From: a virus
Direction: 5' to 3' (one strand)
Length of the DNA stretch: 33,992 bases
IMG/VR virus record: IMGVR_UViG_3300010354_000299
Span: 1 to 33,992 of that record
The stretch's first letter is position 1; each line of letters begins with the position of its first letter. A program made the translations under genes and the position numbers. The notes beneath the pieces were generated by a model. That model made no database searches, was not told the origin of the DNA, and worked only from the letters and a program-made list of their open reading frames with translations. Positions 1 through 33,992 of the stretch are shown piece by piece.

Positions 1-246
1 ATCCCATCCCGGACTCGTCGTCCCCACCCCCACGCGGTTCGCGGCAGAATCGACAAACAGCGTGTTGGTATCGACGGTCAGGTTCCCGCTCACCGTCAGC
101 GAGGTCAGGGTGCCGACCGAGGTTGCCGCCGCCGCTACGCTGGCGCCGTCAATGCGGTAGTTCGCGCCAGAACGGGCGATGACGTATTCATCGGTCGCTT
201 GTGAAGCACCACCATCGGAGAGCTGACTAATCTTGAGGTCTGCCAT
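1..246 (-). CDS. Tail or head fibre protein, N-terminal part (gene cut by window edge)
   Basis: The ATG at 246 opens a frame that runs off the left edge (82 codons visible). The protein begins MADLKISQLSDGG and shows the short beta-repeat pattern LTSLTVSGNLTV, followed by NRVGVGTTSPG. The VGxGTTSP turn is common in phage fibres and in fibres carrying intramolecular chaperones, where it lies in a repetitive trimeric beta shaft. The gene follows the portal gene by 15 bp. A role as a virion appendage is inferred from this pattern. The C-terminal receptor-binding or chaperone part is not in the window, so tail fibre and head fibre cannot be told apart. Confidence 0.7.
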   Translation of the reverse strand, partial: MADLKISQLSDGGASQATDEYVIARSGANYRIDGASVAAAATSVGTLTSLTVSGNLTVDTNTLFVDSAANRVGVGTTSPGWD

Positions 247-261
247 GCGTCAATACTCGGG

Positions 262-2862
262 TTAGGCTGGGAGGTCGCTGTACGCCAACACACAGCGGCA
301 GTTGATGACTTCGGACGCCGACCCCATCGGGTCCAGCGGATACATTAGGCCGTTCGAGCGGAATGGCTGGTCAATGGGGATACGGCCTTCGCCCGCGCAC
401 CCCTCTGGGCCGTGCGTCGTGCGGGCATCGTTAAACGCCAGCCACTCCTTCGAGCGGTAGAGGTCGCCCATCTCCTTCGCTTGGTCCCACGACCCCTGCG
501 ACAAGGCACCCGCCGCTTCCGTCCGCGCAATCGCGTCCGACCGCGTGGTCACCTTGTCCTCGCCGTAGACCGCACGGGCCACAAGGCGCGAGGTTTCTGT
601 GACCGTCAGTCCGCCCCGCTCCGACGCCTCAATCACCGCCAACACTTCCTTCGCGGTCGTGTCGCCAATGAGCCGTGACAGACGCTCGGTGCGCTTGCGG
701 ATAGCCTCACGCACGGTCTGGACCGACCGCCCGGTCAGCCCCGCCTCGACCGTATCAGCGGCGAGGGACGCCCCAGCCCCAGCGACTTCCTTCGCGCCAA
801 AGGCGTAGGTCTTGGAGACGAGCGGTGTAAAGGACTCGCGCCAGTTCTCATCGAGGTCGCCGCCGGGCGTGTATGCCGCACGGACTCGCGCACGGGCCTC
901 CGCAAAGCTCTGGGCCGTCGAGATGGACTTGGTGACCTTCGGACGCTCGGCACGGAACAGCGCCTCTGCCGTCGCCTTGTAGGTCTGCTCGGTGCGGTCG
1001 AGTTCGGCGTTGGCCCGCTCCCAGATAGCCCGCTTCCGCATCATCTCATCATCGGGCTGGCTTCGGTCCTTGAGCGCGTCCTTCGCCTCGCGGATGACCT
1101 TCCGCATATGGTCCAGCCCTCGGTCACCGACCGCGAGCCACTTAATCTGCGCCACGACTCCGGCAAGCTGGAAGTCGCCACGATGCCGGGCGACCCACGC
1201 CTCACGAAGCCTAATGGCGTTCTCCTCGGCCTCGCCGTCAGGAACGCCACCACGCTTGGCGATTGGGGCCAGCTTGCGGAACTGCTCGTTGCCCTTGACG
1301 TTGCCGCCCTTCGACCAAATCTCGGGGAAGTTCTCTTGTAAGTCCTCGGCCTCACCGACCGGGAACAGGGCGTATTGCGAGTTGCGGAGCGTGACCTTCT
1401 TATCGTTGCCGTCCTCTGGGAAGTTGGTGATTGGCTCGGCGCGGGACTCGTCCTCCTCCTCGTCCTCGTCCCTCTCCTCCTCGTCGGCTTCCTCCTCCTC
1501 CATCTCCTCCGACTCGCCTTCTTCCTCCTCGTCCTCCTCGACCTCAACCTCGGTGGTCGGCTTGGACGGGGCCTCGGGTGAGGCTGGTTCGTTGTCGGTG
1601 GCGGGCGGCTCGTCCATGATGGTCGAGGGGTCGATGACCGCGACGGCGGCAGGGATGAGGTCGCGCCCCATCACCTTGAGCAGGCTGTCGGTCGGCTCGG
1701 GGAGCGGCGAGAGCTTGATGGCGCGGCGGCTCTCCTCCCACGTGCGAAGCCCGGCGTCGAACTCGGCCCGCACTCGGGTCGAGGTCTCGGTGTCGTTCTC
1801 AACCAAGTCGCGGAGGATGTCGTGGTCGTAGGTCACCCAGACATCGCCAAACTCGGGCGCGAGCCAATGGTTGAGTTCGTCCTCAAAGGCCGAGAACAGC
1901 GGCTCGATGGTGTGCTGGACAAGCCGCGCACGGGCTTCCGCATACTGGATGCCCGACAGCCCGCCGTCGCTCGACGCCGATGCAATACCAATCATCCGAG
2001 GGTCCACGCCGAACGCCGCGCAGATGTCCTCACGCGACACACGGCGGAGGTCGGGGAACTCAAGGTCGGAGAGCGTGAAGCCGAGCGGCTTGATGTCCTT
2101 GACCGCGCCGAAGAAGGCGGGGACACCACGCTTGCCTCGGTCCACCACGCGGGCCGTGTAGCGGTCCTGCATCGCCACCGCGTCCTCGGTCGTGGCCTCG
2201 TCCGACATAATCACCGCGAAGGTCGGGGTGCCGTCGTTGGTCACCACCTGCCGCACGTACTGCGTCGCCTCGTTGTCCGCCAAGATGGAACCGATAGCGG
2301 TCGCGCCACGCGGATAGCCGAACACATCGGCCTCAAACGGACGCCCCATCTCCAAGTCGCGGAAATGAAGCATATCCTCCGTCAGCACATTGACGATGAT
2401 GCCAGCCCAGTTCGCGTAGTCGTACCGGCGCGGGTCGCCCTCCGTATCAATCCAGACCTGCTGAAGCGACTCGGCGTTGACCGGACGCAGGGCCACAGGC
2501 GGGCGGTTTTCGCTCGGACGCTCCATGACGAAGAACGCGTTGCCGTAGCCCAAGAAGTCCACGGCGAACTTGGCGCGGAACTGGCGGGCCGTAAAGCGCG
2601 GGCCGGGGTAGTCGAGGAGCTTCTGGAGCGGGTTGTCATCGCCTACGCGAGACTCGTAGTTACCCTTTTCCTTTAGCACGACCAGCGGCACCGAGGCCAT
2701 AATATCCGCGACCACCCGGATGCAAGCGTGAACGACGGGATGGGCGTTAAAGCCCTGCACACGGATAGTCCGTCCATCGCGGCGGTACTCGCTCGGGTCC
2801 GCTGTACGGACCAACTGCATCTGCTGTATGCCGTTGGGAAAGTTCGGGTACGTCACCGGCAT
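262..2862 (-). CDS. Portal protein fused to Mu gpF-like head morphogenesis domain
   Basis: The 866-aa product (from ATG 2862) has three parts. Residues ~20-430 match the HK97/SPP1-type portal pattern, with VVHACIRVVADIMASVPL and later FGVDPRMIGIAS; portals form the dodecameric DNA entry ring. Residues ~437-474 are an almost pure Glu/Asp linker. After it, residues ~476-580 form a separate globular segment with KGGNVKGNEQFRKLAPIAKR, which I do not name. Residues ~680-866 resemble the Mu gpF head-morphogenesis family, including TRSDAIARTEAA and the C-terminal INCRCV motif. The start is uncertain: in-frame sequence upstream (LLLRVSDALRAL) looks like a portal N-terminus, and a TTG at 2946 could be used instead. 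The gene lies downstream of the large terminase gene, as usual. Confidence 0.9.
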   Translation of the reverse strand: MPVTYPNFPNGIQQMQLVRTADPSEYRRDGRTIRVQGFNAHPVVHACIRVVADIMASVPLVVLKEKGNYESRVGDDNPLQKLLDYPGPRFTARQFRAKFAVDFLGYGNAFFVMERPSENRPPVALRPVNAESLQQVWIDTEGDPRRYDYANWAGIIVNVLTEDMLHFRDLEMGRPFEADVFGYPRGATAIGSILADNEATQYVRQVVTNDGTPTFAVIMSDEATTEDAVAMQDRYTARVVDRGKRGVPAFFGAVKDIKPLGFTLSDLEFPDLRRVSREDICAAFGVDPRMIGIASASSDGGLSGIQYAEARARLVQHTIEPLFSAFEDELNHWLAPEFGDVWVTYDHDILRDLVENDTETSTRVRAEFDAGLRTWEESRRAIKLSPLPEPTDSLLKVMGRDLIPAAVAVIDPSTIMDEPPATDNEPASPEAPSKPTTEVEVEEDEEEEGESEEMEEEEADEEERDEDEEEDESRAEPITNFPEDGNDKKVTLRNSQYALFPVGEAEDLQENFPEIWSKGGNVKGNEQFRKLAPIAKRGGVPDGEAEENAIRLREAWVARHRGDFQLAGVVAQIKWLAVGDRGLDHMRKVIREAKDALKDRSQPDDEMMRKRAIWERANAELDRTEQTYKATAEALFRAERPKVTKSISTAQSFAEARARVRAAYTPGGDLDENWRESFTPLVSKTYAFGAKEVAGAGASLAADTVEAGLTGRSVQTVREAIRKRTERLSRLIGDTTAKEVLAVIEASERGGLTVTETSRLVARAVYGEDKVTTRSDAIARTEAAGALSQGSWDQAKEMGDLYRSKEWLAFNDARTTHGPEGCAGEGRIPIDQPFRSNGLMYPLDPMGSASEVINCRCVLAYSDLPA

Positions 2863-3014
2863 AATGGAGCGGGAGGACTCACCACTCCCTGACAAGGCGC
2901 GTAGCGCATCGCTCACGCGCAACAGTAAGGACTTGCGTTCGGACAAATGATGGCCCCGCGTTAGGAGTCTGCCACGCACAACACTAACGCGAAAGCAAGC
3001 AACCGCGCAACCCC

Positions 3015-4214
3015 TTACACGACAAACACCGACGGCCCCTTCTTGATAAGGGGCGCTAACGCATACCGCACGGCGTCCCATACGTGGTCATTGCCAGCCA
3101 CCAGATGCGGCAATACCTCGTCGGTTCGCGGGTCGGTCTTGTACCGCCAGAGCCGGGCTTCCTCGATGGCTCGCTTGCAACGTGGGTGGATTACGATGTC
3201 GGTGTAAGAGCGGAGGTGTTGGATACCGTCTTGTACGGACCCCGACCATTTGGGTGCGCCCTCGCACCGGAACCCACGCTTCTTCATCTCGGCTATGGTC
3301 TCTGGTCGCGCCGAGTCCGCCCGAATGACAAAGGCCCGCGCATCCGGTACGCTGTCAAAGGCGCGAACGAGGGCGTCTGTGTCTAACTGCACGCCGCCCG
3401 CTTCGGCGTCGAGGTACAGGCGATTGTCGTGCGTGTAGCATTTGATGAGGACGGTCGGGTCGTGCGAGAAGCCCCAGTCCGCGCCGAAGTACGGCCCTTG
3501 CCAGCCCGTCTCGGGCGTAAAGTCCATCACCCGCCACTTGCCTGCCAACACCTGCGCGTCCGACCGCGCCCACGGCTTCCCGCCCCATACGTGCGCGTGA
3601 GCCTCTGGGTCGGCCTTGAGCAGAGCGTCCGCCTCCTGCTTCAGCACGGCTGGGAACCACGGGTTATCCGTGTAGGAAACCTTGCGGACGATGGACCGCT
3701 CTGGCGACTTGACAATAAACCGCTGGTACGTGCTGTCCGATTCCATCGCCGGGTTAAACGTCACCCAGATTTCCGAATTGTCCTTGCGGATGGTCGGGAT
3801 GAGGGTGCGCCAGCTTGAGTCGGATACCGCCTCGGCCTCCTCAACCCAGCAGATGTCAATGCCTTCCGTGGACTTAATCTGCGCGATGTCGCGGCGTAAG
3901 CCCTTGAACAAGAACTCTGTGCCATTGGCTCCGAGGATAGCCGACTCCTGCACCGTGTAGAAGTTGTCAAGCTCAAGCCGCGTCACTTGGTCCGCCAAGA
4001 CCCGATGCACCGAGTCGCGGATGCTGGCTTGGTACTCACGCGCACAGAGGATGCGGAGGGGCTGGGAGAGGCCGTGGACAAGCAATGCGCGGGCATATTG
4101 CCACGACTTTGCCGAGCCTCGACCGCCAAAGGCCACGCGGTACCGGACGCCCCCGAGGGTCGGCGTGTAGAGGAACCCGAACGCTTTGGGGGTGGGAACG
4201 TGGAGGGCTGTCAC
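3015..4214 (-). CDS. terL: Terminase large subunit
   Basis: This 399-aa ATPase-nuclease packages phage DNA through the portal. The Walker A is GGRGSAKS (residues 30-37) and the Walker B is IDICWVEEAE (119-128). The RNase H-like nuclease domain has GADWGFSHDP (D246), RADSARPE (D300) and NDHVWDA (D376/D380), the spacing of the Terminase_3/PBSX-type family. Length is normal for the family. The start is a GTG at 4214 whose bases overlap the TGA of the preceding 53-aa gene (GTGA junction), so it is probably translationally coupled. The small-subunit candidate lies just upstream and the portal downstream. Confidence 0.95.
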   Translation of the reverse strand: MTALHVPTPKAFGFLYTPTLGGVRYRVAFGGRGSAKSWQYARALLVHGLSQPLRILCAREYQASIRDSVHRVLADQVTRLELDNFYTVQESAILGANGTEFLFKGLRRDIAQIKSTEGIDICWVEEAEAVSDSSWRTLIPTIRKDNSEIWVTFNPAMESDSTYQRFIVKSPERSIVRKVSYTDNPWFPAVLKQEADALLKADPEAHAHVWGGKPWARSDAQVLAGKWRVMDFTPETGWQGPYFGADWGFSHDPTVLIKCYTHDNRLYLDAEAGGVQLDTDALVRAFDSVPDARAFVIRADSARPETIAEMKKRGFRCEGAPKWSGSVQDGIQHLRSYTDIVIHPRCKRAIEEARLWRYKTDPRTDEVLPHLVAGNDHVWDAVRYALAPLIKKGPSVFVV

Positions 4215-4372
4215 ACGCCGGGCGTGAACTTGCCCTCGCGCTTTTCATCCCATTGCGCTTGGCAGACGGCGTAACGCTGTGGATTGTCTGGGTAGTCCGC
4301 GTTCATCGTCGGGTTGGCAAGGCAACGAGCGATGAAGTCCTCTTTGCTCTCGTCAGGATTCGGGGTCGGCAT
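4211..4372 (-). CDS. Small conserved phage protein between the terminase subunits
   Basis: The frame encodes 53 aa: MPTPNPDESKEDFIARCL, then PQRYAVCQAQWDEKR and a short basic tail. This layout (Pro-rich start, ExxxDFIARC, later QAxAVCxxxWxEK) is that of a tiny protein often found beside phage terminase or portal genes; I know of no assigned function. It overlaps the small terminase gene by 20 bp and shares a GTGA junction with the large terminase start, so it sits inside the packaging operon. Two cysteines (in ARCL and AVCQ) are the only notable residues. The reading frame is convincing despite its length. Confidence 0.75.
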   Translation of the reverse strand: MPTPNPDESKEDFIARCLANPTMNADYPDNPQRYAVCQAQWDEKREGKFTPGV

Positions 4373-4637
4373 CGGCATTGGCGGCTACCAGTTCCACGCG
4401 GATAGAGGATGGGGCGAGCGGCTTGTCGCCTGATGTGACGTCAATCGGGATGAGCTTTGTGGCGAGCGGGTAAAACTTCTCGGGGTTCTGCGACCCCCAC
4501 TCGTGCAATGGGATGCGCTCGTTGACGAGGTTAAACGCCTCAATCCAAGCCTCGCGGATAGTCTTGGTCGCCTTGTTGGGCGTTCCCTTCTTGCGTCCCG
4601 CACCGGGCGGTCTGGGCTGTCCTTTCGGGAATGGCAT
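4353..4637 (-). CDS. Putative terminase small subunit
   Basis: The 94-aa protein starts MPFPKGQPRPPGAGRKKGTPNKATKTIREAW. The GRKKGTPNK box followed by a helix and LATKLIPIDVTSG is typical of small phage proteins annotated as terminase small subunits, which recognise the packaging site. The position directly upstream of the large subunit supports this. No HTH is obvious beyond the basic N-terminus. No good Shine-Dalgarno precedes ATG 4637; the upstream bases are AT-rich (ACTTTGATAATATG), unlike most genes here. A generic DNA-binding role without terminase function is the alternative. Confidence 0.65.
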   Translation of the reverse strand: MPFPKGQPRPPGAGRKKGTPNKATKTIREAWIEAFNLVNERIPLHEWGSQNPEKFYPLATKLIPIDVTSGDKPLAPSSIRVELVAANADADPES

Positions 4638-4660
4638 ATTATCAAAGTTACTATAACGAG

Positions 4661-5287
4661 TCAGCGCGTCAATCGGAAGCCGGGATGCTTGGCGTCAAAC
4701 GCGGCCCACGCCTCGGTCTTGTCAGAGGTCGTAGTGACGCGGCCTTCGTTGTGGGCGTAGTGGTTCCAGCCGATGATTGGCACGTACTCTGCTTTGGCAC
4801 CGGCCTTGAGACAGCGCACCCAGAAGTCGTAGTCGTGGACGTAGGGGATGGGCATATCGTAGCCGCCGATGCGTTGCCAAAGCTCGCGCCTAACGATGGA
4901 GCTAGACCAAATCTTGTTGCCCTGTCGCATCGTGTCGAGCGTGATGACGGAGGGGGGTTCGTAGATGCCGGTCTTGTAGCCGTGCGCGTCGATGCCCTGC
5001 ACGTTCGTATAGGCGATATCCGCGCCCGAGGCGTCGAGGGCCGATATACACGTTTGGATATACGCGGGTTCCATCGTGTCATCGTCGCCCAAGATGCAGA
5101 CGTACTCGCCTTTGGCAATCGAGCAGAGGTCGTTCCAGTTGGTCAGGAACAGCGCGGGGTCTGCCGAGTAGTTGACGAGCAGTTGGAGTTCGTACTTGGG
5201 CAAGGTCTGGGCAAACACCGAGGCAATCGCTCGCGGGAGGAATTGCTGACGGTGTGAGGCGATAAGGACCGAGGCGCGGATTGTCAC
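4661..5287 (-). CDS. Glycosyltransferase family 2 (GT-A fold)
   Basis: The 208-aa protein (from GTG 5287) has the GT2 signature: an N-terminal VLIASHRQQFLPRAIASV, the metal-binding GDDDTMEP box (D68-D70), and the acceptor-site stretch YVHDYDFWVRCLKAGAK (around D152-D154), equivalent to the family's ED/HD-W motif. It should transfer a sugar from a nucleotide-sugar donor in the host cytoplasm; donor and acceptor cannot be read from sequence. The GTG overlaps the upstream TGA at 5284 (GTGA). An in-frame start farther upstream (5338) is less likely because it would extend into the 55-aa gene. The location just before the terminase block is unusual for a sugar enzyme. Confidence 0.88.
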   Translation of the reverse strand: MTIRASVLIASHRQQFLPRAIASVFAQTLPKYELQLLVNYSADPALFLTNWNDLCSIAKGEYVCILGDDDTMEPAYIQTCISALDASGADIAYTNVQGIDAHGYKTGIYEPPSVITLDTMRQGNKIWSSSIVRRELWQRIGGYDMPIPYVHDYDFWVRCLKAGAKAEYVPIIGWNHYAHNEGRVTTTSDKTEAWAAFDAKHPGFRLTR

Positions 5288-5451
5288 TCCTCGGGGTCTC
5301 CCAGCGTCTCTTGGGGCTTCGGGAACGTCTGTTCCCAATTCTTCTTGTAGGTCTCTTGGTCTACGACGATAGGCCGTGGCGTATCGCCCTTGCCGTTGTC
5401 ACTCATGTCTGCCTCGTAGTCGGCTGGGCCGATGTCAAAGTCCCCTGCCAT
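5284..5451 (-). CDS. Small conserved phage protein (KGDTPRP type)
   Basis: The 55-aa product contains MSDNGKGDTPRPIVVDQETY followed by KKNWEQTFPK. This is the pattern of a short family often seen in phages, with GKGDxPRP, an acidic spacer and NWxxxF; no function is known to me. ATG 5451 has a strong GGAGGAAC ribosome site just upstream. An internal ATG at the MSDNG stretch could give a 40-aa form that matches the family length better. The stop overlaps the GT2 start. Confidence 0.7.
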   Translation of the reverse strand: MAGDFDIGPADYEADMSDNGKGDTPRPIVVDQETYKKNWEQTFPKPQETLGDPEE

Positions 5452-5566
5452 AGTTCCTCCGCTTGAGGTAGTTCGCCGGAATGCGCGTGAGAGCGAGCAA
5501 GAGTATAAGCGGAACGGTGCAGAGAAGCAGGGCAACCGTTGCGGCGATGTCGAGAGCTTTACGCAT
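5435..5566 (-). CDS. Small single-pass membrane protein
   Basis: The frame encodes 43 aa: MRKALDIAATVALLLCTVPL, more hydrophobic residues (ILLLALTRI), then a basic tail KRRNYGRGL. A single helix of about 22 hydrophobic residues with positive charges at both ends predicts an inner-membrane protein. The ATG at 5566 lies inside the TAT-GCG-TAA end of the upstream 39-aa gene, and the end overlaps the next gene by 17 bp, so it is embedded in a run of overlapping micro-genes. Its role is unknown. It is far from the lysis genes, so I do not call it a holin. Confidence 0.55.
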   Translation of the reverse strand: MRKALDIAATVALLLCTVPLILLLALTRIPANYLKRRNYGRGL

Positions 5567-5678
5567 AGACCGGAGCCGGGTAGGACCGCTCGCCAAACTC
5601 GGCGCAGAGGATATTGTGAGTTTTGATGGCGGCGAGGTCCGTCCGTCCATCGTCGCAGACCGGGCAACGAATTATCAT
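5559..5678 (-). CDS. 39-aa zinc-knuckle-like peptide
   Basis: The frame reads MIIRCPVCDDGRTDLAAIKT and continues HNILCAEFGERSYPAPVYA. CPVC (C5, C8) plus H21 and C25 give a plausible C2HC zinc site, which suggests a tiny nucleic-acid- or protein-binding domain. ATG 5678 overlaps the TGA of the upstream gene (ATGA), and the stop overlaps the next start, so translation is probably coupled. The assignment rests on the cysteine pattern and on the gap-free packing of neighbouring genes. Confidence 0.55.
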   Translation of the reverse strand: MIIRCPVCDDGRTDLAAIKTHNILCAEFGERSYPAPVYA

Positions 5679-5866
5679 AGGTCCGTCTTTGGCTTGCGCG
5701 TCCGCTTGGGGCGGTTGGCTTGTAGGCCCACATCGTAACCGTGCGACCAGCCTTCTTCGTAGGCATCGGTGTGCCTGTCCTTAATGACGCTGGCGATGTA
5801 GAGCTTGGCGACGAGCATACCGACTGCCGACCCCACGACGCCTGCAATGATGACCATCTCAATCAT
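5675..5866 (-). CDS. Small membrane-anchored protein
   Basis: The 63-aa protein starts MIEMVIIAGVVGSAVGMLVA, a single predicted membrane helix, followed by a soluble tail with YEEGWSHGYDVG and a basic C-terminus (RPKRTRKPK). The topology suggests an N-terminal inner-membrane anchor with a cytoplasmic charged tail. ATG 5866 has a good GGAGG site 7 bases upstream. It overlaps both neighbours. Function unknown. Confidence 0.65.
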   Translation of the reverse strand: MIEMVIIAGVVGSAVGMLVAKLYIASVIKDRHTDAYEEGWSHGYDVGLQANRPKRTRKPKTDL

Positions 5867-6269
5867 CTGTGCCTCCAAGAGATGAGGTAATACGCTGACG
5901 AATCGCTTCGACCTGCGCGGCTGTATAGGCATAAATCTCCCGCGACCCATACGCAACTCGCTCGGGCTGAATGGCGAGGCGTTCGGTGATATGCCGTAAG
6001 CGTCGAGCCGTGATGCCAAGCGCCTGTGCCGCGTGTGCCGTGCCAAGCAATCCGGCAGACAACTTGGGTCCGCCCGTCCGCTCTTGCACCTGCACCTTGT
6101 CTGTGGCGACCGTCCGTACCGGCCTCCATTTGTGGTAATCGTACTTCCACGACAAGGCTGAAATGACCGTACTGCGGTCGCCAACGACCCGCCGTGCGTC
6201 GGTCTTGGTCCGAGCATAGACCGTCCGCACGACGTTGCCCTCGTTGTCAATCACATACCACTCGGTCAT
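5859..6269 (-). CDS. Hypothetical protein with C-terminal MerR/excisionase-like HTH
   Basis: The 136-aa protein has an N-terminal segment (residues 1-60, MTEWYVIDNEGNVVRTVYAR) that looks like a small beta-alpha domain. Its C-terminal half (about 75-130) contains TAHAAQALGITARRLRHITE and SREIYAYTAAQVEAIRQRI. The order helix-turn-helix, short wing, helix resembles MerR-type or excisionase-type DNA binding. A regulatory role is inferred from this alone. The ATG at 6269 overlaps the TGA of the upstream gene. No close family is recognised for the N-terminal half. Confidence 0.65.
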   Translation of the reverse strand: MTEWYVIDNEGNVVRTVYARTKTDARRVVGDRSTVISALSWKYDYHKWRPVRTVATDKVQVQERTGGPKLSAGLLGTAHAAQALGITARRLRHITERLAIQPERVAYGSREIYAYTAAQVEAIRQRITSSLGGTDD

Positions 6270-6460
6270 TCGGGAACCCGGTCGAGGGCGCGGTTCACAG
6301 AATGCCAGAGAGTAGCGCGGGCGATGTCGTGCGCGTCATAGCCGCCTTTGATGGCGGGCAGGACGTACTCGTAGCGGAAGGCCCGTGCGCCAATCTTGAC
6401 GCGAGCCAAGCGAAGGCCGTGCTTCTGAAGCATAGCGCGAGCGATGTAACCTGCGGTCAT
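6266..6460 (-). CDS. Hypothetical 64-aa protein
   Basis: The protein (MTAGYIARAMLQKHGLRLAR to RALDRVPE) is small, basic and rich in aromatic and alanine residues, without a recognised motif. ATG 6460 is preceded by CCCCGACACGGAGAAC, a 16-base leader box containing the Shine-Dalgarno core GGAG. The exact reverse complement of this box lies in the predicted small RNA at 10597-10685, so this gene is the best candidate target for antisense control. The function of the protein is unknown. Confidence 0.65.
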   Translation of the reverse strand: MTAGYIARAMLQKHGLRLARVKIGARAFRYEYVLPAIKGGYDAHDIARATLWHSVNRALDRVPE

Positions 6461-6464
6461 GTTT

Positions 6465-6480
6465 GTTCTCCGTGTCGGGG
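6465..6480 (-). promoter_or_regulatory. Leader box with ribosome site, copy 1
   Basis: The minus strand reads CCCCGACACGGAGAAC and ends 4 bases before ATG 6460; GGAG is the Shine-Dalgarno core. The same 16 bases occur in inverted orientation at 10659-10674, inside the predicted small RNA. This decides the start codon of the 64-aa gene and marks it as a possible antisense target. Confidence 0.6.
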
Positions 6481-6487
6481 TAATTGG

Positions 6488-6712
6488 TTAGACCGTCGCC
6501 GGCTGGCACAGCGCATCAGCGCGAACGTGAGCGATGTAATACGCACCGCCCCAGACCAGCGCCTCCTCGCGTGAGACGCTCCACCACGCACTATCAATCT
6601 GGTCGCCTGTGATTTTGTCACGCAATACGCCGCACCACGAACGGTTCGATTTGTCAAACCAAACTTCGATGCTGATGTCTCGGCTCATTGCGACTTCGTT
6701 GCGGTTAGTCAT
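6488..6712 (-). CDS. Hypothetical 74-aa protein, first gene after a promoter
   Basis: The product begins MTNRNEVAMSRDISIEVWFD and contains WCGVLRDKITGDQIDSAWWS; it looks like a small beta-rich soluble protein. Two near starts exist (ATG 6718 and ATG 6712). The GGAGA box lies 8 bases before 6712 and only 2-3 bases before 6718, so I choose 6712. The leader CCCCGACCGGAGAA is the same as that of the next gene but for one missing base. A promoter and a palindrome lie at 6738-6788. Function unknown. Confidence 0.65.
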   Translation of the reverse strand: MTNRNEVAMSRDISIEVWFDKSNRSWCGVLRDKITGDQIDSAWWSVSREEALVWGGAYYIAHVRADALCQPATV

Positions 6713-6717
6713 CGTCA

Positions 6718-6731
6718 TTCTCCGGTCGGGG
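6718..6731 (-). promoter_or_regulatory. Leader box with ribosome site, copy 2
   Basis: The minus strand reads CCCCGACCGGAGAA. It is identical to the 6465-6480 box apart from one missing A, and it is also preceded by a TA dinucleotide. It provides the ribosome site for the gene starting at 6712. The missing base breaks the long complementarity to the predicted small RNA into two shorter blocks. Confidence 0.5.
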
Positions 6732-6737
6732 TAGTGC

Positions 6738-6751
6738 CGGCAACGTTGCCG
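6738..6751. promoter_or_regulatory. 14-bp perfect palindrome, putative operator
   Basis: CGGCAACGTTGCCG is a perfect palindrome. It sits just downstream of the predicted -10 of the 6761-6788 promoter and about 25 bases before the start at 6712. A repressor site overlapping the transcription start is the simplest reading. A small 5'-UTR hairpin is the alternative, but a perfect palindrome without a loop favours protein binding. Confidence 0.45.
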
Positions 6752-6760
6752 ACACAATGG

Positions 6761-6788
6761 AAACTAAAGCCCCCGCACCGTTTGTCAA
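6761..6788 (-). promoter_or_regulatory. Predicted sigma-70-type promoter
   Basis: On the minus strand a perfect TTGACA (6788-6783) is followed after 16 bases by TAGTTT (6766-6761). The -35 is consensus but the -10 is weak, so activity may need an activator. CTATTGACA is also found at the 10583 promoter. It lies in the 93-bp gap before the 6712 gene and would drive the leftward small-gene block. Confidence 0.45.
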
Positions 6789-6805
6789 TAGCGACCCCTA
6801 AACCC

Positions 6806-7075
6806 TTACGCCCCAACGCTTTGCATATCCGTTGCATATGCAACGGCCCGGTTCTTTGGCTTGCCAATGAGCAGGCCACGCTTGCGATGCGAGATAGCAA
6901 GCTCGGGTGAGCCAAGCATTCCCTCGACCGAGGACCGCGTGATGCGCCAATCGCCGCGCTTGCCTTCAGACTTGACCGCCGGGAGCTTGCCGCGCTTGAC
7001 CCAGACAAAAATGACTTGACGCGAGAGGCCGAGCATCTTGGCGGCTTCTGAAATCGACATCGTTCCTTCGGTCAT
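6806..7075 (-). CDS. Excisionase/MerR-like HTH DNA-binding protein
   Basis: The 89-aa protein begins MTEGTMSISEAAKMLGLSRQ, followed by VIFVWVKRGKLPAVKSEGKR and DWRITRSSVEGML. This is the classic HTH_17/excisionase layout: helix, turn, recognition helix, wing with GKLPA and W-RI. It should bind DNA as a small regulator or recombination directionality factor. No integrase is visible, so a transcriptional role is more likely. ATG 7075 has a strong GGAGGA site and overlaps the TGA of the VSR-like gene. The C-terminal third is basic and unrecognised. Confidence 0.8.
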   Translation of the reverse strand: MTEGTMSISEAAKMLGLSRQVIFVWVKRGKLPAVKSEGKRGDWRITRSSVEGMLGSPELAISHRKRGLLIGKPKNRAVAYATDMQSVGA

Positions 7076-7392
7076 CCTTCCTCCGTAATGCGCCACTTGA
7101 GGGCGCGGGTGAGTGCGTCAATGACTGACGCGGTAAACAACTCCTTCGGTTGACAACGCAAGACGCGCCAGCCCAATGCCGCCGCCTCCCGCCCCTTCTC
7201 TTGGTCCCGCACGATACCCGTCCCTCTGCCGTGCGCCCCTCGCACCCAGACGCCGCCGTCAATCTCTAGCGCCACGCGATGCTCGGGCCATGCCCAGTCC
7301 ATCCGCCACTTGCGGGTCGGGTGAAAACGGTACTCTGCCACCGGAACCGGCAAGCCCTTCGCCTTGCAGAACGTGTCCAAGCTAACTGGCAT
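7072..7392 (-). CDS. VSR-like PD-(D/E)xK endonuclease
   Basis: The 106-aa protein contains YRFHPTRKWRMDWAWPEHRV, then ALEIDGGVW and later REAAALGWRVLRC. The order D32, E43-I-D45, GWRVLR is that of the short VSR/DUF559-like nuclease fold found in many phages, where it is thought to cut or nick DNA, possibly at recombination or repair intermediates. ATG 7392 has no Shine-Dalgarno and lies only 10 bases after an extended -10 element, so the message may be nearly leaderless. It ends in an ATGA overlap with the HTH gene. Confidence 0.85.
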   Translation of the reverse strand: MPVSLDTFCKAKGLPVPVAEYRFHPTRKWRMDWAWPEHRVALEIDGGVWVRGAHGRGTGIVRDQEKGREAAALGWRVLRCQPKELFTASVIDALTRALKWRITEEG

Positions 7393-7401
7393 ATCTATAC
7401 C
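7384..7401. repeat. Imperfect direct repeat / dyad, proximal copy
   Basis: The plus strand reads AACTGGCATATCTATACC. It matches the distal copy at 7425-7442 at 15 of 18 positions, and both are preceded by CT. On the minus strand it contains GGTATAGATATGCC, a dyad with one mismatch. It overlaps the ATG of the nuclease gene, so a bound protein could block both transcription and translation initiation. Confidence 0.5.
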
Positions 7402-7402
7402 C

Positions 7403-7411
7403 TTTATAGCA
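7403..7411 (-). promoter_or_regulatory. Extended -10 promoter element
   Basis: The minus strand reads TGCTATAAA, a TGn plus TATAAA extended -10, with no clear -35 in the expected place. It lies between the two dyads. Transcription would start about 4 bases before ATG 7392. Confidence 0.45.
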
Positions 7412-7424
7412 TATCTGATGGCCT

Positions 7425-7442
7425 AACTGGTATACATATACC
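7425..7442. repeat. Direct repeat / perfect dyad, distal copy
   Basis: The plus strand reads AACTGGTATACATATACC. On the minus strand it holds GGTATATGTATACC, a perfect 6+2+6 dyad. The copies are 41 bp apart, close to four helical turns, which places both dyads on the same face of the DNA. The arrangement suggests a two-site operator around the extended -10. Confidence 0.5.
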
Positions 7443-7443
7443 A

Positions 7444-7812
7444 CTAGTCTGCTGGCCTCGTTGCCCACGCCACCTGCGTCATATAGGCCAGCCCTTCAAG
7501 CAACTGCTGGTCGAGCTTAATGGCCTTCCATCCGTGCTGGTGCTGAAGCCGGTGGCAGGCCGAGCAGAGCGGGATGATGTCGCGGTAGTCCGCCTTGCGT
7601 CCCATCCCACCCGACTTGATGTGTGCGTTCTCGCAAGGCGTCTTGCCGCACACACAGCACCCCATCCGCTTAACGAACTCGACCCGGCGCTTGGAGCCAT
7701 AGACCCGCTGAAACTCCACGGAGCTACGCGGCTTGGCCTTGATGCGTTGACGCGGCTTTGGCTTGACCTTGCTCGTCAGGCGCTTCTTACGCTTGAAGGG
7801 GGTGCGCTTCAC
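7444..7812 (-). CDS. HNH-type zinc endonuclease-like protein
   Basis: The 122-aa protein has a very basic N-terminus (residues 1-30, KRTPFKRKKRLTSKVKPKP). A zinc/HNH core follows: CCVCGKTPCENAHI (C53, C55, C60, H64), GMGRKADYRDIIPLC and SACHRLQHQHG (C83, C86, H87). This pattern is that of phage DUF968-like HNH proteins, putative nucleases acting on DNA or Holliday-type structures. The start is GTG 7812, which overlaps the TGA of the methyltransferase gene and has GGAGAAAGG upstream. A longer form starting at 7887 would extend into that gene and is less likely. Confidence 0.82.
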   Translation of the reverse strand: MKRTPFKRKKRLTSKVKPKPRQRIKAKPRSSVEFQRVYGSKRRVEFVKRMGCCVCGKTPCENAHIKSGGMGRKADYRDIIPLCSACHRLQHQHGWKAIKLDQQLLEGLAYMTQVAWATRPAD

Positions 7813-8384
7813 GCCTTTCTCCGACAGCACCACGCGACCCGCTGAAACTCCTCTTGCATAAACGGCACAAGGTCGTGCGTCTGACAAACCGTGGCGATGT
7901 CATTGTCGTTGATTTCCCACCAGTTCCAATGCTGGTTCTGCATCACCTTCTTAAAGGTGTCGTGGTCGGGAGCGTAGTCGTGGGCCATAATCACATCGCC
8001 TGACCGCAGGAACTTGGCGTACTTGTTAAACTCCGCTGGCTTGTTGCCCCCATCGCACAGAACCAGCGCAGGGCCTTCGGCGTACTTCACGTGGTACTCC
8101 AGCACCGTCGAGTTGAGCGCGTCTACGGCGTAATACATGATGCCGGGATGCACCAAGTGGGGCCGCTCTCGCACGGATGGGTCGCAGGTCCACAGGTCCG
8201 TCGCCTTGAGTCTCGCTTCGTCGAGTAGGTCGCGGAGGAGGATGGTCAGCCCACCGTCTGCCGTGCCAATCTCTAGCACCTTGACTGGCTTGAACGTGCG
8301 GAACAGCGCCCGAAAGACATCGCCTACGTACCCGTTCTGATGCACCGGGACACCGCGATACTCAAAGAACATAGGGTCAGACAT
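7809..8384 (-). CDS. CmcI-like class I SAM-dependent methyltransferase
   Basis: The 191-aa protein has VKVLEIGTADGGLTILLRDL (SAM-binding motif I), ATDLWTCDPSV, and GDVIMAHDYAPDHDTF, which resembles the metal-binding acidic loop of CmcI/cephalosporin-hydroxylase-like methyltransferases. Such enzymes often methylate sugars or accompany glycosyltransferases in polysaccharide gene sets. Here the partner could be one of the four phage glycosyltransferases; this is inference. ATG 8384 has a good GTGGAG site; the upstream gene ends inside its second codon. The substrate is unknown. Confidence 0.75.
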   Translation of the reverse strand: MSDPMFFEYRGVPVHQNGYVGDVFRALFRTFKPVKVLEIGTADGGLTILLRDLLDEARLKATDLWTCDPSVRERPHLVHPGIMYYAVDALNSTVLEYHVKYAEGPALVLCDGGNKPAEFNKYAKFLRSGDVIMAHDYAPDHDTFKKVMQNQHWNWWEINDNDIATVCQTHDLVPFMQEEFQRVAWCCRRKA

Positions 8385-8556
8385 CGCTCCACCCCTGCCG
8401 CGTGCCTTTGGCAACGAGTACCCGAGCGTACTGGTGCGGATAGAACCGATGCTCGACACGACTTCCACGGAACGTATCGCGCCATTCGACCATCGGTTCC
8501 TCGGCCTGTAGGTCAGCAATCGACTTTGGTTCATCGTTTTCACAGCGCCATTTCAT
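8377..8556 (-). CDS. Hypothetical 59-aa protein
   Basis: The frame begins MKWRCENDEPKSIADLQAEE and ends TRQGWSDV. It is charged, with no recognised motif. Support comes from its ATGA overlap with the upstream gene (8553) and its 8-bp overlap with the methyltransferase start, which fill an otherwise empty stretch in the same style as the rest of the operon. Alternatively it is a spacer, but overlapping coupled junctions on both sides argue for a gene. Confidence 0.55.
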   Translation of the reverse strand: MKWRCENDEPKSIADLQAEEPMVEWRDTFRGSRVEHRFYPHQYARVLVAKGTRQGWSDV

Positions 8557-8774
8557 GGGAGCATCCCTTTCCAGAGGTCATGCATCTTCTGCCGCTCATC
8601 TTTGCGCACGGCGTCGATAAGTTTGTCGATAACATAGGTGCAGACATCTTCCCCCCAGCCGTGGTCGTATCCCGTGCATCCAGCAAACGCTAAACTTTCG
8701 ACCTCGGCCTTCCAGCCATCAACGCCTGTCACGTTATCAAACATCCCACCATCAATCGATTCATGTTTGCTCAT
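8553..8774 (-). CDS. Hypothetical 73-aa acidic protein
   Basis: The product starts MSKHESIDGGMFDNVTGVDG and contains CTGYDHGWGEDVCTYVIDKL, then RKDERQKMHDLWKGM. It is acidic, with a C-terminal amphipathic helix and three cysteines or histidines near GYDHGWGEDVC that might bind metal. ATG 8774 is preceded by a CGGAG site and overlaps the upstream TGA. No family recognised. Confidence 0.6.
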   Translation of the reverse strand: MSKHESIDGGMFDNVTGVDGWKAEVESLAFAGCTGYDHGWGEDVCTYVIDKLIDAVRKDERQKMHDLWKGMLP

Positions 8775-9172
8775 ATAGCACTCCGGCCCAATCGGGCAGG
8801 TTGGGGGACGCCGCGCATCGGGTCGTGTATCGACAGCCGCCGCCAAAGCGCGACAGGCCGAGCGTTGCGGCGTGGGTCTTTGCTAGTCGTGTAGCCAGAG
8901 TGTTGCCAGAGCCGGTCCTTGCCTCGGTTGATGATGGTGCCAGCAATCCGGCGACGGGTCTCCGCATCCTTCGGTACCCCCGCCTCGTCCAGCATTAGGC
9001 CGACATCATCTACCGAGAACGTCTCGCCCGCCAAATACGTCTTGACGATGCGGTCGGTAATACGACCAATCAACTCGTCTCCGCCGATGCCGCGCTTGAC
9101 GGCGCTATCGGCCTCCATAATTGCCGCATCTCTGGCTTCGATGGCGGCGAACATATCAAGCGTGTCATCCAT
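8771..9172 (-). CDS. Hypothetical protein, possible winged-helix type
   Basis: The 133-aa protein has an N-terminal helical part (MDDTLDMFAAIEARDAAIME). It then shows AGETFSVDDVGLMLDEAGVP and AETRRRIAGTIINRGKDRLW, ending with TTSKDPRRNARPVALWRRL. The sequence FSVDDV-helix-LDEAG-RRIAGTI-RG-W followed by a basic tail resembles a small phage family that I read as a winged helix (two helices plus hairpin), possibly in replication. This is inference. The start at 9172 has GGGGGA 8 bases upstream and overlaps the preceding gene. Confidence 0.6.
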   Translation of the reverse strand: MDDTLDMFAAIEARDAAIMEADSAVKRGIGGDELIGRITDRIVKTYLAGETFSVDDVGLMLDEAGVPKDAETRRRIAGTIINRGKDRLWQHSGYTTSKDPRRNARPVALWRRLSIHDPMRGVPQPARLGRSAI

Positions 9173-9371
9173 CGATAACATCCCCCGCGTTAAAGTGTTG
9201 GGCGCAGACGTTGAGACCGTGCGACATCCACGCATAGACATCACCGGCCTGAATAGCCCCACGCCAATCGCCATCGTGGTCTTGCATATCGCAGTCCCGA
9301 ACTTCCCGAGAGACGCGAACCCGCGCCCCTCGGAGTTCGTACCATTCGTGGTCCGCTCGGATGCGCTTCAT
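9165..9371 (-). CDS. Hypothetical 68-aa protein
   Basis: The protein reads MKRIRADHEWYELRGARVRV, then SREVRDCDMQDHDGDWRG, and ends with HGLNVCAQHFNAGDVIDG. EWYE-RGxRVRVxR-CDxxxHDG-WR-GD resembles short phage proteins that may bind zinc through the Cys/His residues (DCDMQDH and NVCAQH). Function unknown. It follows the SSB-like gene by 3 bp and overlaps the next gene. Confidence 0.65.
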   Translation of the reverse strand: MKRIRADHEWYELRGARVRVSREVRDCDMQDHDGDWRGAIQAGDVYAWMSHGLNVCAQHFNAGDVIDG

Positions 9372-9374
9372 CGG

Positions 9375-10019
9375 TCAGAACGGGAGCGAATCGTCCATAT
9401 CGTTGTCATCCGGCGGCGGAATCTTGCTGAAGTCAGGCGGAGCCAGCCGCTTGCCCGAGACCGGTGGCATCTTGACCTCCGGTGCCTTCTCGACAGGCTT
9501 CGCGTCAAGGCCGTCAGGCTGTATGCCTTTGTCCTTCCAGCTAATCCAGATGGTCGCCGCCGCAGATTGAATCGCCGCCGCATCCAGCGTGATGTTGCGG
9601 TTGTCGCACACCACCTGAAAGTGTCCAGCGACCGTATCCCAGAGCATAAGATACTGCGCCAGAATCGCATCTCGACGCGGCTGGACGCCACCGGGGGTAG
9701 CTGGTACCGCCTGTGGAACCACGCGAGCCGTCGGCTTGGGCTGGGCGGGTTCGGTCCCGGCGTAGCTAATGCCCCAGTATGGCTTGGCTCCTTTCTTCGG
9801 GTTCGGGTCGCGGCTGAACGTCAGGTTCATCCCCACCACGCTCGACTCGTCCAACCCGAGCCGGTCAAGTTGACGGTCAGCCGACTGCTTGGGAAGGTAG
9901 AGCGTGTCGGAGCCGTCCGAGAATAGCACCTGCTCGCCGTAGTTCCCGGTGACGGTTTTGCACTCGGTCACGGTCATCGTGTGCGAGTCGCCTTCGTTCT
10001 GCAACTTGAGAATTGCCAT
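9375..10019 (-). CDS. Putative single-stranded DNA-binding protein
   Basis: In the 214-aa protein, residues 1-95 look like a beta-rich OB-type domain (MAILKLQNEGDSHTMTVTEC, SDTLYLPKQSADRQLDRLG, PKKGAKPYWGI). Next come a Pro/Ala linker, a helical segment (ILAQYLMLWDTVAGHFQVV), a Pro-rich linker and an acidic tip ending in DDNDMDDSLPF. Such an acidic tail ending in a hydrophobic-Pro-Phe tip is the hallmark by which SSB proteins recruit partners. The alternative is another small OB-fold protein. ATG 10019 has AGGAGAGG upstream. Confidence 0.6.
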   Translation of the reverse strand: MAILKLQNEGDSHTMTVTECKTVTGNYGEQVLFSDGSDTLYLPKQSADRQLDRLGLDESSVVGMNLTFSRDPNPKKGAKPYWGISYAGTEPAQPKPTARVVPQAVPATPGGVQPRRDAILAQYLMLWDTVAGHFQVVCDNRNITLDAAAIQSAAATIWISWKDKGIQPDGLDAKPVEKAPEVKMPPVSGKRLAPPDFSKIPPPDDNDMDDSLPF

Positions 10020-10031
10020 TGTCTGCCTCTC

Positions 10032-10295
10032 CTACTCTGCGTCTGCGAGGATGCCGTCCTCGTCGCGGAGGCGACGTTGTGCCGCCCGAAGGTATCCTAC
10101 CGTGTCGGATATATCCCACCACGCATTCCAGACCATCGCCAATGCATCGTGCAAATGCTCATCGTCCCGGTTGTGAATCGACTTCAAGTTTTCGTATTGG
10201 TCCATCAGCGGGTCCATCTCGCGCTGAATATCATGCAAGCGTTGACGGAAGCCCTCGACTTGCGCCAGCACTACGTTCACGCGGTCAGAGGTCAT
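10032..10295 (-). CDS. Hypothetical helical protein
   Basis: The 87-aa protein (MTSDRVNVVLAQVEGFRQRL, DIQREMDPLMDQYENLKSIH) is almost entirely helical, with heptad-like spacing suggesting a coiled coil. A second helix pair follows (ALAMVWNAWWDISDTVGYLR). The start at 10295 has GAGG 6 bases upstream and overlaps the end of the upstream gene by 11 bp. Function unknown; it lies next to the SSB-like gene. Confidence 0.6.
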   Translation of the reverse strand: MTSDRVNVVLAQVEGFRQRLHDIQREMDPLMDQYENLKSIHNRDDEHLHDALAMVWNAWWDISDTVGYLRAAQRRLRDEDGILADAE

Positions 10296-10530
10296 CGTAG
10301 CCTCGGGCGTAGCGGTCATCCTCGTAGTGCGAGGCTTTGGCTTCCTGCGCCCGGTCCCAAAGTTCGTCAAAGAGTTCTTCTTCTTGCTTCTGCGTGAGGT
10401 CGTGGTCGCACTCGGCGTCCTCGATGGTGACCTCGTAGTCATGCGACAAACCGACTGACGGTTCAGGCGGCGAGTAGTAGACGCTCACCTGCATTGGCAA
10501 ACCGCACGTGGGGCAACCGACCGTTTCCAT
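10285..10530 (-). CDS. Hypothetical zinc-finger-like protein
   Basis: The 81-aa protein begins METVGCPTCGLPMQVSVYYS, then EVTIEDAECDHDLTQKQEEE and a helical acidic C-terminus. CPTC (C6, C9) plus the later C-D-H suggest a zinc ribbon; the acidic helix is typical of short phage proteins of unknown role. ATG 10530 is chosen over 10557 because of CACACGGAGA 6 bases before it. It is the first gene behind the 10559-10588 promoter, and its ribosome site carries 9 bases complementary to the loop of the predicted small RNA. Confidence 0.65.
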   Translation of the reverse strand: METVGCPTCGLPMQVSVYYSPPEPSVGLSHDYEVTIEDAECDHDLTQKQEEELFDELWDRAQEAKASHYEDDRYARGYDDL

Positions 10531-10534
10531 AGGG

Positions 10535-10543
10535 TCTCCGTGT
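10535..10543 (-). promoter_or_regulatory. Leader box with ribosome site, partial copy 3
   Basis: The minus strand reads ACACGGAGA, the core of the leader box shared with 6465-6480. It supplies GGAGA 6 bases before ATG 10530 and is fully complementary to 9 of the 10 loop bases of the predicted small RNA. Confidence 0.45.
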
Positions 10544-10558
10544 GAGGGGGGTGCCAAT

Positions 10559-10588
10559 AGAGTAATGCCAAAGGCGGGAATCTGTCAA
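10559..10588 (-). promoter_or_regulatory. Predicted promoter for the 10530-leftward operon
   Basis: On the minus strand a perfect TTGACA (10588-10583) is followed after 18 bases by TACTCT (10564-10559). CTATTGACA is shared with the promoter at 6783. It lies directly behind a terminator, so it restarts transcription for the block of small DNA-metabolism genes. Confidence 0.55.
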
Positions 10589-10596
10589 TAGGCGCC

Positions 10597-10634
10597 AAAA
10601 ACAAACCCGCCAGCCGGTCAGGGCGGACGGGTTT
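10597..10634 (-). terminator. Intrinsic terminator
   Basis: On the minus strand AAACCCG (10634-10628) pairs with CGGGTTT (10609-10603), extended by a partly paired GC-rich interior. It is followed by TGTTTTT (10603-10597). Stem plus U-tract indicate Rho-independent termination of leftward transcripts. The plus strand has no U-tract, so it is one-directional. Confidence 0.75.
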
Positions 10635-10685
10635 GGCAAGTCCCGAATCTTCAGTATCCCCCGACACGGAGAACGGGGAGCTTGC
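10597..10685 (-). ncRNA. Predicted small RNA with an anti-Shine-Dalgarno loop
   Basis: A promoter-like element (10692-10720) would start a transcript near 10685 that ends at the terminator at 10597, about 90 nt. The 5' part forms a hairpin: UCCCCG (10679-10674) pairs with CGGGGG (10663-10658, one G-U pair), with the 10-base loop UUCUCCGUGU. Loop plus 3' arm (GUUCUCCGUGUCGGGG) are the exact complement of the leader box of the gene at 6460; nine loop bases are complementary to the ribosome site at 10530. The sequence and complementarity are seen directly. That it is transcribed and acts in trans is inference. No known RNA family is recognised. Confidence 0.45.
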
Positions 10686-10691
10686 GTTTGA

Positions 10692-10720
10692 TATATAGCG
10701 AAATGCTACAGTTTGAGCAA
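10692..10720 (-). promoter_or_regulatory. Predicted promoter of the small RNA
   Basis: The minus strand carries TTGCTC (10720-10715), a 17-base spacer, and TATATA (10697-10692). Two short dyads overlap it: CAGTT-5-AACTG across the -35 and TAGC-5-GCTA ahead of the -10. These could be protein-binding sites. Neither hexamer is perfect, so the call is tentative. Confidence 0.4.
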
Positions 10721-11022
10721 CTGGATATGCCGGGGCCATTCCCGGTCGTAAGGCGGGTAAGGCAGGAAGTGGGCGGAAGGCCAACGGTGGGGCGGTCTGC
10801 GTGTCTACCCCGGCACAGGTAGAACCCCTTCGACCGGAAACCTGCGGGGCCGTTGTCACCCCGTGTAGCTCCCCATCGACTTCCCAAAACGACCGACCAC
10901 GTTGCAGGCTGGCAGAGCGTGGATTTGTTGTGATTGGGTGCGACAGGCACGGTCAGGATTGTTTGTCAGCCGTCCGAACGACTGACTAGCGGGAGACCGA
11001 GAGAAGGCCCGCTGTCCCAGCG
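10721..11022. other. Gene-free region with RNA-like hairpins
   Basis: No frame here has a ribosome site with protein-like content. I see two hairpins just after the 11023 gene: AGCGGG/CCCGCT (10988-10993 with 11008-11013, 14-base loop), and GTCAGCCG/CGACTGAC (10965-10972 with 10979-10986, one G-U pair, 6-base loop). There are shorter GC stems farther left. Neither is followed by a U-tract. It could be a structured 3' UTR or a non-coding RNA. I see no tRNA. Confidence 0.4.
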
Positions 11023-11487
11023 TTAGAGGTTTATCAGCGCCTCCATCGCGTACAGGTCGGCCCGCTCCACTACCTTCGGCTCTAACTCGCCCGTAACCTC
11101 GCAGACCTGTTCGCGGAATATCCAGCCGACCAGCGTACAGGTGGCGTACTCGACCTGCACCAGCACGTAGATGTCGGGGCGTTTGTCAGGCCGGGTGTCG
11201 AGGTAGAGCGGGCTGGTCTTGCTCCGCGTGCCTTTGACGTCGACCGTGTAGCCCAAGTAGGTCGCGTCATAACTCCCTCGGCGGAGGTGCGTCGACAAAT
11301 CAGCCGCGACATTCGCCCAGCGCGAGAACGCCAACTCCGCGTACAGCCCGACTAGTTCCGTCGTAATCGGGTCTTGCTTTCCAGCCTTCTGATTCGCAAT
11401 CCCCACTTCCCGGTTCACGCCCTGCCGCAACGTGGCAAGGGTCGCCGCAACCGTCATTTCGCCGTTGTTCAGTACGATGACTGCCAT
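11023..11487 (-). CDS. PD-(D/E)xK nuclease-like phage protein
   Basis: The 154-aa protein starts MAVIVLNNGEMTVAATLATL. The core is TELVGLYAELAFSRWANVAA, then YDATYLGYTVDVKGTRSK, and PDIYVLVQVEYATCTLVGW. The order ELAF...D...YTVDVKG...Y-VLV...GW matches a widespread small phage family whose VDVKG (D-x-K) and upstream Glu suggest a PD-(D/E)xK nuclease fold. The catalytic assignment is inference. ATG 11487 has no Shine-Dalgarno; it lies just after a large GC stem and a U-rich run (11491-11572), so expression may be attenuated. ATG 11457 is an alternative start. Confidence 0.65.
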   Translation of the reverse strand: MAVIVLNNGEMTVAATLATLRQGVNREVGIANQKAGKQDPITTELVGLYAELAFSRWANVAADLSTHLRRGSYDATYLGYTVDVKGTRSKTSPLYLDTRPDKRPDIYVLVQVEYATCTLVGWIFREQVCEVTGELEPKVVERADLYAMEALINL

Positions 11488-11490
11488 AAC

Positions 11491-11572
11491 ACAAAAGAAA
11501 CGGCCCCGGGTTCTCTCCTGTCGAAAGGCTCGACCCCCGTAGAGGGAAAGAGCAGGAGATACTTCCGGGGCC
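11491..11572 (-). promoter_or_regulatory. Structured leader or attenuator
   Basis: On the minus strand GGCCCCGG (11572-11565) can pair with CCGGGGCC (11509-11502). Inside it, CTCCT pairs with AGGAG, and GTCGA-GCCTT-TCGAC forms an apical hairpin. The outer stem is followed by GTTTCTTTTGT (11501-11491), a U-rich run 3 bases before ATG 11487. This looks like a terminator with a large insert or a 5'-UTR switch. No known riboswitch consensus is recognised. Confidence 0.5.
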
Positions 11573-11574
11573 AT

Positions 11575-11592
11575 CACTTGTAACTACAAGTG
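11575..11592. promoter_or_regulatory. 18-bp palindrome, putative operator
   Basis: CACTTGTAACTACAAGTG is a perfect 8+2+8 inverted repeat. It lies directly upstream of the structured leader and about 90 bp before the 11487 gene. A dimeric repressor site is the simplest reading; no clear -35/-10 pair is visible around it. Confidence 0.5.
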
Positions 11593-11644
11593 CGATGCTT
11601 TCGACGACACCGCACAGACCAATCTAATGCTATCTCTCGCTACG

Positions 11645-11932
11645 TCAAGCCGTGAAGCCGATTCGCCTGCGCTTGGCCTCGGGCGGCATCACCCAGTCCT
11701 CAATCCCCTCCTCGTCCGGCGTCTCAAACCCGCCGCCATGCAGAGAACCGGCATCGACGATAAGTTCTTCGTACCCGGCCTGAATCAATGTTCTGACCAT
11801 ATCCAGCAGTTCTTTGGCAACCGCCCCGGAGTCCGTCGCTTGCACATCCGCAATCTCAATGGATAGGCCGTTCCGGTGGACGGAGACGGTCGCCTTACGA
11901 TTGGTGAACGGGTTCGTCTTACGCCTCGCCAT
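11645..11932 (-). CDS. Hypothetical 95-aa protein
   Basis: The protein begins MARRKTNPFTNRKATVSVHR, contains IEIADVQATDSGAVAKELLD and MVRTLIQAGYEELIVDAG, and ends in a basic patch EAKRRRIGFTA. An N-terminal basic strand, a helix and LIVDAG suggest a small alpha/beta fold. No family recognised. ATG 11932 has GGTGG upstream and overlaps the end of the upstream gene by 14 bp. Confidence 0.6.
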   Translation of the reverse strand: MARRKTNPFTNRKATVSVHRNGLSIEIADVQATDSGAVAKELLDMVRTLIQAGYEELIVDAGSLHGGGFETPDEEGIEDWVMPPEAKRRRIGFTA

Positions 11933-12149
11933 CGGGCCACCCATACAGGATTCCGTTCCGCACAATCTTCTCCATCGACGGCAGATAGCCGTCGCACCAC
12001 GGACAGCGTACCCACGGTGTAAGTACGTCCTTTGACTTCCACCAGACCCAGCCTAGCCCCCAGAGGTAGCCAATCTCGCCCCGGTCCCGAGCCGCCTTCC
12101 GCTCTGGGCAGGGGATGGGCGACCAGTCGCGGCAGACAGGCCGGTCCAT
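11919..12149 (-). CDS. Hypothetical zinc-binding-like protein
   Basis: The 76-aa protein reads MDRPVCRDWSPIPCPERKAA, then EIGYLWGLGWVWWKSKDVL and TPWVRCPWCDGYLPSMEKIV. CPWC together with the earlier Cys pair (PVCRDW, IPCPE) suggests a four-cysteine zinc site; the centre is Trp-rich. The start overlaps the TGA of the phosphoesterase (TGATG). Function unknown. Confidence 0.65.
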   Translation of the reverse strand: MDRPVCRDWSPIPCPERKAARDRGEIGYLWGLGWVWWKSKDVLTPWVRCPWCDGYLPSMEKIVRNGILYGWPDGEA

Positions 12150-13474
12150 CAGGGCTTTACCGTGGCTCGCGTCATACCTACAAGATAGCCGTCCGCGTGG
12201 TAGGTGTAAGAGTCCATCGCTCGCGGTGCGCCAACGTAACCCTCGGACGCATGCCAACCGTCAGGCGGGCAGAGGGCCGGGTGTTGACGAATCGTCACGC
12301 CGCCGACCGTGGTGACCGCCGCTTCGGAGTGCCGGTGTCCGTGATGTACCTCACGCAGTAGGGTCTCGCCCCAATGTTGACGGGCCTCAAGCGCCATCAA
12401 TTCCCCGAGGTGCTTCTGCGCCTTGTCGCCGTGGGTTAATCCTATCAGGCACCGCCCGTGCGTGACATACTTTCGGGTGGTATTGGTTGTGTTTATGGTG
12501 ACGTTCGGGTGACCACGGAATTCCGCCGAGAGGATTTGCCGAAGCGCCACGGTCATCACCGCATCGTGGTTGCCGGGGACGAGCACGACCTCGGTTGTGG
12601 TCCGCTGGGCCATGTCAGATATGACATCACACAACGTAGCCACGGCTTCCTCCAGCATCTTCTCGACTCGCCCGTCGCGGTCCAGCGGGGTGCCTTTGGT
12701 CGTGGTGCCGTGCGGCGTGTCGTAGTGCAACAGGTCGCCCAAGCACCAGAGGGCCAGCTTGCCAGCGGGTTGCTTGGTGTCGAGCAGTTCGGCTACCGAC
12801 TCGCGGATTAGCCGCGTAGCGATGGAGATGTCGTAGTCCTCCCAGCCCGTCTCTTTGCCCCACGCATACTTGCCAATGTGCGGGTCCGCCAAGACCAGCG
12901 CCTGTAAAGTCTCGCCTGTGACTTTCGTAACGCGCCGCGTTATGGGTGTATGGCGTTTGCTATACGCCCCGGCAATCATAGCCTCGACCGCCTCTAGCAC
13001 GTTTGGCCCCGCCTTTGGCTTCAGCTTGACGAACACGCGGTGCAGTTCCGTCGTGCTGACCTTGCCGGTCGCGGGGTCTTTGGTCGCCACCTCGTACTTG
13101 GTCGCCTGACTCTCCGACACCTCAAACTTCGTCAGGTCAGCGCCGATGTGCGCGAGCAAGTCCTCGACCGTCTTAATGCGCTTGCCGTTGGCTCTGGCCT
13201 CAATGCCAGCCTCGCTTGCGGAGTGCTGGACCTCCTGCTCCGTCTCCTTCCCCGGCACATCCGGCAGAGGAGCCTTCGGCTTTGGCCCGACCTTCCAGCC
13301 GTGCTTCTGCCGCACCATCTTGACCGACGCCTCGCGCCTAACAGGGTTGCCGTCGTGGAACTCAGCGTTGAGGCGCTTCGCCGTGTCCTCCGCACTTAAA
13401 CCCTGCGCGGTCAACGACGCACAACGCGCCAACTCCTGTTTAGACCACGCGATATGGTCGTGGCGTAATGGCAT
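12149..13474 (-). CDS. Calcineurin-like metallophosphoesterase with N-terminal HTH-like region
   Basis: The 441-aa protein has an N-terminal helical part (residues 8-60, SKQELARCASLTAQGLSAED, RQKHGWKVG) that reads as a DNA-binding HTH. A linker follows, then a mid-domain ~95-180. The phosphoesterase core carries LADPHIG (D197, H199), CLGDLLHYD (D247), VPGNHD (N302, H303), LTHGD (H348) and HHGHRH (H378-H382): all five metal motifs. Such phage enzymes are related to Mre11/SbcD nucleases and may act on DNA ends. That substrate is inferred from the HTH. No strong ribosome site precedes ATG 13474; it overlaps the upstream gene by 35 bp. Confidence 0.85.
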   Translation of the reverse strand: MPLRHDHIAWSKQELARCASLTAQGLSAEDTAKRLNAEFHDGNPVRREASVKMVRQKHGWKVGPKPKAPLPDVPGKETEQEVQHSASEAGIEARANGKRIKTVEDLLAHIGADLTKFEVSESQATKYEVATKDPATGKVSTTELHRVFVKLKPKAGPNVLEAVEAMIAGAYSKRHTPITRRVTKVTGETLQALVLADPHIGKYAWGKETGWEDYDISIATRLIRESVAELLDTKQPAGKLALWCLGDLLHYDTPHGTTTKGTPLDRDGRVEKMLEEAVATLCDVISDMAQRTTTEVVLVPGNHDAVMTVALRQILSAEFRGHPNVTINTTNTTRKYVTHGRCLIGLTHGDKAQKHLGELMALEARQHWGETLLREVHHGHRHSEAAVTTVGGVTIRQHPALCPPDGWHASEGYVGAPRAMDSYTYHADGYLVGMTRATVKP

Positions 13475-13664
13475 CGAACGGCGAGGTGGGGGGAGACCAG
13501 AGGTGAATCATCCGTCCATCCGGGTGAAGGAGTGGAACGGAGCCGTCATCGTTGCGGTCAACATCGACGAACCCCCCATCCAAGCACCACCCGCAGGCTG
13601 GGAAATGAACATCGGTTGAGGTGCCACCGCAGTCGGGGCAGATTACGCGGACACAGTTTGGCAT
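13440..13664 (-). CDS. Zinc-ribbon protein
   Basis: The 74-aa protein starts MPNCVRVICPDCGGTSTDVH, followed by FPACGWCLDGGFVDVDRND. CPDC and CGWC (C9, C12, C26, C29) form a standard zinc ribbon like that of small phage and transcription-factor proteins. ATG 13664 is chosen over 13673 because AGGAG sits 8 bases before the former and touches the latter. Function unknown; binding of nucleic acid is the usual role of the motif. Confidence 0.65.
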   Translation of the reverse strand: MPNCVRVICPDCGGTSTDVHFPACGWCLDGGFVDVDRNDDGSVPLLHPDGRMIHLWSPPTSPFDAITPRPYRVV

Positions 13665-13676
13665 CGTGGGCATCTC

Positions 13677-14225
13677 CTAGAATGCCACCGCGACTGCCAA
13701 GAGAAGGGCCGACCCCACGCCAAGCAAGAACGCGGTCGTTCGGTTGGGACACGGCACACCCCAGATGGCACACCGCATCGGCCCACGCGCCTGCGCCAAC
13801 GCGGTCAACGTGTCAATCTGCACGGTAACCGCTTGCCGCTCCTGCACGTGCGCTATCAACAAACTGTCAACAGCCTCTTGATAACGCAATACCTGTCGTT
13901 GATACGCCTCGGCCTCCTCCACCGTTTTGACAAGCGCGACGCGCAGTTGCTTGATGGTCGCAGAGGTATCGAGCGCGACCGCCATCGCAGAGTCCACGGA
14001 CAGCCGGAAGTCGGGCGTCTTGATGGCGTTCCGACGTACCTGCACCCGCTGGGCGGCGCCATCGGACTTCCGCCGCGCATTGTCTAACTGGGTCTGCAAG
14101 TCCTCCACGGTGGCCTCCAGTTGCGCTATACGGGCGTCTGACGGACTTTCCCCGCCCGAGGGCAGTAGGAGTAGCCCAACGGCAATAGCGACCAGCGCAA
14201 GGGTAAAAAGCCGGTCATCCGTCAC
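13677..14225 (-). CDS. Putative spanin-like lysis protein with two membrane helices
   Basis: The 182-aa protein has a membrane helix at residues 6-22 (RLFTLALVAIAVGLLLLP), a long periplasmic-type coiled coil ~30-130 (ARIAQLEATVEDLQTQLDNA), and a second membrane helix at the very C-terminus (TTAFLLGVGSALLLAVAVAF). It sits right after the endolysin (GTGA overlap at 14222-14225), where Rz-type spanins normally lie. Classical Rz has only the N-terminal helix, and unimolecular spanins have an N-terminal lipobox; no lipobox cysteine is seen here. The role in outer-membrane disruption is inferred from position and shape. Confidence 0.6.
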   Translation of the reverse strand: MTDDRLFTLALVAIAVGLLLLPSGGESPSDARIAQLEATVEDLQTQLDNARRKSDGAAQRVQVRRNAIKTPDFRLSVDSAMAVALDTSATIKQLRVALVKTVEEAEAYQRQVLRYQEAVDSLLIAHVQERQAVTVQIDTLTALAQARGPMRCAIWGVPCPNRTTAFLLGVGSALLLAVAVAF

Positions 14226-14680
14226 GCAAAGTCCAAGAGGCGGAAGTTCGGTACGTGTTCGGGGTCCGTCTTGCGGCCCTTTGGCGTTGCAACAGCGGCG
14301 TGAGTCGTGACGGCCTCGATGGGATAGTTCTGCCGCCAATACTGGATGACCGCTTTGGCAATGGCGATTTGCTGGGGTGTGATGGGCGTCACACCGTCAT
14401 TGGGATTGACAAATGCTAGTCCGAGGGAGATGCCGTTGATGTTCTTGACGCCGCCCCACTCCGAAACGCCGGCGTGCCACGCGGCCCGCTCGGGGCTGAC
14501 GAGGCTGTAGTACGTGCCGTCGGAGGCAATCAGGCCGTGGTAGCTGACCTTGCTGGCTGGCGTCTTGAGCCAGTCCAGAATACCCCGCAGGGCGCCGGGG
14601 CCGGTCGCGTGCAGGACGATGACCCGAGGCCGCGCCTCGTTGGGCCGACTACTGTGATTCGGACTGTCGATGCGAGGCAT
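14222..14680 (-). CDS. Endolysin: N-acetylmuramoyl-L-alanine amidase (Amidase_2)
   Basis: The 152-aa single-domain enzyme cuts the amide bond between muramic acid and the stem peptide. Zinc ligands are H24 (IVLHATG), H127 (AVTTHAAVATP) and D139 (GRKTDPE); Y47 (VSYHGL) and K136 match the catalytic pair of T7 lysozyme. There is no signal peptide or cell-wall-binding domain, so export should depend on the holin. ATG 14680 has a GAGGGG site and overlaps the holin gene by 32 bp. Length and motifs fit a Gram-negative-type globular endolysin. Confidence 0.92.
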   Translation of the reverse strand: MPRIDSPNHSSRPNEARPRVIVLHATGPGALRGILDWLKTPASKVSYHGLIASDGTYYSLVSPERAAWHAGVSEWGGVKNINGISLGLAFVNPNDGVTPITPQQIAIAKAVIQYWRQNYPIEAVTTHAAVATPKGRKTDPEHVPNFRLLDFA

Positions 14681-14840
14681 AGCGCCCCTCGATATACCCG
14701 TTGGCCCCGCTATACGCCGTCACGATAAGTGCGATAGACCCAAACGCCGCGACATCTTTGCCCAGCACCGCCAGAAAACAAATCGCCCCGACGCCTATGA
14801 GCGACAGGGCAAACTTCCGACCACCAAGTTTGGTGAGCAT
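14649..14840 (-). CDS. Holin
   Basis: The 63-aa protein has two membrane helices (residues ~10-27, KFALSLIGVGAICFLAVLG, and ~31-50, AAFGSIALIVTAYSGANGY) joined by GKD, and a charged C-terminal tail. This is the layout of short two-helix phage holins, including the GKD and GSIA...YSGAN features. It forms the inner-membrane lesion that releases the amidase. The gene directly precedes and overlaps the endolysin; its ATG overlaps the TAA of the upstream gene (TAATG). Confidence 0.85.
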   Translation of the reverse strand: MLTKLGGRKFALSLIGVGAICFLAVLGKDVAAFGSIALIVTAYSGANGYIEGRYASHRQSESQ

Positions 14841-15160
14841 TACCGCTTGATGACGCCTTCGAGGGTGGCGACCCGCTCTGACGTATCCCGCATCAGGCCA
14901 TAAATCTCGCGTAAGTCCTCACGCATCTCCCGCCGCATCGTCTCTTGCATCTGGTCAAGCCGTTGCATCCAGAACTTCAGCACCGCCACCGACACGACGA
15001 GCGTGACGATAAGGTTGATAAAGATGACCGCATACGGTGAGCCAGTCCCCGCCGTCTCGACCTGCGTGACCGCCGCCCCACCAGCGGTGGCGACAGCGGC
15101 AATCAGGGAGGCGACCGGGGAGGTTTGCATAACGGGAAAGTTATGGGCGTTGGCAGGCAT
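14840..15160 (-). CDS. Membrane protein with C-terminal coiled coil, lysis cassette
   Basis: The 106-aa protein has a short N-terminal region with an Ala/Gly-rich stretch (residues ~15-32) and a membrane helix at ~43-63 (VIFINLIVTLVVSVAVLKFW). A charged coiled coil follows at ~66-105 (MQETMRREMREDLREIYGLM, ERVATLEG). Its place directly upstream of the holin suggests an accessory lysis protein, for example a holin partner. Two starts are possible (ATG 15160 or TTG 15166, which would overlap the upstream TGA). No family name is certain. Confidence 0.65.
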   Translation of the reverse strand: MPANAHNFPVMQTSPVASLIAAVATAGGAAVTQVETAGTGSPYAVIFINLIVTLVVSVAVLKFWMQRLDQMQETMRREMREDLREIYGLMRDTSERVATLEGVIKR

Positions 15161-15162
15161 CG

Positions 15163-16278
15163 TCAACTATTCCAACCGGTTGATGGAAATGCGCCAGCCT
15201 TCGTTCGTTCCGCGATGACGCGGAATGCCACATCGTAGGCCCGCCCGACCGAGCGAAGTCCGTACAGCCGTCTTGCTCTAGCGCGAACGTCCTTTCGGTT
15301 CAAGCCCGCCACCGCGTCGATGGCATCCAAGTATTGCCGCACGGTCTGACAGCGAAACCCCGTCCGGTCCTGCGCGACCGTCTCCGTAAACGCCCCGAAG
15401 CTCGACGTAATGGCTGGGGTGCCGCAGAGGGCCGCTTCCACCACCACACCGCAGAACGGCTCGATGTAGTGAGATGGTGCAATGATTGCTCTAGCATTAC
15501 CCAAGTACGCCGCCCGCTCTGCGTTGAGCGGCCCGACATACTCAACGTTGGTAGGAATGTCCCCGAATTGGGTAAGGTCGCCCTGCCCCGCCAGCACGAA
15601 CGGCACATCAGGCCGGAGCCGCGCCAGTTCCAGAATGAGCGGCACGCCCTTGCCTTCGGTCAGCCGACCCAAGAACACGACCGCCTCGCCGCCTGGTCCC
15701 TCGGGCCACTCGTCGCAGTCATACGAGTTTGGCACCACAAACTCTAGCCGTGAGCTACTGCTGTGGACGCCAGCCCGACCCTCTTTTGCCATACACCCGT
15801 GCCTGACGGCCTCGGACTCGTAGATGCGCCACGGCAGGAGCGTGTCGAAGTACCCGATGCCCGACTCCACCGCCGACGCCCCGGCCTTGAGGTTCGGCAG
15901 GTCGCGGATGGCTGGCGCGTGGGCGTGACCGAAGGGAAGCAGGATGCAGTCGCCCGGCTTGACTCGTGCCTTCAGTTCGTCGCGGGCGTAGAGGTTCCAT
16001 TGCCGATACACCTCGGAGTCGGCCTGCGCGTCATTGCCGTAGAACGCCGCCGGGTCGTGGTTGTACGGATGCCCGAGGAGCCGCTGGTGTTCCTCCTGCC
16101 CCATTAGCACCACATCCTCGGACGCTCCAGAGTCCGACCCCTCGACGCCGTAGTGGATGACATCGTAGCCGAGCGGGACCATCATCCGCGAGAACTTGTA
16201 GACCTTCTGCGTAAAGGCACAATGCGCGAAATCTTTCGTGGTGACCGTGTGCGGGATGCCAAGCAAGTGCAGGCGCAT
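15163..16278 (-). CDS. GT4-like glycosyltransferase, copy B
   Basis: The 371-aa protein begins MRLHLLGIPHTVTTKDFAHC. The C-terminal Rossmann domain has FLGRLTEGKG (203-211), VLAGQGD and IEPFCGVVVEAALCGTPAIT. This E-x7-E motif (E273...E281) binds the nucleotide of the sugar donor in GT-B/GT4 retaining enzymes. It is a tandem paralogue of the next gene upstream, sharing the MRLHLLGxPHT start, HYGxEGSxSGAxEDV and the GT4 motifs. ATG 16278 overlaps the upstream stop by one base (TGATG). Donor and acceptor are unknown; modification of phage fibres or host surface glycans is inference. Confidence 0.88.
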   Translation of the reverse strand: MRLHLLGIPHTVTTKDFAHCAFTQKVYKFSRMMVPLGYDVIHYGVEGSDSGASEDVVLMGQEEHQRLLGHPYNHDPAAFYGNDAQADSEVYRQWNLYARDELKARVKPGDCILLPFGHAHAPAIRDLPNLKAGASAVESGIGYFDTLLPWRIYESEAVRHGCMAKEGRAGVHSSSSRLEFVVPNSYDCDEWPEGPGGEAVVFLGRLTEGKGVPLILELARLRPDVPFVLAGQGDLTQFGDIPTNVEYVGPLNAERAAYLGNARAIIAPSHYIEPFCGVVVEAALCGTPAITSSFGAFTETVAQDRTGFRCQTVRQYLDAIDAVAGLNRKDVRARARRLYGLRSVGRAYDVAFRVIAERTKAGAFPSTGWNS

Positions 16279-17369
16279 CAGATTCTCGCGGGATAAGTGT
16301 ACCAGTCGCGGCCCATCGCCAAGCCGTGCAACATCTCCATCGCGTCCGCGTACAGCGGCGCCACGGCGGGCAGGCTAAACCGTCGCCGCGCCTCGATGCC
16401 GATTGCCGTGCGATTCATCAATGGCGCCCGACGGATGGCCTCAACCCAGTCATTTAGCACGCGGCAATGCCACCCCGTCACGCCGTGCGTGACGGTTTCG
16501 AGGAAGCACCCATAGCTCGGCGTAATCACCGGCGTCCCGCAGAGAATGGCCTCAAGCGCCGACGCCCCACCCGGCTCGGCATACTGGCTCGGGTAGAGAC
16601 AGGCCACCGCGTTGCCAAGATAGGCGGCTCGCTCCGCGCCGTGTATGGGTTCCTTGTATTCGATATTTGGCGCCACCAAGAACGGCGTCGGGTTGCCCTG
16701 CCCGCACAACACGAAGCGCATCTCGGGCATCCGCTTCGCAATCTGCACGATGAGATGACAACCCTTCGTCTCGGAGATACGCCCGAGGAACGCGCAATAG
16801 GCCGGGGTGCTAGGCTTGGTGGTAATGGGCCACTCGTCGGCCTCGAAGTAGGGAGGAATCACCCACTCGTAGGCCGTCACGCCACGCCCAAACTTGGCTT
16901 GGTGATAGTGCATCCACATCGCCGTCTCGAAAATACGGAACGGCAAGTAGCTCTGCGGATAGCCGATGCCAAGCTCGCAGTCTACGCCGTCGTGACTGCC
17001 AATAGAACCTTGATGCCCTGTGCCGAGCGAATGTAGCACGACATCGCCCTTTCGCACGTGCTTGGCAAGCTGTTCCCGAAGCCGCGCATTGAAGGTGCGA
17101 TACAGCACCGAGTCCGTGCGGGCATCCGCCACGTGCATCCGCTGTTTGTCCTCTAGCCGATGCCCGAGCAGGTCGTAGAACTCGTCCTCGGTCATTAGCG
17201 CCACATCTTCCGTGGCACCGCTCTGCGACCCTTCGATGCCATAATGCACGACCTCATAGTCGAGGCCACGCATCATCGGCCCGAAGTAGCGAACTTTGTT
17301 CGTGAAAGCGTCGTGTGAAAAGCGAGGATGCGTGATGGTGTGAGGGACACCAAGCAGATGCAGTCGCAC
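16278..17369 (-). CDS. GT4-like glycosyltransferase, copy A
   Basis: The 363-aa protein starts MRLHLLGVPHTITHPRFSHD (GTG 17369, no good ribosome site). It has FLGRISETKG, FVLCGQGNPTPF and YAEPGGASALEAILCGTPV, the GT-B donor-site motifs. Similarity to copy B runs end to end, so the pair arose by duplication within the phage or an ancestor. It follows the tail-fibre-associated genes by 2 bp, which links it to virion or receptor sugars by position. The N-terminal acceptor halves of the two copies differ more than the C-terminal halves, so different acceptors are plausible. Confidence 0.88.
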   Translation of the reverse strand: MRLHLLGVPHTITHPRFSHDAFTNKVRYFGPMMRGLDYEVVHYGIEGSQSGATEDVALMTEDEFYDLLGHRLEDKQRMHVADARTDSVLYRTFNARLREQLAKHVRKGDVVLHSLGTGHQGSIGSHDGVDCELGIGYPQSYLPFRIFETAMWMHYHQAKFGRGVTAYEWVIPPYFEADEWPITTKPSTPAYCAFLGRISETKGCHLIVQIAKRMPEMRFVLCGQGNPTPFLVAPNIEYKEPIHGAERAAYLGNAVACLYPSQYAEPGGASALEAILCGTPVITPSYGCFLETVTHGVTGWHCRVLNDWVEAIRRAPLMNRTAIGIEARRRFSLPAVAPLYADAMEMLHGLAMGRDWYTYPARI

Positions 17370-17371
17370 AG

Positions 17372-17881
17372 TTAAGTAGGATAGGGTGGCTGAAGGAGCT
17401 TCGGTGAACCGGTCGCTTGATACGCCGTATCTGTGGCAAAGACCAGACGCAACCGATAGTAGTCCGAGTTACTGCCGCTATAGTTTTGCGGGCTGACCGT
17501 CACATCGTAGTCTGCTACGTTTGTGTACGTTGCCCCGCTATCGGTGGACTTGTCAAGATAGATGCGCCAATCCTGCGGGCGGGTGCCGGTGTAGGCCCAC
17601 GAAATGACGAGCGTGCCGCCACCAGCATCCAAGATGTCAAAGTCATCCAAGCTCATCGCGTTGTCGATGTAGCAGACCTTCCACGTCGAACCATCGTAAA
17701 TCCAGCAGTTCAGGACGTTCTTCCACGACCCATCCCAGACGGACAGGTCGTTGGTCAGCCGCCAGCTTGCGCCGACGGTACTGCCCTCGGTGATAAAGGC
17801 CGAGCCGTCCTCTTGCAGAATCTTGTCGCCATCCTCCTTCAGCAACACGCTGTAGGCGTTGGCCCACCAATACATCGGCAT
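17372..17881 (-). CDS. Tail-associated protein with LLxEDG motif and Fn3-like domain
   Basis: The 169-aa protein begins MPMYWWANAYSVLLKEDGDK, then ILQEDGSAFITEG, repeating the acidic-glycine motif seen in three other places in this window. Residues ~30-65 contain SVWDGSWKNVLNCWIYDGST, and residues ~80-165 read as a fibronectin-type-III-like beta sandwich (GGTLVISWAYTGTRPQDWRI, YYRLRLVFATD). It lies 3 bp after the big tail-tip gene and before the glycosyltransferases. A distal tail appendage role is inferred. Confidence 0.65.
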   Translation of the reverse strand: MPMYWWANAYSVLLKEDGDKILQEDGSAFITEGSTVGASWRLTNDLSVWDGSWKNVLNCWIYDGSTWKVCYIDNAMSLDDFDILDAGGGTLVISWAYTGTRPQDWRIYLDKSTDSGATYTNVADYDVTVSPQNYSGSNSDYYRLRLVFATDTAYQATGSPKLLQPPYPT

Positions 17882-17884
17882 CGC

Positions 17885-20800
17885 TTACGCCACCTGCGCC
17901 CAGAGTTGCCCCGTCGTACCCGTTCCAGAGGGCGTGTTGGTCGAAATAGTCGCGTTGACAGGACCTGTCGGACCAGTCGGTCCCGTCACACCTGTAACGC
18001 CGGTTGGTCCTGTCGCGCCAGTCGGACCAACTGGACCGGTCGCGCCGATGTTGCCCTGTGCGCCGGTTGGCCCTGTCGGACCAGTCTCTCCGGTCGGACC
18101 CGCAGGCCCCGGCAATCCGGGGTCGCCTTGTGGTCCAGTCGGACCCGTCGCTCCAGTCAATCCATTCGGACCAGTTGGACCAGAGGGTCCAGTCTCACCG
18201 CTTGGTCCAGTCGGGCCAGTTTCGCCGGTTGCTCCAATCAAACCAGTCGCACCAGTCGCGCCGACCTCGGCAAGCAAGTCCCAATAGCTCGACGGAACAG
18301 CCGGAGGCTGATTTGAGTGCATCTGAATGCATATCCACGACGAGCCGAGATACGACACGGCTTCATCGACGAGGTACGTCTGCCCGCTGTTCCACGCGCC
18401 CTGCCAATCCAAGCCACGCGGACCCGTGGCGCCGGTTGCTCCTGTCGGTCCAGTTGGTCCGGTTGGTCCGGTAACACCAGTCACACCGGTTGGTCCGGTC
18501 GGTCCAGTTTCTCCCGTCGGGCCTGTTGCCCCGGTCGGACCCGTTGGCCCAGCAGGACCAGTCGGTCCCGTAGCGCCAGCACTCGCATTCGGTCCCACGA
18601 ACGTCTGCCCAAACGTCGGCGCAACAAATGGAGAATCCGCTTCGTCGGTGTTCTGCTGGACGAGATAGGTGTCCTGCGGCAACTCCGTTTCTACGCTAAT
18701 CTCATATGTCCAGACGTCTGACGCCGTGCTATCCCACGTAGCCTTCCAGCCGTCAACCGTTTTGGTGCCAGCCGTCGCAACGTTCGTCGCTGTGGTGCCG
18801 CTCTGATTCTTAACCGACGCGGCAACGACCTGCGTGGTAAAGGACTGCGCGAGAATATCATCGCCGTCCTCGTCGAGCGTGTTGTTGCCACGCTGGAAGA
18901 AGAACCGCCACCAGACCTCGTACTTACCAGAGCCGCTATTGTAGCCCTGCTTCTGCACCTTGATGATGGCGTTATTGACGCCGTAGTTCTGCGGATACTC
19001 CGTCGTGCCTTCACGGATGTAGCCGATGTTGCCATCATTGTCCGCGCCATAGATACGCCACTCAATTTGATACACCAGCGTATCGTCAATCGAGTCGGCC
19101 TTCATATAGTACGGCGCCGTCGGTGAGGCGGCGTAGTATTCGTTATTCCAGAACGTTTCTGTCCACGCGCTATAGGTACTGCCGGTGCGCGTGCGATACC
19201 GATACTGGAAGAAAAAGGCGCGGTTCTGCACATCTTCACGCAAGATTTGCACCACCAGCCCATTAAACAGCGGCGTCGGCGGCGTCCAATACTCCCACGA
19301 ACTCTGTGGAGTCAATACCGCTTCAGTCCCAGAGGGCCGCTCAATGGTGGCAGGGATGCCAGTCGCCACCGCCATCAGACCAGAGTAGGTCGCTCCCGAC
19401 AAGGTGCCATAACGCGGGATGACTTGAGAGTCTGCCTTGCCTGCCGTGCGATGCTTGATGCGATACCAATACTTTGTGCCGTTTCTCGGGAGCGCGTCGA
19501 TGTAAATCGTAGTGTTCGCCGGGACCACCGCAATTTCTGCGTAGGTGTCTGGACGGTCAGGCCCGGTCAGGTTATTGGCCCGCTCGATGACCGTCTGGTC
19601 CGCGCCCTGCGCCGTCCATAGTCCAAGCGCAACACCCTGCGGTAAGGTGGCATCGTTGACGCCATCGATGATGGCAAAGCCAGCAGGTCGGTCAGCTACG
19701 CCGACTGCCGAGTTGGTAGTCTGGAACGTTGTCGCGGTCGCCATAGTCCCGCGCACCTGCGAGATGGCATCAAAGAACGCCACGCCCACCACGTAGTCCG
19801 TCGAAGCCGTCAGGCCGAGCAGGGTCGTGGTCGTGGTCCCCGCAGGCAAGACCGCCCAGCGATACGTCTGCCAGTTTGCCGGAGCCGTCGTATCAGGATA
19901 GACGTAGACCTCAATCGTGTCCTGTGTATTGCCACCAAGATTCCACGACACGACCGCTGACTTGTTCGTGATGCTTCCGACCGTTACCGCCGTTGGCGCA
20001 TCCCACGTGGTCAGGCTTACCGTCTGCCAGCCGGTCCACGCACTCGGGAACAGGCCCGGTTGCTCCGACCGCGCCCGCACATAGACCGTCGACCCCGGCA
20101 CCACCGGCGTCAGCGGCACGGCCCCAGTCGGGATTTGACCCGGCTCGTACCGCGCAAACGTCACGCCATTGACGCCCGAGGCAGGCGCCGAGGCGCCCGT
20201 CGCATATTCAATGGTGACCGCGATGTCATCGTTCGTGTTCAGCGCGGCGGCGTTGGTAATCGTGAACTGCGCCACCCGGCGAGGGTCTTTCGTGCTTGCC
20301 GAGGCCGTGATGGTCGGGGTCTGGGCTGGCTGAACGTACACGCCCGCATCGACCAGCTTGAACGCCACCGACTCGGGCCGCTCGTCCCGCCGAACGACCT
20401 GCGCCACGCGAGCGCCGACCGAGGACTCACCAATGCGGTAGTTCTTGTTCGGATAGAAGCCAGCGTCGAGATAGACTAACTCACCCACCTGCGCGGCGGC
20501 AGGAGCCGTACCTCGGATAACCTCGACCTCCATCGACGGCGCCCCGCGTCCAAAGCGGTCAAAGCCCTCACGCGCCACCGCTAACGCGAACAACTGCGGG
20601 TCAGGCACGAACGAGTCCTTCTCGTGAATCATGCCGGGGATGTCATACGTCACCATCCGCGTTGAGAACGTGGTGGTGTCGCCGGTCACGATTTCATACG
20701 GCACCTCGGTCTCCACCAGCATATCGGCTGGTGGCTGTTCCGTGGTCTGCTGGTTCTGCACCCACTTGGTAAACTTCTTTTGCTTGATGCTGTAACCGGT

Positions 20801-22273
20801 GACCGCCGTAGCCTCATCCAAGTCGAAGATGGGCGGCGGGCTGTCCCCGACTAGCTCATTATCCGTAATGGTCAGCGTCGGCGCGGCAGTCCCAAGCTCT
20901 CGCGTTAGGAAGAACTCAATCTCGCCCGAAGCGTTCGTGCGAGCGGCAAAGCCAAACGGCCCAAACAGCGCAGACTCCAAGAACTCCGCCATATTCTGCG
21001 GCTCGGTAATCCGGCAGGCCAGATACGTGTCAGGCCCGATGCCGTCCTTGACCGCATCTGCCGAGGCGCTATTAACCGTCAGGCCGATGAGTTGATACAG
21101 CTTGGTGGCTACGTCAACCGGATGCTCGTCAAAGTAGAGTGGCGACTGCTCGGTGGTCAGCGCACTCACGCCCCGCACTCGCACCGGCGTCCCCGGCGTC
21201 ATCGCAGGCGTGATGTTGCCAAAGCTATCGACCGACGAGCCATCCAACTGCACGAACAGCCGACGCTCGCCACCGACCTGCGTGAACTGCGTTGAGTAGT
21301 TCAGGTTGCTCTGCGGCGTGAACAGGCCACGGATGGTGCCTTCCCACGTATTGCCCGCGCTATCCGCCAGCAACGCCCTGACGCCGGGATAGGCATAGAC
21401 CGGCGAGCGGTCGTTTAGCCCTGCCCAATTCGTTCCGACCGGCACCGCGTCTGGCGTGTCGTAGGACACGAACGGCGCGATATTGCTATAGAGCTTCTCA
21501 AAGTCCGTCTGCGCCAAGACCGTCTTACGCTCGTAGTTCGGCTGGAGATACGCCGCTACGAAGTCTAGCGAGACGAGCGCCGAGTACCTACCATCGCCCG
21601 ACAGGAAGTTGGTCGCCGTGTCGAGGATGCTGAACTCCCAGCCCCCCGAGTCTGGCGTGAGGTCCGACCCTTCGGACGCGCCGAAGCCGCCGATAACGGG
21701 CCCGCCAAACAAGCACCCGCGCTTCGGGAAGGCCGTCCGTTCCGCCGCCCGGTCCCACGCGAAGATACGTTGAGTCTGCTCGACTCGCCGCGTGTTGCTG
21801 ATGGTAAAGGCGTACCGGATAGCATCAATCTGCCGCACGCTCGTCAGATAGCCCGCCTGCCAGACATCCCACGACGAGCCGTTGTTGGAGGACATCTCCA
21901 AGAACGCCTTGCGCGAGAGCAGGTGCGGACGCCCGAACTCGGCGTTGTTGGCTTCTAGCTCAATCGGGTCGCCGTTTTCCAGCAGAATCTTGTCGCCATT
22001 TTCGAGGAGCAGATAGCCCTCGACGCCATCGTAAATCTGGCTGGTAACAAGTCGCAGGGTGCCGGTGCTATCGACCCCCGTAATTACATCGATGACCTCA
22101 ACCACATAGGCGCCAGTACGAACCGCCCCTGTTAGCAGGTCTACTTCTTGCCCATCGCCATTCGGGATACCGGTGATATAGGGATTGGTGCCGCCTCGAA
22201 CCGAGGTGACAACGAGCGTGTCCGCGTTATCGGCGGCGTTACGGATGCGAAGGCGGTAGGCTTGTGTCGCCAT
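17885..22273 (-). CDS. Large tail-tip / fibre protein with Fn3 and collagen-like domains
   Basis: The 1462-aa protein has a small beta domain (1-85), then [20 protein letters not shown] (~88-107), and a long tail-tip-like region (~110-740, including [30 protein letters not shown] and [12 protein letters not shown]). Fn3-like modules lie at ~755-853 and ~860-960, with further beta modules to ~1225. Two collagen-like Gly-x-y blocks (~1228-1283, ~1343-1438) flank a small [20 protein letters not shown] module that resembles a chitin-binding-type (CBM5/12) fold. It probably forms the central tip and host-contacting fibre. The length, position after the tape measure and domain order support this. 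The start overlaps the upstream stop (TGATG). Confidence 0.85.
17960..18245 (-). repeat. Collagen-like Gly-x-y repeat block 2
   Basis: The coding strand repeats 9-base units encoding Gly-Pro-Thr, Gly-Ala-Thr, Gly-Glu-Thr and Gly-Val-Thr triplets, roughly residues 1343-1438 of the tail-tip protein. Such stretches form trimeric collagen-like rods in phage fibres. The DNA is internally repetitive and therefore prone to length change by recombination. Confidence 0.85.
18421..18590 (-). repeat. Collagen-like Gly-x-y repeat block 1
   Basis: This is a second run of Gly-x-Thr/Pro triplets ([19 protein letters not shown] and similar), roughly residues 1228-1283. It is separated from block 2 by a 55-60-residue non-collagen module, so the fibre is rod-knob-rod. 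Confidence 0.85.
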
Positions 22274-22716
22274 CAGTCGTAGATGCAGAGCATCGCAGAG
22301 GGAGAGGCCGCGCCGTTAATCAGCACGAAAGACATCGAGTAAAGAAGCAGATTCTTGTCCTGCAACGTAATGGTCACATCGCCATCGGGTGCCAGATAAC
22401 AGGTCGTATAGCTCCGGCTTGCCGCGTCTCCGGTGTTGACCGTGACGGACTCGCCACGAAGCAACCATTCCTGACAGCGGAGCATCGTCGCCATACTGCT
22501 GTTCGGAATGTCCGTCATCGTGAAGCTCGCGCCGAAGTCGGTGCGAAAGCGGAACTGGTACGGACGCCCGGTGCCGAGGGCCGGAACCCGAGGGCCAATC
22601 GGACGCTGAAACGGCGTCCAGTCCGCGAACCGCGAGCCGACCCCTGTGCTAATGCTGGTCGTGCCGTTGTCCAGCGTCGCGGCACCGGTGCCGTCTGTAA
22701 ACGTGATGGTTGCCAT
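22273..22716 (-). CDS. Minor tail protein (hypothetical)
   Basis: The 147-aa protein ([60 protein letters not shown]) is beta-rich. It lies between tape measure and tail tip, where distal-tail or M/L-like minor proteins are coded. No family recognised; the role is by position. It shares TGATG overlaps with both neighbours. Confidence 0.65.
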
Positions 22717-24224
22717 CAGCCCACCCTCCCACGGCTATTCGCCTTCGTCATCAATTCCTGAATCGCACGCTGAGCCGACGGGTCGTTCGGGCCGATGACC
22801 GTAATGTTCATCGACTGCCGAGGAGTCATCCCAGCCGCCGTGGTAGCCGAGGTCTGCCCAAAGATAAGTTGGGTCGGCGCCATCGGTGCTGGACCGGCTG
22901 ACATTGGCGCATAGGCCAAACCACTAGGCGTTCCCATCGCCGTCATACCGCCGGTCCCTGCGCCACCACCAGCGGCTCGCGCCATCACCAGAAGCGCCGT
23001 TGCCGCCGCCAAAGCCAAGAGCGGACGGCCTGCCATAAACTGCTGGATGCTCGCAAGCATCTTGGAGAAGTTGATAGCCTTGAGCGCCACATCCACCATA
23101 GCCCGTGCCATCGACTGAATGATGGATTGTCCCATCGCCTTGAACGCATCACCGATGTTGCCAGAGGCGATTGCCGACTCCAAGCCAGACCGCACGCCGC
23201 CTTCGATGCCCTGCGCCAAGCCCTGCGACAGTCCAGAGCCAATCGTGGCACCGACTGGGAGCATCGCATCTACACCAAGCCTCTCAAGGTCAACCGCCGT
23301 TTGCTCAAGCTCGCCTTTGACCGTATCAAGGAACCCTGTCGGCAAAATCGGAGGTAGTTCTGGCTCCGGCACCTTAAATTGTGTCTTTTGTTTGAGGATG
23401 CTCGTCCGAGCCGCCTCAAAAAGCGATGGTTCGTATTTGCCAGTCTTGGTGCTTTCTGGCTTGACAAATGCTGTAGCAAGCTGACGCGCCTTGAGTAATT
23501 TCGCTTCATCTGCTTCAAGTCCCTGAATCTGCTTTCGCAGGTCAGCCGCACTTGTCACCAGTTTGTTATACGCCTGTTCTTGCTTTGAGGCGATATACAC
23601 CTGATTCTGCCCGCCGACCATTCTACCCTTCTCGGTAATAACGGTTGCGGCAATTTGCTCATTGAGCGCCTTATACTTTTCGCGCAAATCATCCAAGCCA
23701 CCGACAAACTCACCGGTGGTCAGGTCAAGCACACCCTGCTGAACATCACGCAGTTGCTTATCGATATTGGTAATGTCACCGGACAGCACCATTTCGCGCA
23801 GAGCTTTAGTCGATTCCTCTGCCATCTTCTTTGCTTCGTTGCCAGCCTTGCCAAATGAAGTGACAGCGGCGGCGGCAAAGCCAAGCAGGGCGGCAACAGC
23901 AAGTCCGCCGGGACCGAACATCATCGCAATCTGCGAGCCAGCTTCAATGATACGAGTCCCAGCATCGGCAGTAACGGACCCCGTTCTCGCAATCGACTGC
24001 CCGACCGCCGCAAAGCCAATCGCGGCCTTTGCCGCTCGGTCCCCAGCGATTTGCGCGTTGCCGCCAGCCGTCTGCGACTGTCTGCCAAAATCGCCTGCGG
24101 CTCCACTTGTTTTCTTAAACTCGGCGGCGACATCTTGCGTCTCTTTCTTGAGACGCTTAAGCGCGGCTTCGACAACTGCCGCGCCCTCCTCCTTGACCAG
24201 CATCTCAACGGAAAAGACCCGCAT
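22716..24224 (-). CDS. Tail tape measure protein
   Basis: The 502-aa protein has a helical, charged N-terminus (VVEAALKRLKKETQDVAAEF) and a Gly/Ala-rich hydrophobic segment (~103-125, PGGLAVAALLGFAAAAVTSF). Long coiled-coil stretches follow (~140-260), then an amphipathic region with repeated MAQ/MGQS, and a second hydrophobic segment (~398-420, PLLALAAATALLVMARAAGG). It directly follows the G/GT frameshift genes. Tape measures set tail length and contribute to DNA entry. With about 0.15 nm per residue, a tail near 75 nm is expected, which is short for a siphovirus. ATG 24224 has AGGAG upstream. Confidence 0.85.
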   Translation of the reverse strand: MRVFSVEMLVKEEGAAVVEAALKRLKKETQDVAAEFKKTSGAAGDFGRQSQTAGGNAQIAGDRAAKAAIGFAAVGQSIARTGSVTADAGTRIIEAGSQIAMMFGPGGLAVAALLGFAAAAVTSFGKAGNEAKKMAEESTKALREMVLSGDITNIDKQLRDVQQGVLDLTTGEFVGGLDDLREKYKALNEQIAATVITEKGRMVGGQNQVYIASKQEQAYNKLVTSAADLRKQIQGLEADEAKLLKARQLATAFVKPESTKTGKYEPSLFEAARTSILKQKTQFKVPEPELPPILPTGFLDTVKGELEQTAVDLERLGVDAMLPVGATIGSGLSQGLAQGIEGGVRSGLESAIASGNIGDAFKAMGQSIIQSMARAMVDVALKAINFSKMLASIQQFMAGRPLLALAAATALLVMARAAGGGAGTGGMTAMGTPSGLAYAPMSAGPAPMAPTQLIFGQTSATTAAGMTPRQSMNITVIGPNDPSAQRAIQELMTKANSRGRVG

Positions 24225-24227
24225 TGC

Positions 24228-24907
24228 TTACTCCTGTACGACGGCTTTCGCCATCCGTTGAGACAGGGCCGTCAGCCGCTCCCGCGTCTGGTCAAACATC
24301 TGCGACAACTGCCCCGCCGCCTTCAAGTACCGCATCTCCATCTTCTGCAAGTCTTGCGGCTGATGGAACGCGATGGCGACCTGCCCTGCCAAGTCCGTCC
24401 GCTCCCCCATCCGCTCGACCGTCGCTTCTTTCGCCATCGCCCGCAACTCCGCCCACATCCAAAGCGTTATCGCAAACGATTCCCCCGCTACCACGCGGAC
24501 GGGTTGCCCCGTGTCCCGCGACACCTCCACCACCACCCGCCGCACAAACTGCTCGGCGTCCCACGGCACGGCGACGGTCGATTGCCCCGTCGCCTCGGTC
24601 AGTTTTTTTCCGACCGCTCCGCGAGCATCGCCTCGACCTCGGACACCTGATTGCGGCTCAACTGGATAAGCGCGGCAATCTGGTCCACGGTCAGGGTGTC
24701 CACTTCCTTGTCGGTCAGGTCCGGGCAACTGGACCGCACGACTTCCAGCAACGCTCCGAGCATCGCATCGCCAGCGCCATCCTGCGTGGACAGCGCGGCG
24801 ATTTTATGCGCGGACGCCCCAGTCAAGGGGCGCACCACTATTTCTCGTCCGAACAGCGTCACACGCGGTAGGCGTGCCGGGTTCACCAACTCGTCGAGGT
24901 TAATCAT
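24228..24907 (-). CDS. Tail assembly chaperone GT, made by -1 frameshift
   Basis: Ribosomes translating the 102-aa G frame can slip back one base at A AAA AAC (24602-24608) and continue with CTG-ACC, giving LTEATGQSTVAVPW and a total of about 226 aa ending at the TAA at 24228. The added T part is helical (DLQKMEMRYLKAAGQLSQMF, RERLTALSQRMAKA). In lambda-like tails a G/GT pair binds the tape measure and recruits tail tube subunits. A frame without its own start, the slippery heptamer and the downstream hairpin all support this call. Confidence 0.88.
24570..24594 (-). promoter_or_regulatory. Frameshift-stimulating hairpin
   Basis: On the minus strand GGCGACGG (24594-24587) pairs perfectly with CCGTCGCC (24577-24570) around a 9-base loop. 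It begins 7 bases after the slippery heptamer, the spacing at which such structures stimulate -1 frameshifting. Confidence 0.8.
24599..24907 (-). CDS. Tail assembly chaperone G
   Basis: The 102-aa protein begins MINLDELVNPARLPRVTLFG and contains VDQIAALIQLSRNQVSEVEA; it ends ERSEKN at a TGA right after the slippery site. Size, position between tail tube and tape measure, and overlap with the -1 frame identify it as the short form of the chaperone pair. ATG 24907 has AAGGA upstream. Confidence 0.88.
   Translation of the reverse strand: MINLDELVNPARLPRVTLFGREIVVRPLTGASAHKIAALSTQDGAGDAMLGALLEVVRSSCPDLTDKEVDTLTVDQIAALIQLSRNQVSEVEAMLAERSEKN
24602..24608 (-). promoter_or_regulatory. Slippery heptamer A AAA AAC
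   Basis: The minus strand reads GG followed by seven A and C; in the G frame this is GAA AAA AAC TGA. A AAA AAC is one of the most efficient X XXY YYZ heptamers, and the stop follows directly. A slip by -1 joins G to the T frame. Confidence 0.88.
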
Positions 24908-24916
24908 CAGTCCTTA

Positions 24917-25498
24917 TCAGACAGAGGTGAGGTATTCGATGCGGAACGGCGCCGAGCCGATTGCCGTGAAGCCCGAGAGGGTGGGGTCAAGACGCGCCTC
25001 AATCTCAATGGCAATCGCAATCTCGGCCCCGTCCTGCCCGGTCATATCGTACTTGGTGCAAAGACCAGACGGGAAGCGCACCTGCACATAGCTCCCAGCC
25101 GACGAGGTGGCCCCGCCGCGCTGATAGATGAGCCGAACATCCGAGAGGTAGTCGCCCGAGGCGAGCAACTGACCAGCCGACTTGGGGGCGTAAGAGGTCG
25201 AGGCCGTCCACGCGCCGGTTACGGCAGTCGCGGCACCCGGCTCAATCTGCCCGACGTTGGTGGTCGAAAGCTGGATGCAGGTGCCGGAAATCTTCGGCAT
25301 CCGCATCGTCACGCGGTCAAGGCCCTTGACGGGCGACCGCTTGCCGTCAAAGTCAGCGGCCCGATAGGTCACGCCGGGGTCAAACTTAAGACCCCCGGCA
25401 AAGGCGCCAAACACGGTAGCCCCGACGTACAGAACGCCAGAGTCGAGCAGGACATCGCTCGGAAGGGAGGAGGTGTAGCCAGTCAGCGGTGCAGTCAT
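24917..25498 (-). CDS. Major tail (tube) protein
   Basis: The 193-aa beta-rich protein (MTAPLTGYTSSLPSDVLLDS, GVLYVGATVFGAFAGGLKFD, VKGLDRVTMRMPKISGTCIQ, then an acidic EIAIAIEIEARLDPT strand) precedes the G/GT genes, the usual place of the tube subunit. The start LPSDVLLDSGVLY resembles tube proteins that begin with a loop and strand pair. Called from position, length and composition. It has a good AGGA ribosome site and no overlap, consistent with high expression. Confidence 0.75.
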   Translation of the reverse strand: MTAPLTGYTSSLPSDVLLDSGVLYVGATVFGAFAGGLKFDPGVTYRAADFDGKRSPVKGLDRVTMRMPKISGTCIQLSTTNVGQIEPGAATAVTGAWTASTSYAPKSAGQLLASGDYLSDVRLIYQRGGATSSAGSYVQVRFPSGLCTKYDMTGQDGAEIAIAIEIEARLDPTLSGFTAIGSAPFRIEYLTSV

Positions 25499-25531
25499 AG
25501 GTCTATCCTACGGAGGGTGGTGGGGTGGAAT

Positions 25532-26026
25532 CTAATTCGCTCGAACGGTTAACACACGGGGCCAGAGGAAGAACTCGTAAGTGCCAATCACCCCTACGAC
25601 CGACGAGTCCGCTGGGTCGGTCATCTGCGGGATAGTCTGCCGCGTCCGCGACCGCCCGACCATCAGGCCCGAGGACGGGTCCGAGTAGGCCGTCAGGCAT
25701 TGGTCTACAATGTCCATCGCCGTCTCAACAAGCGGCAACTGGCTCTCCGGCTTGCCAATACATTGTACCTCTAACAAGGCCGTCTCCCGGTAACCGTTAA
25801 ACGCGGGCAGGCTTGTCCGGTCCATTAGCAAGGTCAGGTACGGGAACTGCGCCGGTTCAGGTTGCGCCCGAACGTAGATGCGGTCCCCGATGAACTGCGA
25901 GAGCGTCTGATTGTCCGAGGATACGTAGTCCAGCAAGGCCCGTCGGAGCGTGCTGTAAATCTGGACCGTCGAGGCCGTCGAGGGCGTGGTAATCGCGCCC
26001 TTTGTGGCGAACCGTGGCTTACTCAT
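25532..26026 (-). CDS. Tail completion / terminator-like protein
   Basis: The 164-aa protein contains LRRALLDYVSSDNQTLSQFI, DRIYVRAQPEPAQFPYLTLL and RETALLEVQCIGKPESQLPL. The plan of a helix, RIY, a strand with PYxTL, and later ALLEVQC...DIVDQCL is typical of DUF3168-like tail terminator proteins (gpU/gp17-like), which cap the tail tube. It lies between the gp10-like neck protein and the tube gene, as expected. Confidence 0.7.
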   Translation of the reverse strand: MSKPRFATKGAITTPSTASTVQIYSTLRRALLDYVSSDNQTLSQFIGDRIYVRAQPEPAQFPYLTLLMDRTSLPAFNGYRETALLEVQCIGKPESQLPLVETAMDIVDQCLTAYSDPSSGLMVGRSRTRQTIPQMTDPADSSVVGVIGTYEFFLWPRVLTVRAN

Positions 26027-26514
26027 CGGACGGGCCTCCCGCGCTCCATATAGCGATTTAGGACGCGGTTGTAGGTATCAATCATCGCCTTTGCGGACTC
26101 AAAGGCAATCGGCTTAAAAATGGCAACCCGCTCCCATTTGCGCGTGAAGATGTTGTGATGCCCAAGCTCCCACGCCAGCGCAATCTTGCCGACCGTAGCT
26201 GGCATAGCCGTGCTTCGTGCCAGCTTACGGAAGAACTTGCGTTGTGACTTCTTGGACTTTGGCTTTGCCATAATCCCGTCAGGGACGCCGACCTTCGTAT
26301 ACCAGCCATTGCCTCCAAACGTCGGCTCGTCGCGCATCACGTGCTGGACGATTTGTGCCGTAGACCGGAAGGCTTGGCTGGTATAGTAGCCCTTGAAGAA
26401 CCGCTTCTTCACGTTCCCCTCGTACAATGCCGCCGCCGCATCGAGTGCCATCCGTGAGGCATCCCGATACTGCTTCAAGAACTGCGGCGAGAGGTCCGTG
26501 ACTTTAACGGTCAT
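26023..26514 (-). CDS. HK97 gp10-like neck / head-tail joining protein
   Basis: The 163-aa basic protein begins MTVKVTDLSPQFLKQYRDAS and contains ALAWELGHHNIFTRKWERVA and IFKPIAFESAKAMIDTYNRV. This ending (ELG...R...FKPIAFES) fits the HK97-gp10-like family (tail-component / neck protein), and the order tail completion protein just downstream agrees. ATG 26514 overlaps the preceding stop (TGATG). Confidence 0.7.
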   Translation of the reverse strand: MTVKVTDLSPQFLKQYRDASRMALDAAAALYEGNVKKRFFKGYYTSQAFRSTAQIVQHVMRDEPTFGGNGWYTKVGVPDGIMAKPKSKKSQRKFFRKLARSTAMPATVGKIALAWELGHHNIFTRKWERVAIFKPIAFESAKAMIDTYNRVLNRYMERGRPVR

Positions 26515-26930
26515 CAGAGAGCCGAAGTCGCGGCAACCGTCACCGTCGCGCTGGTCACCGACACCTGCACCCCAGCCGAAATCGCCGTGGTCGCCACGAT
26601 GATGTTGGCGTCCGAGGTGCCGACGTTGAGGTCGCAAATCGCCGTGGTGCCGTCCGACTTGAGGCATCTCGCCCAGCTTGCCGTCCCCGTTGCGTTTGCA
26701 GAGGTGTCAGGCGAGATGGAGCCGAAGGTGATGACGCCGTTGGTCACGGACGCGGCGGCAGGGTTCGGGAAGCGAAGCTCCGCCAAAAGCACCTGCGTTG
26801 TCACCGCCGTCGCCGGGGTCGCAGGACGGGTGCCGTCATAGATGCGGAGGTAGCCGTCGTTATACTCGCCGTCAATGGCGTCCGCCATCAGGTTCCGCAC
26901 CGCGTTAGTCCATCCAGTTGACTTTGCCAT
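26514..26930 (-). CDS. Structural protein of a small beta family
   Basis: The 138-aa protein starts MAKSTGWTNAVRNLMADAID, with GYLRIYDGTRPATPATAVTT, LLAELRFPNPAAASVTNGVI and SWARCLKSDGTTAI. LRIYDGTRPA...LLAELRFPNP...GTASWARCLKSDG is the pattern of a common phage virion protein whose exact role (tail or decoration) is not settled. Ala/Thr/Val-rich C-terminus. It lies in the head-tail block. Confidence 0.7.
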   Translation of the reverse strand: MAKSTGWTNAVRNLMADAIDGEYNDGYLRIYDGTRPATPATAVTTQVLLAELRFPNPAAASVTNGVITFGSISPDTSANATGTASWARCLKSDGTTAICDLNVGTSDANIIVATTAISAGVQVSVTSATVTVAATSAL

Positions 26931-27314
26931 TTACTCTGCTCCGGGTTGCGCGTAGCGCGGTTGAGTGACCGCCAACGGGGTCACGACTTTGATAGCGTTA
27001 TTGGTCCCGCCGCTGACAATCTGATACACCGTGTCGCCGTTATAGGTAGTGCCGAGGATGGCGGTATTGGCGGCTGGTACGACAACGTAATACACGCCCG
27101 TCGCGCCAATCTCGCTCATCCCCAAGCCGCTCAACCCTGCGATGGTCTGGGTGCCAAGCGCGTCCTCGTAGAACGTCACCGACACATTCGCCAACCCGGT
27201 CCACGGCACGAACTGATTCGTGTTCGAGTTGAAGAACGTAATCTTGCTCCGCACCAGATAGGCGTTGTTCGGATGGATGGTCTTGGAGACCGTGCTGGTA
27301 TTTGTCACCGTCAT
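26931..27314 (-). CDS. Hypothetical structural protein
   Basis: The 127-aa protein (MTVTNTSTVSKTIHPNNAYL, SKITFFNSNTNQFVPWTGLA, NVSVTFYEDALGTQTIAGLS, GATGVYYVVVPA) looks like a carbohydrate-binding-type or Ig-like beta sandwich, with VTFYEDALGTQTI and a glycine-rich end. No family recognised. Its stop and the next start touch (TAA ATG), and its own start overlaps the stop of the repeat protein (TAATG). Confidence 0.6.
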   Translation of the reverse strand: MTVTNTSTVSKTIHPNNAYLVRSKITFFNSNTNQFVPWTGLANVSVTFYEDALGTQTIAGLSGLGMSEIGATGVYYVVVPAANTAILGTTYNGDTVYQIVSGGTNNAIKVVTPLAVTQPRYAQPGAE

Positions 27315-28390
27315 TACGGATACCCCTGCGAGAAGTCTTGCGCGGGACTATACGGGCGTGACTGTTCCACCACGAACGCATAGTCGGTCGAGCCATCCAT
27401 CACGGCGGCATACGGCCTCGACTGCTCCACGACCAATGCGTAGTCGCTCGACCAATCGGTGACTGGCGCGTACACCCCCGAATAATCATAAGCAATTCCG
27501 CGCACCGACACCACTTGATAGCTCATCTGCCAGTTGTCGGCAGAGGCTTCAGCCGACGCGGTAATCGTAGCAGGAAGCACCTGCACCCCGACGCCAGCCA
27601 GCGATGCCTCGGCACTCCCCGTCAGCGTGGCAAAGATGGCTTCGCGGATTTCCAAGTTACCAAAGCCTTCGGCGCCTGCCGTCAGGACAGCGCCAAGCAA
27701 CTGCTCTAGTGCCGCCGCACCGCTGGCCTCTGCTGTGCCGGTCAAGGCGGCAACAACCGTCGGCACCAGCGTCCCATCACCAGAGGCTTCTGCCGAGGCG
27801 GTCCACGCGGCCTCAAGCAACTGGCTCACCGCCATCGTCTGCGAGGCTTCCGCTGTCGCCGCCAAGTCCGCCAAAAGGCTCTGCACGACCGCGAGGTCGC
27901 CAGACGCCTCCGCATTGCCGGTTAGGTCGCCTGCGATAAGCTGGTCGACAGCAAGGTCGCCATAGGCTTCCGCGCTTCCGTCAATCGCGCTGGCAAGCAA
28001 CTGGTCGACGCTGGCATCGCCAAACGCCTCGGCCTGCCCATCAACCGCCGCCAATAGCGCCTGCTCCGCCACAAAGTCCGCATAGGCTTCGCCTGCGGCT
28101 GTGACGGTCATCACAATCTCCGACACCACAACGAAGTCGCCGTAGGCTTCCGCGTCGCCGGTCAGCGACCCAGAAAGGGTCTGCACGACAATAAGGTCGC
28201 CGTAGGCTTCTGCCGCGCCGTCTAGTGCGGCGGTCAGTAGCTGGGCGACGCTCGTATCGCCATAGGCTTCTGCCGCGATTGCGACGGTTGAGGCGATGCT
28301 GTCAGGCGCGATTTCTAACCGAAGATAGGCTCCGCTTTCCAAGAGAATGTCATCGCCATCCTCTAGCAGAATGCGGTCAAAACTGCTCAC
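27314..28390 (-). CDS. 20-residue repeat protein, probable fibre or decoration
   Basis: The 358-aa protein opens with DRILLEDGDDILLESGAYLR (residues 5-24). Residues 31-290 are exactly thirteen 20-residue repeats with the pattern x-x-x-x-L-x-G-x-A-E-A-[YS]-G-D-x-x-V-x-Q-L, for example LLTAALDGAAEAYGDLIVVQ. The C-terminus (~306-358) carries two more 20-residue units built on DYALVVEQSRPY. Regular beta-rich repeats of this length suggest a solenoid or trimeric rod. The GTG start (28390) overlaps the previous TGA; GAGG lies just upstream. Fibre or head decoration is inferred from gene position among virion genes. Confidence 0.75.
   Translation of the reverse strand: MSSFDRILLEDGDDILLESGAYLRLEIAPDSIASTVAIAAEAYGDTSVAQLLTAALDGAAEAYGDLIVVQTLSGSLTGDAEAYGDFVVVSEIVMTVTAAGEAYADFVAEQALLAAVDGQAEAFGDASVDQLLASAIDGSAEAYGDLAVDQLIAGDLTGNAEASGDLAVVQSLLADLAATAEASQTMAVSQLLEAAWTASAEASGDGTLVPTVVAALTGTAEASGAAALEQLLGAVLTAGAEGFGNLEIREAIFATLTGSAEASLAGVGVQVLPATITASAEASADNWQMSYQVVSVRGIAYDYSGVYAPVTDWSSDYALVVEQSRPYAAVMDGSTDYAFVVEQSRPYSPAQDFSQGYP
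27521..28300 (-). repeat. Thirteen tandem 60-bp coding repeats
   Basis: These encode residues 31-290 of the repeat protein with no insertion or deletion between units. The most conserved part is the AEAYGD/AEASGD block. Units differ by many base changes, so the array is old or under selection on the protein rather than a fresh slippage product. Confidence 0.8.
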
Positions 28391-28617
28391 GCCTCAACCT
28401 CAACCCGCAACTTTCGCAATGCCTCACGCGCCGTAATTCCCGTGACGGTGCGCGTTAAATCGTTATGCGTCCAGCGGAGCATAATGGCGGCGTCGCCAAC
28501 CGGAGCCGCCTCTAGCACGCCGCCGAACCGCTGGATAAACGCCTCGATGCGTGCCTCGTCGGTAGGCCAGATGCCCGACCGCCGAACGTCCTGACCGCAG
28601 ATGAGGCGAGCGTCCAT
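28387..28617 (-). CDS. Hypothetical 76-aa protein
   Basis: The protein reads MDARLICGQDVRRSGIWPTD, EARIEAFIQRFGGVLEAAPV, then MLRWTHNDLTRTVTGITARE. It is a small alpha/beta protein in the connector block and may be a short head-tail or chaperone component. No motif recognised. Its ATG overlaps the upstream stop (TGATG). Confidence 0.6.
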   Translation of the reverse strand: MDARLICGQDVRRSGIWPTDEARIEAFIQRFGGVLEAAPVGDAAIMLRWTHNDLTRTVTGITAREALRKLRVEVEA

Positions 28618-29162
28618 CAGCGAATGAACCCCACAGCCGAGAGACTAAGCGCCGTCGCCGTTACCGCCGTTGTATCGGTTTCGTTGCGAACAAAAACTGA
28701 CACGGTATCGTTTGCCACAGTCGGAACAAGCGCGGTCAACGAGAAGCCATAGCCTTCGTTGGAATCCGACAGGATGGCAGAAACATGAACGTTTGAGAGC
28801 GGCGTGCCGTTTTTGGCGATGGTGATGCCATAGGCTTTGTTGTTTGCGGTGCAAACTAGTTCGACGTTTGCCGTCACCAGCAATACCTGATTCACCGCCT
28901 TGGTCGCTCGCAGTTCGTTGTTGGATGCTTGAGAAAACCCATCCTGCCCCAACGTCGCATCAAGGGCTGTAGTCCCAGCCAGCTTGTAATACACGTTCTT
29001 GGCAACAAATGTCGTTTGCGCCGAAGCGGTCAAATCCAACTGTCCTCGGCTCGGGAACAGGCTGACCACCGCGTCCCGAATGTCCTCGGCGCTAATATCG
29101 CCCGTGGTGTTGTCAGGGAGTTGCGCGAGAAGCGCGGATAGAACCTTCGGGGTCTCTGCCAT
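28617..29162 (-). CDS. Structural protein with fibre-type N-terminus
   Basis: The 181-aa protein starts MAETPKVLSALLAQLPDNTT and continues GDISAEDIRDAVVSL, a short helical start seen in head-fibre and tail-fibre proteins. A beta-rich C-terminal domain follows (VNQVLLVTANVELVCTANNK, AYGITIAKNGTPLSNVH) that resembles a small jelly-roll such as those of the C1q/TNF type. A virion-surface role, probably as a trimeric knob, is inferred. Confidence 0.65.
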   Translation of the reverse strand: MAETPKVLSALLAQLPDNTTGDISAEDIRDAVVSLFPSRGQLDLTASAQTTFVAKNVYYKLAGTTALDATLGQDGFSQASNNELRATKAVNQVLLVTANVELVCTANNKAYGITIAKNGTPLSNVHVSAILSDSNEGYGFSLTALVPTVANDTVSVFVRNETDTTAVTATALSLSAVGFIR

Positions 29163-29605
29163 TAGTCAAACGCCTCATCAAAGGCCGTGGAGAACGCCGT
29201 CGCGCCGAGAAGCAGATGCTCCCCATCGGTCACTTCAGCGGGGTCGTAAATCGTGAACGTGTTGTACGAGGACGGGTCGATGGCTTCGAGGTCAATCCGC
29301 TGGCCCTGCAAGGCCCGCATCGTGACTACACCTCGGATGTAATACAGGGTCTCGTCGCCTTCCTGCTTGACCAGTCCGAAGGGGTCCACCTCGACGTACT
29401 CCGCGACGGTCGCGGTGAACGTGGTGCGGATGTCCGAGTGCGACATCGGCGCCCCGCCAATGTTCTGCCGCTGGGCCGTGGCGTCGAGTCGGCCCCAGAA
29501 GATGCCGGTCTTGACATAGACCGACCGGGCAAACCCGTCGCCGCCGTTCTGGTCACGGCGGTAGAACGCGAGGCGGGTATCAAGGAGGCCGGGAGCGACG
29601 TACAT
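29162..29605 (-). CDS. Head-tail adaptor / stopper-like protein
   Basis: The 147-aa protein begins MYVAPGLLDTRLAFYRRDQN, with GFARSVYVKTGIFWGRLDAT, SDIRTTFTATVAEYVEVDPF and YYIRGVVTMRALQGQRIDLE. The order GLLDTRLAFYRR, W-G-RL, R-TFTA, YYIRGV...IDLEAID fits the Phage_H_T_join (SPP1 gp16-type) family, which closes the portal channel to the tail. The C-terminal 40 residues are extra to the family core. Confidence 0.75.
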   Translation of the reverse strand: MYVAPGLLDTRLAFYRRDQNGGDGFARSVYVKTGIFWGRLDATAQRQNIGGAPMSHSDIRTTFTATVAEYVEVDPFGLVKQEGDETLYYIRGVVTMRALQGQRIDLEAIDPSSYNTFTIYDPAEVTDGEHLLLGATAFSTAFDEAFD

Positions 29606-30171
29606 CAGCCAGCCACCGCGAGCTTGAACGTCCGAAGCACCTTTAGCACCCGAGCCGCCGTATCCCGCGAGACATCCCAGCTAATCGAGGTACCAGCCGC
29701 CGTCTCATTGGCGGCATTTGGGGTGCGCTTTTGATAGAGGTCCGCCGCCAAGTCGATGATGCATTGCGACAAAACCGGCTCTATTCTCGCGTAATCGCCC
29801 CGTAGAGACAGTCCGCAGTTGGTGGTAATGGTGTAGGGGCCATACGGGAACGAGTAGCCCGCATTGGCGTAAATAACGCCCGAGGCTTGATTGATAGTGT
29901 AGTCGGTCGCCGGGACCGTCACGCCCTCGGAGTCCACGATGGTCGCCGTGGTGCCAATAGGCCGCTGGGGAAAGATGAGCGAGAGGCAGGGCTGGGGGTC
30001 AATCGTGTCTGCTCGGTCCACCGCCGTCGTACTGACAGCGGTGACCGGCACATCGGTCCAGACTTCCATCTGCGCCTTTGCCCGGTCGAGTAACGCCTGA
30101 AGCAACGCATTCTCGGCGTTGCTTTCAATGCGGAGATAGGTCTTTAGGTCAGCTACGGTAGGGAGGGCCAT
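29605..30171 (-). CDS. Head-tail connector (gp6/gp15-like)
   Basis: The 188-aa protein starts MALPTVADLKTYLRIESNAE, then NALLQALLDRAKAQMEVWTD, and ends in CIIDLAADLYQKRTPNAANE. The start ADLKTYLRI...LLQALLDRA and the end LAADLYQKR are typical of gp6-like head-tail connectors that bind the portal ring. The middle part (Ser/Thr/Pro-rich beta) is longer than in HK97 gp6. It overlaps the glycosyltransferase end by 23 bp. Confidence 0.8.
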   Translation of the reverse strand: MALPTVADLKTYLRIESNAENALLQALLDRAKAQMEVWTDVPVTAVSTTAVDRADTIDPQPCLSLIFPQRPIGTTATIVDSEGVTVPATDYTINQASGVIYANAGYSFPYGPYTITTNCGLSLRGDYARIEPVLSQCIIDLAADLYQKRTPNAANETAAGTSISWDVSRDTAARVLKVLRTFKLAVAG

Positions 30172-31324
30172 TGCGCTTTGCCTCGGTCAAGATTGCCGCG
30201 TACTTCGCCCCCACCACCGGGTAGTCGTGGTAGGTCCGCACGTACTGATGCACCCGCTCAACTTCTGCCGCATAGAAGCTACGGTCCTGCGCGAGTTTCG
30301 CCAAGACCTGCCGTAGCTGATATTCGTCGTTCGCCACCGTCCACGGCACCGGGATGCCGAGCTTCACCAAATCGTTCTGCGCCTCGGGGTCGCCCGCGAT
30401 GACCGCCTTGCCCATCGCCCCGCCCTCCAAGCCCGACCCCTGCATCCCCAACCAGAAGCTATCGAACACCGCATCGCAGGACGCCTTCAGCCGCAAAGCC
30501 GCGCCGTGTTCCATCCCCTCAATCAGCACCGGCTCGATGTCGATGTTCTCGTGCATCTTGAGGTAGTCACAGGCCCGGAGGAACTCTTGCGTCCCCTTAA
30601 TCCGCCGCATCGTCGGGCTGTGCGCCACGCGAAACGTCTTGGACTTGACGGCTTCTTCTTTTGCAATCTGCTGGTAGTCATCCACCGGCATCGGGATAGG
30701 AAGCCAATGCTTGATGCCGAGGCGGTGGTGGTAGGGTCTGGCGCCAAAGCAGATGGCGTCCATTCGGTCATCGTTCCCGCCGTCGTTGACCTTGACCGAG
30801 CCAGCCATATTGCCGGGGTCGACCGAGCCGTGATAGGTCAGGGCTTGAATGAGGCCGTCCCGCGTCCCCCGCCGAAGCTGGTTCCGCAAAACCCAGTAGT
30901 CCATGTGACTATGCACCACATCCGCTGTCTCGTAGAGTAACTGGATGGTGGTCGCGTCAATATCGGTATCCCATTGGCGCAAGTCGCAATGCTTGTTGGT
31001 GTGTCCGTACCGAACCAGCGCCGACACTACCCCCGGCACCGTGTTCGCCGCCGAGTGGTAGCGATAGACCGCCGAGCCGGGGTCGTAGGCGGTCAACTGT
31101 AAGACTTTGAGCGCGGACGAGTCGTAGGGCGTTGCCGTGTAGTGCGAGGTGATAAGGCCCGGAGACAGTATCCGGCCTGCACTCGCCCACACGCGGTCAA
31201 TCTGCTCCCGAGACGCCACCACCCCTCCCGCAAATAGCTCCTCGGCCTGCGCCGTAGGAAGCACAATCTGTTGGCCCTTCTCATACACCTGTCCGTTAAT
31301 CAGGGCCTTCACACGGACGGTCAC
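30149..31324 (-). CDS. Glycosyltransferase-like protein in the head gene block
   Basis: The 391-aa protein (from GTG 31324) begins with a short domain (1-38, VKALINGQVYEKGQQIVLPT) like those found at the start of small phage head proteins. From ~73 it has a GT-B-like core: VLQLTAYDPGSAVYRYHSAA, AHSPTMRRIKGTQEFLRACD (~234-253) and GLEGGAMGKAVIAGDPEAQN (~298-317), which corresponds to the donor-site loop of GT4 enzymes. No plain GRLxxxKG is present. The gene sits between capsid protein and connector. The true start could be GTG 31312 instead; both lie after the hairpin and neither has a strong ribosome site. Target unknown. Confidence 0.75.
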   Translation of the reverse strand: MTVRVKALINGQVYEKGQQIVLPTAQAEELFAGGVVASREQIDRVWASAGRILSPGLITSHYTATPYDSSALKVLQLTAYDPGSAVYRYHSAANTVPGVVSALVRYGHTNKHCDLRQWDTDIDATTIQLLYETADVVHSHMDYWVLRNQLRRGTRDGLIQALTYHGSVDPGNMAGSVKVNDGGNDDRMDAICFGARPYHHRLGIKHWLPIPMPVDDYQQIAKEEAVKSKTFRVAHSPTMRRIKGTQEFLRACDYLKMHENIDIEPVLIEGMEHGAALRLKASCDAVFDSFWLGMQGSGLEGGAMGKAVIAGDPEAQNDLVKLGIPVPWTVANDEYQLRQVLAKLAQDRSFYAAEVERVHQYVRTYHDYPVVGAKYAAILTEAKRNGPPYRS

Positions 31325-31349
31325 TTCAACTGCTGACGGAAGCGCCGAA

Positions 31350-31375
31350 GCGGAGGGGGTGATGGCCCCCTCCGC
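31350..31375 (-). terminator. Perfect 10-bp GC hairpin after the capsid gene
   Basis: The minus strand reads GCGGAGGGGG, loop CCATCA, CCCCCTCCGC. It lies 26 bases after the capsid stop. There is no U-tract, so it is more likely an mRNA-stabilising 3' end or a partial terminator that lowers expression of the next gene. The next gene's start must lie beyond it. Confidence 0.5.
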
Positions 31376-31400
31376 ACCGACTGTGCGCTTGGCTCTCGGC

Positions 31401-32759
31401 TTACGCAGAGGCCGTGTTGTCCAGCACAACGAACGGGCTATGCTCGTCAACCTTGTTGCCCGACGAGTCAATCGCGTAGGCATAGGTCGAGGTCGGGAGC
31501 GGGATGCCCCCGGCGCGAGCAACGAACCGGTACGTGGTGATGTCGTTCACGAACTTGTAGTGAATCGAGGACTCGACCGTGAGGGCCTGACGAAGCCCCA
31601 TCGCGTAAAAGTCGCCGTTCACCAGCGCCACATCGCCCTCGGTCCCGAGCGTCGGGAGGAGGTCCGTGACAATGACCGGAAGCCCGAGGAGGGTCATCTG
31701 GGGCTTGTCGCGGAGGTTCGGAATCCACGTGACCATCGTGTTGTTCGTGGTCTGCATCGCAAACAACTGGGCCAGCACGCGGCGAGAAATCATCCACACC
31801 GAGTTCGGGCCGTGCGTGTGACGCTCGTACATCTGGAAGGCATCACGCGCCTTGAACTCGTTCGCGGTCTGACGCACGACCTTGAGGAGCGCCGAGTTGT
31901 TGGTGTTGAACGCGCCGAGCGGCTGGCTCGACCCGGTGCCGTCGATGGTGATGTCTTCGTTAATCTTGTTGATGACCTGCCCACCGACAGCGGCAGTCAC
32001 CTCGGCGGGAAGCTCGCCGGTGAAGTCATCGCCAAGCAGTTCGTCACCGAACTCCGTCACAGCGGCGTACTTATACATCGTGAGGAGACGCTGACCGAAG
32101 TTCGGGTCACGCTCCGGCTTGGTCGCGCCTTCGCCAACGATGGTGACGTTCGCAATCTTACCCGCCATTGGGCGGTTAAGGGTGGACGTACCCTCGTCCT
32201 GCAAGAGATACGGGATACGGAGCGAACGGCCCGGCACGTTGTAGCGGCGGGCGTACTGAAAGAGACCCGGCTGGGCATTGCTCACCGAGAAAATCTCGGG
32301 AACCTGCGAGAGCGGGAGGAGGAACTCACCACCGTTGGTCGAGCCGGTGATGGTGCGGGTCATCATATCGACCGTGCGAAGCGCCTCGGCCTCCTTCGCA
32401 TTCGCCGGCCCCTTCGCCACGGCGCGGACATACGAGCCGATGGAGGGGAACGCCTTGACGAGAACCGAGCGGACCTTCTCGCTCGCGTCCTTCATCCCAG
32501 CAAACTCGGTGCGGTCAGCACCGCTGACGTCCATCCGCACAAGGCCCTCGTCGCCACCCTGACGGGCGACCTCGGCATCAGCGGTGAACTCGGCGGCAGA
32601 CTGCGCCCGCATCTCAAGCGCACGGATGTCAGCGGTGCGCTTCTCAACTTCCTCCGCCGTGAAGCTGGCGGTCGGGTCCATAAGCTCGCTACGGAGCTTG
32701 TGCGCCTGCTCGCGGAACTCGTTCGCGGCGCGGTTCTTGGAAACAAGTGGGGCCTTCAT
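31401..32759 (-). CDS. Major capsid protein, HK97 fold
   Basis: The 452-aa protein has an N-terminal helical delta-type region (1-~70, REQAHKLRSELMDPTASFTA, KRTADIRALEMRAQSAAEF). The HK97-type core begins near GGEFLLPLSQVPEIFSVSNA and includes RIPYLLQDEGTSTLNRPMAG, TEFGDELLGDDFTGELPAEV (P-domain spine) and NGDFYAMGLRQALTVESS. The delta region is probably removed by the upstream protease; the cleavage site is not obvious. The gene has its own ribosome site (GAGAG) and is followed by a strong hairpin. It forms the icosahedral shell. Confidence 0.93.
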   Translation of the reverse strand: MKAPLVSKNRAANEFREQAHKLRSELMDPTASFTAEEVEKRTADIRALEMRAQSAAEFTADAEVARQGGDEGLVRMDVSGADRTEFAGMKDASEKVRSVLVKAFPSIGSYVRAVAKGPANAKEAEALRTVDMMTRTITGSTNGGEFLLPLSQVPEIFSVSNAQPGLFQYARRYNVPGRSLRIPYLLQDEGTSTLNRPMAGKIANVTIVGEGATKPERDPNFGQRLLTMYKYAAVTEFGDELLGDDFTGELPAEVTAAVGGQVINKINEDITIDGTGSSQPLGAFNTNNSALLKVVRQTANEFKARDAFQMYERHTHGPNSVWMISRRVLAQLFAMQTTNNTMVTWIPNLRDKPQMTLLGLPVIVTDLLPTLGTEGDVALVNGDFYAMGLRQALTVESSIHYKFVNDITTYRFVARAGGIPLPTSTYAYAIDSSGNKVDEHSPFVVLDNTASA

Positions 32760-32774
32760 TGTCGTGTTCTCTCG

Positions 32775-33578
32775 TTACTTGGGTAGGACGAACGATGACC
32801 GCACCGCCTTGATACGGTCCTCCATCTTGGCATACCGTGCCGTGCTGTCCGTCGAGGTGGGCGTATCCAATACCACAGGGGCATCAGACGAAGCCGTCTC
32901 GGTAGCGACAGGCGTGGGCTTGTATGTGTCCAGCAATGCCATCCGTGCTTCGTCAGACAGCGCATCTAACGCGGCACGAGCGGCAAGTAGCAGGAGTTCA
33001 TCGTCCGTGCGCTCGGGCGACTCCTCCTCCTCCAGTTGAGCCACCGGGTCGGTGGTCTCCATATCCTCATTACGGGCCGAGGCAATCTCTGCCCCCGGCA
33101 CGGCAGGCATCGGCGTGATGCTCACCTCGCGAAGTTCAATCTCGGTGAACCGCTCGACCGGCTTGCCATTGACGGTCACCATCTCCGAGGCTCGCGGGAT
33201 GAACCCGATGCTGAACCCCGTCGAGGCGCCGCTTGCCAAGACTGCCTTGACGTACTCCAACGCGGCCCGACCGTCGGCGGTGTCAAAGATGTCGGCGGTC
33301 ATCACGACCGCATCGCCCATCTCCCGCATCTCGGTGACCACGCCCACGTGCGCCTTGCTGGTCCGTTCGTGGTCCATCAGGAGCGGAACCTTGCGAGCCG
33401 AGACCTTGTTGTTGATGGTCCGCTTGGCAGACTCGCGGGCGAACATCGTCTGATAGCTGTCCACCACCTCATAGGTCAGCGCCACGCCCGACACGCGCCC
33501 TGCAATACCGGGCGGGAGGTCGGACTCGGCACGGATTTGTGGGGCGGCTTCGGTCAGGTGGTAGCGCGTGGACTTCAT
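32775..33578 (-). CDS. Prohead protease (HK97 / S78 family)
   Basis: In the 267-aa protein the catalytic His is H70 (LLMDHERTSKAHVGVVTEMR) and the nucleophile is most likely S123 (STGFSIGFIPRA); E147/E149 of FTEIELREVSI lie close to the usual acidic partner. The order DHE...GxV...SIGF...EVSITPMPA is standard. It cleaves the capsid delta domain during prohead maturation. The C-terminal ~90 residues are acidic (QLEEEESPERTDDE) and end in a basic helix, possibly a scaffold-like tail. The gene precedes the capsid gene by 15 bp. Confidence 0.93.
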   Translation of the reverse strand: MKSTRYHLTEAAPQIRAESDLPPGIAGRVSGVALTYEVVDSYQTMFARESAKRTINNKVSARKVPLLMDHERTSKAHVGVVTEMREMGDAVVMTADIFDTADGRAALEYVKAVLASGASTGFSIGFIPRASEMVTVNGKPVERFTEIELREVSITPMPAVPGAEIASARNEDMETTDPVAQLEEEESPERTDDELLLLAARAALDALSDEARMALLDTYKPTPVATETASSDAPVVLDTPTSTDSTARYAKMEDRIKAVRSSFVLPK

Positions 33579-33581
33579 CGG

Positions 33582-33737
33582 TTACTCCGGTTCGGCCTTT
33601 GGCAGTTGCTCGTTCAGGACCGCTTCAAGCGCCTGTACCCCAGCCGCAACCTCGGCGTAGGGACGCTGGCGCATATAGTTGAGGATGCCAACGGCGAGCG
33701 TGGCAGGGATGGTGACATTCTGCGGTGTGTCTGTCAT
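33582..33737 (-). CDS. Small 51-aa phage protein
   Basis: The frame reads MTDTPQNVTIPATLAVGILN, YMRQRPYAEVAAGVQALEAV, then LNEQLPKAEPE. The core, a helix ending YMRQRPYAEV followed by a second helix, is a common micro-protein in phage head regions. ATG 33737 has GAGG 5 bases upstream. Function unknown; it lies 3 bp from the protease gene. Confidence 0.7.
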   Translation of the reverse strand: MTDTPQNVTIPATLAVGILNYMRQRPYAEVAAGVQALEAVLNEQLPKAEPE

Positions 33738-33742
33738 AAGCC

Positions 33743-33992
33743 TCAAGGAAGGTTGAGAGAACTGCCGTTGAAGTATAACGCGGGGTGTTCTTCGGTGCCT
33801 AGTACGTCATGCCGTACTTCATGCGCCCACAAATCCTTCCGGTCCTCGTACCGCTTCAGCACTACGATGACCCGGCTGTGCTTCCAGTACTTGCCCCAAT
33901 GGGTCGAGCCGTCGGGGAAGCGGTCGCCCTGATAGACCCCGTAGCGGAGGCCGCTCGGGTCCGCATACGCCGCCGCCGTGCCACGGCTGGTC
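33743..33992 (-). CDS. Putative HExxH zinc metallopeptidase-like protein (N-terminus missing)
   Basis: The frame enters at the right edge and ends at TGA 33743 (82 residues visible). It contains SGLRYGVYQGDRFPDGSTHW, GKYWKHSRVIVVLKRYEDRK and DLWAHEVRHDVLGTEEHPAL. HEVRH is a gluzincin-like zinc site, and the H in EEHP could be a third ligand. Short phage proteins with HExxH followed by HP and an aromatic residue are often annotated as metallopeptidases or lipoproteins; their role is unknown. Activity is not shown by sequence alone. Confidence 0.6.
   Translation of the reverse strand, partial: TSRGTAAAYADPSGLRYGVYQGDRFPDGSTHWGKYWKHSRVIVVLKRYEDRKDLWAHEVRHDVLGTEEHPALYFNGSSLNLP

Follow-up and report, generated by a model that had tools for sequence, protein, structure and literature searches.

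The phage record analysed here, an IMG/VR sequence of 33,992 bases that is referred to over its whole length as the window, quite probably carries a trans-acting antisense small RNA (sRNA) that controls a small regulon within the same genome, repressing its genes by pairing over their Shine-Dalgarno (SD) sequences. The sRNA unit, its conservation in related phages, its covarying stems, and its conserved complementarity to leader boxes placed at a fixed distance from start codons are established at the sequence level; transcription, direct pairing in vivo, the sign of the regulation (repression) and its timing are what we infer. A small RNA antisense to the phage's own ribosome sites, as proposed in the preliminary description, is the interpretation that the comparison of relatives supports best; the regulon would be wider than first proposed, with a repeated box that recurs before different accessory genes from one member of the clade to another.

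Structure and conservation of the predicted small RNA gene

Every gene that was followed in the window lies on the minus strand. Positions 262-4214 hold the terminase and portal genes, and positions 31401-33578 hold head genes; the sRNA unit is located within the non-coding interval 10531-11022, between the structural gene block on one side and the early block on the other (Table 1). As judged from its layout, the minus-strand segment 10597-10720 is a stand-alone small RNA gene, which would be transcribed from its own promoter; a P1 stem (GCAAG...CUUGC) encloses the antisense core and is followed by the terminator. The promoter pair and the terminator with its U-tract had both been noticed in the preliminary description, and both were recovered, the promoter elements with a 17-nt spacer on the minus strand and the terminator as a hairpin (10635-10602) followed by U5. 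Terminator-like hairpins are rare in these genomes, with three on the minus strand of the window by one test, and the sRNA unit therefore stands out. Likewise, the 16-base complementarity described earlier proved exact, as GTTCTCCGTGTCGGGG within the RNA is the complement of the leader box before ATG 6460, and the shorter 9-base match to the ribosome site at 10530 was located at ACACGGAGA (10535-10543). Within the antisense core, GGGG (10659-10662) forms an exposed tetraloop, and CUCC constitutes the anti-SD part.

Table 1. Coordinates of the predicted small RNA unit, its leader boxes and its candidate target genes in the window.
Feature	Position	Strand	Basis or remark
-35 element TTGCTC, sRNA promoter	10715-10720	-	TTGC kept in 7 of 7 homologs compared
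-10 element TATATA, sRNA promoter	10692-10697	-	TATnnn in the same register in 7 of 7 homologs
Predicted small RNA, ~89 nt	10597-10685	-	Covariance model matches and compensatory pair changes
Antisense core GUUCUCCGUGUCGGGG	10659-10674	-	Exact complement of box 6465-6480
Rho-independent terminator	10597-10635	-	Stem 10635-10602 plus U5; minimum free energy fold
Separate promoter of gene 10530, TTGACA-18-TACTCT	10559-10588	-	Kept in L002-L005; downstream of the sRNA terminator
Leader box CCCCGACACGGAGAAC, target 1	6465-6480	-	16-nt complement of the sRNA; GGAG 7 nt before ATG
Target gene 1, 64 aa	6266-6460	-	No known domain
Variant box CCCCGACCGGAG, target 2	6720-6731	-	Second-best duplex in the window, -30.0 kcal/mol
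Target gene 2, 74 aa	6488-6712	-	Open reading frame; first gene of the accessory operon
Probable accessory-operon promoter, TTGACA-16-TAGTTT	6761-6788	-	Read from the sequence
Partial box CCCCCCTCACACGGAGA, target 3	10535-10551	-	Duplex -26.9 kcal/mol
Target gene 3, 81 aa	10285-10530	-	Open reading frame; first gene of the early operon

Thirteen related contigs were gathered via a 214-aa neighbour protein (9375-10019); homologous RNA units were located by BLAST in most of these relatives, and then by a covariance model, which detected the RNA in 10 of 14 related records, in one copy each, with E-values of 1e-14 to 1e-25. The complete unit, comprising the promoter TTGCnn-17-TATnnn, the ~89-nt RNA, the covarying stems, and the terminator, occurs in nine further IMG/VR phage contigs; the comparative RNA evidence comes from six distinct sequences only, represented by the window (identical to L002), L003, L004, L005, L006-8, and L009. 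The 14-nt core TCCGTGTCGGGGGA is invariant across these six RNAs; L003 shows a single core change, from CUCC to UUCC, and pairing is retained through G-U. A check for stem covariation in related phage genomes had been suggested, and the pairs of both P1 and the terminator indeed change on both sides: GCAAG/CUUGC in the P1 stem of the window is GCACCC/GGGUGC in L003, and three terminator pairs (alignment columns 81-83 with 92-94) are altered in both partners. The covariation score was attained by none of 500 shuffles, and 95% of the cells in the stem alignment were paired versus at most 43% once the partners were slid.

Outside this clade, searches for further members gave no convincing candidates. 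The pattern of core plus terminator start returned these clade contigs only when applied to all of IMG/VR, and yielded 27 matches in bacterial genomes, none of which was backed by the covariance model; a terminator pattern independent of the core produced no convincing additional member. No DNA match to the unit was found among INPHARED phages, and the 214-aa neighbour protein was not found in the genome contigs searched. A weak covariance model match in L056/G019 (E 0.06), where the core is absent, looks like chance.

Folding of the RNA

The GGGG loop is predicted to be unpaired with a probability of ~0.99 in the window RNA and of 0.89-1.00 across all six RNAs. In the full-length molecule the 5' arm pairs with the downstream CGGGACUUGC, and the core folds as GUGUC-GGGG-GAUAC; the loop displayed is thus this tetraloop (10659-10662) and not the 10-nt loop UUCUCCGUGU of the 5' hairpin that had been described initially. 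That hairpin is geometrically possible and is the minimum free energy fold for the first ~30-38 nt, with similar early-transcript alternatives in the other five RNAs, but its pairing probability in the full-length RNA is at most 0.01, and forcing it as the final fold costs 5.4 kcal/mol; in these models it may be, at most, a co-transcriptional intermediate. It is likely, from the modelled fold, that the exposed GGGG loop makes the first contact with CCCC of the leader; exact and variant boxes alike have a conserved CCCC at the 5' end, which fits such a loop-first contact.

Leader boxes and candidate target genes

The invariant sRNA core UCCGUGUCGGGGGA is complementary to the leader box ACCCCGACACGGAGA. 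The box was searched as CCCCGACACGGAG in the 14 related records and then placed relative to genes, with further contigs added for the leader count; the 15 columns of ACCCCGACACGGAGA are common to 15 distinct leaders, which belong to different gene families; two of the columns show one exception each, and the flanks are near random, with little information upstream. The GGAG of the box lies 7 nt before the ATG, or 9 nt in one family; the boxes often follow the stop codon of the preceding gene by 5-9 nt, and always occur in one orientation, over the SD sequence. The exact box with its spacing was found in 11 of the 2.9 million viral contigs that make up all of IMG/VR, all of them belonging to this clade. 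Complementarity between the RNA and leaders in related phages, on which the initial proposal depended, holds throughout: at least one perfect box precedes an ATG in every sRNA-bearing contig that is long enough to include the target region. Variants of the box (CCCCGACCGGAG, CCCCGACACAGGAG, and CCCCYCACACGGAGA) stand in front of additional genes, and the variant CCCCGGCACGGAG of L074 remains pairable by G-U. Core and box are both nearly invariant, with the consequence that true RNA-target co-variation is absent.

Within the window, genes 6460, 6712, and 10530 have the three best-pairing leaders among 54 SD-bearing ATG leaders; this ranking places the two targets proposed earlier, 6460 and 10530, among the top three and points to gene 6712 as a further candidate target. 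The 16-nt complement scores -36.1 kcal/mol, a value that was reached by none of 2000 shuffled seeds keeping the anti-SD word CUCC; the score of the third-best target was reached once in 2000 such seeds. When unfolding is included, net binding ranges from -2.6 to -15.2 kcal/mol for boxed leaders versus -2.0 to +2.4 kcal/mol for other genes, with weak values of about -3 kcal/mol for some variant boxes. The variant box of gene 6712 recurs in L005, L003, and L074; in the partial box of gene 10530, CCCCYCACACGGAGA is kept in L006 and L009 despite replacement of the remaining leader. The target proteins are small, and most are without a Pfam or PHROG family match; in the window, neither Pfam nor PHROG matches were found for target gene 1, no Pfam match was found for target gene 2, and target gene 3 has a weak PHROG match only. 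As a separate observation, a hairpin CGGGCCGCacggcGCGGCCC immediately precedes the boxes in several boxed-gene leaders (L003, L005, L009, and L074) and also occurs before the other type of box, the one carried by sister phages (L011, position 14072); perhaps it marks a cassette junction.

Proposed mechanism

In the proposed mechanism, a sigma70-type promoter and a terminator, both belonging to the unit itself, would set the start and the end of the ~89-nt RNA. The GGGG tetraloop of the mature RNA would meet CCCC at the 5' end of the leader box; pairing would then extend through GACACGGAG, opening the short GUGUC/GAUAC stem, and the resulting duplex would cover the SD sequence GGAG and block binding of the 30S subunit. 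The first gene of the early operon would be repressed through a weak box, and the genes of the swappable accessory operon through strong boxes; going by the distribution of boxes, any gene that bears the tag is probably silenced at the level of translation by the RNA. A single RNA complementary to one recurring tag, which precedes several unrelated small genes whose identity varies from phage to phage, would be an RNA counterpart of the T4 RegA repressor, in a compact and testable design of one loop and one box; it would offer a route to accessory genes whose expression a phage has to hold down, and suggests that whole RNA regulons can be revealed without culture by comparing metagenomic phages. 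A broader idea, to which we give somewhat less than even credence, is that of an RNA address system, where a ribosome-site tag of 13-15 nt puts newly acquired accessory genes under one antisense RNA, sister lineages use another tag, and the combination of tag and RNA determines the genes, and perhaps also the phages, that are silenced.

Alternative explanations

The unit combines several attributes of a trans-acting antisense sRNA: its own promoter, at the sequence level, since the register TTGCnn, 17 nt, TATnnn, 6 nt, RNA start is shared by 7 of 7 homologs with widely divergent spacer letters; an intrinsic terminator; and a conserved seed complementary to the ribosome sites of unlinked genes. 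An unlikely alternative is that the box is simply a strong, lineage-specific ribosome site that travels with accessory cassettes, and that its complementarity to the RNA is incidental to some other role, for example on host mRNAs. Sister phages lend this explanation some substance: the RNA-less L130-L134, L067, L010, and L011 have a repeated leader box of their own, CTCYCATCGGAG, which differs from that of the window and stands in front of one to four genes; among these are the opening gene of the early operon and, for L011, the ortholog of gene 6460. L131 has an 85% identical terminase and retains the neighbouring structured region, and the sRNA is absent. An antisense partner of CTCYCATCGGAG was not found by pattern searches or by terminator-anchored pairing in these contigs, several of which are fragments; a repeated box alone is therefore no proof of RNA control, and the pointer to such control in the clade of the window is a conserved RNA gene with the complement of the box. 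A plain ribosome site leaves unexplained why an independently conserved, structured RNA gene contains the exact complement of the whole box, including CCCCGACA outside the SD sequence, and why RNA and box co-occur here, with neither turning up elsewhere in 2.9 million contigs.

The remaining explanations are considerably less probable. A sponge effect, in which the RNA would itself be acted upon by the boxes or by surplus boxed mRNA, is improbable, as is a main role of the RNA in excluding superinfecting phages with the same box; box type and RNA do go together by lineage, and a part in heteroimmunity is described for the c4 RNA of P1/P7 (PMC12197685), but a scan of proteins brought neither an integrase nor an immunity repressor to notice, and the RNA would also act on its own genome. 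It is similarly hard to regard the unit as a 5' leader, attenuator or riboswitch of gene 10530, even though it lies on the same strand about 70 nt upstream: a conserved separate promoter stands between terminator and gene and is kept even where the spacers of homologs are unrelated (in L006 and L009 the sequence in between is completely different), so that the sRNA is not the leader of this gene, and distant boxes account for the conservation of the core. Least probable of all is that the 13-16 bp motif, which occurs both at the starts of genes and within the intergenic region, serves a phage repressor as its DNA operator. Either orientation would work for such a site, as is seen; the boxes, however, are not at promoters but lie inside operons, 5-9 nt after stop codons, in one orientation, 7-9 nt from the ATG and over the SD sequence, and the sRNA copy of the motif lies downstream of a promoter and within a covarying RNA fold. 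Several boxes directly follow an upstream stop codon, which leaves no room for an operator at a promoter; in the window, the reading frame upstream of box 6465-6480 ends 7 nt before the box, again without room for a promoter. A small protein gene was also rejected, since the frame that starts with GTG lacks an SD sequence and diverges between homologs downstream of the RNA, and since the changes in the stems are compensatory.

Comparison with known phage regulators

Known phage antisense RNAs mostly have one or few targets, and the c4 RNA is processed from the same operon as its target. The c4 RNA of P1/P7 is a phage antisense RNA that carries its complementary parts in loops and blocks a ribosome binding site (PMC12197685); the window sRNA resembles it in this loop-placed antisense block, and differs in having several unlinked targets instead of the single ant operon, in its own promoter and terminator, and in the absence of an Rfam match. 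Searches against Rfam, with the C4 antisense RNA included, gave no gathering-level match and two chance-level matches in the window, L003, L006, and L009. The 68/69-nt sar RNA of P22 pairs with its mRNA and stops translation initiation (PMC12197685), but has ant as a single target, compared to several for the window sRNA. VpdS of VP882 and PreS of lambda are stand-alone, trans-acting phage sRNAs, and VpdS affects phage and host mRNAs; both are Hfq-dependent, with emphasis on host targets, and the review that covers them describes no repeated, dedicated leader box (PMC12197685). The T4 RegA repressor provides the precedent for one phage regulator acting on many phage mRNAs, at whose initiation regions it competes with ribosomes (PMC3014915); RegA is a protein with loose sequence preference, whereas the window has a proposed base-pairing RNA with a strict box of 13-15 nt. 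By analogy, the window sRNA would be c4- or sar-like at any one ribosome site and RegA-like in breadth; it belongs to no described RNA family.

Neighbouring and other features

Directly upstream of the sRNA, the minus-strand interval 10735-10930 forms a second conserved, structured non-coding region, for which RNAalifold gives 43 pairs, 11 of them altered on both sides; an Rfam match was not found for this region, which is also present in L131, a phage without the sRNA. Between the structured region and the sRNA promoter, L003, L005, and L006 carry an inverted repeat (GTTGCG..GTCGGTA..TACCGAC..CAAC) with conserved arms and a variable loop, which is absent from the window; it is a possible operator or further RNA. 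Elsewhere on the minus strand, an array of 9-nt periodic repeats at 17945-18583, inside the open reading frame 17885-22273, is possibly a collagen-like Gly-X-Y stretch within a probable large tail-fibre protein, and two adjacent genes at 15163-17369 belong to the same glycosyltransferase family, phrog_3408.
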